Source of the DNA: Maritalea mediterranea
Lineage (GTDB): Bacteria > Pseudomonadota > Alphaproteobacteria > Rhizobiales > Devosiaceae
NCBI RefSeq assembly: GCF_021568695.1
Contig: NZ_JAKGTI010000001.1
Coordinates: forward strand, 124,001 to 188,000
Direction of reading: 5' to 3'
DNA: 64,000 bases
This document shows, in pieces, positions 1-64,000 of the stretch. The notes under the pieces were generated by a model that did no database searches, was not told where the DNA came from, and worked only from the letters and a program-made list of their open reading frames with translations. Within the stretch, counting starts at the first letter, position 1. Each line of letters starts with the position of its first letter. The position numbers and the translations under genes were made by a program.

Positions 1-1
1 C

Positions 2-913
2 GTGGTCGATATGCATGCGATCACGGTCTGGCAAGAGCCTGAAGTTTTACGCCATAAAACTCGGGAAATCGCGGCAACCTATATCGCCACGGGCGTCGAC
101 CCGAAAAAGTCCATCATCTTCAATCAAAGCCAGGTGATGCAGCATGCGGAACTGGCTTGGGTGTTCAATTGTGTGGCCCGCATCGGCTGGATGAACCGCA
201 TGACCCAATTTAAGGACAAGGCGGGCAAAAACCGTGAAAATGCGTCCCTGGGCCTTTATGCCTATCCAAGCTTGATGGCGGCGGACATTCTGCTTTATCG
301 CGGCACTCATGTGCCGGTGGGCGATGACCAGAAGCAACATTTGGAGCTGACCCGCGACATCGCGCAAAAATTCAACAATGATTTCAACAAACAGATCATT
401 GAAGAGGGTTTTGAAGATGGACAATTTTTCCCGTTGACCGAGCCGCTGATTTCCGGACCGGCCATGCGGATCATGTCTTTGCGCGACGGCAGCAAGAAAA
501 TGTCAAAGTCTGACCCGTCAGAAATGGCGTGCCTGGGGCTGATGGACAGTGCCGACGACATTGCGAAGAAGCTGCGCAAGGCCAAAACTGATCCGGAACC
601 CCTGCCGTCCGATGTGGATGGCCTGGCCGAGCGTCCTGAAGCGCGCAATCTGGTAGAGATCTATGCGGCACTGGCCAATATCACGTCTCAAGAGGTGCTC
701 AAAGAGTTTGGCGGCCAAGGATTTGGCGCCTTTAAACCAGCCTTGGCAGAATTGGCAGTTGACAAATTGGCGCCGATTTCTGAGGAAACCAAACGCATGT
801 TGGCAGATCCGGCGGAAGTGGACAATATTTTGCGTGACGGGGCTGAACGGGCCCGCGATATCGCGGAAGAAACCATGAAGCATGTGCGTCAAATTGTTGG
901 TTTTGTTAGCTAA
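2..913 (+). CDS. trpS: Tryptophanyl-tRNA synthetase, 5' end missing
   Basis: Class I aminoacyl-tRNA synthetase that charges tRNA-Trp in the cytoplasm. The visible 303 residues hold the MAADILLY and [15 protein letters not shown] signatures (about residues 92-121) and the KMSKS loop at 166-170, which binds ATP during activation. The HIGH-type motif and the first strand of the Rossmann fold are absent because the window begins inside the gene. By comparison with E. coli TrpS about 45 N-terminal residues are missing, so the GTG at position 2 is not a real start. A strong hairpin follows the stop, and a universal stress protein gene lies 57 bp downstream on the same strand. Confidence 0.97.
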
Positions 914-917
914 AACC

Positions 918-960
918 TGCCACGCCGAAATGCGCTTGGCAAAAGCGCATTTCGGTGGCA
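918..960. other. Strong hairpin between trpS and the usp gene
   Basis: The left arm (918-937) and right arm (943-960) pair over 18 bp with one 2-nt bulge, around a GGCAA loop at 938-942. No T-tract follows, so it does not look like a standard intrinsic terminator. It may act as an RNA-processing or 3'-stabilising stem for trpS or modulate the next gene. Its apex CTTGGCAAAAG is identical to the apex of the hairpin after dnaA at 40238-40272. Confidence 0.7.
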
Positions 961-970
961 GCATGTCGCC

Positions 971-1477
971 ATGAGTGTTGAGCACGAAGATCAAACCGCC
1001 CAGATGCCAGACTTTGGCGGGCGGAAATTTTTAGCCGTTTTGGATGGCACCGAGGAATGCTGGGTGGCCGTTACCTTTGCCGCCTATCGCATGAAGCGCA
1101 CCGGCGGCATTGTGAAATTGCTGGTGGTGATCGAGCCTGACGACTTCCAGCACTGGATCGGTGTGGAAGATGTGATGCGGGCCGAAGCCTATGAGCAGGC
1201 CAATCAATGGCTGGACGAAGCGGAAGCCCTGATTGCCAAGATCGGCAATATCGAAGTGGAGCGCGAAATTCGCGAGGGCCGGACCGCCGACGAAATTGAA
1301 GATTTGATCGGCGAAGATAAAAATATCTCCATTTTGGTGCTGGCCTCTTCGACCTCGACCGATGGACCGGGGCCGCTGGTGAGCACGCTGGCCTCCCGCG
1401 GGGCCAATGCCTTGCCTATTCCCGTGGCCATTGTGCCGGGCATTTTGACCGAAAGCCAGATCGCCGAATTGGCATAA
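971..1477 (+). CDS. Universal stress protein (UspA family)
   Basis: A 168-residue single-domain protein with the UspA alpha/beta layout: an N-terminal strand (KFLAVLDGTEE), a long helical middle, and a C-terminal ILVLASS...PIPVAIVPG pair of strands. Universal stress proteins are small cytoplasmic nucleotide-binding-fold proteins linked to survival under stress. Here the usual G-x2-G-x9-G(S/T) ATP loop is not clear (the region reads STSTDGPGPLVSTLASRG), so ATP binding is uncertain. The gene sits between trpS and nfuA, a position kept in related alphaproteobacteria. The family assignment is firm and the specific role is unknown. Confidence 0.85.
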   Translation: MSVEHEDQTAQMPDFGGRKFLAVLDGTEECWVAVTFAAYRMKRTGGIVKLLVVIEPDDFQHWIGVEDVMRAEAYEQANQWLDEAEALIAKIGNIEVEREIREGRTADEIEDLIGEDKNISILVLASSTSTDGPGPLVSTLASRGANALPIPVAIVPGILTESQIAELA

Positions 1478-1539
1478 TATTCCCGTTCTCACGAAAAATT
1501 TGGTGATTCAGCGCTTGCCTTTGGCGCACAAAAGACTAT

Positions 1540-1556
1540 TTTATAATCATTCTAAA
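1540..1556. promoter_or_regulatory. Irr-box (iron control element)-like palindrome overlapping a -10 TATAAT
   Basis: The sequence TTTATAA-TCA-TTCTAAA is a 17-bp palindrome with one mismatched pair. It differs at one position from the iron control element TTTAGAA-N3-TTCTAAA described for rhizobial Irr. It contains a perfect TATAAT at 1542-1547, a plausible -10 for nfuA, which starts 50 bp downstream. The -35 is poor. An irr gene is present in this window at 25033-25479. Binding is inferred, not shown. Confidence 0.5.
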
Positions 1557-1606
1557 CTGATTTCGGGTGGTCAAATCACCTGAAAAGACAATCGGAGAAA
1601 TCGGTC

Positions 1607-2170
1607 ATGTTTATTCAAACCGAAGCGACGCCCAATCCGCAAACCCTGAAATTCTTGCCCGGCCGCGATGTATTGCCCGGCGAGCCAAAGGACTTTCGCG
1701 ATGAAGAGGCGGCCAAAGCATCTCCATTGGCCAGCGCCCTGTTCACGATTGACGGGGTCACCGGCGTGTTTTTCGGGGCCGACTTTGTGGCGGTCACCAA
1801 AGATGACAGCGACTGGGCCCATCTGAAGCCCGCTATTCTCGGCGCTATCATGGAACATTTTATGTCCAACCAGCCGCTCTTGAGCGATGGGGAAGACCAT
1901 GCGGCCAACGGGCAAGCGGAGGAATTCTTCGAAGAAGAAGACAAGGAAATGGTCGAAGTGATCAAGGAATTGCTCGACACCCGCGTGCGGCCAGCCGTGG
2001 CCATGGATGGCGGCGACATCATCTTTAAGGGCTTCAAGCAGGGCACTGTTTATCTGCATATGCAGGGCGCGTGTTCAGGTTGCCCCTCCTCAACCGCGAC
2101 CTTGAAAAATGGTATCGAGAATTTGCTGCGGCACTTTGTGCCGGGCGTTGAAGACGTGCAGCAAATCTAG
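1607..2170 (+). CDS. nfuA: NfuA/NifU-like Fe-S cluster scaffold protein
   Basis: A 187-residue Fe-S carrier that accepts [4Fe-4S] clusters and passes them to apo-enzymes in the cytoplasm. An N-terminal Nfu_N domain (starts MFIQTEATPNPQTLKF, residues 1-90) is followed by an acidic linker and a C-terminal NifU domain with the cluster-binding CSGC at 156-159. The ATG follows a GGAGAA ribosome site. A 129-bp intergenic region upstream carries an Irr-box-like palindrome over the likely -10, so control by iron is plausible. MiaB, a radical-SAM Fe-S enzyme encoded a few genes downstream, is a possible client. Confidence 0.93.
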   Translation: MFIQTEATPNPQTLKFLPGRDVLPGEPKDFRDEEAAKASPLASALFTIDGVTGVFFGADFVAVTKDDSDWAHLKPAILGAIMEHFMSNQPLLSDGEDHAANGQAEEFFEEEDKEMVEVIKELLDTRVRPAVAMDGGDIIFKGFKQGTVYLHMQGACSGCPSSTATLKNGIENLLRHFVPGVEDVQQI

Positions 2171-2248
2171 CAGCATTTGGGTCAATGGGCGCTTAAGCGC
2201 ATATTTTTGACTTGATTTGTGGGCGGAGAACCGACAAACCATTTGCCT

Positions 2249-2941
2249 ATGGAACATGAGCTTCGCCCCCCACATCCTGTCATCTTGGCGCTGGACACAG
2301 CACATCAATTTTGTCAGGGCGCAATTGTGCGGGCAGATGGTGAATTGCATCAAATTGTCGAGCCGCGTAGCCGGGGCCATGCCGAACGGTTGATCAGTAT
2401 GGTCGACGAGCTTCTGGCGCTGGCGACCCTTTCCATCAAAGAAATTGACCGGTTTGTGGTGACCACAGGACCGGGGTCCTTTACCGGCCTTCGGGTGGGG
2501 CTGGCGGCTATGCGCGGCTTTGGTGTCGCGCTCGATAAGCCCGTGCTTGGGCTGTCTACGCTGGAAGCCATGTCGCTTTCCGCACCGCCACAAACCCCAC
2601 ATAAAGTGCTGTTCGATGCAAGGCGCAACCAGCATTATTGCCAGGCGTTCGCTGCTCCCGGGCAGCCCAGTGGGGCACCGCACTTGCTGGAAAACGAGGA
2701 AATCGAAGCGCATATCAAGCCCGGCGAGCTGGTGTTAGGCACCGGCGCAGAGTTTGCTGCTGACCGATGCGCCGCCAAGCGCGATCTCGACGCGCCGGAC
2801 TGGTTGGATATCGCCCGAATGGCCCGCTATGGTGCGTTGCTCAAACCCGAACACTATGCGCCTGAACCGCTTTATGTGCGCGCAGCAGATGCCAAGCCGC
2901 AAAGCGGCAAAAGCATTGCGCGGGAAGGGCTCGCCCAATGA
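2249..2941 (+). CDS. tsaB: tRNA threonylcarbamoyladenosine biosynthesis protein TsaB
   Basis: About 230 residues of the ASKHA fold. TsaB is the non-catalytic partner of TsaD in making t6A37 on ANN-decoding tRNAs. The N-terminal ILALDTA and the TGPGSFTGLRVGLAA segment are diagnostic. The start is uncertain: the frame extends to a GTG at 2219, with a TTG at 2243 and an ATG at 2249. A GGAG at 2225-2228 is too far from the ATG for comfort, and I chose the ATG because family homology begins just after it. The stop overlaps the rimI start (ATGA), so the two are translationally coupled, as is common for this pair. Confidence 0.92.
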   Translation: MEHELRPPHPVILALDTAHQFCQGAIVRADGELHQIVEPRSRGHAERLISMVDELLALATLSIKEIDRFVVTTGPGSFTGLRVGLAAMRGFGVALDKPVLGLSTLEAMSLSAPPQTPHKVLFDARRNQHYCQAFAAPGQPSGAPHLLENEEIEAHIKPGELVLGTGAEFAADRCAAKRDLDAPDWLDIARMARYGALLKPEHYAPEPLYVRAADAKPQSGKSIAREGLAQ

Positions 2942-3414
2942 AGATCTGGTCGGCACCGTTAGGGCTGCACATTGAAATGGCTGAAAGCCAAGATGCGGAG
3001 CAATTGGCCAAATTGCATGCGGAAGGCTTTTTTCGCGGCTGGTCTGTTCCCGACTTTGTCGCCTATATCAGCAACCGCGACACGCCCATCTATGTCGCCT
3101 GTGACAAGCATCGCAAAATCGCAGGATTTTCCATTTTGCGGCTGCAAAATGATGAATGCGAATTGCTGACGATTGTGGTGGGCAAGCGCTTTCGTGGCAA
3201 AAAGCTGGGCGACGCGCTGATGAAAGCCATGTGGAATGATTTGTTTTATTCTCCCGTCACCAAGATGTTTTTGGAGGTGGACGAGGACAATGAAGCGGCC
3301 AAAAAACTCTATGCACAATATGGCTTTAGCCAGGTGGGTACCCGCCAGGGTTACTATCCGCGCCCCGATGGGCACACAGCGACGGCCCTTGTCATGCGCG
3401 CCGATCTCGGCTAA
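2938..3414 (+). CDS. rimI: Ribosomal protein S18 alanine N-acetyltransferase RimI (GNAT)
   Basis: A 158-residue GNAT-fold enzyme that transfers acetyl from acetyl-CoA to the N-terminal alanine of ribosomal protein S18. The acetyl-CoA loop is seen as VVGKRFRGKKLGDALM (Q/RxxGxG/A type), followed by LEVDEDNEAAKKLYAQYGF, the typical RimI substrate-side motif, and by a YYPRPDG segment. It overlaps tsaB by 4 bp. The TsaB-RimI neighbourhood is conserved in many proteobacteria, which supports RimI over a generic GNAT. Confidence 0.88.
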   Translation: MKIWSAPLGLHIEMAESQDAEQLAKLHAEGFFRGWSVPDFVAYISNRDTPIYVACDKHRKIAGFSILRLQNDECELLTIVVGKRFRGKKLGDALMKAMWNDLFYSPVTKMFLEVDEDNEAAKKLYAQYGFSQVGTRQGYYPRPDGHTATALVMRADLG

Positions 3415-3449
3415 CCCCAAGGGCAACAGGCGGATAAAGGAACGGGTCT

Positions 3450-3905
3450 ATGAGCGACAGTGCTGATGCCAGCCATTTGGAACATATGTGCGAACGCTCC
3501 GGCATGCGCATGACCGAGCAGCGCCGCGTGATCGCGCGGGTGCTGGAAGGCGCCACCGACCATCCCGATGTGGAAGAGCTTTATCGCCGCGCCTCCAAGA
3601 TTGATGAACGCATTTCGCTCTCCACCGTCTATCGCACGGTGAACCTGTTTGAAGAAGCGGGTTTGGTGGCCAAGCATGATTTTAAAGATGGCCGCGCCCG
3701 GTTTGAGCCGATTCCCGACGAGCACCACGATCATTTGATCGATGTGCGCTCCGGCCGCGTGATCGAGTTCCGGAATGAAGAAATTGAAGCCATTCAGGAA
3801 GTGATTGCCCGCAAGCTAGGCTATAAGCTGGTGGACCATCGGCTGGAGCTTTATGCGGTGCCGCTCAACGATTCCGGTTCAACTGAACCGGACGATCAAA
3901 AGTAG
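3450..3905 (+). CDS. fur: Fur-family metalloregulator, Mur-type
   Basis: A 151-residue winged-helix repressor of metal uptake genes. The DNA-binding helix reads SLSTVYRTVNLFEEAGL (about 57-73), and the HHDHLI metal motif is at 92-97. In classic Fur the segment after HHDH carries a CxxC structural-zinc pair; here it reads DVRSGRVIEF with no cysteine. This matches the alphaproteobacterial Mur/Fur branch, which often responds to manganese. An AAGGA ribosome site precedes the ATG. plsC follows 8 bp downstream. Whether it senses Fe or Mn cannot be decided from sequence. Confidence 0.9.
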   Translation: MSDSADASHLEHMCERSGMRMTEQRRVIARVLEGATDHPDVEELYRRASKIDERISLSTVYRTVNLFEEAGLVAKHDFKDGRARFEPIPDEHHDHLIDVRSGRVIEFRNEEIEAIQEVIARKLGYKLVDHRLELYAVPLNDSGSTEPDDQK

Positions 3906-3913
3906 TTTGTCCT

Positions 3914-4720
3914 ATGATCCTGCGTACCCTTATTTTCGCCCTGGTGGTGGTGCCGATCCTGCTGGTGCTCGGCATTGTGCAAAAAATCATTCTTTGGCTG
4001 AAACTGCCTTTCTGGCACGCCGTGCCCATGTTGGCGCACAAAGTGCTGTGCACCTATCTGGGCATTAAAATCACCCAGATCGGTGAACCCGCCAAAGGCA
4101 AGCCGACCTTGCTGCTCTCCAATCATATTTCTTGGATGGACATTCCCGCCATTGGCAGCATTGTGCCCATCAGTTTTGTGGCGAAGGCGGAAGTGGGCCG
4201 TTGGCCCATTGTGCGCACGCTGGCGCGGCTGCAAAAAACCATCTTTGTGGATCGCACCCGCAAAACCGACACTGGTCGGGTGGTGAATGAAATGAGCGCG
4301 CGCATGAATGAGGGGCGCGCCGTGGTGCTGTTTGCTGAAGGCACGTCCGACATTGGCAGCCATGTGCTGCCATTCCGGTCAGCGCTGGTTGGTGCCACGC
4401 AGACGGCGATGAAAGCAGGCGAGGCGTCCGAAATCTATATTCAGCCCATGTGCATTGCGTATACCAAGCTGAACGGCCTGCCGATCTCACGGGCCGAGCG
4501 CACCAAGATCGCCTGGGTCGGCGATATGGGTTTGATGGACAATATGAGCGATATTTTACTCTCGGGCACCAAATCGGTCTCGATCATGTTTGGAGCCCCC
4601 ATGCTGATTGATGGCACGATGGACCGTAAGGCCATCACCAAAAAAGCCCATGATCAGGTCCGCGATATGCTGGTGGCACTGAACCGCGGTTTGCCCCTGC
4701 CGGAGGCACATCAGGCTTAG
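3914..4720 (+). CDS. plsC: 1-acyl-sn-glycerol-3-phosphate acyltransferase
   Basis: A 268-residue membrane-associated acyltransferase making phosphatidic acid from lysophosphatidic acid. It has an N-terminal membrane helix (about residues 4-28), the catalytic HX4D motif NHISWMD with H71 and D76, a FVDR segment near 111-114 and the substrate loop FAEGTSDIG at 140-148, a variant of FPEGTR. It starts 8 bp after fur. The distal part (residues 180-268) is typical of the alphaproteobacterial PlsC group. I see no sign of truncation. Confidence 0.9.
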   Translation: MILRTLIFALVVVPILLVLGIVQKIILWLKLPFWHAVPMLAHKVLCTYLGIKITQIGEPAKGKPTLLLSNHISWMDIPAIGSIVPISFVAKAEVGRWPIVRTLARLQKTIFVDRTRKTDTGRVVNEMSARMNEGRAVVLFAEGTSDIGSHVLPFRSALVGATQTAMKAGEASEIYIQPMCIAYTKLNGLPISRAERTKIAWVGDMGLMDNMSDILLSGTKSVSIMFGAPMLIDGTMDRKAITKKAHDQVRDMLVALNRGLPLPEAHQA

Positions 4721-4735
4721 CCCCTGATCCCTATT

Positions 4736-4748
4736 TGCAACAGTTGCA
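4736..4748. repeat. 13-bp palindrome between plsC and miaB
   Basis: TGCAAC-A-GTTGCA is a perfect odd palindrome lying 86 bp before the miaB start codon. It could be an operator or a small stem. No regulator can be assigned. Confidence 0.35.
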
Positions 4749-4833
4749 GGTTCGGTGGAAATCCGGTGGTTTGCAGCCGCGTCATTTTGGTGTAACAAGT
4801 CGCTCCTGAACTTCTCCAAACTGGTGAATTATT

Positions 4834-6180
4834 GTGTCTGCGATGAAAAAGCTCTTTATCAAAACCTATGGCTGCCAGATGAATGTCTATGACAGTGATC
4901 GCATGAGCGATGCGCTGGCGGCGTCGGGCTATGAGGCCACCACTGAGATCAATGATGCGGATCTCGTGGTGCTCAACACCTGCCATATCCGCGAAAAGGC
5001 TGCGGAAAAGGTCTATTCAGAGCTGGGCCGCTTGCGCATTTTGCGCCAGTCGCAGGAGGCCAAGGGCAAGAAAATGATGATCGGCATTGCCGGCTGTGTG
5101 GCCCAGGCCGAAGGCGAAGAGATTATGCGCCGGGCGCCCGTGGTCGATTTGGTGTTCGGCCCGCAATCCTATCACAAATTGCCAGAACTTGTGGGCCGCG
5201 CCGCCAATGAAAAGGTGGTGGAAACCGACTTTCCGGCCGAAGACAAGTTTGAGCATTTGCCCAAAGCCAGAAAGGAAACCACCATTGCGCGTGGCCTGAC
5301 GTCCTTTTTGACGGTGCAGGAAGGCTGCGACAAATTCTGTTCCTTCTGTGTGGTGCCCTATACCCGCGGTGCGGAAGTGTCGCGCCCGGTGGCGCAAGTG
5401 GTGGCTGAAGCGCAAAATCTGGTCGATGGCGGCGTGAAGGAAATCACCCTGTTGGGCCAGAATGTGAATGCCTATCACGGCCTTGACGAGCAGGGGAACA
5501 GCACCGGCTTGGCCGAGCTGATCTATCGTTTGGCCGATATTAAAGGGCTGGAGCGCCTGCGCTACACCACGTCGCACCCGCGCGATATGGATGATGCGCT
5601 GATCGAAGCCCACCGCGACCTCGACATGCTGATGCCTTATCTGCATTTGCCGGTGCAGGCTGGGTCTGACAAGATTTTGAAAGCCATGAACCGTCAGCAC
5701 ACCGCCAAGGAATATATGGAGCTAATCGAGCGCATCCGCGCCGCGCGGCCTGATCTCGCCCTGTCCGGCGACTTCATTGTTGGCTTCCCTGGTGAGACAG
5801 AAGAAGATTTCGAGGCGACGCTGCAATTGGTCAAGGACGTGCATTATGCGGCGGCTTATTCGTTCAAATATTCCACCCGCCCCGGCACCCCGGGCGCTGA
5901 GATGGACAATCAGGTCCCCGAAGAGGTGAAATATGAGCGTTTGCAGCGGCTGCAGGAACTGCTGAACGCCCAGCAAAAAGAGTTCAATCAGTCTTGTGTA
6001 GGCAAGACCTTCCCGATCCTTTTTGAGAAAAAGGGACGTGATGAGGGGCAGATTGTGGGCCGCTCGCCCTATCTGCAACCGGTGCAAGTTGAAGCAGATT
6101 TGTCTCTAATTGGCACAATTCAGCCGGTTTCGATCTATGATACGGGCAAATTTTCACTATTTGGTAAGATTGTCACATAA
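4834..6180 (+). CDS. miaB: tRNA-2-methylthio-N6-dimethylallyladenosine synthase MiaB
   Basis: A radical-SAM methylthiotransferase that converts i6A37 to ms2i6A37 in tRNAs. It is 448 residues from the GTG; an in-frame ATG at 4843 is an alternative start. The UPF0004 domain carries C14, C50 and C88, ligands of the auxiliary [4Fe-4S] cluster. The radical-SAM motif CDKFCSFC (C165, C169, C172) and the downstream VVPYTRG follow. A TRAM domain ends the protein (about 385-446). All catalytic cysteines are present and the length is normal. phoH follows after 61 bp, the usual MiaB-PhoH-YbeY order. Confidence 0.96.
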
Positions 6181-6241
6181 TAATCCAAATAGATGCGTAT
6201 AATTGGAGTAAGTCATAAACTCGATTCGACAGGAGCGCTGA

Positions 6242-7258
6242 TTGACAAAAACTTGGTCGCCTGAGGGCCAGCAAACCACCACAAATGATGTGGAACTTGC
6301 TTTTGAAGATAACCGGCTGGTGTCCCAGCTTTATGGTGAATTCGACCAAAATCTTGCGCTGATCGAACAAAAACTGGGCATTCAAACCATCTCGCGGGGC
6401 AATCATGTGATTTTGTCCGGCAGCACGGTGGCCGTGGATCAGGCCCGTCGCACCCTCGAAACCCTTTATGAAATGTTGGAAAATGGCCAGGCCGTCACAC
6501 CCGGAGAGGTGGACGGGGTCATCAGAATGATTTTGACAGAAGACAGCCAACTGACCCTGCCCACTTTTGAAAAGCGTGGCCGGGTGCGCATGGCCCAGAT
6601 CGCCACGCGCAAATCCACCATTGTGGCCCGCTCCCCCGCGCAGGACGGCTATATCCGCGCCATGGACCGGCAAGAACTGGTATTTGGCGTCGGTCCTGCA
6701 GGCACCGGCAAAACCTATCTGGCCGTGGCCTATGCAGCGACGCTTTTGGAGCGCGGGGAAATCAACCGCATTATCCTGTCGCGTCCGGCGGTTGAAGCGG
6801 GCGAGCGCCTGGGCTTTTTGCCTGGTGACATGAAGGATAAGGTCGACCCCTATCTGCGTCCACTCTATGATGCGCTTTACGATATGATGCAGCCAGAAAT
6901 TGTTGAGCGCTGTTTGGAAAGCCAGACCATTGAGGTGGCGCCGCTGGCCTTTATGCGTGGGCGCACGCTTTCTAATGCGGTGGTCATTTTGGACGAAGCG
7001 CAAAACACCACCACCCAGCAAATGAAGATGTTTTTGACCCGGTTGGGCGAAAACTCAAAAATGATTGTCACAGGCGATCCGAGCCAAGTGGATTTGCCGC
7101 GCGGTGTACCATCGGGTCTGATCGAGGCGCTGGATTTGCTAGAGGGGGTCAAAGGCATTCAGATCACCCGCTTTACCGATAAAGATGTGGTGCGTCACGC
7201 CTTGGTGTCGCGCATCATCCGTGCCTATGATGGCAAGCCGCAGGAAGATGATGGCTAA
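6242..7258 (+). CDS. ybeZ: PhoH-like ATPase (YbeZ)
   Basis: A 338-residue PhoH-family P-loop ATPase linked with YbeY in rRNA processing. Walker A GPAGTGKT is at 151-158 and the Walker B region VVILDEAQ at 247-254. The start is a TTG: an AGGAG at 6231-6235 sits 6 nt upstream, and there is no better start codon before the homologous region. The N-terminal 60 residues form a small KH-like segment typical of the family. The stop overlaps the ybeY ATG by one base (TAATG), so translation is likely coupled. Confidence 0.94.
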   Translation: MTKTWSPEGQQTTTNDVELAFEDNRLVSQLYGEFDQNLALIEQKLGIQTISRGNHVILSGSTVAVDQARRTLETLYEMLENGQAVTPGEVDGVIRMILTEDSQLTLPTFEKRGRVRMAQIATRKSTIVARSPAQDGYIRAMDRQELVFGVGPAGTGKTYLAVAYAATLLERGEINRIILSRPAVEAGERLGFLPGDMKDKVDPYLRPLYDALYDMMQPEIVERCLESQTIEVAPLAFMRGRTLSNAVVILDEAQNTTTQQMKMFLTRLGENSKMIVTGDPSQVDLPRGVPSGLIEALDLLEGVKGIQITRFTDKDVVRHALVSRIIRAYDGKPQEDDG

Positions 7259-7743
7259 TGGCCGATTACTCCATCGAGATTGATGTGCTGCGCAACGATG
7301 AGCGCTGGCCCGAACATGTGTCAGATGCGGTGGATAAGATCATCGCCACCGTAATGCGCACCCTCGAGCTTGAAGTTGAGGGGCCCGCTGAATTGTCCTT
7401 GCTGCTCACCAATGATGAAGAGCAGCAAAAGCTGAATGAAAGCTGGCGCGCCAAGGACAAAAGCACGAATGTGCTGTCCTTCCCGCAAATTGAGCCGGAT
7501 GAGGCGATTGAAGGCATGTTGGGTGATATTTCTTTTGCCTATGAAACCGTTTATGCCGAGGCGGAAGCGGAACAAAAGCCGTTTGACCATCATTTCGCCC
7601 ATTTGCTCGTGCATGGGTTTCTGCATATTCTGGGGTATGATCATTTAACAGATGACGATGCGGAACATATGGAGGCAGCGGAGCGCAAAATATTGGCGCG
7701 ACTTGACATTGCTGACCCCTATGCCGACATAGTTGACCATTAA
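7258..7743 (+). CDS. ybeY: Endoribonuclease YbeY (16S rRNA 3' maturation)
   Basis: A 161-residue zinc-dependent endoribonuclease involved in 16S rRNA 3'-end maturation and 70S quality control. The metal site HGFLHILGYDH gives H119, H123 and H129 (Hx3Hx5H). Conserved STNVLSFP is at 69-76. It overlaps the stop of the upstream PhoH gene by one base and is followed 59 bp later by a CorC-type gene. This trio is conserved across proteobacteria. No anomaly seen. Confidence 0.96.
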   Translation: MADYSIEIDVLRNDERWPEHVSDAVDKIIATVMRTLELEVEGPAELSLLLTNDEEQQKLNESWRAKDKSTNVLSFPQIEPDEAIEGMLGDISFAYETVYAEAEAEQKPFDHHFAHLLVHGFLHILGYDHLTDDDAEHMEAAERKILARLDIADPYADIVDH

Positions 7744-7802
7744 CGGCCTTTTTTAAAGCCAAGAACACGGAGATAAAACGGTCTGAATACCGACCGATCG
7801 AC

Positions 7803-8921
7803 ATGAACGACAAAGATCAATCTATCGCCGCGGCGGATCGGCCGCATCGCCAATCTGGCGACCAACCTTCCCAGACAGAGGAAGCCCCCCGTTCATTCTG
7901 GGCGCGTTTGCGCGCCAAGCTCACCGGCAAAGCACCGTCCCTGCGCGAGGATTTGCAAGTCGCGCTGGATGACGACAACCACACCGAAGGCGATGGCGCC
8001 TTTTCGGCCGGTGAAAAAGCTCTGATTCAAAATGTGTTGAATTTGGCCCACACCCGCGTGGAAGATGTGATGGTGCCGCGGGCCGATATTGAGGCCTGCG
8101 AAGAAAACGCCTCCATGTCCTCGCTGATTGCGCGCTTCCGCGAAGCGGGCCATTCGCGCTTACCCATATATGGCGACAATCTCGACAATATTATTGGCAT
8201 GATCCACATCAAGGACTTGCTATTGTCGCTGGCTGAGCCGCAAAGCGCCACGGAAAAACCGGATCAACCTGAAAAACTGAAGAGCCCGCTTTTGCGCGCA
8301 CAAATCGCCAAGCAAAGAAAAATGGTGCGTGACGTCTTGTTTGTGCCCCCATCCATGCCAGTGGCCACCCTGTTGCAGCGCATGCAGACCACGCGCGTGC
8401 ACATGGCTATTGTGGTGGACGAATATGGCGGCACCGACGGGCTGGTAACCATCGAAGATTTGCTCGAAGCGGTGGTAGGCGATATTGAAGATGAGCATGA
8501 TGAGGCGGAAGCCAACCAGATCCGCCGGGTCGATGAACACACCATCGTTGCCGATGCCCGGGTTGAACTTGATGATTTGGCCGACGAGCTTGGCCCCAAC
8601 TTTCAACCCGGTGATGCGGCGCAGGATGTGGATACGCTGGGCGGCCTGATCATCAATCTGGTCGATCGGGTGCCGGTACGGGGCGAAGTGATTTCCAAGG
8701 TGCGCGGCTTCGAATTTGAGATCATGCAGGCCGACCCGCGTCGGGTGAAAAAAATCAAGATTAAGCGCCGTCGTCGCGGCCTTCGCGCCCGTGCCCGCGG
8801 CACCGGTTTGGGCGAATTTAGCGGCAGCGGCACCCCGCAACCTATCGAATCGGCTCGTCCGCGCCCCGCTGCTGAGACAGAAAGCAAAAGTGACACCGAA
8901 AAAGCCTCTGCCGCCGGCTGA
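7803..8921 (+). CDS. CorC/HlyC-type CBS-domain protein
   Basis: A 372-residue protein with two CBS motifs (HSRLPIYGDNLDNIIGMIHI near 118-138, and AIVVDEYGGTDGLVTIEDLLEAVVG split over about 200-225) and a C-terminal CorC_HlyC FAD-like domain. Family members regulate Mg2+/Co2+ efflux. It lacks the membrane DUF21 domain, as usual for CorC. The N-terminal 35 residues and the last 70 are low-complexity; the tail is very Arg-rich (KIKIKRRRRGLRARARG), suggesting nucleic-acid or membrane contact. It lies between ybeY and lnt, the same order as in enteric bacteria. The biochemical role is inferred from family. Confidence 0.87.
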   Translation: MNDKDQSIAAADRPHRQSGDQPSQTEEAPRSFWARLRAKLTGKAPSLREDLQVALDDDNHTEGDGAFSAGEKALIQNVLNLAHTRVEDVMVPRADIEACEENASMSSLIARFREAGHSRLPIYGDNLDNIIGMIHIKDLLLSLAEPQSATEKPDQPEKLKSPLLRAQIAKQRKMVRDVLFVPPSMPVATLLQRMQTTRVHMAIVVDEYGGTDGLVTIEDLLEAVVGDIEDEHDEAEANQIRRVDEHTIVADARVELDDLADELGPNFQPGDAAQDVDTLGGLIINLVDRVPVRGEVISKVRGFEFEIMQADPRRVKKIKIKRRRRGLRARARGTGLGEFSGSGTPQPIESARPRPAAETESKSDTEKASAAG

Positions 8922-8955
8922 GCGTTTTCACCATTGAAAAGCCGACCAAATCAGG

Positions 8956-8982
8956 ATTCACTTGCCCCACGGGCAAGTGAAT
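8956..8982. other. 12-bp perfect hairpin before lnt
   Basis: ATTCACTTGCCC (8956-8967) pairs perfectly with 8971-8982 around a CAC loop. CAGG (8952-8955) and CCTG (8985-8988) can extend the stem after a small internal loop. No T-tract follows, so it is not a clear intrinsic terminator. It separates corC from lnt and could process or attenuate the message. Confidence 0.6.
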
Positions 8983-9038
8983 TGCCTGGTTGATGCCAAA
9001 GCGTTGACTGCCTTTGGGCCAAAAGGGAGGAGTTTGCC

Positions 9039-10658
9039 ATGAGATTAAGCGCCATCGCCGATTGGTGTATCTTGTCCCATGGTTTCAAGCGCTATCTGGC
9101 CCTTTTTAGTCTCGGCGCCCTCGCGGCCCTGGCCCTGCCGCCCTTTAAACTTCTGCCGCTGTTTTTTATCGGCATTGCTGCCTTGGTGTGGTTTCTGGAT
9201 GGGGTTGAGACCCAATCCGGATGGCGCAAATTGTTCGGCCCCGCCTTTTGGACCGGCTGGGCCTTCGGCTTTGGCTATTTTACTGTGGGTTTGCACTGGC
9301 TGGGCGCCGCCTTCTTTGTGGATGGCGATTTGTTTTTATGGGCCTTACCGATCGGCATATTGGGCCTGCCCGCCTTTCTCGCCATTTTCTGGGCGCTCGG
9401 CACCGCCTTCGCCCATATGTTGTGGTCGGACTATGCCCAGCGCATCTTTGCTCTTGCGGCCTTTCTCGCCCTGTTTGAGTTTTTACGCGGCATCGTGCTG
9501 ACCGGCCTGCCTTTCAATGTGCCCGGTTATGTGCTCACCGCCCATCCCTATCTGATGCAAAGTGCCGCCTTTTTTGGCGTGCATGGGCTGAGTTTTGTTG
9601 CGCTTCTGGTCGGCGCCAGCTTTGCGCTTTTGGCGTCTCCTTTGCCGGGAGACCGGGCGAGATTTTTGCCGCTCTTGGCGTTGGCTGCGCTGGCGCTGAT
9701 GGTCGGCTTAGGCGCGTGGCGCTATCATCAACCGGCCTTTGAGGCGCGGCCAGATCTGCGTTTGCGGCTGGTGCAACCCAACATCCCGCAGCAGCAAAAA
9801 TGGGACCCTCAATATCGCGACGCTATTTTCAATTCGCTGTTGAGCCTGTCGCAGGCCCAGATAGACGAGAACGATCCGGGCCTGATTGGCAGCACCCATC
9901 TGATTTGGCCTGAAAGCGCCTTTCCCTTTTATGTGGCCGAGGAACCTGAAGCGCTGGCCCGCATTGCCCGCATGTTGCCCAAAGACACCTTGTTGATCAC
10001 CGGTGCCGCCCGGCGATCCTATGATTTGGGCGGCTTTGCCGATCAAGAAGGCGGTGTGTTTAACTCGATCTTGGCGATCAATGATCAGGGTGAAATCATC
10101 GCCTCATATGATAAGCGCCGTCTTGTGCCGTTCGGGGAATATTTGCCGCTTAAGCCGCTATTGACGCAGTTGGGCCTGCGTAAATTTGTGGCGGCGGCGG
10201 ATAGCTTTGTCAAAGGCACCGAATCGGGTCTGAAATTCGCCCCGCAAAATACCCCCGCCCTTTTGCCGCTGATTTGCTATGAGGTGATTTTTTCCGGCGC
10301 ATTGGGCGACCAGACGCAAGGGGCGCAATGGATCCTGAATTTAACCAATGATGCCTGGTTTCAGGGCACCATTGGCCCGGCGCAACACGCCCATCATGCC
10401 CGCGTGCGGGCGGTGGAGCAGGGACTGCCTTTGGTGCGTGTCGCCAACACCGGTCACACAATTGTGACCGATCCCCTGGGTCGTATTATTACGCAGTTGC
10501 CCCCGGATCAGCCGGCTTCAGCATCAGCACAAATACCTCACCCCCTTGAGAAAACACTTTTTTCGCAATACACTTATCTCTTATTTTTTATTGTTATTGG
10601 CGCAACCATATTTGCCGTTTTATTGCGAAATCGCTGGCGCCGCACATGGGAGAATTAG
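9039..10658 (+). CDS. lnt: Apolipoprotein N-acyltransferase
   Basis: An integral inner-membrane nitrilase-fold enzyme adding the third acyl chain to lipoproteins. It has 539 residues: about seven hydrophobic segments across 15-230, then the periplasmic carbon-nitrogen hydrolase domain with catalytic E292 (WPESAF), K359 (SYDKRRLVPFGEYLP) and C413 (LICYEVIF), then a last transmembrane helix near 515-532. An AGGGAGGAG ribosome site is well placed. A hairpin lies upstream, and a PraR-like regulator gene starts directly after the stop. All three catalytic residues are intact. Confidence 0.95.
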   Translation: MRLSAIADWCILSHGFKRYLALFSLGALAALALPPFKLLPLFFIGIAALVWFLDGVETQSGWRKLFGPAFWTGWAFGFGYFTVGLHWLGAAFFVDGDLFLWALPIGILGLPAFLAIFWALGTAFAHMLWSDYAQRIFALAAFLALFEFLRGIVLTGLPFNVPGYVLTAHPYLMQSAAFFGVHGLSFVALLVGASFALLASPLPGDRARFLPLLALAALALMVGLGAWRYHQPAFEARPDLRLRLVQPNIPQQQKWDPQYRDAIFNSLLSLSQAQIDENDPGLIGSTHLIWPESAFPFYVAEEPEALARIARMLPKDTLLITGAARRSYDLGGFADQEGGVFNSILAINDQGEIIASYDKRRLVPFGEYLPLKPLLTQLGLRKFVAAADSFVKGTESGLKFAPQNTPALLPLICYEVIFSGALGDQTQGAQWILNLTNDAWFQGTIGPAQHAHHARVRAVEQGLPLVRVANTGHTIVTDPLGRIITQLPPDQPASASAQIPHPLEKTLFSQYTYLLFFIVIGATIFAVLLRNRWRRTWEN

Positions 10659-11096
10659 TTGGGACAATCAACAACACCCCGCCAACCACATGCCATTGAT
10701 AGTCAGGTCGGTGCATTTTTGCGCCAACGCCGCAAAGAGCTGGGCATGTCGATGAAAAAGCTCGCCGATGCCGCGGGCATAACCTATCAGCAGATTCAAA
10801 AATATGAGATGGGCACCAATCGCGTGCCCGCCTCTCGCTTGGCCGTGCTCGCCCGCATATTGGGGGTGGAGCCGGGCCGTTTTTACCAGGACCAGACGGC
10901 CGAAGGCTTTGGCGAAGACTGCCAAGAACCATTTACGCATGTCCCGACCGACGAGCGTATCCGCTTGCTCAAGGCTTATGATTTGATCGAAAACCCCCAT
11001 GCTCGGGACACGTTGGTGCAACTGGCGGAGCAAATGGCGCAAAATCGGGAAGGCAACAATGTTTCGCCAATGGTCAAAAGCCGCCGAACATCCTAG
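10659..11096 (+). CDS. XRE-family HTH regulator, PraR-like
   Basis: A 145-residue regulator with one N-terminal XRE helix-turn-helix (residues 14-70; LGMSMKKLADAAGITYQQIQ) and a C-terminal helical tail. In related Hyphomicrobiales a protein of this type lies between lnt and metK and is called PraR, a regulator of attachment, biofilm and quorum-sensing genes. The best start is a TTG immediately after the lnt stop, with GGGAG at 10648-10652 six bases upstream. Co-transcription with lnt is likely. The PraR identity rests on HTH type, length and position. Confidence 0.78.
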   Translation: MGQSTTPRQPHAIDSQVGAFLRQRRKELGMSMKKLADAAGITYQQIQKYEMGTNRVPASRLAVLARILGVEPGRFYQDQTAEGFGEDCQEPFTHVPTDERIRLLKAYDLIENPHARDTLVQLAEQMAQNREGNNVSPMVKSRRTS

Positions 11097-11259
11097 CCGA
11101 GTTTCGTGACATAACGATTTCTTTATATCCTTATTGCATAAGATGCAGCCAACCTTTAAGAAGGTTAACCCAAATGTGGTCGAGCGTGATCGCTTAGGGT
11201 TTGGCAATGGTTTTGCCTTAAGGGTAAAGCACTGAGTTATTAGACGAAAGGTAGTGCGC
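11097..11259 (+). promoter_or_regulatory. Structured leader region upstream of metK
   Basis: The roughly 160-bp gap before metK contains several small stems. AACCTT-TAAG-AAGGTT is at about 11153-11168, AACCC (about 11167) can pair with GGGTT (about 11197), and GGCAA-TGGTT-TTGCC is at about 11202-11216. The AAAGG at 11247-11251 is the likely ribosome site for the GTG at 11260. I could not match it to a SAM-II, SAM/SAH or other known SAM-sensing aptamer by eye, so only a structured leader is claimed. Confidence 0.3.
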
Positions 11260-12429
11260 GTGGCGTCTTCTTCATATCTGTTTACTTCCGAATCAGTCTC
11301 TGAAGGTCATCCAGACAAGATTTGCGACCGCATTTCCGATGCGATCCTGGATGGGTTCTTGAAAGAAGATCCCTATGCCCGCGTCGCGGTGGAGGCCCTG
11401 GCGACCACCAATCGTGTGGTGTTGGCCGGCGAAACCCGCGGCCCCAAAACCATGGATGCGGACCGCATGGAGGCCATTGCCCGCGAATGCATCAAAAATA
11501 TCGGCTATGAGCAGGAAGGCTTCCACTGGCAGAATGCCGAGGTGGATTGCTATGTGCACGAACAATCCCCCGAAATTGCCCAAGGCGTAGATGCCTCAGG
11601 CAACAAGGATGAAGGGGCCGGTGACCAAGGCATTATGTTTGGCTTTGCCACCAATGAAACCAAGGAACTGATGCCTGCCCCGATCCAGTTCGCCCACAAA
11701 ATCTTGCGCTCCCTGGCCGATGCGCGCCACAATGGAGACCTGCCACAATTGCGCCCGGACGCCAAAAGCCAGGTGACCCTGCGCTATGAAAATGGCGCCC
11801 CCATGGGCACCACCTCAATTGTGCTGTCCACCCAGCATGAGCGCGGCTTGACCCAGGACGATGTGAAAAAAATTGTCCGCCCTTATGTGATCGATGCGTT
11901 ACCCGAGGGCTGGATGTGCCCAGAGGACGAGTTTTATGTGAATCCCACAGGTGAATTTGTAATCGGTGGGCCTGATGGCGACGCGGGCCTGACCGGGCGT
12001 AAAATCATTGTGGACACCTATGGCGGCGCGGCCCCCCATGGGGGCGGCGCCTTCTCCGGCAAAGACCCTACCAAGGTGGACCGGTCTGCCGCCTATGCTG
12101 CCCGCTATCTGGCCAAAAATGTGGTCGCCGCAGGGTTGGCCGACAAATGCGTGATCCAATTGTCCTATGCCATTGGCGTCTCCAAGCCCCTGTCGATCTT
12201 TGTCGATCTGTTCGGGACCGGCAAGGTGGACGAGGAAAAGCTGTCCAGCGTCCTGCACAAGGTGATGAACCTGTCGCCGCGCGGTATTCGTGAAACGCTG
12301 GAGCTGAACAAGCCAATCTATGAACGCACCGCGTCTTACGGTCATTTTGGCCGTCAGCCAGAAGCCGATGGCGGTTTTTCTTGGGAGCGGACGGATTTGG
12401 CCGAAAAAATTCTGGCCGAATTGACCTAA
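11260..12429 (+). CDS. metK: S-adenosylmethionine synthetase
   Basis: A cytoplasmic enzyme making SAM from methionine and ATP. It is 389 residues from the GTG at 11260, chosen because AAAGG at 11247-11251 is 8 nt upstream; the earlier GTG at 11254 is only 2 nt from it. It shows the N-terminal [14 protein letters not shown], the ATP-binding [12 protein letters not shown], and the [19 protein letters not shown] loop. The sequence is complete. trmB, a SAM-dependent tRNA methyltransferase, follows 19 bp later and is likely co-transcribed. Confidence 0.97.
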
Positions 12430-12448
12430 ACCGGCTAAATCGCCGGGC

Positions 12449-13159
12449 ATGATAGAGAAGAATAAATCCGACTTTGGCTTGGAGGCCGAGCGCCGCGCTT
12501 TTTTCGGTCGCCGCTCGACCCATAAGCTCACACCCACCCAGCAAAAGCTGATGGATGAGCTGATGCCGAACATTGAAATCAGGCTGGAAGAGGCTGCGCT
12601 GGACCCTGCAACCCTTTTTCAAAATGCGCAGGCGCCCCTGATGCTGGAAATCGGCTATGGGGGCGGCGAACATTTGGCGCGGCATGCAAAAGCCAATCCC
12701 GACAAGAACTTTATTGGTTGCGAACCCTTTATCGACGGCGTGGGCAAGATGCTGGCCAAGATCGATGCAGACGGGCTGAACAATGTCCGGCTTTACCGTG
12801 AAGATGCGCTGCACTTGTTGCGCGCGTTGCCCGACCAGTCGATCGCCGGGGCCTATTTGCTTTATCCCGACCCCTGGCCGAAAAAGCGGCATCATAAGCG
12901 CCGCTTTATCAATCCGGTGACCCTTGGCGAATTGTCACGTCTGCTGAAACCGGGGGCCGAGTTTCGTGTTGCCACGGATATTGATGATTATGCCACCTGG
13001 GTGCTGGCCCACATGGTGCGGCGCGATGATTTTGTCTGGCAGCCCCAAAAGGCCAGCGAATGGCGTGACCCATGGACAGATTGGGAACCCACCCGATATG
13101 AAGAGAAGGCACGGCGCGAAGGACGTAGTTCCTATTATTTCAGCTTTTATCGGAAATAG
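12449..13159 (+). CDS. trmB: tRNA (guanine-N7-)-methyltransferase
   Basis: A SAM-dependent enzyme that methylates G46 of tRNAs. It is a 236-residue Rossmann-like methyltransferase with SAM motif I EIGYGGGEHLARHA (about 67-80), the acidic GCEPFIDG segment and the TrmB signature DPWPKKRHHKRRFI. The C-terminal TRYEEKARREGR block is also typical. It lies just behind metK, which supplies its cofactor. Length and motifs are normal. Confidence 0.95.
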   Translation: MIEKNKSDFGLEAERRAFFGRRSTHKLTPTQQKLMDELMPNIEIRLEEAALDPATLFQNAQAPLMLEIGYGGGEHLARHAKANPDKNFIGCEPFIDGVGKMLAKIDADGLNNVRLYREDALHLLRALPDQSIAGAYLLYPDPWPKKRHHKRRFINPVTLGELSRLLKPGAEFRVATDIDDYATWVLAHMVRRDDFVWQPQKASEWRDPWTDWEPTRYEEKARREGRSSYYFSFYRK

Positions 13160-13183
13160 GGCGCGGCGCGGTATGTGTTGCAA

Positions 13184-13206
13184 TATATAACGATTGGCGT
13201 TATATA
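13184..13206. repeat. AT-rich inverted repeat between trmB and rimP
   Basis: TATATAACG (13184-13192) and CGTTATATA (13198-13206) form a perfect 9-bp inverted repeat with a 5-bp spacer. It may be an operator or part of the rimP-nusA operon promoter, since the right arm contains TATATA-type -10 sequence. No regulator is identified. Confidence 0.45.
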
Positions 13207-13233
13207 AAGATCAAAATCACAGTAATTCATGTG

Positions 13234-13264
13234 AGAGTGGGTCCAGCCGGTCCCGCTCTTTTTT
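13234..13264 (+). terminator. Intrinsic terminator or attenuator in the rimP-nusA-infB leader
   Basis: AGAGTGGG (13234-13241) pairs with CCCGCTCT (13252-13259), allowing one G-T pair, and runs straight into a seven-T tract at 13258-13264. The element ends only 13 bp before the rimP ATG. It can therefore act as a leader attenuator of the rimP operon rather than as a simple end for trmB. Confidence 0.65.
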
Positions 13265-13277
13265 AATATAGGGTCCC

Positions 13278-13907
13278 ATGAAACAGCTTTTGGACTTAAA
13301 TGAAAAAGCCTTCGGGCGCGTTGGGCCGCTGGAAGAGCGGATCTGGGCCATTTTGGAGCCGGTGGCTGAAGATATGGGCTATCGGCTGGTGCGGGTGCGC
13401 GTGACCGGCGAAAATGGTTGTACGCTGCAAATCATGGCCGAAAACGCCAATGGCGAGTTCGCCATTGAGGATTGCGAAAAATTCTCTCGTGAGATTTCGC
13501 CGATTTTGGATGTGGAAGAACCCATTGAGCGGGCCTATCATTTGGAAGTGTCGTCCCCCGGTGTGGATCGGCCTTTGGTGCGCCTGTCAGACTTTGAATT
13601 ATGGGCAGGCCACGAAGCCAAAATTGAAATGGCGCAACTGCAAGATGGGCGCAAGAAATTTCGCGGCACCTTGCAAGGGGTAAATGGAGATCAAATATTG
13701 ATCCACATCCCCGACACGCCAAAAGGCGAAGAACCGGTTTGGGCGCTCAACATTGAAGATTTGGCCGAGGCCAAATTGGTGATGACCGATAAATTGCTTG
13801 ATGAAGCGCGTGCCCGTCAGGAAGCGGCAAGTCCGCTGGACAACCCTGAGCTGGAAACAGAAATTGACGAAGCTGACCACGATAAGGATGGGACAGATGA
13901 AGCTTAA
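13278..13907 (+). CDS. rimP: Ribosome maturation factor RimP
   Basis: A 209-residue factor needed for 30S assembly. It shows the N-terminal RimP domain with the motif YHLEVSSPGVDRPL (about 90-103) and a C-terminal SH3-like domain (about 104-170). A 40-residue acidic tail follows, common in alphaproteobacteria. It is the first gene of the rimP-nusA-ylxR-infB-rbfA-truB cluster. A terminator-like hairpin ends 13 bp upstream. The start ATG fits the family N-terminus, with a short extension. Confidence 0.93.
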   Translation: MKQLLDLNEKAFGRVGPLEERIWAILEPVAEDMGYRLVRVRVTGENGCTLQIMAENANGEFAIEDCEKFSREISPILDVEEPIERAYHLEVSSPGVDRPLVRLSDFELWAGHEAKIEMAQLQDGRKKFRGTLQGVNGDQILIHIPDTPKGEEPVWALNIEDLAEAKLVMTDKLLDEARARQEAASPLDNPELETEIDEADHDKDGTDEA

Positions 13908-13934
13908 CTTGATGCCTCTTAAGGAGACCAACTA

Positions 13935-15554
13935 ATGGCTGTCAGTGCAAACAGGCTTGAACTGCTGCAAATTGCCGACGCGGTCGCGCGGGAAAAATCA
14001 ATCGATCGGATGATCGTGATTGAGGCGATGCAGGATGCCATTCAAAAAGCCGCGCGCTCGCGCTATGGTGCCGAGACCGAAGTGAAGGCGGAAATCAACC
14101 CATCAACTGGCGAACTGAAAATGTGGCGCCTGTTGGAAGTGGTGGAAAATGTTGAAGAATATAGCCGCCAGATCAGTCTTGAAGATGCCCGCAACCGCAA
14201 CGCAGCGGCGCAGCTGGGCGACTATGTGACCGAATCCCTGCCGCCAATTGAGTTTGGCCGGATTGCGGCGCAATCTGCCAAGCAGGTGATTGTGCAAAAA
14301 GTGCGCGATGCGGAACGCGAGCGCATGTATGAGGAATATAAGGACCGCATTGGCGAGATCATTAACGGCACTGTGAAACGTGTTGAATATGGCAATGTGA
14401 TCGTTGATTTGGGTCGCGGCGAAGCGATTATCCGTCGTGACGAGCTGATCCCACGCGAAACCTTCCGCTATGGCGATCGCGTACGCGCCTATATTCACGA
14501 TGTGCGCCAAGAGCAGCGCGGCCCGCAAATCTTTTTGTCGCGCACGCATCCGCAGTTCATGGCGAAATTGTTCACGCAAGAAGTGCCAGAAATCTATGAT
14601 GGCGTGATCAATATCCGCTCCATCGCGCGCGATCCCGGCTCACGTGCCAAAATCGCGGTCACATCAAATGATTCTTCCATCGATCCGGTTGGCGCCTGTG
14701 TGGGCATGCGCGGCTCTCGGGTGCAGGCCGTTGTGAACGAGCTGCAGGGCGAGAAAATCGACATCATCCCATGGACCGAAAATATTGCCGATTTGGTGGT
14801 CTCTGCATTGCAGCCTGCTGAAGTGGTGAAAGTGGTGCTCGACGAGCAAGTTGAGCGCGTTGAAGTGGTGGTGCCGGATGAGCAATTGTCTTTGGCCATT
14901 GGCCGCCGCGGCCAAAATGTGCGCCTTGCCTCTCAACTGACCGGCTGGGATATTGATATCCTGACCGAGCAGGAAGAAAGCGAGCGCCGCCAGAAAGAGT
15001 TCACCGAACGGTCCGAATTGTTCATGAATGCCATGAATGTGGATGAAATGGTGGCGCAGTTGCTGGCGTCTGAAGGCTTTGCGTCTTTGGAAGAAGTGGC
15101 TTATGTTGAGCCGATCGAGATTTCTTCCATCGAAGGTTTTGATGAAGAAACCGCAGCTGAAATTCAGGCCCGTGCGGCAGAATTTTTGGAACAGGCTGAA
15201 CGTGACCGCGATGAAAAGCGGGTAGAATTGGGCGTTCAGGACGAGCTTTATGAAATTGACGGGCTCAATGCTGCTATGCTGGTGGCCTTGGGTGAAGATG
15301 GGGTCAAAACCATCGAAGATTTCGCAGGCTACACACCTGACGATCTGGTGGGTTGGAAAGAACGCAAAGACGGCGAAGTCAAATTCTTCGACGGTATTTT
15401 CAAGGATTTCCCCATCAGCCGTGAAGACGCCGAGCAAATGATTATGTCTGCCCGTGTGAAGGCCGGCTGGATCACCCAGGAAGAGCTGGAAGGTGACCAA
15501 GAGCTGATCGACGAGGACGCAGACGCTGAAAGCGCACAAGCGCAAGAGGAGTAA
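13935..15554 (+). CDS. nusA: Transcription termination/antitermination protein NusA
   Basis: Binds RNA polymerase and nascent RNA and controls pausing, termination and antitermination. The 539 residues hold an N-terminal RNAP-binding domain (about 1-130), an S1 domain (GTVKRVEYGNVIVDLGRGEA, about 140-200), two KH domains (IDPVGACVGMRGSRV near 248, and SLAIGRRGQNVRLASQL near 320) and C-terminal helical acidic repeats from about 370. An AAGGAG ribosome site precedes the ATG. It follows rimP by 27 bp. The domain set is complete. Confidence 0.97.
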   Translation: MAVSANRLELLQIADAVAREKSIDRMIVIEAMQDAIQKAARSRYGAETEVKAEINPSTGELKMWRLLEVVENVEEYSRQISLEDARNRNAAAQLGDYVTESLPPIEFGRIAAQSAKQVIVQKVRDAERERMYEEYKDRIGEIINGTVKRVEYGNVIVDLGRGEAIIRRDELIPRETFRYGDRVRAYIHDVRQEQRGPQIFLSRTHPQFMAKLFTQEVPEIYDGVINIRSIARDPGSRAKIAVTSNDSSIDPVGACVGMRGSRVQAVVNELQGEKIDIIPWTENIADLVVSALQPAEVVKVVLDEQVERVEVVVPDEQLSLAIGRRGQNVRLASQLTGWDIDILTEQEESERRQKEFTERSELFMNAMNVDEMVAQLLASEGFASLEEVAYVEPIEISSIEGFDEETAAEIQARAAEFLEQAERDRDEKRVELGVQDELYEIDGLNAAMLVALGEDGVKTIEDFAGYTPDDLVGWKERKDGEVKFFDGIFKDFPISREDAEQMIMSARVKAGWITQEELEGDQELIDEDADAESAQAQEE

Positions 15555-15573
15555 GACACTGGATCAAACCCAA

Positions 15574-16212
15574 ATGCCACAAGGTGAAATGACCACAGGT
15601 CTCGAGGCGGACAAGAGGGCCGATAAGAATTTGCGCACCTGTTGTGTGACCCGCGAATCCTTGCCCAAAGCTGATTTGATCCGGTTTGCCTTGGGCCCCA
15701 ATGGCGAGATTTTACCCGATATTGCTGGAAAAGCAGGCGCACGTGGCGTATGGGTGACGGCAAATGAACAAATATTGGCGCAGGCGGTGGCCAAAAAGGC
15801 TTTTGCCCGCGCCCTAAAGACAAATGTAAATGTGCCGGACAATCTGGTGGAAATCACCAGGGCACATTTGCAAAAAAGATTGTTGGGCGCCTTGGGCCTG
15901 GCCATGAAGGGCGGCCATTTGGTCACCGGCTATGCCAAGGTACGCTCCGCCATCGAAAAGGGCAAAATTGATGCCCTGATTGCCGCCAGCGATGGCAGCA
16001 TGGATGGACGCAAAAAGATGACACAGCTGCTACGTGCTGTAGAGCTGGAAGATGAGGTGCCGCTCATCGATTTTTTAACCGCTGAACAATTGAGTTTGGC
16101 ATTGGGCGGCAAAAATGTGATACATGCAGCGCTGGTAGGCGGCGCGGCGACAAAATCTGCTATGGATCGGGCCCATCAATTGGCGCGATTTTCGGCTGAG
16201 AACACAGGGTGA
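15574..16212 (+). CDS. YlxR (DUF448) RNA-binding protein with a C-terminal L7Ae-like domain
   Basis: A 212-residue protein encoded between nusA and infB. Residues about 19-95 are a DUF448/YlxR domain ([24 protein letters not shown]). Residues about 105-200 resemble the YlxQ/L7Ae fold ([21 protein letters not shown]). In Firmicutes YlxR and YlxQ are separate neighbours; a single fused protein is usual in alphaproteobacteria. RNA or nucleoid binding is expected but the precise role is unknown. Its stop overlaps a GTG start candidate of infB. Confidence 0.85.
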
Positions 16213-16223
16213 GTGACGGATAT

Positions 16224-18833
16224 ATGAGTGATAAGGACAAAAGATCAGATGCAACACCTGGGGGCGGGGGCAAAAAGACCCTGACGCTGAAAGGTGCGCC
16301 CGGTGGTGGCGCACGGCCAGGTGGCACACGGTCGTCCCGGACCGTCGTGGTGGAAACGCGCAATCGCCGGATTAACCCGCCTGCCGCGGGCGGCAATCGC
16401 GCACGCCCACAGCAAGGGGGACAACCCCAAGGCGAAAAGCGCCCGCAACAGCCCGGGGGCAAAAAGCCGCAACAGTCACAAAATCGTCGGCCGCAGCAAG
16501 AGCGCGGTCCACGGCCACAGCAAGGACTGACCAGTTCTGAAGCCGCCGCACGCGAACGCGCCTTGCGCGAAGCCGCAGCGCGGGCGGAAGAAGAAGCACG
16601 TCAGGCGCAAGAAGCCGCGCGTCGGCGCGCCGAGGAAGATGCCCGTCGCAAAAAAGAGCGGGAAGAAGCCGAACGTTTGCGCGCTGAAGAAGAAGAGCGC
16701 ATGGAAGCCGAGCGGATCGCCCGCGAGGAAGCCAAGACGAAAAAAGAAAAGGCTGAGCCAAAAGCCAAAGCCGCACCAAAGGACGATACCCCTGAGGCGC
16801 CGCCCGCTGACCCGAACCGTAAAGGTGGCGGTAAAAAGCATGAGGCTGGCCGCAGCAAAAGCTTGGTGAATGAGGAAGAGTTGGAGCGCGCCAAACGGGC
16901 GGCCCGGCCACAACCCTCGAAAAAGCCAGCGAGCGATGACCGCCGCAAAACCCGACTGACCGTGACTGCCGCCCTGTCTGGTGACAGCGAACGGGATCGC
17001 GGGCCATCTCTGGCGGCGATGAAGCGTCGGCGCGAGAAGCAAAAAGGTCGCGGACCGAAGCAGGCGAAGGAAAAGATCGCCCGCGAGGTGACCATTCCAG
17101 AGGCCATTACCGTTCAGGAACTGGCCAACCGGATGGCCGAGCGCGCTGTCGATGTGATCAAGCTATTGATGCAGCAAGGCCAAATGGCCACCATCAATGA
17201 TGTGCTTGACGCCGACACGGCTGAGCTGATTGCGACGGAATTGGGCCACACTGTGAAACGAGTGGCTGAATCCGACGTGGAAGAAGGTCTGTTTGACGAT
17301 GATTCCGAGCAAAATCCTGAAGAGCAGGAGCCACGGGCACCGGTTGTGACCATTATGGGTCACGTTGACCATGGTAAAACATCTTTGTTGGATGCGATCC
17401 GTGAAGCCAATGTAGTGTCAGGCGAAGCCGGGGGCATCACCCAGCATATTGGCGCCTATCAGGTGGAGCGTGATGGTCATCACATCACCTTCCTGGATAC
17501 ACCAGGTCACGAAGCCTTTACTGCTATGCGGGCACGCGGGGCGCAAGCCACCGATATTGCCGTGCTGGTGGTGGCCGCAGACGATGGCGTGATGCCGCAA
17601 ACCATCGAATCGATCAAACACGCCAAGGCGGCCGACGTGCCGATTATCGTGGCGATCAACAAGATGGATAAGCCGGAAGCCGACCCGAACCGCGTGCGCA
17701 ACGAATTGTTGCAACACGAAGTGTTTGTGGAAAGCATGGGCGGTGAAATCCTTGATGTCGAAGTGTCTGCGATGAAAAGGCAGAACCTTGAAGGCATTTT
17801 GGACGCGATCATCCTGCAGTCTGAAATTTTGGAATTGAAAGCCAATCCAAAAGGCCGCGCCAAGGGCATTGTGGTGGAAGCTAAGCTCGATAAGGGCCGG
17901 GGTTCAGTGGCCACTGTGCTGGTGCAAAGCGGCGAACTTGCCGTGGGCGATATTGTGGTGGCCGGTGCCCAATGGGCGAAAGTGCGGGCGCTGATCAATG
18001 ATAAGGGCGAGCAGATCAAAAAAGCAGGCCCCTCAACGCCGGTGGAAATTCTTGGCTTTACCGGTGTGCCCGATGCTGGCGATTTGCTGGGTGGCGTGGA
18101 ACACGAAGCCAAAGCGCGGGAAATCACCGAATATCGTCAGCGCAAGCAGCGTGAGAAATCAGCAGCAGGCGGCGTAAGCTCGCTCGAGCAAATGATGAAC
18201 CAGCTCAAAACCGAAGATTTGGCCAAGATTCCATTGGTCATCAAAGGCGATGTGCAAGGTTCTGTGGAAGCGATTAATGGCGCGCTCGACAAGCTGGCCA
18301 CTGATGAAGTGTCTGCTCAAGTGCTGATCGCTGGCGTAGGTGGCATCACCGAATCGGACGTGACCCTGGCGGCGGCGTCCAAAGCCATCGTGATCGGCTT
18401 TAACGTGCGGGCCAACAAGCAGGCCCGCGAAGCTGCGGCCCGCGAAGGCGTGGAAATCCGCTATTACAACATCATCTACGATCTGGTGGACGATGTGAAA
18501 GCGGCCATGTCCGGCCTGTTGTCACCTGAAGTGCGCGAAACCTTTATCGGCAATGCCGAAATCCTTGAGGTGTTCAACATCACCAAGGTGGGTCGTGTGG
18601 CCGGTTGCCGCGTGACCGACGGCATTGTGGAACGGGGTGCCGGTGTGCGCCTGATCCGCGATGATGTGGTGATCCATGAAGGCAAGCTCTCTACCTTGAA
18701 GCGCTTCAAAGATGAAGTGAAAGAGGTGAATGCAGGCCAGGAATGCGGCATGGCATTTGAAAAATATGAAGATATGCGCCCCGGTGACGTGATTGAATGT
18801 TACCGCGTGGAAGAAGTTGAGCGGACGCTCTAA
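16224..18833 (+). CDS. infB: Translation initiation factor IF-2
   Basis: The GTPase that brings fMet-tRNA to the 30S subunit. It has a long charged, Ala/Arg/Glu-rich N-terminal region (to about residue 300) containing a coiled-coil-like segment, then an IF2_N domain (about 295-350), then the G domain with [16 protein letters not shown] and NKMD, and C-terminal beta-barrel domains. Two starts are possible: GTG at 16209, overlapping the ylxR stop, and ATG at 16224, which I prefer because its product MSDKDK resembles homologues. All G motifs are intact. Confidence 0.96.
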
Positions 18834-18862
18834 GCCGCTCAATGGCTTGATGAATGTGGAGA

Positions 18863-18882
18863 ATGGCGCCAATGGGCGCCAT
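18863..18882. other. Hairpin between infB and rbfA
   Basis: ATGGCGCC (18863-18870) pairs with GGCGCCAT (18875-18882) around an AATG loop. A short pyrimidine run (CTCTATTT) follows, but no clean T-tract. It may be a weak terminator or a processing stem that separates infB from rbfA. Confidence 0.5.
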
Positions 18883-18925
18883 CTCTATTTGAGCATGATG
18901 CGCAATTTTTAAAAAGGCAAAGATT

Positions 18926-19330
18926 ATGAGCGGTGAAAAACTCCCCTCCCAACGGCAATTGCGCGTGGGCGAATTGGTGCGGCATGCTTTGTCCGGCTTT
19001 TTGTCCCGTGATGAAATTATGGATGAGGATCTGGTCGGCGCCTTTATCACGGTGCCTGAAGTGCGCATGACGCCGGATCTGAAGCTCGCCAAGGTCTATA
19101 TTATGCCGCTGGGCGGCAAGAATGCGGAAACCGTGGTGGCGGCGCTCAACCGCAACAAAAAATTCATCCGCGGCCAGATCGCGCCGTCGCTTGATCTGAA
19201 ATATGCCCCGGATTTCCGCTTCTTTGTCGATGATACCTTTGATGAGGCGGGGCGCATTGACGAATTGCTGCGCTCGGATCGCGTGGCCCGCGATCTTCAC
19301 CATGATGATGACGACGATCAGGATCGATAG
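18926..19330 (+). CDS. rbfA: Ribosome-binding factor A
   Basis: A 134-residue KH-fold cold-shock and assembly factor that binds the 16S rRNA 5' helix in late 30S maturation. Visible markers are [15 protein letters not shown] (about 11-25), the [17 protein letters not shown] block and [21 protein letters not shown] split over about 90-110. The tail is acidic and His/Asp-rich, ending [10 protein letters not shown]. It lies 92 bp after infB and 14 bp before truB in the canonical order. Confidence 0.94.
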
Positions 19331-19344
19331 AGCCACTCAAAAAC

Positions 19345-20271
19345 ATGTCGCAACAAAAACGCGTAAAGCGCGCCATTTCCGGCTGGCTGATTCTCAATAA
19401 ACCCTATGACATGACCTCCACCCAGGCGGTGGGGAAAATCAAATGGCTGTTTGAGGCCAAAAAGGCCGGCCATGCGGGCACCTTGGACCCCTTGGCCACC
19501 GGCATTTTGCCGATTGCCTTGGGCGAAGCCACCAAAACCGTGCCCTTTGTGCAGGACGGCACCAAAATCTATGAGTTTGATATGGCTTGGGGCAGCGCCA
19601 CCACCACCGATGATGTGGAAGGCGAGGTGATCGAAACCTCCGACCATCGGCCAACCGAAGCCGAACTGATCGACATTCTGCCCTGTTTCACGGGAATCAT
19701 TACCCAAATTCCGCCCGCCTTTTCCGCCATCAAAATCAAGGGTGAACGCGCCTATGATCTGGCCCGGGCCGGGGAAAAGCCCGATATGCCGCCGCGCGAA
19801 ATTGAAATTGAATCCCTTGAAGTGCTGGCCCATGGGAACGAATTCTCCACTTTGCGCGTGACCTGCCAGAAAGGCACCTATGTGCGGGCATTGGCGCGGG
19901 ATATCGCCCAAAAGCTGGGCAGTGTCGCCCATGTGTCGCGCCTGCACAGGGCGGCCGTTGGGCCCTTCACAGAAGATGATGCGATCAGCATTGACGTGCT
20001 GGAAGCCTGTGAGGATATACAAAGTCGGGATGAGGCCCTGCGGCCCATTGGCGATGCGCTGGGGCATCTTGATGAGGTGAGCTTGGATCAAAAGCAGGCC
20101 CAGGCCGTGCGCATGGGCAATCCGGCGCTACTGTTGGGCCGCCACGCCCCCATCAGCCTTGATCTGGCTTATGCCACCCATCGTGGCGATGTGCTGGCGT
20201 TGGGACGGGTGGAAAAGGGGCAGTTCAAGCCAAGCCGTGTGATTTTGCCTGATTCGCCGGTGCGCAATTGA
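19345..20271 (+). CDS. truB: tRNA pseudouridine(55) synthase
   Basis: A 308-residue enzyme isomerising U55 in the T-loop of tRNAs. The catalytic motif HAGTLDPLATG places the nucleophile at D48. Conserved QIPPAFSAIKIKGERAYDLAR is seen in the middle, split over about 117-137, and RALARDIAQKLGSVAHVSRL after it. It is co-directional with rbfA upstream (14 bp) and rpsO downstream (129 bp). No unusual features. Confidence 0.95.
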   Translation: MSQQKRVKRAISGWLILNKPYDMTSTQAVGKIKWLFEAKKAGHAGTLDPLATGILPIALGEATKTVPFVQDGTKIYEFDMAWGSATTTDDVEGEVIETSDHRPTEAELIDILPCFTGIITQIPPAFSAIKIKGERAYDLARAGEKPDMPPREIEIESLEVLAHGNEFSTLRVTCQKGTYVRALARDIAQKLGSVAHVSRLHRAAVGPFTEDDAISIDVLEACEDIQSRDEALRPIGDALGHLDEVSLDQKQAQAVRMGNPALLLGRHAPISLDLAYATHRGDVLALGRVEKGQFKPSRVILPDSPVRN

Positions 20272-20400
20272 ACCCTTTTCTTTTGCCCGATTTTCCTTTA
20301 TAAGCGCGCGCAACCGCCTTTGCGGGAAAATGACCCTGTGCTGGACGACATCTCGGCGCATGGGTGACCTTTTAGCTTTCATTTTAGAAAGGATTGGCCG

Positions 20401-20670
20401 ATGTCGATTACGCCTGAGCGCAAAGAAGAATTGATCAAAGATTTTGCCACCAAAGACGGGGACACTGGTTCTCCTGAGGTGCAAGTTGCAATTCTCACCG
20501 AGCGGATCAAAAATTTGACCGAACACTTCAAAGACCACAAGAAAGATAATCACTCTCGTCGTGGTCTGTTGAAAATGGTCAGCCTGCGTCGCCGTTTGCT
20601 TGACTATGTTAAGAACAAAGACGTTGCGCGCTACCAATCGCTGATTGAGCGTTTGGGTTTGCGTCGCTAA
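20401..20670 (+). CDS. rpsO: 30S ribosomal protein S15
   Basis: An 89-residue primary 16S-binding protein of the 30S platform. It contains the signature [10 protein letters not shown], then [20 protein letters not shown], ending LIERLGLRR. An AAAGGA ribosome site precedes the ATG. The 129-bp upstream gap has a TATAAG -10-like element at 20299-20304 but no good -35. A terminator hairpin follows at 20686-20711. Its position between truB and pnp is conserved. Confidence 0.97.
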
Positions 20671-20685
20671 GGCACTTAAGACTTG

Positions 20686-20716
20686 ATATGGGGGGCTTTT
20701 GCCCTCCATATTGTTT
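20686..20716 (+). terminator. Terminator after rpsO
   Basis: ATATGGGGGGC (20686-20696) pairs with GCCCTCCATAT (20701-20711) around a TTTT loop, with one G-T pair. A short T-rich stretch (TGTTT) follows. It would end or attenuate transcription between rpsO and pnp. Confidence 0.65.
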
Positions 20717-20721
20717 GAACG

Positions 20722-20873
20722 AAAGGAACAATGCCGGAGCAGGATCGTCGGACGCTTTTTCTCAGTGGCTTTTGCCAATTAAAAGCGCCTTGCCATCTTG
20801 CTTGCTGGTTTGTTCCTTTGAAAATCATTGGCGTGTCGCCGCGTTCACCGGATGTGAACGGGCGTAAATCGCC
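20722..20873 (+). promoter_or_regulatory. Hairpin-rich pnp leader
   Basis: The gap before pnp holds a long-range inverted repeat. AAAGGAACAA (20722-20731) is perfectly complementary to TTGTTCCTTT (20810-20819), enclosing internal stems. A second hairpin, CGTTCAC-CGGAT-GTGAACG, is at 20842-20860. An alternative GGCG/CGCC stem (20861-20873) is incompatible with its lower part. In E. coli the pnp leader is a long stem cut by RNase III and used for autorepression; an analogous role is inferred here from structure and position. Confidence 0.45.
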
Positions 20874-20890
20874 TATTTAAAGGACGAAAT

Positions 20891-23026
20891 ATGTTTGATC
20901 ATCATAAAGTTGAACTGAATTGGGGTGGCGAAACGCTGACCCTTGAAACCGGCAAAATGGCCCGTCAGGCCGATGGTGCCGTATTGGCCACTTTGGGCGA
21001 AACCGTTGTGTTGGCCACTGTGGTTTCTGCCAAAGAACCAAAAGCAGGCGTTGATTTCTTCCCGCTGACTGTGAATTATCAGGAAAAATTCTATGCAGCC
21101 GGTAAAATCCCCGGCGGCTATTTTAAACGTGAAGGTCGCCCCACTGAGGCGGAAACCCTCACCTCTCGCCTGATTGACCGCCCGATCCGTCCATTGTTCC
21201 CAGCCGGGTACAAGAACGAAACCCAAGTGGTCATCACCGTGTTGCAATATGATTTGGAAAACCAGCCAGACGTGTTGGCTATGGTGGCCGCCTCTGCTGC
21301 GCTCACCATTTCCGGCGTGCCGTTTATGGGCCCGATCGGTGCCGCGCGCGTTGGCTATATTGACGGCGAATATGTGCTGAACTTTGCGCCAGAACAGGCC
21401 GCAGACAGCAAGCTGGACCTTGTGATGGCCGGCACCAATGACGCTGTGTTGATGGTGGAATCAGAAGCCAAAGAGCTGAGCGAAGATGTGATGCTTGGCG
21501 CCGTGATGTATGGCCATGAGCAAAGCCAGAAAGTGATCGACGCGATCATCAAGCTGGCTGAATTGGCCGCCAAAGAGCCGCGCGAATTCACCCCTGAAGA
21601 TCTGTCTGAACTTGAAGGCGAAATGCTCAAAGTGGTGGAAGACGATCTGCGCGCTGCTTACCAGATCACCGACAAGCAGGACCGTTATGAAGCGGTGGAT
21701 GCGGCAAAAGCCAAGGTGAAAGACCATTTCGCCCCGGCCAGCGAAGACGAAGACGCCAAATATACCGATGAGCAAATCGGGGCGGTGTTCAAATCGCTGC
21801 AGGCAAAAATTGTGCGCTGGAACATTCTCGACACCGGTCGCCGGATTGATGGCCGTGATCTGGAAACCGTGCGCCCCATCGTTTCAGAAGTTGGCGTTCT
21901 GCCCCGGACCCACGGTTCAGCCGTGTTCACCCGCGGTGAAACCCAGGCGCTGGTTGTGGCCACTTTGGGCACCGGCGATGACGAACAGTTCATCGACAGC
22001 CTTGATGGCACCCGCAAAGAAAACTTCATGCTGCACTATAACTTCCCCCCCTATTCTGTGGGTGAAGCAGGCCGCATGGGCGGCACAAGCCGTCGCGAAA
22101 CCGGCCACGGCAAGCTGGCCTGGCGCGCGATCAACCCTGTGCGTCCTAAAACGGAAGAGTTCCCTTACACCTTGCGTGTGGTTTCTGAAATCACAGAATC
22201 TAACGGTTCATCTTCTATGGCCACCGTGTGCGGCACCTCTTTGGCGCTGATGGATGCAGGCGTGCCTTTGGCCCGTCCGGTTTCCGGCATTGCCATGGGT
22301 CTGATTTTGGAAGGCGATCGCTTTGCGGTGCTGTCTGACATTTTGGGTGACGAGGATCACTTGGGCGATATGGACTTTAAAGTGGCTGGTACGTCTGAAG
22401 GCATCACCTCGCTGCAAATGGACATCAAGATCGCTGGCATCACCGAAGAGATCATGAAAACCGCTCTGGCCCAAGCCAATGGCGGCCGCGCACACATTCT
22501 GGACGAAATGTCCAAAGCGCTGGACGGTGCCCGCGAAGAATTGGGCGAATTCGCCCCACGCATCGAAACCCTGCAAATCCCAACGGACAAAATCCGTGAA
22601 GTGATTGGCGCAGGCGGCAAAGTGATCCGCGAGATCGTGGAAAAAACCGGCGCGAAAGTCGACATTGACGACACCGGTACCATCAAGGTTTCTTCTTCAG
22701 ACGGCAAAGCCATCGAAGCGGCGGTGAAATGGATCAAGTCGATCACTGACGAGCCGGAAGTGGGCGAAATCTACAAAGGCACCGTGGTGAAAACCGTGGA
22801 CTTTGGCGCCTTCGTCAATTTCTTCGGCCCACGCGATGGCCTGGTGCACATTTCCCAACTGGCGGACAAGCGCGTTGAGAAAACCACAGACATCATCAAA
22901 GAAGGCGACAGCGTTTATGTAAAGCTGATGGGCTTTGACGATCGCGGCAAAGTGCGCTTGAGCATGAAAGTGGTAAACCAGGAAACTGGTGAAGAGATCA
23001 AAAAGGAAGAAGAAGCCGACGAATAG
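20891..23026 (+). CDS. pnp: Polyribonucleotide nucleotidyltransferase (PNPase)
   Basis: A 3'-5' phosphorolytic exoribonuclease of the RNA degradosome. The 711 residues contain two RNase PH domains (about 10-215 and 320-545, with [18 protein letters not shown] in the second), a helical linker, a KH domain ([18 protein letters not shown], about 568-585) and a C-terminal S1 domain ([18 protein letters not shown], about 625-642). An AAAGGA ribosome site precedes the ATG. It follows rpsO, and a strong terminator lies after the stop. The protein is full length. Confidence 0.97.
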
Positions 23027-23050
23027 TCAGCTCTGCCTTTAACCTGATTA

Positions 23051-23085
23051 AAGCCCGGCCAGCCTCGTCTGCGCCGGGCTTTTTT
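23051..23085 (+). terminator. Intrinsic terminator after pnp
   Basis: AAGCCCGGC (23051-23059) pairs with GCCGGGCTT (23073-23081), followed by six T residues (23080-23085). It closes the long plus-strand block. Confidence 0.9.
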
Positions 23086-23194
23086 GTGTCTGCTGCTCAA
23101 ATTGTTCGCAAATTGGCCCCGGATCAGCCTGCGCGACGCGAGCGCCGCTTGTTGTCCGGGGCGGCCCTGATTCTCCTCGGCGGTCTCAGGTGCC

Positions 23195-23216
23195 GTCCCG
23201 GCCTTCGAGCCGGGAC
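23195..23216. repeat. REP-like GC-rich palindrome
   Basis: GTCCCGGC (23195-23202) and GCCGGGAC (23209-23216) form a perfect stem with loop CTTCGA. Elements of this style are common as dispersed intergenic palindromes in alphaproteobacteria. Only one copy occurs in this window, so repeat status is an inference. The surrounding 23086-23291 holds no supported gene. Confidence 0.4.
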
Positions 23217-23291
23217 CAAAGTCATAGACTTCGATAGAGGAAGAGCTGAGTTTTCGACGGCTGAAGGCGAGACATGGACGGCGAAGGGCGA

Positions 23292-24293
23292 CTACCCCTT
23301 ATGGTCCGGCAACACCCGGTGCGGTGGCTGATGGCCGTCGAGGAAGGTGCGGATATTGACGAGCACCGTTTCACCCATCTCAATCCGGCTTTCCAGCGTG
23401 GCTGAGCCCATATGAGCGGTCAGCACCACTTTGTTGGCCCGTGCCAGCGCCAACAATGCGGGATTGATCGGCTTATGATGTTCAAACACATCAAGCGCCG
23501 CGCCGCTGAGCCGTCCCTTTTCGATCGCCTCAATCAGCGCGTCTTCATCGATCAAATTGGGGCGGGCGAGATTAACCAGAAAGGCTTCCGGCTTCATCAC
23601 CGCCAGATTGTCGCGATTGATCAAATGCCGCGTGGCGCTGGTGGCCGGCGTGTGCAGGGTCACAATATCCACCTCAGCCAGCATAGCTTCAAGGCTGTCC
23701 CAATAGGTAGCGCTCAGCTCTTCTTCAAGACTTTGCGGGCGCTTGGAGCGGCTGTAATAGTGAATGTCCAGGCCAAAGGCTTTGGCGCGGCGTGCCACCG
23801 CAGCGCCGATACGGCCCATGCCGACAATGCCCAGCTTCTTGCCCGAAAGCCGCCGCCCCAACATCCAATTGGGTGACCAGCCGGGCCAGGACCCGTCTTT
23901 TAACAGCACTTGGCTGCCTTCAATCAGACGGCGCGGCACGGCCAAAATCAGCGCCATGGTCATGTCCGCCGTATCATCAGTGAGCACGCTGGGTGTGTTG
24001 GTCACGGAGATGTTGCGCGCGGCGGCGGCGTTAACATCCACATTGTCGACCCCGTTACCGAACTGGGCGATCAGGCGCACATTCGCCCCCAGCTGGTTAA
24101 TCACATCCGCATTCAGATTGTCGGTGATGGTGGACACCAGCACATCGCAATGTTGCGAGGCGTCAATCAATTGCTGGGTGGTAAGGGCTTCATCCCGTGT
24201 GTTAAAGGTCACCTGAAACAGGGCCGCCATCCGGTCTTCCACCGGGGTGGGCAATTGCCGCGTAACCAGAACACGCGCATTGGTGTGAGGCAT
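23292..24293 (-). CDS. D-isomer-specific 2-hydroxyacid dehydrogenase (glyoxylate reductase-like)
   Basis: An NAD(P)H-dependent reductase of 2-oxoacids. The nucleotide-binding motif GIVGMGRIG lies mid-protein. The catalytic Arg is in NLARPNLIDEDALI, the Glu in ALDVFEHHKP and the His in TAHMGSAT. It is 333 residues from the ATG at 24293, preferred because AAAGGGA stands 6 nt before it; an upstream in-frame ATG at 24320 lacks such a site. Related alphaproteobacteria carry a GyaR-like gene near irr. The exact substrate (glyoxylate, hydroxypyruvate or other) is not determined. Confidence 0.88.
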   Translation of the reverse strand: MPHTNARVLVTRQLPTPVEDRMAALFQVTFNTRDEALTTQQLIDASQHCDVLVSTITDNLNADVINQLGANVRLIAQFGNGVDNVDVNAAAARNISVTNTPSVLTDDTADMTMALILAVPRRLIEGSQVLLKDGSWPGWSPNWMLGRRLSGKKLGIVGMGRIGAAVARRAKAFGLDIHYYSRSKRPQSLEEELSATYWDSLEAMLAEVDIVTLHTPATSATRHLINRDNLAVMKPEAFLVNLARPNLIDEDALIEAIEKGRLSGAALDVFEHHKPINPALLALARANKVVLTAHMGSATLESRIEMGETVLVNIRTFLDGHQPPHRVLPDHKG

Positions 24294-24437
24294 AAATTCC
24301 CTTTCAACCCATACACTCATGCCCAGCGAAGAGAATTTGCGCCACTGGGCATGGTTTTAGCCATCCATTAAGGTGTCTTTGCCTAAGTGGAGTTAAACTA
24401 TCGGGCCTTGATCCCAATAACAAGAGATGAATTTGCG

Positions 24438-25010
24438 ATGCGTTTGACCAGTTCCCGTCTGCCCATTTCCCCCAAAAGCGTGATGTTGGCGCTGTGCGCA
24501 TTGTGGTTGGCCGTGGGCGCGGCCTGGGCACAGAATGTGGGGCCCTCAGGCCTGCCCCTACCGCGATTTGTTTCGCTCGGTTCGTCAAAAATCAATGTGC
24601 GGCACGGGCCAGGGCAAAAATATGATGTGGCCTGGATTTTCACCCAGTCCGGGCTGCCGGTCGAGGTGATTCAGGAATTTGACACCTGGCGCAAGGTGCG
24701 CGATTCGGAAGGGGATGAAGGCTGGATTCACCAAAGCCTCCTGTCCGGCCGCCGCACCGGCCTGATCGCCCCTTGGCTGAACGAGCAGTCACAAGCCATC
24801 CCGCTCTACGCCCGGGCTGACCGTGGCGCGCCCCTGCGGGCACAATTGGCGCCCAAGGTGCTGGTGACGGTGGAAGAATGTATTGTGGCCTGGTGTGAAG
24901 TGGCGGGCAGTTTTCAGCCCGAAGGCGAAAATGCGCGATCCCAGAACTTTAAGGGCTGGGTGGAAAAGCAATTTGTCTGGGGGGTCTACGAAAACGAAGA
25001 GTTTGACTAG
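24438..25010 (+). CDS. Secreted bacterial SH3-domain protein
   Basis: A 190-residue exported protein. The ATG at 24438 gives a clear signal peptide (about residues 1-31, ending AAWAQ). Two SH3_3-like repeats follow: the first with KINVRHGPGQKYDVAWIF and WRKVRDSEGDEGWIHQSLLS, the second ending WVEKQFVWGVY. Bacterial SH3 domains usually bind cell wall or protein partners in the periplasm. It is transcribed divergently from the dehydrogenase and converges on irr, an arrangement known in Hyphomicrobiales. Function unknown. Confidence 0.8.
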   Translation: MRLTSSRLPISPKSVMLALCALWLAVGAAWAQNVGPSGLPLPRFVSLGSSKINVRHGPGQKYDVAWIFTQSGLPVEVIQEFDTWRKVRDSEGDEGWIHQSLLSGRRTGLIAPWLNEQSQAIPLYARADRGAPLRAQLAPKVLVTVEECIVAWCEVAGSFQPEGENARSQNFKGWVEKQFVWGVYENEEFD

Positions 25011-25032
25011 GTCTTAGGCGGATAAACGCGCT

Positions 25033-25479
25033 CTAATTTTCGCGGCGCACCCGCACCACCACATCCACATGTGAAATCTTCATGCCCTTGGGCGCATCCG
25101 GCAACCCTTGAATCACGATTTCATTTGACGGAATGTCGACCACACGGTCCTCATCTTCGATATAAAAATGGTGGTGGTCGGATGTGTCGGTGTCGAAATA
25201 GGTTCGTGCCGCATCCACGGTGACTTCCCGCAACAAACCGGCATCTTTGAATTGCCGCAGCGTATTATAAACCGTGGCCAGTGACACAGCGACGCCGCTC
25301 TGATCTGCTTCGGCGTGCAACGCTTCCGCGCTCACATGGCGATGGCCGTTGCCATAAATCAAATCTGCCAGGGCCAAACGCTGGCGCGTCGGGCGCAGGC
25401 CTGCCATGCGCAGCACTGCTGTCAAGCAGGGACCACGGGAACTTGGCTGACGCAAGCTAGATTTTTGCAACTGGTTCAT
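25033..25479 (-). CDS. irr: Iron response regulator Irr (Fur family)
   Basis: A 148-residue winged-helix regulator that in alphaproteobacteria senses iron through heme. The DNA-binding helix reads SLATVYNTLRQFKDAGLL (about 66-83). The Irr-specific HHH triplet is at 102-104, and the C-terminal KISHVDVVVRVRRE matches Irr. No Cys-Pro heme regulatory motif is visible at the N-terminus (the only cysteine, C18, is followed by Leu), so heme would bind through the histidine region as in most rhizobial Irr proteins. It lies near fabA-fabB, as in Sinorhizobium and Brucella. Confidence 0.93.
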   Translation of the reverse strand: MNQLQKSSLRQPSSRGPCLTAVLRMAGLRPTRQRLALADLIYGNGHRHVSAEALHAEADQSGVAVSLATVYNTLRQFKDAGLLREVTVDAARTYFDTDTSDHHHFYIEDEDRVVDIPSNEIVIQGLPDAPKGMKISHVDVVVRVRREN

Positions 25480-25600
25480 TCACCCATCCCTATCTCACAC
25501 AAACACACTATAGGTGCGTATTACACGGGCTTCAATATTTTCCCATGTACAAGATTAACGTGCCCATTGCAACAAATCCGGCACTTTGCGCCCCTTTTCT

Positions 25601-26398
25601 TTAAAGACACAAATTGCCACGCAAGTAGGTTGTTGCAGATCCAACTATTTGCACACGATCTCCATTTAGGCGACAGGTCAAATTGCCGCCCCTTTCAGAG
25701 GCCTGATGGGCCTGAAAATCACTTTTGCCCAGTTTCTCAGCCCAATAGGGCACCAGGCTGGTGTGAATAGAGCCGGTCACCGGATCTTCATCAATACCTG
25801 CCCCGGGCACAAAATAGCGCGAGACAAAGTCAAATTCATCCCCTTGGGCGGTGATCACCACGCCTGTTGTGCCCAATTGCGCCAGCGCCGCAAGGTCTGG
25901 CGCAAAGCCGCGCACGGCAGCCTCGTCCGCCAGCTCTACAAAATAATTCTCATAGGATTTGAAAATGGCACGCGGCGTGGCGCTAAAGCTGGGGCCAATG
26001 GCGTCGGGTAAAGCCTCTATTTCTTCAAAGGGCACCACCGGAAAGTTTAGCTGATAACTGGGCGATTTAGGGTCGTCCTTTTCCAGTGACACAACCAATT
26101 CGCCTACCTGTCCAAAAAAGGTGAGTGGCATCGGCACTTGATATTCTGTGTGCAAAATATGCGCGCTGGCCAAAGTGGCATGGCCGCAAAAACTCACCTC
26201 ATGGGTGGGGGTGAACCAACGAATATCCCACCCAGACTCGTCATCCCGTTTGCGCACAAAGGCGGTTTCGGACAGATTGTTCTCCATGGCAATGTGCTGC
26301 ATCAGCCCACCATCCAGCCAGTTCTCCACCACCATCACAGCCGCTGGATTGCCCTTAAACAAATTGGCGGTGAAGGCATCCACCTGAAAAATTTCCAT
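25601..26398 (-). CDS. PhzF-family isomerase/epimerase-like protein
   Basis: About 265 residues of the PhzF/DapF-like fold. It starts MEIFQVDAFT at 26398; an in-frame ATG five codons upstream is less likely because homologues begin MxxxQVDAF. The catalytic Glu lies in NLSETAFV. CGHATLASAHIL and DPVTGSIHTSLVPYWA are the two signature loops. The family includes phenazine biosynthesis isomerases but most members are uncharacterised, and no phenazine genes are nearby. It is transcribed divergently from fabA across a 280-bp gap. Confidence 0.87.
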   Translation of the reverse strand: MEIFQVDAFTANLFKGNPAAVMVVENWLDGGLMQHIAMENNLSETAFVRKRDDESGWDIRWFTPTHEVSFCGHATLASAHILHTEYQVPMPLTFFGQVGELVVSLEKDDPKSPSYQLNFPVVPFEEIEALPDAIGPSFSATPRAIFKSYENYFVELADEAAVRGFAPDLAALAQLGTTGVVITAQGDEFDFVSRYFVPGAGIDEDPVTGSIHTSLVPYWAEKLGKSDFQAHQASERGGNLTCRLNGDRVQIVGSATTYLRGNLCL

Positions 26399-26628
26399 TC
26401 TATCCTCTTCCACTCTGTACGGGCTCCCTGAGGGTCCAAAATGCAGCGCTAAAGTGCGACTGACAAGCCGTCAAATCGAAAAAAGGCGGGGCAATTGCCG
26501 CCTTTGGGCTTGGCGATTCTGGCATGGCGCTATATGGGTTAATCAAACGCAATTGCTTTGCGCAACGGGCCAAAAATGCTATGGACGAGCAAAATGATTT
26601 TTGGGCCGATGTTGCATGCGGCACAAAA

Positions 26629-26648
26629 GCGGCATGTCTACATGCCGC
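26629..26648. promoter_or_regulatory. Inverted repeat upstream of fabA
   Basis: GCGGCATGT (26629-26637) and ACATGCCGC (26640-26648) form a perfect 9-bp inverted repeat with a 2-bp spacer. It ends 30 bp before the fabA start, so it lies where a repressor would act or at the 5' end of the leader. No regulator can be named. Confidence 0.45.
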
Positions 26649-26678
26649 GCACATGAAACGAATGAGGGAAGATGGCCT

Positions 26679-27191
26679 ATGACAATGCGCGCCCATCAGT
26701 TTAGCTACGACGATTTGATTTTGCATGGACGCGGCGAATTGCCAGGACAGGGCGACGCCAAATTGCCCGCACCACCCATGTTGATGTTTGACCGCATCAC
26801 CAATATTGATGATGATGGTGGTGAGTTTGGCAAAGGCAGTGTGACCGCTGAATTAGATTTGAACCCGGATCTGTGGTTCTATCAGTGTCACTTTATCGGT
26901 GACCCGGTAATGCCGGGCTGTCTGGGCCTTGATGCCTTGTGGCAGATGATTGGCTTTTACTTGTCATGGTGTGGTTCTCCGGGCCGTGGCCGGGCATTGG
27001 GCGGCACCATTAAGTTTGTGGGCCAGGCCACCAATGACAAAAAGCTGCTGCAATATCATGTTGATATTAAAAAGCACATGCGTTCGCCCTTGCCGTTTGG
27101 CGTGGCCAATGGCTGGGTGAAGGCTGATGGAGAAATTATTTATAAAGCCGAAAACTTGCGTGTGGGCCTGATCGGTCTTGAAGATCAATAA
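26679..27191 (+). CDS. fabA: 3-hydroxydecanoyl-ACP dehydratase/isomerase FabA
   Basis: A hot-dog-fold enzyme that introduces the cis double bond for unsaturated fatty acid synthesis. It has 170 residues from the ATG at 26679, chosen because an AGGGA site lies just upstream and the protein then matches FabA length; the frame is open further upstream without homology. Catalytic H71 (YQCHFIGDPVMPG) and D85 (GLDALW) are present, one position from E. coli H70/D84. fabB follows after 34 bp. Confidence 0.96.
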   Translation: MTMRAHQFSYDDLILHGRGELPGQGDAKLPAPPMLMFDRITNIDDDGGEFGKGSVTAELDLNPDLWFYQCHFIGDPVMPGCLGLDALWQMIGFYLSWCGSPGRGRALGGTIKFVGQATNDKKLLQYHVDIKKHMRSPLPFGVANGWVKADGEIIYKAENLRVGLIGLEDQ

Positions 27192-27225
27192 TCCACCGCA
27201 GCACGCAAGAGGGTAAGAGGATCAA

Positions 27226-28452
27226 ATGAAAAGAGTTGTCATCACAGGCATGGGGATTGTTTCCTCAATCGGCAATAACCGCCAGGAAGTGTTGCAAAGC
27301 CTGCGCGACGCCAAGCCCGGGATCACAAAAGCGGAAAACCATGTGAAATATGGCTTCCGTAGCCAGGTGCATGGGGAGCCAACGCTGGACCCGTTTTCCG
27401 TTTTGGACCGCCGGACAACCCGCTTTATGGCGCGCGGCGCCGCATGGAACTATATCGCCATGCAAGAAGCGATTGAGCAGGCCGGGCTGGAAGAAGAAAA
27501 CATCTCCAACCCGCGCACCGGCATCGTAATGGGGTCAGGTGGCCCCTCAACCGAAACATTGATCAATGCCGCGGACATCACCCGCGAAAAAATGAGCCCC
27601 AAGCGCATCGGGCCATTGGCGGTGCCAAAAGCCATGAGCTCCACTGCATCGGCCACATTGGCGACCGCGTTTAAGATCAAGGGCGTGAACTACACCATCA
27701 CTTCGGCTTGCGCGACGTCAAAGCACTGTATTGGCAATGCCTATGAGCAAATCCAAATGGGCAAGCAGGACATTGTGTTTGCGGGCGGCAGTGAAGACCT
27801 TGAATGGTCCATGTCCAACATGTTTGACGCCTTGGGTGCCATGACCTCGAAATATAACGACACCCCCGAAGTGGCCTCCCGCGCCTATGATAAAAACCGT
27901 GATGGGTTCATTATTGCCGGCGGTGCAGGTGTGATGGTGCTTGAAGAGTATGAGCACGCCAAAGCGCGCGGTGCCAACATTCTGGCAGAGATTGTCGGCT
28001 ATGGTGCCACATCTGACGGCTATGACATGGTGGCCCCCTCTGGCGAAGGGGCCGAGCGTTGCATGCGCATGGCGCTGGATACCGTGGATTGCCCGATCGA
28101 TTATATCAACCCGCATGCCACTTCCACGCCAGTAGGCGACATCAAGGAAATTGATGCGATTCGCAAAGTGTTCGGCAATGAGGACAAATGTCCGCCTTTG
28201 TCTGCCACCAAGTCCCTCACTGGCCACTCTCTGGGTGCTGTTGGGGTGCAGGAATCGATCTATTCCGTGATGATGATGAATGAAGGCTTCTTGTGTGAAA
28301 GCGCCAATATTTTCGATCTCGACCCAGAGTTTGAAGATATGCCGATTTTGCGCGAACGCCGCGACAATCAGAACATTGGCTGCGTGATGTCCAACTCCTT
28401 CGGTTTTGGTGGCACCAACGCCACGCTGGTGTTTAAACATCCGGACGCCTAA
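27226..28452 (+). CDS. fabB: 3-oxoacyl-ACP synthase I FabB
   Basis: A condensing enzyme that elongates the FabA product. The 408-residue thiolase fold has the catalytic triad C162 ([10 protein letters not shown]), H297 ([12 protein letters not shown]) and H334 ([11 protein letters not shown]). An AAGAGG-type ribosome site precedes the ATG. It forms an operon with fabA. In many Hyphomicrobiales fabI comes next; here a terminator and an unrelated phosphatase gene follow, so the enoyl reductase must be encoded elsewhere. Confidence 0.96.
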
Positions 28453-28592
28453 CCTGAATATCGCGCTGCGCCTGCGCTAGACACCCATCGGCTGGGGCCG
28501 TGGTTGGGAGCGTAGCGAACGACGGCGGCGCAAAAAAATAACCGGGGGTGCCGGGGACGAACACGAAGTGTCCGGTGGCGGCGAAAAAAAAC

Positions 28593-28616
28593 AAAGGGGT
28601 CAGAAGGCCCCTTTTT
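28593..28616 (+). terminator. Intrinsic terminator after fabA-fabB
   Basis: AAAGGGG (28593-28599) pairs with CCCCTTT (28608-28614) across an 8-nt loop and continues into a TTTTT run. It lies 141 bp after the fabB stop and 50 bp before the next start codon, so it separates the two transcription units. Confidence 0.75.
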
Positions 28617-28666
28617 CTTGCCAACACGGTAACCGCTCGGTTGCGCCCATCAGTTTGAGGAAAATC

Positions 28667-29395
28667 ATGCCTGACCCCATCTATGCCATTGGCGATATTC
28701 ACGGCCAAATCGAGATGCTTGAGCACACGCTCGACAAAATTGAGCGCGATGGCGGCAAAGACGCGAAAATCGTTTTTCTCGGCGATTATGTTGATCGCGG
28801 CGCCAACAGCAAGGACGTGATAGACCTGCTGGACAAAGGCATGAAATCCGGCAAGAACTGGCATTGCATCTTGGGCAATCACGATCGCATGTTTGCCATG
28901 TTTATGGAAGATTATCCGCGCACCGATTATCGGCTGAAGCCGGGATATGATTGGTTTCACGAGCGGATTGGCGGTGCGGAAACCCTCGCTTCTTATGGTG
29001 TCGATGCTGACACTGATCGCCGTATCTTCCAATTACATGAAGATGCGCTGAACGCGGTGCCGCAGCATCATCTTGATTTTATCAATAGCTTGCCCCTTAC
29101 CATCACCGAAGGTGACTTGCTGTTTGTCCATGCAGGAATCCGCCCGGGTGTGGCGTTAGAGCAGCAAAAAGAAGATGATCTGGTGTGGATCAGAGAAGGC
29201 TTTTTGGACGATCCGCGCCCGCATGACTGGTTGATTGTGCATGGCCACACCACTGTGCCCGCCGCCGCCCATTACGGCAATCGCGTCAACCTTGATACCG
29301 GTGCGGGCTATGGCAAACCGCTGACAGCTGCCGTGTTTGAAGGGGCAGCTGCCTGCTGGGTGTTAACAGATGAGGGGCGTAAGCCACTCAAATAG
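28667..29395 (+). CDS. PPP-family metallophosphatase (serine/threonine phosphatase-like)
   Basis: A 242-residue calcineurin-fold phosphoesterase. It begins MPDPIYAIGDIHGQ with the GDxHG motif at residues 9-13; GDYVDRG (about 38-44) and GNHDR (about 70-74) supply the remaining metal ligands, with later His residues in VHAG and VHGHT. The ATG at 28667 is chosen for the GAGGAAA site upstream. This is the bacterial PrpA/ApaH-like branch, which can act on phosphoproteins or dinucleotides; the substrate is unknown. It follows the fabAB terminator and is probably its own unit. Confidence 0.88.
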   Translation: MPDPIYAIGDIHGQIEMLEHTLDKIERDGGKDAKIVFLGDYVDRGANSKDVIDLLDKGMKSGKNWHCILGNHDRMFAMFMEDYPRTDYRLKPGYDWFHERIGGAETLASYGVDADTDRRIFQLHEDALNAVPQHHLDFINSLPLTITEGDLLFVHAGIRPGVALEQQKEDDLVWIREGFLDDPRPHDWLIVHGHTTVPAAAHYGNRVNLDTGAGYGKPLTAAVFEGAAACWVLTDEGRKPLK

Positions 29396-29421
29396 GTGCG
29401 ACGGTCGGCCGCGACATGGGC

Positions 29422-29835
29422 CTAACTGGCGAAAAGACCATCCATATTTTTGAAGCCTTTGACTTCAATTGGATTGCCGCACGGATCGGTGAAAAACATG
29501 GTCCACTGCTCGCCTGGTTCGCCCTCAAATCGCACTTGCGGTGGAATGATAAAATCCACATTGGCGCGCTTAAGGCGCTCTGCCAGTTTTTCCCAATCGC
29601 TATGCTCGAGAATAACGCCCATATGTGGCATCGGCACCTTATGGTCGCCCACCAGCCCAGTGCGGGCGGTTTTGACCGGCACCCCAACATGCAGTGAAAT
29701 CTGGTGACCGAAAAAGTCAAAATCGACCCAGCTTTCCGCGCTGCGACCTTCTCGACACCCCAAAATCTCACCATAAAAATACCGGGCCACTTTCAAGTCG
29801 GTGACATGGTAGGCCAGATGGAAAAGCGATTTCAT
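29422..29835 (-). CDS. VOC-family (glyoxalase/dioxygenase-like) protein
   Basis: A 137-residue vicinal-oxygen-chelate protein with two beta-alpha-beta-beta-beta modules. Probable metal ligands are the His in HLAYHVTD, the His in ISLHVGV, the His in PMPHMGV and the terminal Glu in NPIEVKGF. The family covers glyoxalases, dioxygenases and resistance proteins. The C-terminal DPCGNPIEVKGF is typical of stand-alone members annotated glyoxalase-like. The substrate is unknown. It converges with the phosphatase gene. Confidence 0.85.
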   Translation of the reverse strand: MKSLFHLAYHVTDLKVARYFYGEILGCREGRSAESWVDFDFFGHQISLHVGVPVKTARTGLVGDHKVPMPHMGVILEHSDWEKLAERLKRANVDFIIPPQVRFEGEPGEQWTMFFTDPCGNPIEVKGFKNMDGLFAS

Positions 29836-29934
29836 AAAATCAAATCATCCTCAATGAGTGTTGCCAGATTGTCGTGATTTTTGGTCCAACCGTCAAGCAA
29901 AGCTTGTTGGATTGGTTGAGCCTTTCTTAGCGAT

Positions 29935-30888
29935 CTAAACGCCCAGCATCGCCTCAATTTTCTCCTGCACACTCAGGGCTTCTTGCGGCGTGGCCAGAAG
30001 ATGATCTTTGCCCTCGATCAGTCGGGCAAAATGGTCCAGTTGCGCATGCAACCCGTCAATCCGGGCATTGGCACCGGGGTCAACGAGCTGGGTGAATTCA
30101 CCGCCGCGCGTCACCCATAATTCGCTGAATTGCCGCACGGAGAAGCTTTGATTTTCGCCTTTGACAAAAATCTCCTGCCGGTCAGGCTGCGCGCCGCCGA
30201 CACTGGCGAAAATATTGAGCTTGATGCCGTTCTGATTGGTCAGGCGGGCCGCCAAGTCGGTTTCGCACAACTCGTCATCGGGATAATCCACATGCGCCCA
30301 CTCCAGTTCCACTGGCCCCATCACCCGTTCCGCGAAAAACAGGAAATGCGAGATCACCTCACGCGTCATGCCGCCTTCGGCACGAAAGCGCAGCCAATCG
30401 GCTTTCACCTGCCAAGCACGAGGCCATTGGGCATAGGAGACAAAAATATCAATACCCGTGAGCGCACCCATTTCGCCAGCCGATTGGGCCGATTGAATAT
30501 GGGCGAGGGGTTCCCCCGTCGCCTGCACAAAATTGACCGCCGTCGGGACCTTTGCTGCATCAAGGTGCCGGACCAATTCCCTGCTGGCCAACACATCAGT
30601 GCCCAGTGGCTTCTCCAAAAAGAGTGGTTTGTCCAGATCGGCAGCATATTTGGCATAAAGGTGTCGCGGCGCGGGCGGACAGGCGAGATAAACCAAATCC
30701 ACCGCATCAATAGCGGCTTCTGCTGTGGCGGGAATAGCAGCATCTGGCGCAATGGCAAGCGCAGCCTTTTGGGCAGCCTCGCTCGGGTCCCACATATGGG
30801 TGACCTCAAAAGCTGCATAGCTGTCGAGCGCCTGCAGCATGCGCTGGCCCATTATGCCCAAACCGATCACCGCGATTGTTTTGCTCAT
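29935..30888 (-). CDS. Gfo/Idh/MocA-family oxidoreductase
   Basis: A 317-residue NAD(P)-dependent dehydrogenase-like protein. The N-terminal Rossmann motif IAVIGLGIMGQ is at 4-14. The EKP motif (LFLEKPLGTDV) of the sugar-dehydrogenase family lies near residue 93. The C-terminal half is the usual alpha/beta substrate domain. Related proteins act on myo-inositol or other sugars, but nothing nearby indicates a sugar pathway. It starts 27 bp downstream of the ThiF-type gene stop and is probably co-transcribed. Confidence 0.85.
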   Translation of the reverse strand: MSKTIAVIGLGIMGQRMLQALDSYAAFEVTHMWDPSEAAQKAALAIAPDAAIPATAEAAIDAVDLVYLACPPAPRHLYAKYAADLDKPLFLEKPLGTDVLASRELVRHLDAAKVPTAVNFVQATGEPLAHIQSAQSAGEMGALTGIDIFVSYAQWPRAWQVKADWLRFRAEGGMTREVISHFLFFAERVMGPVELEWAHVDYPDDELCETDLAARLTNQNGIKLNIFASVGGAQPDRQEIFVKGENQSFSVRQFSELWVTRGGEFTQLVDPGANARIDGLHAQLDHFARLIEGKDHLLATPQEALSVQEKIEAMLGV

Positions 30889-30915
30889 CTCGCTCCCCTT
30901 TTGGGGGCACGATAA

Positions 30916-31656
30916 TCAAGCTTTGGCGCGGCGTCGATATTTCATTTTGCGGGTGGTGGCATTCAGGCTGTCATAGATCAGCATTTCGCCCACCAGCGGT
31001 TGGCCGACACCGGCGATCAGCTTGATCGCCTCAAGCGCCTGCAAGCTGCCAATCACGCCGGTGATCGGCCCCAAAATGCCCACCTCTTCGCAGGAAAACT
31101 GCGCTTCATTCTCTGGCGGCGCGGGGTAAAGATCGTCGAATGACGGGTTTTCGCCCTCAAAAGGCATAAACACCGTCAGATTGCCATCAAACAGGGTGAC
31201 GGCCCCTGCCACCAGCGGTTTTTGATGGGCGGCACATAAATCGGCCACCAGCTTGCGCGTGGCGAAATTGTCGCTGCCATCCAGCACCAGATCATAGGCG
31301 CTGATCAAGTCATCGCCATTCTCGGCCAAGAGACGCAAATGATGGGGAATGAGGGTGACATGGGGGTTCAATTCACTGGCAAAGCGCTGTGCCGAGTCTA
31401 CCTTGGGCACGCCTTCGTCCGAGGTGCGATGCACAATCTGCCGCTGCAAATTGGACAGCGATACATGATCATCATCAATAATGCCGATGGTGCCCACCCC
31501 GGCGGCGGCCAAATAGGCAAGAGCGGGACTACCCAGGCCGCCGGCGCCGATAATCAGCACCTTTGCGGCTTTAAGGCGTTGCTGCCCCACCCCGCCAATG
31601 CGCTTGAGCACAATATGGCGGGCATAGCGGGCCGTTTCTTCAGCACTTAAGGACAT
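30916..31656 (-). CDS. ThiF/MoeB/HesA-family adenylyltransferase without the zinc cysteines
   Basis: A 246-residue E1-like enzyme that adenylates the C-terminus of a ubiquitin-like sulfur carrier (MoaD or ThiS). The ATP loop GAGGLG is at 37-42, and the Arg finger region LSNLQRQIVH and the DGSDNFATR motif are intact. The cysteine in FSCEEVGILGP (C189) is at the conserved site. MoeB and ThiF normally bind zinc with two CxxC pairs; here the first site reads PSFDDLYPAP and the C-terminus KMKYRRRAKA, so both pairs are missing. It may be a divergent MoeB. It is followed closely by the Gfo/Idh gene. Confidence 0.85.
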   Translation of the reverse strand: MSLSAEETARYARHIVLKRIGGVGQQRLKAAKVLIIGAGGLGSPALAYLAAAGVGTIGIIDDDHVSLSNLQRQIVHRTSDEGVPKVDSAQRFASELNPHVTLIPHHLRLLAENGDDLISAYDLVLDGSDNFATRKLVADLCAAHQKPLVAGAVTLFDGNLTVFMPFEGENPSFDDLYPAPPENEAQFSCEEVGILGPITGVIGSLQALEAIKLIAGVGQPLVGEMLIYDSLNATTRKMKYRRRAKA

Positions 31657-31659
31657 AGA

Positions 31660-32391
31660 TTAAAGCGGCACCACGATAAAGCGACGGTCCGGCCCTTCAA
31701 AGCCGTGCGACCAAACCGACACCAGCAGCACCGCATGATCAAGACTATAAGACTGGAACGGCACAAGCACCGCGGTGGGCCGATAGGTCATCGGGCAACC
31801 GCGTGATTTGGGAATATGACTGTCCTGATAGACTTGATCCACATTGCCATCCTGATCCCGCAGCTTGACGGCAAAGCCCATGGGTGGCTCACCCATATAA
31901 TCCACGCATGGTTCCGTGGAGGGAGCTTTGAAAATCTCAAGCGCAATCTCATACATCTCGGCGCGCGGCGCAGGACCCATCAGACCCGGCAGGTTAAAAG
32001 CAATACTGGTGCGGTCAATGTCCGGTTCGCCATCCGCCTGGAAGGCAATCATATCTGCCGGGGTGACGATGCCATAGGCTTCCAGATCGGCAAAGGCTTC
32101 ACTGGCCGCCTCGGCCCTGATCACATGCAATGGGGTCATCTCCTCGTCGGACTGTATCCGATAGGGCGACCCTTCCACCCACTTGTCTTCGGCCAGATCG
32201 ATCAGGTAAATATTAGAATAGGCAAAGCCTGACCCATCCTGCACGCCAAATTCTTCAAAGGCGAAATAGCGACCATCTTCTGAATAGCCAATCACATTTA
32301 GCAAGGCACGATCGCCCGCAAGGGCCGAGGATATGAGCGTGAAAAAAAGCGTTGCGACCAGCGCAAGACGTGAAAGCGAAGAAAAGGCCAT
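31660..32391 (-). CDS. DUF2259 predicted secreted protein
   Basis: A 243-residue exported protein. The ATG at 32391 follows an AGAGGTG site and gives a signal peptide (residues about 1-25, ending SALAGD). The mature part begins with the DUF2259 signature VIGYSEDGRYFAFEEFG and continues GSGFAYSNIYLIDL. Two cysteines (in EPCVDYMG and RGCPMTY) could form a disulfide. DUF2259 proteins occur in Hyphomicrobiales and have no known function. The stop lies 3 bp before the ThiF-type gene, suggesting one operon. Confidence 0.82.
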   Translation of the reverse strand: MAFSSLSRLALVATLFFTLISSALAGDRALLNVIGYSEDGRYFAFEEFGVQDGSGFAYSNIYLIDLAEDKWVEGSPYRIQSDEEMTPLHVIRAEAASEAFADLEAYGIVTPADMIAFQADGEPDIDRTSIAFNLPGLMGPAPRAEMYEIALEIFKAPSTEPCVDYMGEPPMGFAVKLRDQDGNVDQVYQDSHIPKSRGCPMTYRPTAVLVPFQSYSLDHAVLLVSVWSHGFEGPDRRFIVVPL

Positions 32392-32417
32392 GTGCGCACC
32401 TCTTTGCAAAGGGCGCC

Positions 32418-32873
32418 CTAAGATGACACCCCGGTTGAACCAAACCCGCCCGCACCACGATCAGTGTTAGACAGAGATTCTGTCTTTATCATGACCACTT
32501 TTTCAACCGGCGCAATCACCATCTGCGCAATTCGATCACCACGATTGATGGTGAATGGGGATTTGCCGTGATTGATCAGGATCACTTTGAGCTCCCCACG
32601 ATAGTCTGCATCCACTGTGCCGGGACTGTTAAGTACGGTCACGCCAAATTTGGCCGCAAGACCTGAGCGAGGCCGCACCTGCGCCTCATAGCCCTCGGGC
32701 AAGGCGATAGAAATGCCAGTGGGCACCATGCTGAATTCACTCGGTTCAATGATTATGGCTTCGCCCTCGAGCACCGCGGCGCGCAGGTCTAGGCCAGCCG
32801 CACCAGATGTCGCCTGTTGCGGCGCCTCGAGTCCTTCGCCATGGGGCAATATTTTAAACTGAACCTCAACCAT
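32418..32873 (-). CDS. dut: Deoxyuridine 5'-triphosphate nucleotidohydrolase
   Basis: A trimeric dUTPase (151 residues) hydrolysing dUTP to dUMP, keeping uracil out of DNA. All five motifs are seen: [46 protein letters not shown] and the C-terminal GAGGFGSTG that closes over the substrate. Its ATG overlaps the coaBC stop by one base, so the two are translationally coupled. The coaBC-dut pairing is widely conserved. Confidence 0.97.
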
Positions 32874-34084
32874 TATGACCCCTTAAATGTGGTGGCAATG
32901 GCATCGGCCAGTTTGTCCGCCACGTCTTTTTTGCTCATTGTGTCCCATTCTTCGGGCGCATCAGAGCGGAAGAAAGTGATTTTATTCTGGTCGCCGCCAA
33001 AGGTGCCCATTTCCGGGCTGACATCATTGGCCAACAGCCAATCGCAGCCCTTGCGCTGGCGCTTGGCGCGCGCATGGTCCACCAGATTTTCAGTTTCCGC
33101 GGCAAAACCCACCACCAATTGGGGTCGGGCCGCGCCCTCCAATTGGGCTACTGATTTCAAAATATCCGGGTTCAGCACCATCTCGATGCTGGGCGCATCC
33201 GTCGCGCCAGCTTGTTTTTTGATTTTCTCACGGCCTGCCTGTTTGGGCCGCCAATCAGCAACCGCCGCGCAGAAAATCGCGCCTTCGGCGGGTAAAGCCT
33301 GATGCACGGCCTCATACATCTCTTGTGCGCTGCCCACGGCGATCGCGTCTGCTCCCGGTGGCGGTGGCACATCGGAGGCGCCATAAATAAAGCTGACCTT
33401 CGCGCCACGGTCCAAGAGGCTCTGGGCAATGGCCGTGCCTTGCTTGCCGGAGGACGCGTTGGAGATAAACCGCACCGGATCAATCGGCTCGCGCGTGCCG
33501 CCGGAGGTGACGACAAAATGCTTGCCCTTAAGGCTTTGGCCCTTTTCGAAATAGGCGCAGATGGCATCAAAAATTTCTGGTGGTTCCGCCAGCCGACCCG
33601 GGCCAAATTCGCCGCAGGCCATGCTGCCCTCAACCGGCCCCAAAAACTGCATACCATCGTCCAGCAATTGGCGATAATTGCGCTGGGTGGCGGCTGATTC
33701 CCACATGCGCACATTCATCGCTGGGACAACGATCACATGCTTGTCCCGCGCCAGAATCGCGGTGGAGGCCAGATCATCGGCGACACCATGCGCCATCTTG
33801 GCCATAAAATTGCCAGTGGCCGGGGCCACCACAATCAGGTCCGCATCGCGCACCAGTTCAATATGGTTGATCTCCGCTTCCCGGTTCAAATCAAACAGGT
33901 CGGTCAAGGTGTGTTGACCCGAAACGGTGCTGGCGGTCATCGGGGTGACAAAGTTTTGCGCTGCCCGCGTCATTAGGGGTTGCACCTGACCCCCCGCTTT
34001 GCGGATCAGGCGCATCACATCAATCGCTTTGAAGGCGGCAATGCCACCTGTGATGATCAACAGAATTTTGCGGCCTTCAAGCAT
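32873..34084 (-). CDS. coaBC: Bifunctional phosphopantothenoylcysteine decarboxylase/synthetase
   Basis: A coenzyme A biosynthesis enzyme of 403 residues. The N-terminal FMN-dependent decarboxylase (CoaC, about 1-185) shows [18 protein letters not shown] and the catalytic [11 protein letters not shown]. The C-terminal synthetase (CoaB) shows [22 protein letters not shown] and the ATP-site [12 protein letters not shown] near the end. Both halves are intact. ubiB lies 16 bp upstream, so ubiE-ubiB-coaBC-dut probably form one transcript. Confidence 0.96.
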
Positions 34085-34100
34085 AGTGTTCCCTTCGTTT

Positions 34101-35624
34101 TTAGAACAATAGGGTTTTCAACGCGGCGGCGGCAACCAAAACCATCAATATGGTGCTCAGGGCTGCAAACCAACGTTTCATGAAAAACGGCGTGCGCTGC
34201 TGCTGCTGTTCAGCATCCTCGAGCATCTTTTCATATCGGTTGAGCAAGTCCGGCAGTTTCTTTGCGGCCAGCAAAAACTCATTGCCGGTAGCAATCGCGT
34301 CTTTGATGATGCCTTCGGGCCCCACTTTGCGTTTCACCCACTCCGATACGATGGGCTCGGCTGTGGTCCACATGTTCAGTTCCGGATCAAGCGAACGGGC
34401 CACGCCCTCCACCAGCACCATGTTCTTTTGTAGCATCACCAACTCAGTGCGGGTCTGCATGTTAAAAAGTTCGGTCACGTCCATCAATTGGGTCAGCACT
34501 TTGGCCATGGAAATCTGGTCTGCGGACCGTCCGACCAGCGGTTCGCCAATGGCGCGCAAGGCTTGGGCAAAATCATCCACCGACTGGTCTTTAGGCACAT
34601 AACCGATGTCAAAATGCAATTGCGCAATGCGCTGATAATTGCGGGTGATAAAGCCATAGAGAATTTCGGCGAGAAACTTCTGCTCTTCCGCGCCGATGCG
34701 TCCCATAATGCCAAAATCTACCGCCCGAACCGTGCCATCATGGGGGGCCACAAACAGATTGCCCGGATGCATATCCGCATGGAAAAAACCGTCGCGAATG
34801 GCATGGCGCAAAAAGCTTTGCAACAGATCCTTGGCGATCTTTTTCCGGTCCAGCCCCGCCGCGTCAATTTTGGCATGATCACGGATGGGGATGCCCTCCA
34901 TCCAAGATGTGGTCATCACTTCTTTTGAGGTTTGCGGCCAGATGACAGTTGGAATTTCAAAGCCCGGATCATCGGCGGTATTTTCATTCATTTCCGAAAT
35001 GGCCGCCGCTTCCAGCCGCAAATCCATTTCCAAAAAGGCAGAGCGCTCCAACGTTTTGATCACATCGAGCGGACGTAGCCGCCGCGATTTCGGCACAAAG
35101 CGCTCGGCCAAGCCGGCGGCAGCGCGCATGGACGCAAGGTCTTTATAAAATCGCTCTTCAATATCGGGCCGCAGCAATTTGACCGCCACCTTCTGCCCCT
35201 CAATATAGGCTTCATGCACTTGCGCGATTGAGGCGGCAGCAATCGGGTCTGACACGCGGTCAAGCTTGTCCGCTGCACCACCCAATGAAGACTTCAGAAT
35301 TTGCGGCACCAGCTTTTGGTCAAAGGGCGGCATTTGGTCTTGCAGGCCTTGCAGGTCGCCAGACACATGAGGGCCCACAATATCGGGCCGGGTGGCCAGC
35401 ATTTGCCCCAGTTTCACATAGGTCGGGCCCAGTTTCTGCAAGGCTTTGGACAAGCGCTCAACCCGTCCGGTCTTGCGCACAGAGCGCCGTTCGATCAGCC
35501 GCGCCAATTTGATCAAGCGGGCCGCCGGGCCTTTAATGCCTTGGCCTTCGGTGACGGAAAGCGCGCCTTCCCGGGCTAAAACATAGCCAGCGCGGATAAG
35601 GCGAAAATAGGCTGAAATGCTCAT
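34101..35624 (-). CDS. ubiB: UbiB protein kinase-like factor for ubiquinone biosynthesis
   Basis: A 507-residue atypical (ABC1/ADCK) kinase-like protein required for ubiquinone synthesis at the membrane. The KxGQ signature lies in YVKLGQMLATRPD; the catalytic-loop region reads FFHADMHPGNLFV and the metal motif VDFGIMGRI. A C-terminal transmembrane helix is seen at about 485-505. It is encoded 11 bp downstream of ubiE. The length and motif set match UbiB rather than a generic ABC1 kinase. Confidence 0.95.
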   Translation of the reverse strand: MSISAYFRLIRAGYVLAREGALSVTEGQGIKGPAARLIKLARLIERRSVRKTGRVERLSKALQKLGPTYVKLGQMLATRPDIVGPHVSGDLQGLQDQMPPFDQKLVPQILKSSLGGAADKLDRVSDPIAAASIAQVHEAYIEGQKVAVKLLRPDIEERFYKDLASMRAAAGLAERFVPKSRRLRPLDVIKTLERSAFLEMDLRLEAAAISEMNENTADDPGFEIPTVIWPQTSKEVMTTSWMEGIPIRDHAKIDAAGLDRKKIAKDLLQSFLRHAIRDGFFHADMHPGNLFVAPHDGTVRAVDFGIMGRIGAEEQKFLAEILYGFITRNYQRIAQLHFDIGYVPKDQSVDDFAQALRAIGEPLVGRSADQISMAKVLTQLMDVTELFNMQTRTELVMLQKNMVLVEGVARSLDPELNMWTTAEPIVSEWVKRKVGPEGIIKDAIATGNEFLLAAKKLPDLLNRYEKMLEDAEQQQQRTPFFMKRWFAALSTILMVLVAAAALKTLLF

Positions 35625-35635
35625 AAATGCGGTGC

Positions 35636-36403
35636 CTATCTAATTTTCCAGGCCGAATGGATGGTGGCAATATTGCCGGTGAGCGGAGTATAGCTCACAT
35701 TGTCAAACCCGGCCTCACGGATCATTTGCGCAAAATCGTCCGGCTTGGGAAATTTGCGAATGCTCTCCACCAGATATTGGTAAGGGTCGCCATCGCCCGT
35801 CACCATTTTGCCCATGGGCGGGATCACATGGTCGGAGAAAAGCTCATAAACCTTATCCAGCCCCGGTACATCCACGGTCGAAAACTCCAACACCATCAGC
35901 CGCCCGCCGCGTTTGAGCACCCGATAGGCTTCCCGCAGCGCCTTATCGATCTGCGGCACATTGCGAATGCCAAAGGCAATTGTATAGGCGTCAAACGACC
36001 TGTCCCCAAAGGGCAGTTCTTCCGCATTGGCTTCGACAAAATCCACGCCATCCTGATAACGCCAGCTTTTTGCGCGCTCCGCGCCCACGCGCAACATATC
36101 GCTATTTATGTCAGACACGGTGACGCTGGCATTGCCATGCGAGGCGCTCATAATCCGCTGGGCAATATCGCCGGTGCCCCCGGCCATATCCAGCACATGA
36201 TAATGGTCATTGCCTGATTTTGGCGGCGCCAGCTTGGCCACAAACGCATCTTTCCACACCCGATGCAGGCCGCCGCTCATCATGTCATTCATCAGGTCAT
36301 AGCGATCCGCCACCTTGTGAAACACATCATTCACGAGCCCCTGCTTTTCGCCCAAAGGTACTTCGCGTTCACCAAAATGTGTGGTTTGTTGTGCGTCCGT
36401 CAT
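35636..36403 (-). CDS. ubiE: Ubiquinone/menaquinone biosynthesis C-methyltransferase
   Basis: A SAM-dependent C-methyltransferase acting on the demethylated quinone ring. The 255 residues contain [22 protein letters not shown], split over about 28-49, the SAM-binding [12 protein letters not shown], and [14 protein letters not shown]. It ends with the usual [13 protein letters not shown]. It is the first gene of a ubiE-ubiB-coaBC-dut minus-strand cluster and is divergent from mutM across 170 bp. No irregularity seen. Confidence 0.96.
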
Positions 36404-36573
36404 TTATATGGTCCTGTCGAGCAAAGAACGTAGAGATAGCGTCAATTTCGCCGCACCATATCCCAAGCGGTTTTGGATTTCCAATAAAACAGACCAGGTT
36501 TAGGGTGCATTGGATTGACGCAGGTAAAAAGAGGTAAACCAGCAGGTTGCTGCAGTGAGTATGGATAAAGCCT

Positions 36574-37455
36574 ATGCCTGAATTGCCCGAGGTTGAAACA
36601 GTGAGACGTGGTCTCGACCCGTTCCTGACCGGCGCAACGATAAATGAAGTGAAACTCAATCGGCCAAATCTGCGGTTTCCTTTCCCCATCAATATGGCGA
36701 AACGGCTTGAAGGCCAGACCATTCAGCATGTGGGGCGCCGGGCCAAATATCTGGTGGTTGAACTGAGCTCACGCGAAAAACTGTTGGCCCATCTGGGCAT
36801 GAGCGGCAGTTTCAAAGTTGGCCAATATGTTCCCGATGCCGATGCGCGGGTGCATAAGCAAAAACTGTCCCCCAAACATGATCATGTGGCAATGCGATTG
36901 ACCCATCCCACCAAAGGGGAAGTGGAATTAATCTATAATGACCCGAGGCGCTTTGGGTATATGGACTTGATTGCCGAGGATGGCCCCAATAAACATTTGG
37001 ACCATCTTGGTCCGGAGCCGCTGTCCAATCAATTCAGCGCTGATCATCTGGCCACCCGCTTCACCGGAAAAAAAAGCCCGGTGAAAACCGGGCTGCTGGA
37101 TCAGCGGATTGTGGCAGGTCTTGGCAATATCTATGTGTGTGAAGCCTTGTTTGAAATGTGCATTGACCCCTTTAAACCCATGGCAGATTTGGCAAAGGCC
37201 CATCAAAAAGATCCGGTTTTGCTGGATGGGCTCACCCAGGCGATCAAGCGCACGCTCATGATCGCGATCGAGGCGGGCGGGTCCACCCTGAAAGACTTTA
37301 AAAATGCCCAAGGTGATCTGGGCTATTTTCAGCATCAATTCAGGGTCTATGGAAGGGAAGGCGAGATTTGTGTTCACGACGGCTGCGGCACCCGGATCGA
37401 GCGACGCGTGCTTTCTGGCCGTTCCACCTTTATGTGCCCCACCTGCCAAAGCTAG
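36574..37455 (+). CDS. mutM: Formamidopyrimidine-DNA glycosylase (Fpg)
   Basis: A base-excision repair glycosylase/AP lyase removing 8-oxoguanine. It begins MPELPEVETVRRGL with catalytic P2 and E3 after Met removal. A helix-two-turn-helix is seen around KTGLLDQRIVAGLGNIYVCE, and the C-terminal zinc finger is CVHDGC...CPTC. It has 293 residues, the usual size. It is divergent from ubiE and is followed by rpsT, a known alphaproteobacterial order near dnaA. Confidence 0.96.
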   Translation: MPELPEVETVRRGLDPFLTGATINEVKLNRPNLRFPFPINMAKRLEGQTIQHVGRRAKYLVVELSSREKLLAHLGMSGSFKVGQYVPDADARVHKQKLSPKHDHVAMRLTHPTKGEVELIYNDPRRFGYMDLIAEDGPNKHLDHLGPEPLSNQFSADHLATRFTGKKSPVKTGLLDQRIVAGLGNIYVCEALFEMCIDPFKPMADLAKAHQKDPVLLDGLTQAIKRTLMIAIEAGGSTLKDFKNAQGDLGYFQHQFRVYGREGEICVHDGCGTRIERRVLSGRSTFMCPTCQS

Positions 37456-37484
37456 ACCACGCGGTGCTTTTCCCCAATTTGATA

Positions 37485-37513
37485 TTGACGTAGCCCCTTA
37501 GGCGCTCTATAAC
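37485..37513 (+). promoter_or_regulatory. Sigma-70-type promoter for rpsT
   Basis: TTGACG (37485-37490) and TATAAC (37508-37513) are separated by exactly 17 bp. Each hexamer has one mismatch to the TTGACA/TATAAT consensus. The rpsT start lies about 90 bp downstream, leaving a leader that contains a GC hairpin. Confidence 0.75.
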
Positions 37514-37529
37514 GCGCCAACGAAATTTT

Positions 37530-37553
37530 GGCGGCAGCTGTGCCGCCGCTTTT
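37530..37553 (+). other. GC-rich hairpin in the rpsT leader
   Basis: GGCGGC (37530-37535) pairs with GCCGCC (37542-37547) around AGCTGT and is followed by GCTTTTATTT. It resembles a weak terminator placed between the promoter and rpsT, so it may attenuate or serve in autoregulation by S20. Confidence 0.45.
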
Positions 37554-37609
37554 ATTTCGGTTTGAATTTCATAACAATTTGGGCCGAAAACGCACATACG
37601 AGGAAAAGC

Positions 37610-37876
37610 ATGGCAAATACTCCGTCAGCAAAAAAGGCTGTACGCAAGATCGAGCGTAAGACCGAGGTCAACAAAGCACGTCGTTCACGCATGCGCACAT
37701 TCATCCGCAAAGTTGAAGAGGCGATTGCTTCTGGTGATGGCGCTGCTGCGAAGCAAGCATTGCAAAGTGCACAGCCGGAAATTATGCGCGCCGCAACGAA
37801 AGGCGTGGTGCACAAGAACATGGCTGCCCGCAAAATTTCACGCTTGGCTGCACGTGTTAAGGCCGTTTCTGCTTAA
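37610..37876 (+). CDS. rpsT: 30S ribosomal protein S20
   Basis: An 88-residue 16S-binding protein rich in Lys/Arg/Ala. It begins [21 protein letters not shown], split as residues 1-21, and has the [14 protein letters not shown] helix and the [16 protein letters not shown] block. The ATG at 37610 follows an AGGAAA site; the frame is open further upstream but without homology. A clear promoter lies upstream and a strong terminator downstream. rpsT next to dnaA is typical of alphaproteobacteria. Confidence 0.96.
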
Positions 37877-37906
37877 GGCATAAACGTCTCTGACATTCCA
37901 GATTTG

Positions 37907-37942
37907 AAAGCCCTTCTTTGAGTGATCAGAGAAGGGCTTTTT
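37907..37942 (+). terminator. Intrinsic terminator after rpsT
   Basis: AAAGCCCTTCT (37907-37917) pairs perfectly with AGAAGGGCTTT (37930-37940), followed by T residues to 37942. It is a long stable stem closing the rpsT unit. Confidence 0.92.
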
Positions 37943-38571
37943 GCGTGCAAAATCCGGCAGGTTGATATCAGCTTTGCCGCAACCAGAAGTCAGTTCATCT
38001 TGGGTGACATGACGCAATTGGCTCAAACCATTGAATCTATTTGGACTTTTGTCATCAAATTGAAGCATTTCCCGAAAAAGTATTGAATTTCAATATCTTG
38101 TCGAATTTGCGTGCGCGCTTCGTCGGAGAGAAAAACCTGCAAATCAGTTAAAAAATCAGAAAAAGTAAATTTTTTATTAACGCGATTTTGGGGCTTGATT
38201 TTTGAATCTATAAGAAGAGTCAAAGCCTTAAAAAATAGGGGGCAGACTCACTTGGGCTCAACCGCAATTTTGATCATAGAGTCAATCCCCATTTTGCGAG
38301 ATTCCACGGTTGAAACCCAAATTTTTCAGGGCTAATATGATCCCCGTTGGAACGAAGACTGATGGGGTGTGAGTAAAAAATTGCCACACTTTCATCAAAA
38401 CCGGGGGCATTGTGATGCGGCACAAGAAAAACGGGCGTACGGGGCCCGAGTTTCGAAATAGACATAAAGAACTCGCATCATTCTTTTCTTAGCTCACCTC
38501 GTCTTGTGAGTTTCAATAAACAACTTTCTGGCGGTTTTCGCTAACTTTTAAAATAAACCGGCAATTTCCTA

Positions 38572-38589
38572 CGCCGAATGCTTTCGGCG
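38572..38589 (+). other. Hairpin 1 in the dnaA leader
   Basis: CGCCGAA (38572-38578) pairs perfectly with TTCGGCG (38583-38589) around a TGCT loop, about 100 bp before the dnaA ATG. No T-tract follows. Confidence 0.55.
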
Positions 38590-38618
38590 CGCGATATTGC
38601 TTTGTTTACGGGGGCAAG

Positions 38619-38661
38619 TCACCCGTCGTGCGGCCAATCTCGCGGGATTGGAGACGGGTGA
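38619..38661 (+). other. Nested hairpin 2 in the dnaA leader
   Basis: TCACCCGTC (38619-38627) pairs with GACGGGTGA (38653-38661), and within it CCAATC (38634-38639) pairs with GATTGG (38646-38651). The stem ends about 24 nt before the ATG at 38686 and abuts the ribosome site, so it could affect dnaA translation. Confidence 0.6.
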
Positions 38662-38685
38662 GATTTGGTCAAACAGAGGCACATA

Positions 38686-40218
38686 ATGAACCACACATCG
38701 CTTTTGGCGCGCGACATCACAAATGAACAAGATCAACAAGAGGTTGCGACCAATCAATCTAAACTTACGGGTGGAGAGCAAATGACGGATTTGGGGGCGG
38801 ATCAGTCAAAGATTTGGGCGCGTGTTAAAAAAAGACTTTGGGCAAGTGTGGGCGAGGATGTGTTTTCATCTTGGTTCGCGTCGATGGAATTGGAAGAAAT
38901 CTGCGATGGCATCGCACATCTTTCAGTGCCAACCCGCTTTTTAAGCTCATGGATTACATCAAACTATCAGGATCGTATTTTAGAGGCGTTTACATCGGAA
39001 ACCGATCAGGTGGCCCAGTTGCACCTCACCGTGCGGGTTAATGGCAAGCCGCGCGCCGCCGTTCAGCAAAATAATGCGGCCGAAACTGAAAAGCCGGAAG
39101 CCAAAACCACCACCAATCAGGGGTTGCGCTCCGGGGCGCAGCATAATGCACGCATGAAAGCGGGCGATGCCTTGTCCGGTTCGGCGCTCGACCCGAAATT
39201 GACCTTTGATAGCTTTGTAACTGGTTCAGCCAACGAAATGGCGCTGGCCGCCGCCAAGCAAGTCGCGCAAGCCGCCGCACAAGGCACCGCCGCCTTCAAT
39301 CCGGTCTATATCCATTCATCAGTCGGCTTGGGCAAATCCCACCTGTTGAATGCCATCGCCTGGGCAGCGGGCGCCGGCGACAAGAACCGCAACATCGTCT
39401 ACCTCACCGCCGACCATTTCATGTATCACTTCATCACCGCAGTGCAGCGCCAAAGCGCCATTGCCTTTAAAGAGTGGCTTCGGTCAATCGATGTGCTGCT
39501 CATTGATGACATGCAATTCCTTCAAGGCAAATCCGTCACCGAGCTGGGTCAGGCGTTGAGCGCCTTGCTCACCGGGGCAAAGCAAGTGGTGGTGGCTGGC
39601 GATGCGCCTCCACGCGATCTCGACATGCTGGATGACCGTTTGCGGTCGCGCCTGTCAGGTGGCCTTGTGGTGCCAATCCAGCCTTTGGATGAAGAATTGC
39701 GCCGGGCCATCGTGGAAAAGCGGGCGGAACAGGCCGCCGCCAAATTCCCCGGCCTGCACATTCCGGCACCTGTGCTCGATTATGTTGCGCGCAATGTCTT
39801 GTCGCACGGTCGCGATCTGGATGGCGCGGTGAACCGTCTAGTGGCGGCAAACCAATTGACCGAAGAGCCGATCACCATTGAGCTGGCGGAAAAAGCGCTC
39901 CATGATCTGCTGCGCACCCGCGACACACGCCGGGTCAAGATTGACGAGATTCAGACCACCGTGGCCAAGCACTTTAAAGTGTCCAAGCCCGATCTTTTGT
40001 CGTCCCGGCGGTCCCGCTCCGTTGTGCGCCCGCGTCAGATCGCCATGTATCTGTCCAAGATTTTGACCTCGCGGTCACTGCCCGAAATTGGCCGTCGCTT
40101 TGGCAATCGCGATCACACCACCGTGCTGCACGCGGTGCGTAAAGTGGAGCAATTGATGGGGGGCGATACCGGTTTTGCGCAAGAGGTGGAACTGCTCAAG
40201 CGCATGATTGAGGAATAG
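38686..40218 (+). CDS. dnaA: Chromosomal replication initiator protein DnaA
   Basis: An AAA+ initiator that binds and opens the origin. Domain I starts at KIWARVKKRLWASVGEDVFS, followed by a low-complexity linker, the AAA+ core with Walker A SSVGLGKSHLLNA and Walker B LLIDDMQFLQGK, and the domain IV signature GRRFGNRDHTTVLHA. Two starts are plausible: ATG 38686 with AGAGG 6 nt upstream (510 residues) and ATG 38782 with GGTGGAG 5 nt upstream (478 residues). The second begins just before domain I. It is followed by dnaN, recF and gyrB, the classic replication cluster. Confidence 0.96.
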   Translation: MNHTSLLARDITNEQDQQEVATNQSKLTGGEQMTDLGADQSKIWARVKKRLWASVGEDVFSSWFASMELEEICDGIAHLSVPTRFLSSWITSNYQDRILEAFTSETDQVAQLHLTVRVNGKPRAAVQQNNAAETEKPEAKTTTNQGLRSGAQHNARMKAGDALSGSALDPKLTFDSFVTGSANEMALAAAKQVAQAAAQGTAAFNPVYIHSSVGLGKSHLLNAIAWAAGAGDKNRNIVYLTADHFMYHFITAVQRQSAIAFKEWLRSIDVLLIDDMQFLQGKSVTELGQALSALLTGAKQVVVAGDAPPRDLDMLDDRLRSRLSGGLVVPIQPLDEELRRAIVEKRAEQAAAKFPGLHIPAPVLDYVARNVLSHGRDLDGAVNRLVAANQLTEEPITIELAEKALHDLLRTRDTRRVKIDEIQTTVAKHFKVSKPDLLSSRRSRSVVRPRQIAMYLSKILTSRSLPEIGRRFGNRDHTTVLHAVRKVEQLMGGDTGFAQEVELLKRMIEE

Positions 40219-40237
40219 ACGAAACTATGGGGGAGGC

Positions 40238-40272
40238 AAAACGGCGCATCTTGGCAAAAGATGCGCCGTTTT
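40238..40272 (+). terminator. Long perfect hairpin after dnaA
   Basis: A 15-bp perfect stem (40238-40252 with 40258-40272) with loop GGCAA ends in four T residues, then CTGTTGTT. It should terminate or attenuate between dnaA and dnaN. The apex is identical to that of the trpS-usp hairpin. Confidence 0.8.
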
Positions 40273-40401
40273 CTGTTGTTATTACGGGATTTCGGCGAGT
40301 TTGCACTTGCCTTTTGCGTAAGAAAAAGTCAGTTTCGCAACCCCGAATAGATCAATGATAAGCGCCATCGCAAAAAAGGATGGCCGCATGGGAGACGTCA
40401 G

Positions 40402-41526
40402 ATGAAGGTCACTTTGGAGCGCAACCATTTGCTCAAATCTTTGGGCCATGTTCACCGTGTTGTGGAGCGGCGGACCACCTACCCCATCCTGTCCAACGTT
40501 TTGATCAATGCTCATGACGGCCAGCTGGAACTGCGCGCCACCGATTTGGACATTGAAATCACCGAAAGCGTGCCCGCCATGGTTGGCGTCGCTGGCACCA
40601 CCACCGTGCCCGCCCACACGCTTTATGAGATTGTCCGCAAGCTCGCTGATGGCGCTGAGGTCAATCTGGAAACCGATGGCACCAACGAACAGATGACCAT
40701 CACCTCCGGCCGCTCAAACTTTAATCTGACCTGCCTGGCGCCGGATGGCTTCCCGGATTTGAAATCAGGCGACTTCAGCCACAAATTCACCCTCAAAGCG
40801 GGTGTGTTGAAAAATCTGATTGATTGCACCCAATTCGCCATTTCAACGGAAGAAACCCGCTATTATCTCAACGGTATTTTCTTCCACACCATGAGCGAAG
40901 ATAATGGCGTAATCCTGCGCGCTGTTGCGACCGACGGGCACCGTCTGGCCCGCGCCGAAAGCGAAGCGCCACAAGGCTCAGAAGGCATGCCGTCCATCAT
41001 CGTACCGCGCAAAACCGTGGCCGAAGTGCAAAAGCTTTTGGGCGATGATGACCAGGATGTGGTGATTGAGTTGTCCGACAGCAAAATCCGCTTTGAGTTG
41101 GGTGGCGTGGTGCTCTTGTCAAAATTGATTGAAGGCACCTACCCCAATTATGAAGGGGTGATCCCGAAAGACAATGACAAGCGGTTGGCTGTGGACCGCA
41201 ATGCGCTGAAACAGGCGGTGGATCGCGTCTCCACCATCGCGTCAGACCGGGGCGGCAAGGCCGTCAAACTGGGCCTCAGCGAAGGCCTGCTGGAACTGAG
41301 CGTCACCAACCCGGACCATGGCACGGCGCGGGAAGAGCTGCCCATTGAGTTTGAGCATGAGGGCTTTGAAATCGGCTTTAATGCCCGCTATTTGCTCGAC
41401 ATTATCGAGCAGGTGCATTCTGAGCAGGCGATCTTTATGTTCTCCGACAGCGGGTCGCCAACCATCGTGCAATCAGAAGATGAGGCAGATCGCGCGCTCT
41501 ATATTTTGATGCCCATGCGCGTTTAG
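40402..41526 (+). CDS. dnaN: DNA polymerase III sliding clamp (beta subunit)
   Basis: A ring-shaped processivity factor of 374 residues in three beta-clamp domains. It begins MKVTLERNHLLKSLGHVHRV; the middle holds ATDGHRLARAE, and the protein ends ALYILMPMRV, the typical C-terminal clamp sequence. It lies 183 bp after dnaA, separated by a strong hairpin, and 20 bp before recF. The 183-bp gap probably carries its own promoter, which I could not define. Confidence 0.97.
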   Translation: MKVTLERNHLLKSLGHVHRVVERRTTYPILSNVLINAHDGQLELRATDLDIEITESVPAMVGVAGTTTVPAHTLYEIVRKLADGAEVNLETDGTNEQMTITSGRSNFNLTCLAPDGFPDLKSGDFSHKFTLKAGVLKNLIDCTQFAISTEETRYYLNGIFFHTMSEDNGVILRAVATDGHRLARAESEAPQGSEGMPSIIVPRKTVAEVQKLLGDDDQDVVIELSDSKIRFELGGVVLLSKLIEGTYPNYEGVIPKDNDKRLAVDRNALKQAVDRVSTIASDRGGKAVKLGLSEGLLELSVTNPDHGTAREELPIEFEHEGFEIGFNARYLLDIIEQVHSEQAIFMFSDSGSPTIVQSEDEADRALYILMPMRV

Positions 41527-41546
41527 CCGAAAAGGGCAGGCGCTGA

Positions 41547-42680
41547 ATGGCACATAGAGAGCTGCCCACCCATTATATCTCACGATTGCGGCTCACCAAT
41601 TTTCGCAACTATGCAAGTGCGGCTTTGGACCCGGACGCGCGCCATGTGGTACTGACCGGGCCAAACGGGGCGGGCAAAACCAATCTTTTAGAAGCGATTT
41701 CCCTGCTCGGGCCGGGGCGTGGCCTGCGCCGCGCCGCCTTTGAGCAATTGGCGCTGCACAGCAGCGAAACCGGCTGGGCCGTGGCCGCGAGCCTCGAAAC
41801 GCCCATGGGGCCCGTGGATATGGGCACCGGGCTTGACCAAGGCGTGCAGACCGGGCGGAAGGTGCGGATCAATGGCAGTGCCGCCAAGTCCGTCGAGGAG
41901 TTAGGCGAATATGCCCGCATTTTGTGGCTGACCCCGGCGCTGGACGGATTGTTCACCGGTCCCGTGGGGGATCGCCGCCGTTTTTTTGACCGACTGGTGA
42001 TGACACTGATCCCCAGCCACGGGGCCGAGGCCAATGCTTTTGAAAAAGCCATGCGCCAGCGCAACAAGCTGTTGGAAAGTGATTTCGATCCGGGATGGAT
42101 GAGCGCCATCGAGGCCCAAATGGCCACCCACGCTGCCGCCATGCATTTTGCGCGGGTGGATATGATCACCCATCTCAACCAGCTGTTGGACGAAACCCGC
42201 GGCGATGCGCCTTTCCCGGCGGCCCATGTGGCGCTCGCGGCGCAGGATGAACTGCAACAGGAGTTTGTCTCCTCCAGCGCTTTAGAGAGCTTTCTCACCG
42301 ATTTATGGCGCGACCGGCGGGGCATAGATCGCGTGGCTGGCCGCACCACCTTGGGGCCGCACCGCACCGATATGCAGGTGACCCATCTCGATAAGCAAAT
42401 GCCCGCCGGGCTCTGCTCTACGGGCGAGCAAAAGGCGCTGCTGATCGGGTTGATCCTGGCACAGGCCGAACTGGTGCGCCAGATCACCCATATTTCACCG
42501 CTTTTGCTGCTGGACGAGATCGCCGCCCATCTCGACCCATCGCGCCGCGCCGCCCTTTTTGAGATCCTGAACGCATTGGGCACCCAATGCTGGATGACCG
42601 GCACCGACAAAATGCTGTTTGAAGCCTTGGGCGACGAGGCGCAATTTGTGGCGGTCAATGACGCGCAATTGGCGCTTTAA
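41547..42680 (+). CDS. recF: DNA replication and repair protein RecF
   Basis: An SMC-like ATPase that loads RecA at gaps with RecO and RecR. The 377 residues contain an N-terminal LRLTNFRNY, Walker A GPNGAGKTNLLEAI (about 32-45), the ABC signature region STGEQKALLIGLIL and Walker B LLLLDEIAAHLDPSRR. It follows dnaN by 20 bp. Its length is standard and its motifs are intact. Two small hairpins separate it from gyrB. Confidence 0.95.
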   Translation: MAHRELPTHYISRLRLTNFRNYASAALDPDARHVVLTGPNGAGKTNLLEAISLLGPGRGLRRAAFEQLALHSSETGWAVAASLETPMGPVDMGTGLDQGVQTGRKVRINGSAAKSVEELGEYARILWLTPALDGLFTGPVGDRRRFFDRLVMTLIPSHGAEANAFEKAMRQRNKLLESDFDPGWMSAIEAQMATHAAAMHFARVDMITHLNQLLDETRGDAPFPAAHVALAAQDELQQEFVSSSALESFLTDLWRDRRGIDRVAGRTTLGPHRTDMQVTHLDKQMPAGLCSTGEQKALLIGLILAQAELVRQITHISPLLLLDEIAAHLDPSRRAALFEILNALGTQCWMTGTDKMLFEALGDEAQFVAVNDAQLAL

Positions 42681-42698
42681 CACCATATTTTTATGACA

Positions 42699-42757
42699 AT
42701 TTCGCCCTGATGGGCGAAATGGACCGACAATCCCAAGAAAAAGGGGCAAAAATGCCC
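42699..42757 (+). other. Two tandem hairpins between recF and gyrB
   Basis: ATTTCGCCC-TGAT-GGGCGAAAT at 42699-42720 is a perfect 9-bp stem. GGGCA-AAAA-TGCCC at 42744-42757 is a second, shorter one. Neither has a T-tract. They lie in the 147-bp gyrB leader and may shape its expression. Confidence 0.5.
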
Positions 42758-42806
42758 TGCGACTCTTTGGTTTAGGGCCAAAAAGGTCTAGAAAAAGAGA
42801 AGCTAA

Positions 42807-45257
<2,451 letters not shown>

Positions 45258-45259
45258 TC

Positions 45260-45282
45260 AAAGGCGCCGCAAGGCGCCTTTT
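45260..45282. terminator. Terminator after gyrB, shared with the convergent GNAT gene
   Basis: AAAGGCGCC (45260-45268) pairs with GGCGCCTTT (45273-45281) around GCAA, flanked by AAA and TTTT. It can serve both gyrB and the convergent gene whose stop is at 45282. Confidence 0.85.
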
Positions 45283-45761
45283 CATTTTAGCGTCTTTTGG
45301 AGCAAGATGGTGGTAAACCCGCTATCCCATTCTTCATCGGGATATTGCTTTATCTCCTCAAACCCATGCTTTTGATAAAATGCGCGGGACTGGGCATTAA
45401 AACTGTCGGTTTCCAGCCGCACCTGTTCATGCGATTTGACAATCTCCTGCTCGGCAAAGGCCAACAAGATGCCGCCAACCCCCTTGCCTTGCACCATAGG
45501 CGATACATGCAATGCAGCCACAAAGTCGCCAATCCAGTGGATCATCCCCAATGGCCTGTCATCCATTGTAGCCACATAAATGTCGGCTACATATTGCTCC
45601 AGATAATCATGCACACGCGCGGGAAAGTCTTTGCTTTTCTCGATGCCGGGGCCCGTAAGTTGCGGTTGCCACACCTGCTCGAAAGTTGCGATCAGAATGT
45701 CTGATAGCGCGGCGATATCCTCTTTGCGCGCTGCACGAATGGAAAGGCAAGAACTCATCAC
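45282..45761 (-). CDS. GNAT-family N-acetyltransferase
   Basis: A 159-residue acetyltransferase. The acetyl-CoA loop is LHVSPMVQGKGVGGILLAF (QxxGxG type, about 92-110). It is followed by VRLETDSFNAQSRAFYQKHGF, split over about 118-138, a hallmark of GNAT enzymes acting on small molecules or protein N-termini. The substrate cannot be read from the sequence. It is convergent with gyrB and divergent from the penicillin-binding protein gene. Confidence 0.85.
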   Translation of the reverse strand: MMSSCLSIRAARKEDIAALSDILIATFEQVWQPQLTGPGIEKSKDFPARVHDYLEQYVADIYVATMDDRPLGMIHWIGDFVAALHVSPMVQGKGVGGILLAFAEQEIVKSHEQVRLETDSFNAQSRAFYQKHGFEEIKQYPDEEWDSGFTTILLQKTLK

Positions 45762-45931
45762 TTACTCACAATTTAGCCAAAAGCCTTCTTTAAAATGACA
45801 TTGTGTGCATGCAAAGGGCAGGGGAAGAGAATAATGCGGTGTGGCAAAAATGTTTACACCCCATAAACCGGCCACATTTACATTGAATAAGCATTTTCCT
45901 CGAGTTTTAATCAAATGTGTGAGGCCAATTG

Positions 45932-47992
45932 GTGGCGCGTAAACCGTCCAAATCATCAGATCTGAAACTGACCAGCGCTGATCGTGTGGGGGCCAGCAAG
46001 GGCAAGAAAACGCGCACCCGCGCCAAAACCAAAGCTTCGCCGAAAACCGCGAATCCCAGAAAAAAAGTGACTCGGCGCAAAGCCAAAAAACAGTCGAAAT
46101 GGACGTTTTGGCGCGTCATTCGCCGCTTGTTCTATTGGGGCGTGGTGTTGGGTGTTTGGGCGGGTATCGCTGTGATCGGCATTGTCGCCTATTATGGCAT
46201 GCAATTGCCCTCATCTGACACATGGGCCATTCCGGACCGCCCGGCCAATATCCGCATTGTGGCGGCTGATGGACGGCTCCTGTCTAACCGCGGCAAGATG
46301 GGTGGTGAAGCGGTCTCTATCCACGAGCTGCCCCACTTTGTGCCCGCTGCTGTGCTGGCCATTGAGGACCGGCGCTTCTACAATCATTTCGGCATCGACC
46401 CGATCGGCATCGCCCGCGCCTTTGTCAACAATACAATTGAAGGTCGCATCACTGGCGGTGGCTCCACCATAACCCAACAGGTGGCAAAGAACCTGTTTTT
46501 ATCGCCCGACCAGAATTATGGTCGCAAAATTCAAGAAGCACTTTTGTCGATCTGGCTGGAGCAGAACTTCACCAAAGACGAGATATTGCAGCTTTATTTG
46601 AATCGGGTCTATTTCGGCGCAGGTTCCTATGGCATTGAAGCGGCGGCCCAGCGCTATTTCGGCAAGTCGGCACGTAACCTCTCGTTGGGCGAGTCGGCGA
46701 TTTTGGCCGGGGTGCTGAAAGCCCCGTCGCGTTTGGCCCCAAACAAAAACCCTGAGGACGCTGCGGCCCGCGCCCGCCTCGTGCTCAATGCCATGGCGGA
46801 AGAAGGATATATATCGGAAGCCGAAGCGGAAGCCGCCGCCATTGACCCGAATAAACGTATTCGCACCCGGGTCACCGGCACCGAATATTATGTCGCTGAC
46901 TGGGTGGAAACCTTGATGGACAATTATCTGGGCGAAGTCGATCAGGATGTTGTGGTTTACACCACCATTGATTGGGAGCTGCAAAAACAGGCTGAATTCC
47001 TGATCAAGGAAATTGTGCGCGAACAGGGTGAAGAACGCGCGTTCAGTCAAGGGGCACTTGTGTCCATGACGCCTGATGGCGCGGTGCAGGCCATTGTCGG
47101 CGGCATTGATTACACCAAAAGCCAATATAACCGGGCGGTGACTGCACGGCGGCAATCAGGCTCTGCGTTCAAGCCTTTCGTGTTCCTCACCGCGTTGGAA
47201 AATGGCTATCGCCCAGATACGGTGGTGGAAGACGCGCCCTTTACCTATAAGGATTGGTCGCCAGAAAATGCCGGCGGCAAATATCGAGGCCGCATTCGGC
47301 TGCGCGATGCGCTGGCGGTTTCATCCAACGTGGTCTCCGCCAAACTGGCCATCGAACTGGGACCGGAGAATGTCGCACGCACGGCCTATAAGCTGGGCAT
47401 CTCCAGCAATGTTGATCCCGTGCCCTCAAGTGCTTTGGGCACAACTGGCATTTCCCTGTTGGAGCTTACCGCCGCCTATGCGCCATTTGCCAATGGTGGC
47501 GAAGGGGTGATTGCGCGCGTCATTTCCCGCATTGAAACCGCTGGCGGCGAAGTGCTTTATCGCCATGAGCCTGCCGGGCCGGGCCAGGTGATCGCGCCCG
47601 AATATATCCCCATGATGAATGATATGTTGGCCCACGCCGTGGAAGTTGGCACCGGCCGCAAAGCCCAATTTGGCGATTGGCCGATTGCAGGCAAGACCGG
47701 CACCTCCCAGAAAAACCGCGATGCCCTGTTCGTTGGCTATAGTGCGCGTCTGGTCACCGGCGTGTGGGTGGGCAATGATGATGACACCCCCACCAACGCC
47801 AGCGGCGGCAATGTGCCGGTGGAAGTGTGGCACGACTTTATGCAAAAAGCCCATGAGGGACTTGCGGTGGCGCAAATCCCCGGCGGCAATGTGCGGTTCG
47901 ACACGCAAAATCTTGAACCCATGACCGAGCGACCACAAGAAGGCCAACGCCGTAATCTGGGTGATTTGATCAACGAGCTGTTCTCGCGCTAA
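45932..47992 (+). CDS. Class A penicillin-binding protein (PBP1a-like)
   Basis: A bifunctional peptidoglycan glycosyltransferase/transpeptidase of about 686 residues. A long Lys/Arg-rich cytoplasmic N-terminus (to about 57) precedes one membrane helix (about 64-86). The GT51 domain shows EDRRFYNHFGID and GGGSTITQQVAKN. The transpeptidase shows the SxxK motif in QSGSAFKPF, SSN, and KTGTS. The start is GTG 45932 with GAGG 7 nt upstream; TTG 45929 is adjacent. The order of domains and length fit alphaproteobacterial PBP1. It overlaps the 3' end of the convergent gene by 4 bp. Confidence 0.93.
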   Translation: MARKPSKSSDLKLTSADRVGASKGKKTRTRAKTKASPKTANPRKKVTRRKAKKQSKWTFWRVIRRLFYWGVVLGVWAGIAVIGIVAYYGMQLPSSDTWAIPDRPANIRIVAADGRLLSNRGKMGGEAVSIHELPHFVPAAVLAIEDRRFYNHFGIDPIGIARAFVNNTIEGRITGGGSTITQQVAKNLFLSPDQNYGRKIQEALLSIWLEQNFTKDEILQLYLNRVYFGAGSYGIEAAAQRYFGKSARNLSLGESAILAGVLKAPSRLAPNKNPEDAAARARLVLNAMAEEGYISEAEAEAAAIDPNKRIRTRVTGTEYYVADWVETLMDNYLGEVDQDVVVYTTIDWELQKQAEFLIKEIVREQGEERAFSQGALVSMTPDGAVQAIVGGIDYTKSQYNRAVTARRQSGSAFKPFVFLTALENGYRPDTVVEDAPFTYKDWSPENAGGKYRGRIRLRDALAVSSNVVSAKLAIELGPENVARTAYKLGISSNVDPVPSSALGTTGISLLELTAAYAPFANGGEGVIARVISRIETAGGEVLYRHEPAGPGQVIAPEYIPMMNDMLAHAVEVGTGRKAQFGDWPIAGKTGTSQKNRDALFVGYSARLVTGVWVGNDDDTPTNASGGNVPVEVWHDFMQKAHEGLAVAQIPGGNVRFDTQNLEPMTERPQEGQRRNLGDLINELFSR

Positions 47993-48954
47993 GCCGCAGC
48001 AACGAACCCCACATCGATAGGCCCTGCTGGTATAATCTGGTGGGGATTGAGCGCCTTGACCGAATAATAGCCCGCCTTGATGTGATCGAGCTTGACGGTG
48101 TTCGCCACTCCATCCAGCCCATAAATCTTTTGGCAGAAAGCCAGCAGATGGGGATAATCCTGCACCCGCTTCAAATTGGTTTTGAAGAGGCCATAATAAG
48201 CCACATCAAACCGCGCCAACGTGACGAACAGGCGAATATCGCTTTCGGTCAATTGATCGCCAAACAGATAAGGGCCTTGCTGGGCCAGACGGTCTTCCAG
48301 CTTTTCCAACGTGGCAAACACATCATCAAAGGCCTCAGCATAAGCCTCCTGGCTTTGGGCAAACCCGGCGCGATAAACCCCGTTATTGAGCCCGTGATAC
48401 AACCAGTCATTCAATACGTCGATCTCACTGGCCAGCGCATCGGGGTAAAGGTCCAGCTGTGTCGGCACAATCTCAGAAAAGCTTTGATTGAGCATGCGCA
48501 AAATGTCCGCGCTTTCATTGTTCACGATGGTCTGGCGTTTTTTGTCCCACAACACCGGCACCGTCGCCCGTCCAGTATAATGCGGATCAGCCTTTGTGTA
48601 GATTTGATGCATATAGGTGGCGCCATTCAGCACATCCTCATCCGCGCCCTCGAATCCGCCAAAGGCCCAGCCTTCTGCCGAGAGCTGGGGATTGACCACG
48701 CTGACGCTGATCACCTCTTCCAGCTTTTGCAGCGCCCGCGCCATCAGGGTGCGTGAGGCCCAGGGGCAGATCAGCGCCACATACAGATGATAGCGGTCGG
48801 CTTCGGCTTTAAAGCCACCTTCACCCGTGGGGCCGGGGGCACCATCCGCGGTAATCCAGTGGCGAAAGGACGATTCCTGGCGAACAAAGCCGCCCTTCTT
48901 GTCCTTTTGCTGATAGGGATGCCAATCCCCCTGCCATTCTCCTTTGATAAGCAT
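47989..48954 (-). CDS. yqjG: Glutathionyl-hydroquinone reductase (Xi-class GST)
   Basis: A 321-residue enzyme that reduces glutathionyl-hydroquinones back to hydroquinones using glutathione. The active-site motif is CPWA with C63 in LICPWASRTL. The Xi signature FRHWITADGAPG lies upstream, and GDQLTESDIRLFVTLARFD marks the C-terminal GST domain. Length and motifs separate it from ordinary GSTs. It may protect against quinone stress. It stands as its own unit, with an F420-reductase-like gene 50 bp upstream on the same strand. Confidence 0.92.
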   Translation of the reverse strand: MLIKGEWQGDWHPYQQKDKKGGFVRQESSFRHWITADGAPGPTGEGGFKAEADRYHLYVALICPWASRTLMARALQKLEEVISVSVVNPQLSAEGWAFGGFEGADEDVLNGATYMHQIYTKADPHYTGRATVPVLWDKKRQTIVNNESADILRMLNQSFSEIVPTQLDLYPDALASEIDVLNDWLYHGLNNGVYRAGFAQSQEAYAEAFDDVFATLEKLEDRLAQQGPYLFGDQLTESDIRLFVTLARFDVAYYGLFKTNLKRVQDYPHLLAFCQKIYGLDGVANTVKLDHIKAGYYSVKALNPHQIIPAGPIDVGFVAAA

Positions 48955-49004
48955 GATTAGCTCCTTAAAAATGGGCGCGACCCCTCGATCGCGCCCTGTT
49001 GCAC

Positions 49005-49634
49005 TTAGGCAGACTGGCGAGAAATCCAGGCTGGCGCGATTTGGGTGCCCTGGCCCAACATATAGCCAAACTGCACATTCAGATAGGCGAGCGGCTCCAG
49101 ATAGCGCGCATTGAGCAGGCCCCCGGTATCCACGGCATCAAACCCGACATCAGCCAGTGCGTTCACGACCTTTTGCTTGGCCGCTTCATCATCCGCCGCC
49201 ACATAGGCCGGCACTTTACGCCCTTCAAAATTCAGGCCCCGCTCATAGACCTGGGCAAAGATGGTGTTCAGCGCCTTGACCACATGGGCGTTGGGCAACA
49301 ATTCAGCAATTTTTTCGGCCGCCGATGAATCATAGCCAAAGGTCAGCCCGGAAAAGTCTGCCTTGAATGGATTGGTGACATCGACAACAATCTTGTTGTC
49401 AAAATTATAGCGGGTGGCCAATTCACTCACCGCATCAAACGGCACGGCCAGAAATACGATCTCGGCGGTGTCGAGCGCTTCATCTATGGCCACCGCGCTG
49501 GCATTTTTCACTGTGCTCGCCAGCTTTTGCGCCTTTTCCGCGTCACGTCCGGCCACCAAAACCCGGTGTTTGGCCGCCAATGTCCGGGTCAATCCGCTGG
49601 CGATGTTACCTGTTCCAATAATTGCATATGTCAT
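49005..49634 (-). CDS. NADPH-dependent F420 reductase-like (NAD-binding) protein
   Basis: About 209 residues from the ATG at 49634, chosen for the AAAGGA site 7 nt upstream; the frame runs 13 codons further. It starts MTYAIIGTGNIASGLTRTL with a Rossmann GxGxxA/G loop, and shows IVVDVTNPF and VVKALNTIFAQVY, features of the NpnO/F420-dependent NADP reductase family. Proteins of this type in proteobacteria lacking F420 probably use NADPH for other reductions. It lies 35 bp after a secreted SnoaL-like gene, suggesting one operon. Confidence 0.82.
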   Translation of the reverse strand: MTYAIIGTGNIASGLTRTLAAKHRVLVAGRDAEKAQKLASTVKNASAVAIDEALDTAEIVFLAVPFDAVSELATRYNFDNKIVVDVTNPFKADFSGLTFGYDSSAAEKIAELLPNAHVVKALNTIFAQVYERGLNFEGRKVPAYVAADDEAAKQKVVNALADVGFDAVDTGGLLNARYLEPLAYLNVQFGYMLGQGTQIAPAWISRQSA

Positions 49635-49669
49635 TTTTCTATCCTTTCTGAAGAGTTTTCTGAGTAGAT

Positions 49670-50239
49670 TCATTCGATCAATCCGAGTTGACGGGCATAA
49701 GTCTCATTGTCCCAGAACAGCCATTCATGGATCATCCGACCGTCCTGCCAAAATGCGATGGTGGCCATTTGCAATTCAAAAGATTTGCCGGTGGGTTCGA
49801 TAAATTCACCATCGCCAATCGGCATCGGCTCGGTAAATGTGCCTTCCATTACCCCAACCACGGCAGTCCAGTCATCAGTGGCCAAACGCACTGGGTGGAA
49901 ACGGATTTGGGTGTCCGGGGCGTGCACAAACAAGCGTTTCAAATCCTCAATATGGACATCAATGCCGCGAGTGGAGTGGCCATTTGGCCAAGTCACGACA
50001 ATGTCTTCATCATGGCTTTCGTGAACCCGGTCCCACTCCTGATTGGAGAAAATCTCAAAATCGAGCGCATCGAACTTTTCCAGATGCGCCTCATCCTGGG
50101 CAGTGGCTGCGCCGCCGCCGGTGTAATATTTTTCCGGGGTAATGCCGCCGGGGATCGCTTCCGGTGTTTCGGCCAATGCATGTGCTGTTAGGCCGGTGGC
50201 CATCAGCGCGGTAATAAGAGTTTGTTTCAACATGTTCAT
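49670..50239 (-). CDS. Secreted SnoaL-like/NTF2-fold protein
   Basis: A 189-residue exported protein with a signal peptide (residues about 1-23, ending AHALAE). The mature domain resembles SnoaL-type ester cyclases: HDEDIVVTWPNGHSTRGIDVH, split over about 76-96, VVGVMEGTFTEPMPIGDG, and IAFWQDGRMIHEWLFWDN at the end. Family members bind small hydrophobic molecules, and some are enzymes. It is transcribed divergently from a LysR regulator, its likely controller. The substrate is unknown. Confidence 0.8.
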   Translation of the reverse strand: MNMLKQTLITALMATGLTAHALAETPEAIPGGITPEKYYTGGGAATAQDEAHLEKFDALDFEIFSNQEWDRVHESHDEDIVVTWPNGHSTRGIDVHIEDLKRLFVHAPDTQIRFHPVRLATDDWTAVVGVMEGTFTEPMPIGDGEFIEPTGKSFELQMATIAFWQDGRMIHEWLFWDNETYARQLGLIE

Positions 50240-50296
50240 TTCCTTTCCTTTGTTGCGCCACTTGTTTGGAGGTCTGTGTTGTGCGGCGTTGAAAGG

Positions 50297-50377
50297 AATA
50301 TGGTTGAAATGTTTATTCCGAAAAATATGGATATTGACGAAACATTGTCGCCGTTATATTCACAATAATATGGATAT
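50297..50377. promoter_or_regulatory. Repeats in the LysR/SnoaL divergent promoter region
   Basis: AATATGG occurs three times (50297, 50324, 50367). The longer repeat AATATGGATAT is at 50324-50334 and 50367-50377, 43 bp apart. ATATT-N6-AATAT (50356-50371) is a T-N11-A-style inverted repeat overlapping the LysR start. These are candidate LysR-type binding sites for autorepression and activation of the divergent gene. Confidence 0.45.
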
Positions 50378-51251
50378 GATTGATGGCATGCGGACCTTTG
50401 TGGCGGTGGTGGAAGCCGGCACCATCACTGCCGCGGCAGACCGCTTGAACATTTCGAAAAAGCTGGCCAGCAAATATCTGGCCGCGCTTGAGGCCCAAAT
50501 CGGCGTCAAGCTGTTGAACCGCACCACCCGCAGCCAAAGCCTGACCGTGGCCGGGCAGCAATATTATCTCGATTGTCAGGATATTATCGCCCGCATTGAT
50601 GAAAGCCATTCAGCGTTGAAACGCGCCGAAGGCGAGCTGATCGGGCATTTACGCCTGTCTGCACCGGTGAGTTTTGGCGAGGTGGTGCTGCTGCCGCTCT
50701 TGGCCAAATTCAAGCGCAAACATCCAGAGCTCAGTTTTGATGTGCGCCTGTCAGACAGCTATGTGGATTTGATTGAGGGCGGGTTTGACTTTGCCTTGCG
50801 CATTGGCGCCCTCAGCGATTCCAGCCTGGTGGCCCGCAAACTCACTGAAACGCATTTATGGCTGGTGGCCAGCTCTGCCTATCTTCGCCGACATACCGCG
50901 CCAGAGACGCCGGAAGATTTGCGCCACCATCTTTGCTTGCAGGATTCAAACTATCGCGGCGGGGCGCGCTGGCCGTTTCAGATTGACGGGGTCACCCGCC
51001 ATATTGCCATTCAGCCGCAATTTGTCACCAATAGCGCCACCGCCATGCGCAATCTGGCGCTTATGGGCGAAGGCATCGCGCTGGTGCCCGACTTTGTCGT
51101 GAAATCGGATATCGAGGCAGGTAAGCTGGTGCAATTGCTGCCGGACTTCCCGTCCCTCACCTTGCCGATCCAGGCGGTGTTGCCGCTCAACCGCAATCGC
51201 CCGGCGCGGGTGCGGGCCGCTATTGATTTTCTCGCCCGCACGCTCGACTAG
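50370..51251 (+). CDS. LysR-family transcriptional regulator
   Basis: A 293-residue regulator. The ATG at 50370 gives MDMIDGMRTFVAVVEAG; the open frame continues far upstream but there it only mirrors the divergent gene. The N-terminal winged HTH (about 6-65) reads TITAAADRLNISKKLASKYL, and the effector-binding domain spans about 90-290. Its group (with RTTRSQSLTVAGQQYY) includes regulators of oxidoreductase genes. It is divergent from the SnoaL-like and F420-reductase-like genes, its probable targets. Confidence 0.9.
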   Translation: MDMIDGMRTFVAVVEAGTITAAADRLNISKKLASKYLAALEAQIGVKLLNRTTRSQSLTVAGQQYYLDCQDIIARIDESHSALKRAEGELIGHLRLSAPVSFGEVVLLPLLAKFKRKHPELSFDVRLSDSYVDLIEGGFDFALRIGALSDSSLVARKLTETHLWLVASSAYLRRHTAPETPEDLRHHLCLQDSNYRGGARWPFQIDGVTRHIAIQPQFVTNSATAMRNLALMGEGIALVPDFVVKSDIEAGKLVQLLPDFPSLTLPIQAVLPLNRNRPARVRAAIDFLARTLD

Positions 51252-51253
51252 CC

Positions 51254-51946
51254 TCAAAAAATGAAGGGCACCAGCCTTTTGGTCCGCGCCTCATAGGCTT
51301 TAAACTGCTCGCCATAACGGTCGCGCAAATAATCATCGAGCATCGGCACATTGTAAAAGGCGAACAGGCCAAACAGCATCACCGGAATCGCCGCGCCCAG
51401 CCAGTGGCCGGCCACCAGGGCATAGCCGATGACCCAGACAATATCGCCGAAGAAATTGATGTGCATGGAATAAGCAAATAGCCCGCCAGTATAGAGCTTG
51501 CCCTTGTTGGCGGGGTCCTTCTTAAACCAATGTCGCTGCAACTCAGATAAGGTGTTGAGCACACAGCCCAGCGCAAACAGGGCAATGCCAAGATAATCCC
51601 AACGGCCGAGCGGTGCATCATTCGGCAGCACCAGAATGGCGAACCCAACATAATAGATCGCGAAGGCCGACGGCACGGTAAAGGCTTCAGACCACGGCAA
51701 GGTGCGCTGCATCAGATAAAACATCATAAAGCCCATGCGCAGCAATATGATCAGATTGAACGCGAGAATGACGCTGTAGCGCACGGGGGTTTCGGCGGGC
51801 AGTGTCCAGCCGAACAGGCCCGCCAATAAAGGCGCACCCTCGCCAAACATTATCCAGGCAGACAGGCCGATCAGGGCCAATTCGATCAATGTGATGGTGA
51901 TTTTTTGCGGAATGGATTTGGATTTTGAACCATATAGCTCAAGCAT
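51254..51946 (-). CDS. DUF1295/isoprenylcysteine methyltransferase-like membrane protein
   Basis: A 230-residue polytopic membrane protein with about six hydrophobic segments. The C-terminal half has LYTGGLFAYSMHINFFGD and RYGEQFKAYEARTKRLVPF, typical of the steroid-5-alpha-reductase-like/ICMT superfamily. Such proteins reduce or methylate lipids or bind SAM; the substrate here is unknown. It starts 11 bp after the TetR-type gene on the same strand and is thus probably under its control. Confidence 0.78.
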   Translation of the reverse strand: MLELYGSKSKSIPQKITITLIELALIGLSAWIMFGEGAPLLAGLFGWTLPAETPVRYSVILAFNLIILLRMGFMMFYLMQRTLPWSEAFTVPSAFAIYYVGFAILVLPNDAPLGRWDYLGIALFALGCVLNTLSELQRHWFKKDPANKGKLYTGGLFAYSMHINFFGDIVWVIGYALVAGHWLGAAIPVMLFGLFAFYNVPMLDDYLRDRYGEQFKAYEARTKRLVPFIF

Positions 51947-51957
51947 GACGAATCTCT

Positions 51958-52458
51958 TTATTGCGGGAGGAAGGAAAAATTGGGGGCACGCCGATGGATG
52001 GCGGCGAGATAGATTTCACCCTCCATCTGGCGCAGATAGGGGCGGATTTCCGGCGACAGAGCCGCTTCGATTTTCTGATAATAAGTGCAGATCGCCTGGG
52101 CGAAATTTTCATTGCGGGCCAGACTGTCAAAAAACAGCGCAAAATAGCGCGCCAAGCCATATTTATTCAGGGCGGATTCCGCGCCAAACTGAGCCTGATA
52201 GACTGCAACCAGCATGCTCAATTGATCTTTCGCGTCAGCCGCCGTCAGCGCGTCAAATTCCACTGCGGCAAACCCATCAAGAAAATAGCGCTGCAACACC
52301 TGATCAATCAGATCATCTTTGGAACTGAAATGGTGGTAAAGCGCGCCTTTGGAGACGCCCGCCTTTTTGATGACTTCGCTTAACCCAACGCCATCATAGC
52401 CTTGCGCCAAAAACATATCGAAGGCGATGGACAAGAGTTGTTCTTTTAAATCTGACAT
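51958..52458 (-). CDS. TetR-family transcriptional regulator
   Basis: A 166-residue repressor starting MSDLKEQLLSIAFDMFLAQG. The HTH reads VGLSEVIKKAGVSKGALYHHF, split over about 24-44, a classic TetR N-terminus; the C-terminal domain is a ligand-binding helical bundle. The ATG at 52458 is preferred to one six codons upstream because a GGAAAG site precedes it and because the upstream ATG lies inside the operator palindrome. It heads a two-gene operon with the DUF1295 membrane protein. Confidence 0.9.
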   Translation of the reverse strand: MSDLKEQLLSIAFDMFLAQGYDGVGLSEVIKKAGVSKGALYHHFSSKDDLIDQVLQRYFLDGFAAVEFDALTAADAKDQLSMLVAVYQAQFGAESALNKYGLARYFALFFDSLARNENFAQAICTYYQKIEAALSPEIRPYLRQMEGEIYLAAIHRRAPNFSFLPQ

Positions 52459-52469
52459 TGTCTTTCCTG

Positions 52470-52497
52470 CATACAAACCGACCGGTCGGTATGTATG
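52470..52497. promoter_or_regulatory. 28-bp TetR operator palindrome
   Basis: The core ACCGACCGGTCGGT (52477-52490) is a perfect palindrome. Flanking bases extend the symmetry to 28 bp with one mismatched pair (52476/52491). It lies 12 bp before the TetR start codon, so autoregulation is very likely. The ACCGACCGGTCGGT core resembles operators of several TetR-family repressors. Confidence 0.82.
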
Positions 52498-52589
52498 TAA
52501 GGAGAAATAGAGGGAACGTCAAGAGGGCGCTGGATTTTAGATAAAATGGGTGGCAGATGGGCGAGGTGATGCGGGTGCCACCAATAAGA

Positions 52590-53321
52590 TCAGCCCTTGA
52601 TCTGAAAGCGCATCAGCTCGCGCCCATGCACCTTAAGCCAATCATGCCCGCGATCCATGTCGGGCAGGGTCTCTTTCACTGTGCGCCAAAAGCGGGCGGA
52701 ATGATTCATCTCGCGCAAATGCGCCACCTCATGCGCGGCGACATAATCGAGCACATAGGGAGGGGCGAGCACCAACCGCCAGGAAAAATTCAACTGCCCC
52801 GAGGAACTGCACGATCCCCACCGGCTGGTCTGGTCGCGAATGGTGATGCCTTTGGGCGACAACTCCAACCTCGCTGCGTGAAACTGCACCTGTTTTTCGA
52901 GATCCTGCCGCGCCTGCGCTTTCAGCCAATCGCCCAGCTTGCGGGCAAAATGATCGGGTGCGCCCGGCACATTAATCTGGGAGTTGGTTTCATCAAGTTC
53001 CACCAGTCCGCGCAAGTTGCCGGTGCGCGCCAATTGATGCGGCACCCCGCGCAGCGGCACGCTCATATCGGGTGCCAGAAGCGTTGGCGGTGCAATCTGG
53101 TCCATCCGCTCATTCAGCCATGTCTGATGACGGCTCAAAAAATCTTGTGCATCTCGCCAATTGCCACGTTTGGGCACGGTCAGCACCACGCCCTTTTTCG
53201 GGTGCAAAGACAGCCGATAATGCTTGGCGCGGGCATGTTGGCGCACCACCACATCCACCGCGCCGGTGGTCAAGTTCATCTGCACTGTTTCGGGAATCGC
53301 TTGGCGACGTTTCAGCATCAT
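52590..53321 (-). CDS. YgjP-like M48-type metallohydrolase (DUF45)
   Basis: About 243 residues, with the zinc motif HEVAHLREMNHSARFW in the C-terminal third and the preceding RWGSCSSSGQLNFSWRLVLA typical of YgjP/SprT-like DUF45 proteins. Family members are predicted metalloproteases or nucleotide-linked hydrolases; function is not settled. ATG 53321 is chosen. The frame begins at a TTG at 53357, but that abuts the T-run of a minus-strand terminator. It probably relies on readthrough or on a promoter within a few dozen bases. Confidence 0.85.
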   Translation of the reverse strand: MMLKRRQAIPETVQMNLTTGAVDVVVRQHARAKHYRLSLHPKKGVVLTVPKRGNWRDAQDFLSRHQTWLNERMDQIAPPTLLAPDMSVPLRGVPHQLARTGNLRGLVELDETNSQINVPGAPDHFARKLGDWLKAQARQDLEKQVQFHAARLELSPKGITIRDQTSRWGSCSSSGQLNFSWRLVLAPPYVLDYVAAHEVAHLREMNHSARFWRTVKETLPDMDRGHDWLKVHGRELMRFQIKG

Positions 53322-53358
53322 GGAGTGAATTTCGCTCAATTGGGTCTGATTTGGCAAT

Positions 53359-53384
53359 AAAAAAGGCGCCCTTTTGAGAGCGCC
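53359..53384 (-). terminator. Minus-strand terminator before the YgjP-like gene
   Basis: Read on the minus strand, GGCGCT (53384-53379) pairs with GGCGCC (53370-53365), with one T-G pair, and is followed by six T residues (53364-53359). It ends transcription from the DUF2852 gene about 93 bp after its stop, or attenuates the YgjP-like gene. Confidence 0.6.
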
Positions 53385-53476
53385 AGACCATAAAGATCCA
53401 AGTTTTGGGGGTCAGGGACCCTTGCGCTTTATGTTCGGGGGCATAGGCGCAAGGGCAGGGAGGAACCAATTATAGC

Positions 53477-53935
53477 TTAATAGTCGTCGCGCTTCTTTTC
53501 GTCACGGTCGCGGGGGGAAAACCGATCATCTTCGTCATCATCATGCTTTTTGGCACGGTGCTCAGATTTAAAGCGATCAAACTCTTCCCGGTCGCGGGCC
53601 ATATGCAGATTGCGCAAGAATTCTTCAAATTCTTCACGTTCCTGCTCCAGGCGGGCGCGTTCTTCTTCAATGCGGCGGATTTCGGCTTCGCGATATTCAT
53701 CAAAGGCCGCATTCCCGGTGGCGCCACGACGATAGCGCTTGCCGCGACAGCCTTTCATTTTGTGCTTTTGCTTGTGCATCCATCTCTCGGCCTTGTCGCT
53801 TGAGCCACCCCAATGTTCGCCCCACAATATGTAGAACAACATGGCAAGGCCAAGCGGCCAGAAAATAATAAAGCCAAGAACCATAAGACCAATGGTCAAG
53901 GGGGACCATTCTGGTTTAATCAATTGCGTGCTCAT
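53477..53935 (-). CDS. DUF2852 membrane protein
   Basis: A 152-residue protein with one N-terminal membrane segment pair (about 14-38, LTIGLMVLGFIIFWPLGLAM) followed by a highly charged coiled-coil-like region (about 78-125, rich in EEERARLEQERE) and an acidic/basic tail. The WGEHWGGSS segment after the membrane part is typical of DUF2852, found in Hyphomicrobiales. Function unknown. It is divergent from regB across 174 bp. Confidence 0.78.
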   Translation of the reverse strand: MSTQLIKPEWSPLTIGLMVLGFIIFWPLGLAMLFYILWGEHWGGSSDKAERWMHKQKHKMKGCRGKRYRRGATGNAAFDEYREAEIRRIEEERARLEQEREEFEEFLRNLHMARDREEFDRFKSEHRAKKHDDDEDDRFSPRDRDEKKRDDY

Positions 53936-54109
53936 TTTATCACCTCTTCATCAACGATGACTTAGATTTGGGGGCGATTTTGGTGGCTTCAAGCGCCATT
54001 TTTTTGCAAAAAGGGTCTTGAAATTGCACAAAACAACGCCCAGAGCGCCGGAAATCGGGGCCTTTGCCCCTATAAATTTCGGCCATCTAGCCAATCTAGG
54101 AAGCCTAAA

Positions 54110-55423
54110 GTGACCGATTCTGACCCATCCAGCCCTGCCTTGAATTATAGCGGCCACCATAGGCTGCGCCTTGAAACGCTGGTGCGGCTGCGTTGGTTGG
54201 CCGTGGCCGGGCAAAGCGCCGGCGTGCTGGTCGTGGCCTTTGGCCTCAATTATGATCTGCCGCTGGCGGCCTGTTTCACGCTGATTGCCATGTCGGCCTG
54301 GTTAAACGTGTTCCTGCTCGTGCGGTTCCCTGCCACCCTGCGCCTGCGCTCACAATTTTCCGCCGCACAACTGGCCTATGATTCCTTGCAATTGGGCGGG
54401 CTGCTTTATTTGACGGGCGGGCTTTACAACCCCTTCGCCCTATTGCTGTTGGCACCGGTCAGCGTATCAGCCACAACGCTGCCCTATCGCTGGACATTGG
54501 CCATCAGCGGTCTGGCCATCGCCATCATCACGGTGCTGGGCTTTTTTCATATGCCGTTGCCTTGGGGCAGTAATGAACCTTTCGTCATCAATAATCTATA
54601 TGTGTTCGGCATCTGGGCGGCATTGGTCTGCGGTGTGGTGTTCACCGCCACCTATACCAACCGGGTTGCGCATGAAGCGCGGCAATTGGCCGATGCGTTG
54701 AGCGCCACTGAATTGGTGTTGGCACGTGAGCAGCATTTGTCTGCCATTGATGGATTGGCGACAGCGGCCGCCCATGAGTTGGGCACGCCTTTGGCCACCA
54801 TCGCCCTGGCGGCAAAAGAAATGCAGACGGATCTGGATGATCCCCAATCGTTGAAAAAAGATCTGGAATTGATCACAGAGCAGGCCACGCGCTGTCGTGA
54901 GATTTTGCAAAAACTGCGCAATCTGAACACGCAGGAGGCGCATTTTGCCGAACTAAGTGCCAGCGATCTTGTGGCAGAAGTGTCTGAACCGCAGCGGTTT
55001 TTTGGCATTGATATTGATCTCGACGCCAGTGGCGACGGGGTTGAGCCAAAAATGGCGCGGAATTCCGGCTTGATCTATGGGCTGGGCAATCTGATTGAAA
55101 ATGCCGTGGACTTTGCCCAGAGCCGGGTCGAGGTCAAGGTGCGGTGGACCGCCAAAATGCTTGAAATAACAATCTGTGATGACGGTCCGGGCTTCACCCA
55201 GGATATGCTGATGCGCATGGGCGAACCTTATCTCACCACACGCCCTAAGGACAATAAAGACAGTGATCCCACCGAGCCGGGCGGGCTGGGCCTAGGCATC
55301 TTTATCGCCAAAACCTTGCTGGAGCGCACCGGAGCGCAACTGGATTTTTATAACCGCGACGAAGGGCAGCATGCCTGCGTCAAAATAGCATGGCCAAGAC
55401 AGGTGATTGAACTGAGCGAGTGA
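54110..55423 (+). CDS. regB: Redox-sensing sensor histidine kinase RegB/PrrB/ActS
   Basis: A membrane histidine kinase controlling energy metabolism in response to redox state. The 437 residues comprise about six membrane segments (25-185) with the ubiquinone-binding signature GGLYNPF at 103-109, the H-box AAHELGTPLATIAL with H222, and a cysteine C262 in RCREIL matching the redox-active cysteine of RegB. A GHKL ATPase domain ends in GGLGLGIFIAKTLLER. The start is GTG with AGGAAG 6 nt upstream. regA, its partner, follows 78 bp downstream. Confidence 0.94.
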   Translation: MTDSDPSSPALNYSGHHRLRLETLVRLRWLAVAGQSAGVLVVAFGLNYDLPLAACFTLIAMSAWLNVFLLVRFPATLRLRSQFSAAQLAYDSLQLGGLLYLTGGLYNPFALLLLAPVSVSATTLPYRWTLAISGLAIAIITVLGFFHMPLPWGSNEPFVINNLYVFGIWAALVCGVVFTATYTNRVAHEARQLADALSATELVLAREQHLSAIDGLATAAAHELGTPLATIALAAKEMQTDLDDPQSLKKDLELITEQATRCREILQKLRNLNTQEAHFAELSASDLVAEVSEPQRFFGIDIDLDASGDGVEPKMARNSGLIYGLGNLIENAVDFAQSRVEVKVRWTAKMLEITICDDGPGFTQDMLMRMGEPYLTTRPKDNKDSDPTEPGGLGLGIFIAKTLLERTGAQLDFYNRDEGQHACVKIAWPRQVIELSE

Positions 55424-55501
55424 TTTAAACGTAGCCTTGGAGATGGTTTTGACCTTCAAGTCGAAATAGTGCCATAAAGTATCAATTGCGAGGATACGAG
55501 A

Positions 55502-56056
55502 ATGACCAGCGTGCCAGAACTATTGGACAAAGATTTGTCCCTTCTGCTTGTCGATGATGACAAACCCTTTTTAACCCGGCTCGAACGCGCCATGCAAAAA
55601 CGCGGCTTTGACGTGCGCACGGCCGACAGCGTCGCTGCTGGCATGGCCCAGGTTAAATCCAACCCGCCCGCCTATGCGGTGGTGGATATGCGCCTTGAAG
55701 ATGGCAACGGACTGGAAGTGGTGTCCACGCTAAAGGAAAAGCGGCCCGATGCCCGCACTGTGGTGCTCACCGGCTATGGCAATATCGCCACTGCGGTAAC
55801 CGCCGTGAAGCTCGGCGCGGTTGACTATTTGGCCAAGCCCGCCGATGCCGATGATGTGTACAAGGCCCTGATGGCGGACGAAGATGAGATCAAAGCCGAT
55901 CCCCCCGAAAATCCCATGTCTGCTGACCGGGTCCGGTGGGAACATATCCAGCGGGTTTATGAATTGTGTGACCGCAATGTGTCTGAAACCGCCCGCCGCT
56001 TAAACATGCACAGACGGACCTTGCAACGTATTTTGGCCAAACGCGCCCCGCGCTAA
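55502..56056 (+). CDS. regA: Response regulator RegA/PrrA/ActR
   Basis: The partner of RegB, 184 residues. The receiver domain has the acidic pocket DDD at 18-20, the phospho-acceptor D62 (VVDMRLEDGNG), T90 and K112 (YLAKPAD). A proline-containing linker leads to a Fis-type HTH (about 145-182) with ETARRLNMHRRTLQRIL, identical in style to RegA. It is encoded directly after regB. No senC/prrC copper chaperone gene is nearby, unlike Rhodobacter. Confidence 0.95.
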   Translation: MTSVPELLDKDLSLLLVDDDKPFLTRLERAMQKRGFDVRTADSVAAGMAQVKSNPPAYAVVDMRLEDGNGLEVVSTLKEKRPDARTVVLTGYGNIATAVTAVKLGAVDYLAKPADADDVYKALMADEDEIKADPPENPMSADRVRWEHIQRVYELCDRNVSETARRLNMHRRTLQRILAKRAPR

Positions 56057-56148
56057 ACAATTTGTCGCTCAGATAAGCTTTTGCTTTGCGTGGTAAATCT
56101 CGGCTGCTAAGAATTGCAGGGCGGGACGATTTGGCGGAAGGAAAAGCG

Positions 56149-57738
56149 ATGAGCGTAGTATTGTCATTCCATGGGGCTTCGGGCACCGTAACCGGATCGT
56201 GCTATCGGGTCACCCATCCAGGCGGGCAGTTTCTGGTGGATTGCGGCCTGTTTCAGGGCAACAAGGCTGTACGCGCCCTTAATGACAAGCCTTTTCCATT
56301 CGATCCGCAAAAGCAGGATTTTGTGCTGCTCACCCACGCGCACATTGACCATGCGGGCCTGCTGCCCAAATTGATCAAGCACAAATTTGAGGGCCCCATT
56401 CACGGCACCGAACCCACCACCGGCCTTATGGATTATCTGTTGCCCGATAGCGCCGGCATTCAGGAATATGAAGCCGAGCGGCAAAACCGCAAACGTGCCC
56501 GGAAGGGCGAACCGCTGATCGAGCCGCTTTATACCAAAGAGCACGCAGAAAAAGCCATTTCCCGTTCGAAAGGGCATGCTTACGAAGAGTGGTTTGAGCC
56601 TGGCCCCGGCGTGAAAGCGCGCTTTTGGAATGCCGGGCATATTCTGGGCAGCGCCTCGATTGAAGTGCATGTTCAAGACGAAGACGGCAAAACCATCAAA
56701 ATGTTGTTTTCTGGTGATTTGGGGCCAGACGAAAAGGTGTTTTATCTCGAACCCCATGCCCCATCTGGCTTCGATTACATCCTGTGCGAAAGCACCTATG
56801 GCGGGCGAGAGCGCGATGACTATTCGCTGGAAGAGCGACGGGCCGCGCTAAAAAAAGAAATCAATGAGGCTTTGGCGCGCGGCGGCAATCTGGTCATTCC
56901 TGCTTTTGCCGTGGAGCGCAGCCAAGAGTTGCTGCATGATATCGGTGTTTTGATCAAGCGCGGCGAAATAGATCCGCAACTGGTCTTCCTCGATTCGCCT
57001 TTGGCCCGCCGGGTCACCAACGTGTTCAAACGTCATGCGGCTGATTTACAGGATGTGGAACTGGAGCCGGAAGAATTGTTCGACGATGATCGCTTCCGGA
57101 TTGTGGAATCTGTTGAGGAAAGCAAAGCCATTAACCGCATTCATGGCGGGGCCATCATCATGTCTGCCTCCGGCATGTGTGACGCTGGGCGCATCAAACA
57201 CCATCTACGCAACAATATTTCCGACCCCAAGTCCACCATTCTGTTCGTCGGCTATCAAGCACCCGGCACATTGGGACATGTGATCAAATCGGGTAAAAGT
57301 GAAGTGCGCATCCATGGCAATAACCACTATGTGCGCGCGGCCATCCGCTCGATCGGCAATTATTCGGCCCATGGTGACCATACAGAATTGATGGACTGGA
57401 TCGCCGAACGGCTGCCCGCCCACGGTGCGATTTTCCTCACCCATGGCGAGGACGAGAGCCGCGACGCGATGAAAAAGGCATTGGCGGAAAAAGGATTGGG
57501 GCCTGACAAAGTGATCGCCCCGCAATTGGATGACCAATTTGAATTGCGGGCCAATGGCGTGGGCGATGTGCATCAGCCCGAGACCATGCGCATCGACCCG
57601 CAGCAATTCACACAGGATTGGTCCGCCGAATATGCGCGCTTCTCTATTGAACTGGGGAATATTTTGACGAAAGAACAAAGCGACAAAAAGCGTCTTGAGT
57701 TGATGAAGCGGCTACGTGCCGAACTGAAAAAAATCTAA
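56149..57738 (+). CDS. Metallo-beta-lactamase/beta-CASP family RNA-processing-type protein
   Basis: A 529-residue protein with a zinc-binding MBL fold fused to a beta-CASP domain, the architecture of RNA nucleases related to CPSF73/Ysh1. The HxHxDH motif is THAHIDHAG (H63, H65, D67, H68); later markers are NAGHILGSASIEV, SGDLG, the CASP motif FAVERSQELL and SAHGDHTELMDWI. The ATG at 56149 follows an AAGGAAA site. Nuclease activity is inferred from family. It precedes two ATP-grasp genes with 20 bp between, suggesting co-transcription. Confidence 0.9.
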   Translation: MSVVLSFHGASGTVTGSCYRVTHPGGQFLVDCGLFQGNKAVRALNDKPFPFDPQKQDFVLLTHAHIDHAGLLPKLIKHKFEGPIHGTEPTTGLMDYLLPDSAGIQEYEAERQNRKRARKGEPLIEPLYTKEHAEKAISRSKGHAYEEWFEPGPGVKARFWNAGHILGSASIEVHVQDEDGKTIKMLFSGDLGPDEKVFYLEPHAPSGFDYILCESTYGGRERDDYSLEERRAALKKEINEALARGGNLVIPAFAVERSQELLHDIGVLIKRGEIDPQLVFLDSPLARRVTNVFKRHAADLQDVELEPEELFDDDRFRIVESVEESKAINRIHGGAIIMSASGMCDAGRIKHHLRNNISDPKSTILFVGYQAPGTLGHVIKSGKSEVRIHGNNHYVRAAIRSIGNYSAHGDHTELMDWIAERLPAHGAIFLTHGEDESRDAMKKALAEKGLGPDKVIAPQLDDQFELRANGVGDVHQPETMRIDPQQFTQDWSAEYARFSIELGNILTKEQSDKKRLELMKRLRAELKKI

Positions 57739-57758
57739 GCGCCAAAGGTAAGCATGCG

Positions 57759-58730
57759 GTGATTATATTTATTGGCCCCAATCGGCAGCGTGGAAACATC
57801 AAGAAGTTCAACGATTACGAATTGGCGCCCAAATATAAACAACGCACTTTTAATTGGCTTTTTCGCGCGCGTAGCTTGCCAGGTGCGACCTATATTTTCA
57901 CCTTTTTGGATCGGCTTGACCCGTCTGAACGACGCTTGGCAGGCAAAATCTATCGCCACATTAATCAGCAAGGGGCCGGCTTTCGGGCGTTAAATGATCC
58001 TACCCGGGTGTTAAATAGATATCGGCTTTTACGTGCCCTTTATGCGCAGGGCTTCAATGACTTCAATGTTTATTTGGCTTGTGATGCACCCACGCCCAAA
58101 CGCTTTCCCGTGTTTATTCGGCGTATCTCACAATCCTTGCGACCATTAACAGGCCTTTTGCAAAATCAGGTCGAGCTAAACCAACATATTGCAACTCTTG
58201 AAGAAAATGGCGAGCCGTTAGATGACTTGATGGTGATCGAGTTCTGTGCGGTGGAGATCGAGCCGGGGATTTATCAGAAATATTCCGCCTATCGAGCCGG
58301 TGGGCGGGTCAGTTTGAATTACACCATCTGTGAGGCCAATTGGCAGGTCAAGGTGGGTGAGATTGATATTGTGGATCCCAAACTTTACGAAATCGAGGCC
58401 AATGACCTGAAGGCAAATGCTTACGTGGACCAAATGCGCACAGTGTTTGAGATGGCCAACATAGAGTATGGACGGGTCGATTTCGGCTTGGTGGATGGGC
58501 GGCCACAAGTCTATGAGATCAACTTCAATCCCGAGTTTCGGACCACTGAATCATTGTCGCAGGTTGAGCGACGCAAACAAAATGTGGCGCTGGCCGTGCA
58601 ACGGCGGTTTGAGGCCGTTGCCGCCCTCGATATAAACACCACGACAAAGAGGTGCCCCAACCTCAAGGATGCAGAGTTGACCGCATTTAGGTGGCGTTTT
58701 TGGCGCAATTATGCGCCCCAAAGATATTAG
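57759..58730 (+). CDS. Uncharacterised ATP-grasp-type protein, copy A
   Basis: A 323-residue protein starting at a GTG (VIIFIGPNRQRGN). The C-terminal third has the ATP-grasp metal motif with D241, E253 and N255 (YGRVDFG...VYEINFNPEF). A central KRFPVFIRR segment (114-122) resembles the strand of the ATP-grasp subdomain, and LDDLMVIEFC (154-163) is another family-like strand. It ends with an unusual conserved tail, RWRFWRNYAPQRY. The fold implies ATP-dependent ligation of a carboxylate to an amine or thiol. The substrate is unknown. Copy B begins 10 bp after the stop. No signal peptide is seen. Confidence 0.8.
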   Translation: MIIFIGPNRQRGNIKKFNDYELAPKYKQRTFNWLFRARSLPGATYIFTFLDRLDPSERRLAGKIYRHINQQGAGFRALNDPTRVLNRYRLLRALYAQGFNDFNVYLACDAPTPKRFPVFIRRISQSLRPLTGLLQNQVELNQHIATLEENGEPLDDLMVIEFCAVEIEPGIYQKYSAYRAGGRVSLNYTICEANWQVKVGEIDIVDPKLYEIEANDLKANAYVDQMRTVFEMANIEYGRVDFGLVDGRPQVYEINFNPEFRTTESLSQVERRKQNVALAVQRRFEAVAALDINTTTKRCPNLKDAELTAFRWRFWRNYAPQRY

Positions 58731-58739
58731 GAAAATAGA

Positions 58740-59711
58740 GTGATTATATTTGTTGGCCCCAATCGGCAGCGGGGCAATGGGCTTGGGTTCAAAGCATTTG
58801 ACGACGCGCCAGCCACACGGCACAAGACCTACAATTGGCTTTTTCGGACGCGACGTTTGCCCTCTGCAACCTATATTTTCACTTTTATTGACCGGTTGCA
58901 TCCACGGGAGCGGCGCTTGGCAGCCAAGATTTATCGGCATATCAATGCGGCGGGCGATGGCTTTAGGGCATTGAACGATCCCGCCCATGCCAAAAACAGA
59001 TATGGCCTACTTCGTGGACTACACCAAGCGGGCATTAATGATTTTGACGTTCATCTGGCGGGAGACGCGCCAAAACCGTCTCGATTTCCGGTGTTTCTCC
59101 GCTATTTGTCGGTCAGCTTGCCACCGGTCGCTGGCCTAATAAACTCACAATCTGAGCTGGATAGTACGATTGAGGCGCTGGCGTTGGCAGGTGAACCGTT
59201 GGACGATCTTATTGTCATCGAATATTGCGCGGAACCCTTTGAACAAGACTATTTTGTCAAGCTTTCGGCTTATCGCATCGACGACCAGTATATGCTGGAT
59301 CTATTCCTTTACGATCAGAAGTGGTACGTAAAATATGGTGATGTTGATACAATGCCACCAAACTTTGCGGAGACCGAGGCGAGGTTGCTTCGGGAAAATA
59401 AATGGATCGACCAGGCTCAACAGGTCTTTGACCTGGCCCAAATTGAATATGGGCGCGTAGATTTTTCATTGGTGAACAATCGCCCGCAATTTTATGAAAT
59501 CAACTTTCATCCGCAGTTCACGATGTCGGAATATGAGTCTAAATGCCCGAAACGACTAGAAAATGCCAAATTTGCGGCCCGCCGGCGTATGGATGCCATG
59601 AAAGTGCTAGACGCGGGACCGTCCGAAAGAGCCATCGCGAACATTCATGATTCTGAGGTGACCGCGTTTCGTCTGCGCCCTTGGCGCAACTTCGCGCCAC
59701 AGCGATATTAG
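58740..59711 (+). CDS. Uncharacterised ATP-grasp-type protein, copy B
   Basis: A tandem paralogue of copy A, also 323 residues and GTG-started (VIIFVGPNRQRGN). The two align without gaps; I count 172 identical positions. It retains D241, E253 and N255 (YGRVDFS...FYEINFHPQF), RFPVFLR and LDDLIVIEYC, and ends RLRPWRNFAPQRY. The middle segment (181-210) and residues 261-300 diverge most, so substrate specificity may differ. It begins 10 bp after copy A and ends 4 bp before the convergent mmcB stop. Function unknown. Confidence 0.8.
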   Translation: MIIFVGPNRQRGNGLGFKAFDDAPATRHKTYNWLFRTRRLPSATYIFTFIDRLHPRERRLAAKIYRHINAAGDGFRALNDPAHAKNRYGLLRGLHQAGINDFDVHLAGDAPKPSRFPVFLRYLSVSLPPVAGLINSQSELDSTIEALALAGEPLDDLIVIEYCAEPFEQDYFVKLSAYRIDDQYMLDLFLYDQKWYVKYGDVDTMPPNFAETEARLLRENKWIDQAQQVFDLAQIEYGRVDFSLVNNRPQFYEINFHPQFTMSEYESKCPKRLENAKFAARRRMDAMKVLDAGPSERAIANIHDSEVTAFRLRPWRNFAPQRY

Positions 59712-59715
59712 ACGT

Positions 59716-60195
59716 CTAAAGCGCGCTTGGCCCCGGGTCCATCAAACTGTGAATCCGATCTGCACCCAACCGGGCCAGCTTGATCATCAAGGTTTTACGG
59801 CGGGCGGGTGCCATTTTATCAAGGGCAGAAGGGCGCATCATATCGGCCCCGTGCCCGTCAGCCACAATCAACCCTTCGCTTTCAGGAAAGATCTCCGCCG
59901 CCAGCTCCGGCGGTTTGGCAAAAAAGAACCGGTCGCAAAATTCGTGATATTCGGGCCACTTTTGGTCGACGCGAAAATCCTCGAGGCTGGATTTGATCTC
60001 CACGATCCAGATTTCGCCCTTGCGCGTGACCCCCAGCAAATCGGCGCGGCGGCCATTGGCCAGCGGCACTTCGGCAAAGCATGTAATATCATGTTGTGCC
60101 CGCAAAAACCGCATGCAACCACGCTGCACTTTCAGGGCGGTTTCCGACTGGCGGCCATCCACGATTGGGGGCAAATTTTGCAACGAATCTGACAT
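59716..60195 (-). CDS. mmcB: MmcB-family DNA repair protein
   Basis: A 159-residue PD-(D/E)XK nuclease-like protein. The active-site residues are seen in RRADLLGV and IVEIKSS (D...ExK). Caulobacter MmcB is an SOS-associated DNA repair factor acting outside recombination. The QRGCMRFL segment and the terminal DPGPSAL tail fit the family. I find no alphaproteobacterial LexA box (GTTC-N7-GTTC) just upstream by eye. imuA/imuB/dnaE2 are not in the window. It converges with copy B of the ATP-grasp pair. Confidence 0.88.
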   Translation of the reverse strand: MSDSLQNLPPIVDGRQSETALKVQRGCMRFLRAQHDITCFAEVPLANGRRADLLGVTRKGEIWIVEIKSSLEDFRVDQKWPEYHEFCDRFFFAKPPELAAEIFPESEGLIVADGHGADMMRPSALDKMAPARRKTLMIKLARLGADRIHSLMDPGPSAL

Positions 60196-60240
60196 GCATA
60201 AAGTTTAGCGCAAATCTGGAGGGGCGCAATGCGAATGAAA

Positions 60241-60268
60241 AGGCGCCCACAACGGGCGCCTCTTTTTT
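60241..60268. terminator. Bidirectional-looking terminator between mmcB and the chemoreceptor gene
   Basis: AGGCGCCC (60241-60248) pairs with GGGCGCCT (60254-60261) around ACAAC. On the minus strand it is followed by TTTT (60240-60237), ending the chemoreceptor transcript. On the plus strand C then six T residues follow. Confidence 0.85.
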
Positions 60269-60283
60269 GCAGCAAGGGAGAGG

Positions 60284-62437
60284 TTAGGCTGCCGCCACTT
60301 CCGTCAGGAATTTGTCGACAGTGGTGCGCAAGGTTTTGGCCTGTTCAGCCATATCCTGCGAGGCGACCAACACTTTGTTGGCGCTTTGATTGGTTTCGTC
60401 TGCCGCGCTGGTGACCGTGTTGATGGACCCGGCCACTTGCTCTGTGCCCGTCGCCGCCTGCGTCACGCTCTGGCTGATCTCGGCAGTGGCCGCGCCCTGC
60501 TCCTCAACAGCAGACGCGATGGAGGTGGTATATTGGGTCACCTCGGTCATGGTGCCCGCAATCTGCTCAATCGCCGCCACAGCGTCTTTGGTGGAGTCCT
60601 GAATTTCCGTGATCTGAGCCGAAATTTCTTCGGTGGCGCTGGCCGTCTGGTTGGCCAGTGACTTTACTTCCGTGGCCACTACAGCGAAGCCCTTGCCCAT
60701 TTCCCCGGCCCGCGCCGCTTCAATCGAGGTGTTCAGGGCCAGCAAATTGGTCTGCTCGGCAATGTCTTGAATAAGGGCCACCACATCGCCAATCTTTTGT
60801 GCCGCCGCGGCCAGGCGGGCGACGCGTCCATTGGTCAGCTGGGCCGCCTCCGCTGCGGAATTCACGATGGTGTTGGTTTTGGAAACCTGCCGCGAAATCT
60901 CTTCGATAGAGGCCGCCAACTCTTCTGCCGCCGCCGCCACGGCTTTCACATTGGTGGACGCTTCTTTTGACGCATTGGCCGCATCGCCAGCCTGTCCGGA
61001 CGTGTTGTTGGCGATATCATTGAGCATGTTGGCGGTGTTGGTCATTTGCGCGCTATTCTGCGTCACTAGCTCAAGCGCATCGCCCACACTGGCGCGAAAA
61101 TGAGAGATCAGCTCTTCTACCCGTTTCTGACGTTCGGCCTGGGCCTTGGCTTCAGCGGCGCTTTGCCCCTCCAGTCGCTGTCGTTCAATCGCATTTTGCT
61201 TGAACACATCCACGGCCCGGGCCATGTCACCCAGCTCATCCTTGCCTTCTGTCCCTTGAATATCCACATCCAATTGGCCATTCGCCAGCTCATTCATGGT
61301 GGTAGACAGGCGCGCAATCGGCTTGGTGATGGTGCGGGCAAACAAGACACCAGCCACAATGATGACGGCCAGAATACCCCCACCAATCAGCAGCATCATA
61401 TTGCGCAAATTGACCACCGGCTTATTGGACTCTGCTACCCCTTTCACTGCGGCAACGGCCCAATTGACGCCGCCAAAACTAAAGGGCGTGGTGTGCAAAT
61501 AAAGCTCTTCACCACGATAATTATCGGTAATCGCAAAGCCATGTTTTCCTGCCAAAGCGTCATCAATGGCGACATAATCAAGGCGGGTGTTCAAGATGTC
61601 ATTCTCTTCGGTGAATGCCGAATCATTGCGGAACATATGATCAGCACCCACGATAAAGGTTTCGCCAGTGTCGCCCAGCCCGGTTTTATCGTGCATGATC
61701 TGGGTGAATTCATCCACCGGCAATTGGAAGGCGAGCACCCCGATTCGCTGTCCCTGATTATCCATCAATGGGGTGGACATAAAGGTCGCTGGCAAATCAT
61801 CGCTTGGCGCATAGGGGGCGATATCGAAAAAGGCGAATTGTCCGGCCGCGACATTGGCCGCTGCGCGAAAGGCGCGGCCCATATCAGAGCTGGCCCAGGT
61901 GCCGCCGCCTTCCGCAAAATTGGTGGCATAGTCATTTTCTTTCGCAACGGTGTAGACCAGATTGCCCGCCTGATCGAACAGGAACACATCATAATAGCCA
62001 TTGCGGTTCATCAGATTGCGAAAATAGGGGTGAAAGCGGGCGTGTAAACTGTCGTACCAAAGGCCAAGATCGGCTTTGTCCAACTTGGCCTTCTCGCCCA
62101 GCGGAAACGGATTTTGCACAATATAGCCCTGCTTTAGCAGCCCAGAAGCGTCGCCTTCAATACGCTGCCAGGCATCAGCAAAACCGGTGGTGGCTTCAAT
62201 CACCACTGGATTTTGCGCCTGCAACAGCAGATCGTCCTTCACTTGGGTGAAATAGCGCTCCAGCGCAATGGCACGACTTTCCAAAATGCCTTCCAGCTTG
62301 TCTTTGGTCATTTCATGCACGGTCTGGGAGCTGATCAAAAAACTGGCCGCGCCAAGGCCAATACCTATGGCCAGCGCCGAAATGGTCAAGGCAAGCGGCA
62401 ATTTTGCTGCAATTTTAAGGGTCGGAAATTTGAACAT
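60284..62437 (-). CDS. Methyl-accepting chemotaxis protein with a Cache-type sensor
   Basis: A chemoreceptor of about 717 residues from ATG 62437. Transmembrane helix 1 is at about 14-36, followed by a periplasmic region of about 300 residues with features of a Cache sensor ([36 protein letters not shown]), transmembrane helix 2 ([20 protein letters not shown]), HAMP ([20 protein letters not shown]) and the signalling hairpin with [19 protein letters not shown]. No C-terminal CheR-tethering pentapeptide is seen. The ligand is unknown. No che genes are in the window. Confidence 0.92.
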
Positions 62438-62549
62438 GGCAATCGCTCGCAATAGGATTAAAACTATGCGGCCATTGTCCGGCAAACTTGGTTAATTGTG
62501 GTTTCTGCACAAGGTACGGACGATTACGTAGGAATCGCCGCCCCCTGAA

Positions 62550-63149
62550 TCAGCCCGCAGCGCTCCAGGAGACATGGCTGTGGCGTTTGCTGAAATGCCC
62601 AACCGTTGTATCGCCGATAATTTGCACGCCGTGTGCCGAGTCGCGACGGATGTCAATGCGGCGATAGCCTTGGCTTTGATTGAACACCCGTTGGCCGCTT
62701 GGCCGCTTTTTACCAAAGCGGCGCCGGTCGGGCCCGAAATAGGTGCTGGTTTCATAATAGGTGATGGGCGTGTTGAGCTGGCGGCGCAGCCGCGGCATCA
62801 TCTGCTTCGGGTCCCAGGGCAGGGTCAGGATATCGTCAAACCCGATCTGGATGCATTGGGAGATAAGCATCGGCAATGGCACCTCCACAAAGCAGATTAA
62901 TGGCGAGAAGCGCACGCGCGGGCGCGTGCTGTTGCGGATATTCTGCACCTGAGATTTGATCTGCCCCAATTCCCCGTCGCTGGCAAACAGAAAGAAATTG
63001 TTGGGCACCTTGCGGGTCAACTCTTCTGTCGCCAGCAAGCCGGAATAGGGCGTGATTTGCCGAAACCCCAAATCGCGCGCCAAATCATTGATCAGCGCAA
63101 TTTGAGCGTTATTGCCGCCCATATTGGTCGCCACATCAAAATAACTCAT
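62550..63149 (-). CDS. Degenerate receiver-like protein of unknown function
   Basis: About 199 residues. The middle resembles a response-regulator receiver: IQIGFDDILTLPWDPKQMM matches the terminal helix region, where GADDYLTKPF is usual, but the conserved Lys is replaced by Leu (TLPW), and no clear aspartate pocket is visible at the start. A GPDRRR segment (TYFGPDRRRFG) follows, a motif seen near receiver ends in some alphaproteobacteria. The C-terminus is basic and His/Ser-rich. It lies upstream of the chemoreceptor on the same strand (about 110 bp). Function unknown. Confidence 0.6.
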   Translation of the reverse strand: MSYFDVATNMGGNNAQIALINDLARDLGFRQITPYSGLLATEELTRKVPNNFFLFASDGELGQIKSQVQNIRNSTRPRVRFSPLICFVEVPLPMLISQCIQIGFDDILTLPWDPKQMMPRLRRQLNTPITYYETSTYFGPDRRRFGKKRPSGQRVFNQSQGYRRIDIRRDSAHGVQIIGDTTVGHFSKRHSHVSWSAAG

Positions 63150-63217
63150 GAAATCCCCTAAGCACGCGCACATTCCCTCAACTTATGTGCGGTGGCTAAG
63201 CCCTTATCAGGGTTGAG

Positions 63218-63946
63218 TTAATTTTTCGTCGACAGGCTGAAATTTGTGGCGGCCATTGCATAGGTCTGGCCCGGATGCAGCATGCGCACATAGGTGATCA
63301 TTTTGGCGTCTAGGGCTGTGCGCCGCTCAATCACAAACAGCGCTTCGCCCTCTGGCACGTCAAGGGCCGCCCCCTGGTGCGCGTTGGCATTTACAGCAGA
63401 AAACTGATGCTCTGCATCGCTATAAGGCAAGTTCTTGACCAACCACTCATTGGGATTGGTCTGGTCAAATTCTTGCGTGGCGGCATTGGGCACCACATCC
63501 AGGTTGATCCAGCGTTCTTCCAACTGATAGGGCTGGTCCCCGGCAAAGTGCAAAACCTCTAGGTAAAGCACGTCCTGGGTGGAGGGCACACGCAGCACCT
63601 GTTGTGCCAGGGGATCGCCCTGCACAATTTCACGTTTTAAAATCTTGAAGCGATAGGGAGCGCCGGTGCGTTCAATTTCATCGCGCACCAAGGAAATGTC
63701 CACTTTGGTGGTGCGACCGCCCACCGCGGCCACGCGCGTGCCTGCCCGGCGCTTGCGCTCCACAAACCCTTCTTCAGCCAATTCCCGCATCGCCCGATGC
63801 ACCGTGGCCCGCGCCACCCCATACTGCTTGGCGATGGTTTCCTCATGCGGCACCGCGTCCCCCGGGCGCAGCGCACCGGTGCGGATTTGCCGGAGCAAAT
63901 CATTCTTAATGGTCAGATAAGGCGAGGCGGTGGCGCGTTCGGTCAT
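63218..63946 (-). CDS. GntR/HutC-family transcriptional regulator with UTRA domain
   Basis: A 242-residue regulator. The N-terminal winged HTH (about 9-75) reads TIAKQYGVARATVHRAMREL; the UTRA effector domain follows (about 95-238), with YQLEERWINLDVVPNAATQ and EALFVIERRTALDAKMITYV. HutC-type repressors sense urocanate and control histidine use, but no hut gene is in view, since the window ends 54 bp upstream of the start. The identity beyond HutC/UTRA is therefore uncertain. Confidence 0.87.
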   Translation of the reverse strand: MTERATASPYLTIKNDLLRQIRTGALRPGDAVPHEETIAKQYGVARATVHRAMRELAEEGFVERKRRAGTRVAAVGGRTTKVDISLVRDEIERTGAPYRFKILKREIVQGDPLAQQVLRVPSTQDVLYLEVLHFAGDQPYQLEERWINLDVVPNAATQEFDQTNPNEWLVKNLPYSDAEHQFSAVNANAHQGAALDVPEGEALFVIERRTALDAKMITYVRMLHPGQTYAMAATNFSLSTKN

Positions 63947-64000
63947 GGCTTGCTTATAATTGGCTCCGCAATTTTTTCAAACAGGCAATATAATCGGCGC

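Follow-up and report, generated by a model that had tools for sequence, protein, structure and literature searches.

Tandem ATP-grasp proteins in Maritalea mediterranea as a probable amplified and orphaned branch of a putative peptide-modifying ligase family

The window, a 64,000-nucleotide stretch of the Maritalea mediterranea genome (contig NZ_JAKGTI010000001.1, positions 124,001 to 188,000), holds two adjacent paralogous genes, A and B, whose products were annotated as ATP-grasp proteins. We propose that the pair is an amplified, orphaned branch of an undescribed, putatively peptide-modifying ATP-grasp ligase family, and give this reading a probability of roughly two in three. The clade of the pair is nested among ligases that lie beside a peptide hydroxylase and a small precursor gene, one member of the clade still has these partners, and none were found in the genome of the pair; thus the pair is most likely amplified and orphaned. 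A small lysine-rich peptide served by both an ATP-grasp ligase and an aKG-HExxH peptide hydroxylase would make a testable RiPP class. The pair itself would be a case of a biosynthetic ligase that seemingly outlived its precursor and hydroxylase, multiplied and froze its C-terminus, opening a direct test of how RiPP enzymes turn into stand-alone protein modifiers.

The features of the locus are:
57739..59715, no strand: variable slot from the MBL gene to mmcB, occupied by the pair here and empty in the sister genomes G001 and G002
57759..58730, + strand: gene A, predicted ATP-grasp ligase, 323 aa, GTG start (ORF, BLASTP, model with pLDDT 81.9 and pTM 0.82)
58467..58532, + strand: gene A residues 237-258, YGRVDFGLVDGRPQVYEINFNP, metal-site block with D241, E253 and N255
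58686..58727, + strand: gene A C-terminal tail, residues 310-323 (top-conserved 14-mer among the 10 clade members)
58740..59711, + strand: gene B, paralogue of gene A, 323 aa, GTG start (53% identity, gapless)
59448..59513, + strand: gene B residues 237-258, equivalent metal-site block (BLASTP and family alignment of 36 members)
59667..59708, + strand: gene B C-terminal tail, residues 310-323 (BLASTP and clade conservation)

The gene pair and its family

The initial annotation described two GTG-start genes of 323 residues, and both ORFs were recovered. Its count of 172 identical positions of 323 (53%) in a gapless alignment agrees with BLASTP (220/323 positives, 0 gaps, E 6e-128). D241, E253 and N255, which it named as metal-site residues kept in both proteins, are identical in all 36 aligned family members, and the tail it noted as common to A and B reads FR(W/L)R(F/P)WRN(Y/F)APQRY. 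Neither protein reached the cut-off of any Pfam or NCBIfam model and no characterised ligase was found in these two libraries. A and B are the only copies found in their genome (3.32 Mb, 18 contigs), with no third copy. Between them dN is 0.43 and dS 2.7, while gene B and the first copy of M. mobilis differ by a dN of 0.118 with dS saturated; judged by these rates, the ligase copies are under purifying selection.

The ligase family is rare. It was present in 7 of 101 relatives, in 8 of 136 Devosiaceae genomes at 1e-20, in 24 of 397 genomes of the order at E <= 1e-6 (13 of them under 1e-60), in 5 of 385 genomes of the class at 1e-20 and in 11 of 398 genomes of the phylum (5 under 1e-60). Each tally includes the genome of the window; frames of 380-673 residues that matched with 28-51 bits were presumed other ATP-grasps and not counted. 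Diverged members lie on two plasmid records, from Deinococcus and Paracoccus, the latter (L015:4229-5278) among flippase, O-antigen ligase and glycosyltransferase genes. Searching genome contigs with a single protein gave no match, and with an alignment of nine members of the pair's own clade, four loci. The same alignment found no relative in viral contigs. We dismissed phage matches at E 0.02 that lie over tRNA and HNH/hypothetical genes, and PADLOC returned nothing for four proteins.

We read the surroundings of 36 family genes at 29 loci. L067 was left out because its gene runs off the contig, as was a partial third match in G1023, and duplicates were counted once (L073-L075 are L016-L018, L127 is L018 and L076 is L117). 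At 13 of the 29 loci the ligase gene and a gene encoding 315-346 residues with an HExxH motif run divergently. Each of the 13 encoded proteins scores above the cut-off of 40 for TIGR04267, 'aKG-HExxH-type peptide beta-hydroxylase', with 82.8-112.2 bits. By eye, each of these 13 loci also has at least one small ORF that carries a leader-like motif, mostly LD..KLLGF[RK]L and then GxK repeats, as in the L021 precursor, MIKLDHTRLLGFKINGSVGAKLGIKVSAKVGGKPVEKID; the loosest fits are those of L020 (RLVGFN) and of L061 and L064 (LFGF). A profile of seven peptides recovered others that had not been used to build it, in L117 (3e-11), L118 (1e-10) and L119 (0.004). NCBIfam gave nothing for five precursor peptides beyond one weak NHLP match (E 0.12). 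Lys and Gly abound in the cores and acidic residues are few: among 11 precursors, Asp and Glu after the leader number 0 in L118 and L020 and 1-5 in the other nine.

Ligase, hydroxylase and small ORF form an apparent three-gene RiPP cassette. Among the 136 Devosiaceae genomes TIGR04267 occurs in four, all within the eight that have the ligase, an overlap with a chance probability of 70/13,633,830 if the two were independent, the true figure being larger owing to relatedness. The other 16 loci showed no hydroxylase on the stretch fetched; they are four arrays from the clade of the pair and 12 others, some with quite different neighbours; all 10 genes of the diverged outer branches fall among these 12.

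The cassette also varies in layout. L061 (9265-10494) and L064 (9004-9905) are a multi-precursor variant, with several small ORFs carrying the LFGF motif and an RST.ARRG-like core, then one aKG-HExxH gene. At L119 (7126-10436) one aKG-HExxH gene and one precursor gene lie between two ligase genes; intact cassettes with two ligases per precursor therefore exist. A tandem ligase pair was also seen in a distant member of the class (L123:6935-8841), where no hydroxylase was found on the 10.7 kb contig. L022, L065 and L066 form a diverged branch (support 100/99), in which L022 (8924-10931) has a methyltransferase-like neighbour (PF13649 at its cut-off) with an HCxxCxxxH stretch, and L065 (9621-10502) a neighbour with a similar stretch.

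In the tree of the 36 genes the window pair belongs to a clade of 10 rows, here the tail clade, which also includes L117 (support 100/99). It is nested in a set of 26 rows (99/98) that contains all 14 hydroxylase-linked ligases, indicating common descent with the cassette ligases. L117 comes from a Devosia nanyangense MAG. It ends in the tail NYAPERY, and its ligase, precursor (VKLDASKLLGFRLIASENRANAAASVKLGAKQGSKLGSKIGSKVGTKVG) and hydroxylase lie beside RegB, RegA and an MBL gene, with an MCP-like stretch between; no mmcB was seen on the piece fetched. The nine remaining members come from four genomes, as arrays of two or three copies whose loci show no partner.

There are two copies in the window, two in M. 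mobilis (G005) and three in Maritalea porphyrae NBRC 107169 (G003). Gene B is closest to the first M. mobilis copy (82%), and gene A is 53-57% identical to either copy of that species. These numbers and mismatched relationships show that the composition of the pair is not conserved, so the proposal that two ligases act in succession or as a heterodimer finds no support.

We searched for the missing partners in the genome of the window. It has no TIGR04267 match, and no hydroxylase lies beside the window ligases. Leader and precursor profiles found no precursor with a KLLGF[RK]L-type leader at E <= 10. The same searches found known loci (G008 and G026 in one, these plus G792 and G855 in the other), controls whose own peptides sat in the profiles; a Maritalea precursor with a changed leader would be missed. 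Leader matches at five places in G002, G003, G005 and G059 (E 0.024-2.7) were taken as chance, since each sits inside a longer ORF or overlaps one that runs in a different frame or on the other strand. We infer partner loss in the Maritalea lineage from the one MAG. The simplest history would be that a cassette in the slot lost its partners and multiplied there, and that it is gone entirely in some species; alternatively, the ligases may have been gained by transfer.

The C-terminal tail

Of the 310 14-mers of the protein, the one formed by the last 14 residues ranks first in conservation across the 10 clade members (0.93 versus 0.64 over residues 1-300), and the tail ends in the same residue in all 10. 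Other branches end in SRWxP, TRWTP or TRRWTP, SPxRP and SPKMP. With such varied motifs in several branches, a C-terminal motif is a wider, variable feature of the family, and the RxRxWRNxAPQRY tail is, by alignment, the tail-clade version of it.

Conservation of this kind is also what one would see if the tail were a leader-like element in cis that fills the leader groove, so that the ligases activate themselves or modify each other's C-termini and need no free precursor. Consistent with this, the tail of L117 contains ELLRFRL and that of L018 ELLQFRL, close to the leader KLLGFRL, and in L020 the ligase tail carries RLVGYRNM where the precursor carries RLVGFNTL. We scored tails with a leader matrix against 389 C-termini of longest ORFs, a rough background that, to judge from its top score, includes a leader-bearing ORF. 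The L117 tail scored 12.0, with a background fraction of 0.0026 at or above it, the two L018 tails 7.2 and 6.1 (0.010 and 0.018), the M. mobilis tails 4.0 and 2.5 (0.031 and 0.041) and the tail of gene B 3.15 (0.036). The tail of gene A, however, scored -0.8 (0.157), short of the 5% level, and those of M. porphyrae -0.2, -5.7 and -1.4 (0.12, 0.53 and 0.19). The tail is the best leader-matrix window of the whole protein in just 4 of 10 clade members, and outside the clade a value of 0.04 or less is reached by L020 alone of the 13 cassette ligases.

Moreover, L117 carries both tail and free precursor, so there is no replacement there, and the idea of the tail as a simple substitute for the precursor was dropped. 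In the model of gene A the tail's last eight residues (316-323) have a pLDDT below 50 and are unplaced. Together these results suggest a weak resemblance between tail and leader, and an in-cis leader is unlikely. Slightly less probable still is the bolder combination in which ATP-grasp ligase, aKG-HExxH hydroxylase and GxK-repeat peptide define a new RiPP class, the Maritalea leader became internalised as the tail, and the tandem copies modify C-termini, each other's or those of other proteins, free of any precursor.

Fold, active site and chromosomal slot

Gene A alone gave six unrelated matches among PDB sequences (E >= 1.3, no ATP-grasp). A profile of 15 family members matched D-Ala-D-Ala ligases weakly, aligning the metal-site blocks at an E of 0.03, which is weak alone. 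AlphaFold2 modelled gene A from ten clade members with a best pLDDT of 81.9 and pTM of 0.82, the four remaining models reaching pLDDT 44.6-71.7. The best model is nearest LysX, RimK and ArgX (Z 15.4-16.3, 251-260 residues aligned), followed by D-Ala ligases, inositol phosphate kinases, glutathione synthetase and PsnB (Z 13.3), and Foldseek gave E values down to 4e-9. By this model gene A is a member of the ATP-grasp superfamily. The structure check suggested with the initial annotation thus yielded the fold and left the tail unplaced. A single-sequence model of gene B has a pLDDT of 37.8; its ATP-grasp fold is predicted from gene A through their 53% identity.

The D...E.N metal-binding residues of the superfamily are D241, E253 and N255, which with R121, W195, G238 and R239 are among the positions invariant in 36 of 36 members. 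ATP-grasps commonly, though not universally, have a Lys on a PxxxK strand and a Gly-rich loop. Here all 36 members have an Arg (R121) at the position aligned with the ATP-binding Lys of D-Ala-D-Ala ligases, and in the tail clade no Gly-rich stretch is apparent by eye in the loop that follows; catalysis is thus not assured. Two further positions are changed in the tail clade. In all 13 cassette ligases from outside the clade residue 126 is H, and in all 10 tail-clade members it is S, and T256, adjoining the metal ligand N255, is F in nine of these and Y in one. L117 has both changes yet keeps its cassette, indicating that the site was altered before the partners were lost. K198 is N in L117 and K in 34 of the 35 other members.

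Folds of this superfamily also include inositol phosphate kinases, so that the proteins might be kinases of small molecules or peptides and not ligases. ITPK1 and PPIP5K2 match the gene A model with Z 13-14, and the Arg in place of the usual ATP lysine would fit. LysX, RimK and ArgX score higher, however, and a precursor peptide and a peptide hydroxylase adjoin the relatives; we consider a kinase improbable.

We examined whether the neighbours point to a function. RegB (NF033792, 581.5 bits, cut-off 350), RegA (NF033791, 324.6 bits, cut-off 250) and a beta-CASP MBL protein (PF10996, PF07521) lie upstream of the pair on the same strand, as annotated, and mmcB (PF06319) lies downstream and convergent. 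The names Cas14 (298 bits, curated cut-off 800) and aCPSF1 (248 bits, curated cut-off 580) were not used for the MBL protein. The gaps are 20 bp from the MBL gene to gene A and 9 bp from gene A to gene B, and none of the 13 terminator-like sites listed falls on the + strand of 55541-60240. A single operon is plausible from these gaps and sites.

If the ligases formed a functional unit with RegBA and the MBL protein, for example in redox-controlled modification of RNA or protein, the shared strand, the short gaps and the presence of RegB, RegA and the MBL gene at all five tail-clade loci examined would be explained. Against this, G001 has no ligase and yet shows RegB, RegA, MBL and mmcB in the same order, and in the ligase-free sister Maritalea genomes G001 and G002 the MBL gene adjoins mmcB, with 2 and 11 bp between aligned ends. 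Likewise, none of the 24 other family loci has RegB, RegA, the MBL gene or mmcB on the stretch fetched, at more than 50% identity. Co-occurrence with the MBL gene thus holds at the tail-clade loci examined and was not seen on the stretches fetched for the others, and the operon, plausible as it is, loses weight as a clue to function. The shared slot reflects shared descent, and a functional unit with these neighbours is likewise improbable.

Two other genes were seen around the slot. A 207-residue protein without a Pfam match (62550-63173) has a conserved counterpart at the corresponding position in both M. mobilis (83%) and M. porphyrae (43%), and in G059 an Acetyltransf_6 gene (PF13480, L018:10706-11719) lies on the opposite strand between the ligase pair and mmcB.

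A reading of the orphan copies as relics without catalytic activity, or as regulators, to which the missing partners and the H126S and T256F changes might point, is very improbable in view of the intact D241, E253 and N255 in all copies, the low dN with saturated dS, the conserved tail, the two or three full-length copies per genome, and L117, which has changes at both positions and still a cassette.

Proposed mechanism and known systems

Fold, family, cassette, tree and the absence of recognisable partners come from computation. From these we infer the rest, namely the chemistry, the binding of the leader, and the activity and substrate of the orphaned ligase branch today. The ancestral form, retained in relatives, would be a ligase with a short precursor and an aKG-HExxH peptide beta-hydroxylase, the precursor consisting of an LD..KLLGF[RK]L leader and a Lys/Gly-rich core of GxK repeats. 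With the leader bound, the ligase would use ATP to convert a carboxylate into an acyl phosphate and then couple it to the core as an amide. With cores so poor in acids, and none in L118 and L020, side-chain graspetide rings cannot be the rule. Most likely a small carboxylate or an amino acid would be attached, either at Lys amines or at the C-terminal end of the peptide. On the way to Maritalea the active site would have been remodelled (H126 to S, T256 to F), the C-terminus turned into a rigidly conserved tail, and the hydroxylase and recognisable precursor lost; the ligase gene would then have been copied two or three times within the MBL-mmcB slot. Purifying selection and intact metal-site residues suggest that the present copies most likely still act, probably by like chemistry in trans on a substrate encoded elsewhere.

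The fold neighbours LysX, ArgX, RimK and PsnB all work through an acyl phosphate, by which they make an amide or ester bond on a peptide or protein. LysX and ArgX, ATP-grasp ligases of the LysW pathway that act on a small carrier protein, are with RimK the closest in fold. They are only 13-14% identical to gene A, and they differ from the family, which has R121 in place of the ATP lysine and whose relatives adjoin a precursor and a hydroxylase. RimK, the ribosomal protein S6 glutamate ligase, is similarly alike in fold (Z about 16) and 11-12% identical to gene A, and no RimK model was among the NCBIfam and Pfam matches listed up to E 1.

Graspetide synthetases of the PsnB and MdnC type share the ATP-grasp fold, and like their substrates the precursors of the family's relatives are short, with a conserved leader motif. 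In contrast to graspetides, whose cores supply acidic donors, Asp and Glu are absent downstream of the leader in 2 of 11 precursors, so side-chain lactone or lactam chemistry cannot be universal here. The main text of a graspetide survey (PMC8939145) does not mention HEXXH or a hydroxylase, and its associated-gene table has no aKG-HExxH hydroxylase family.

Partners described for aKG-HExxH clusters are radical SAM, MNIO, nitroreductase, GNAT and asparagine-synthetase-like proteins (in the parts seen of PMC12636437 and PMC13060819), and the term 'ATP-grasp' does not appear in PMC12636437. No description of an ATP-grasp ligase paired with an aKG-HExxH peptide hydroxylase was found in the literature searched, mostly outside subscription journals. 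The peptide beta-hydroxylase clusters of ChlH, BpmH, PflC/PosC and PesO combine the same hydroxylase family with a precursor peptide, as do the relatives of the Maritalea pair.
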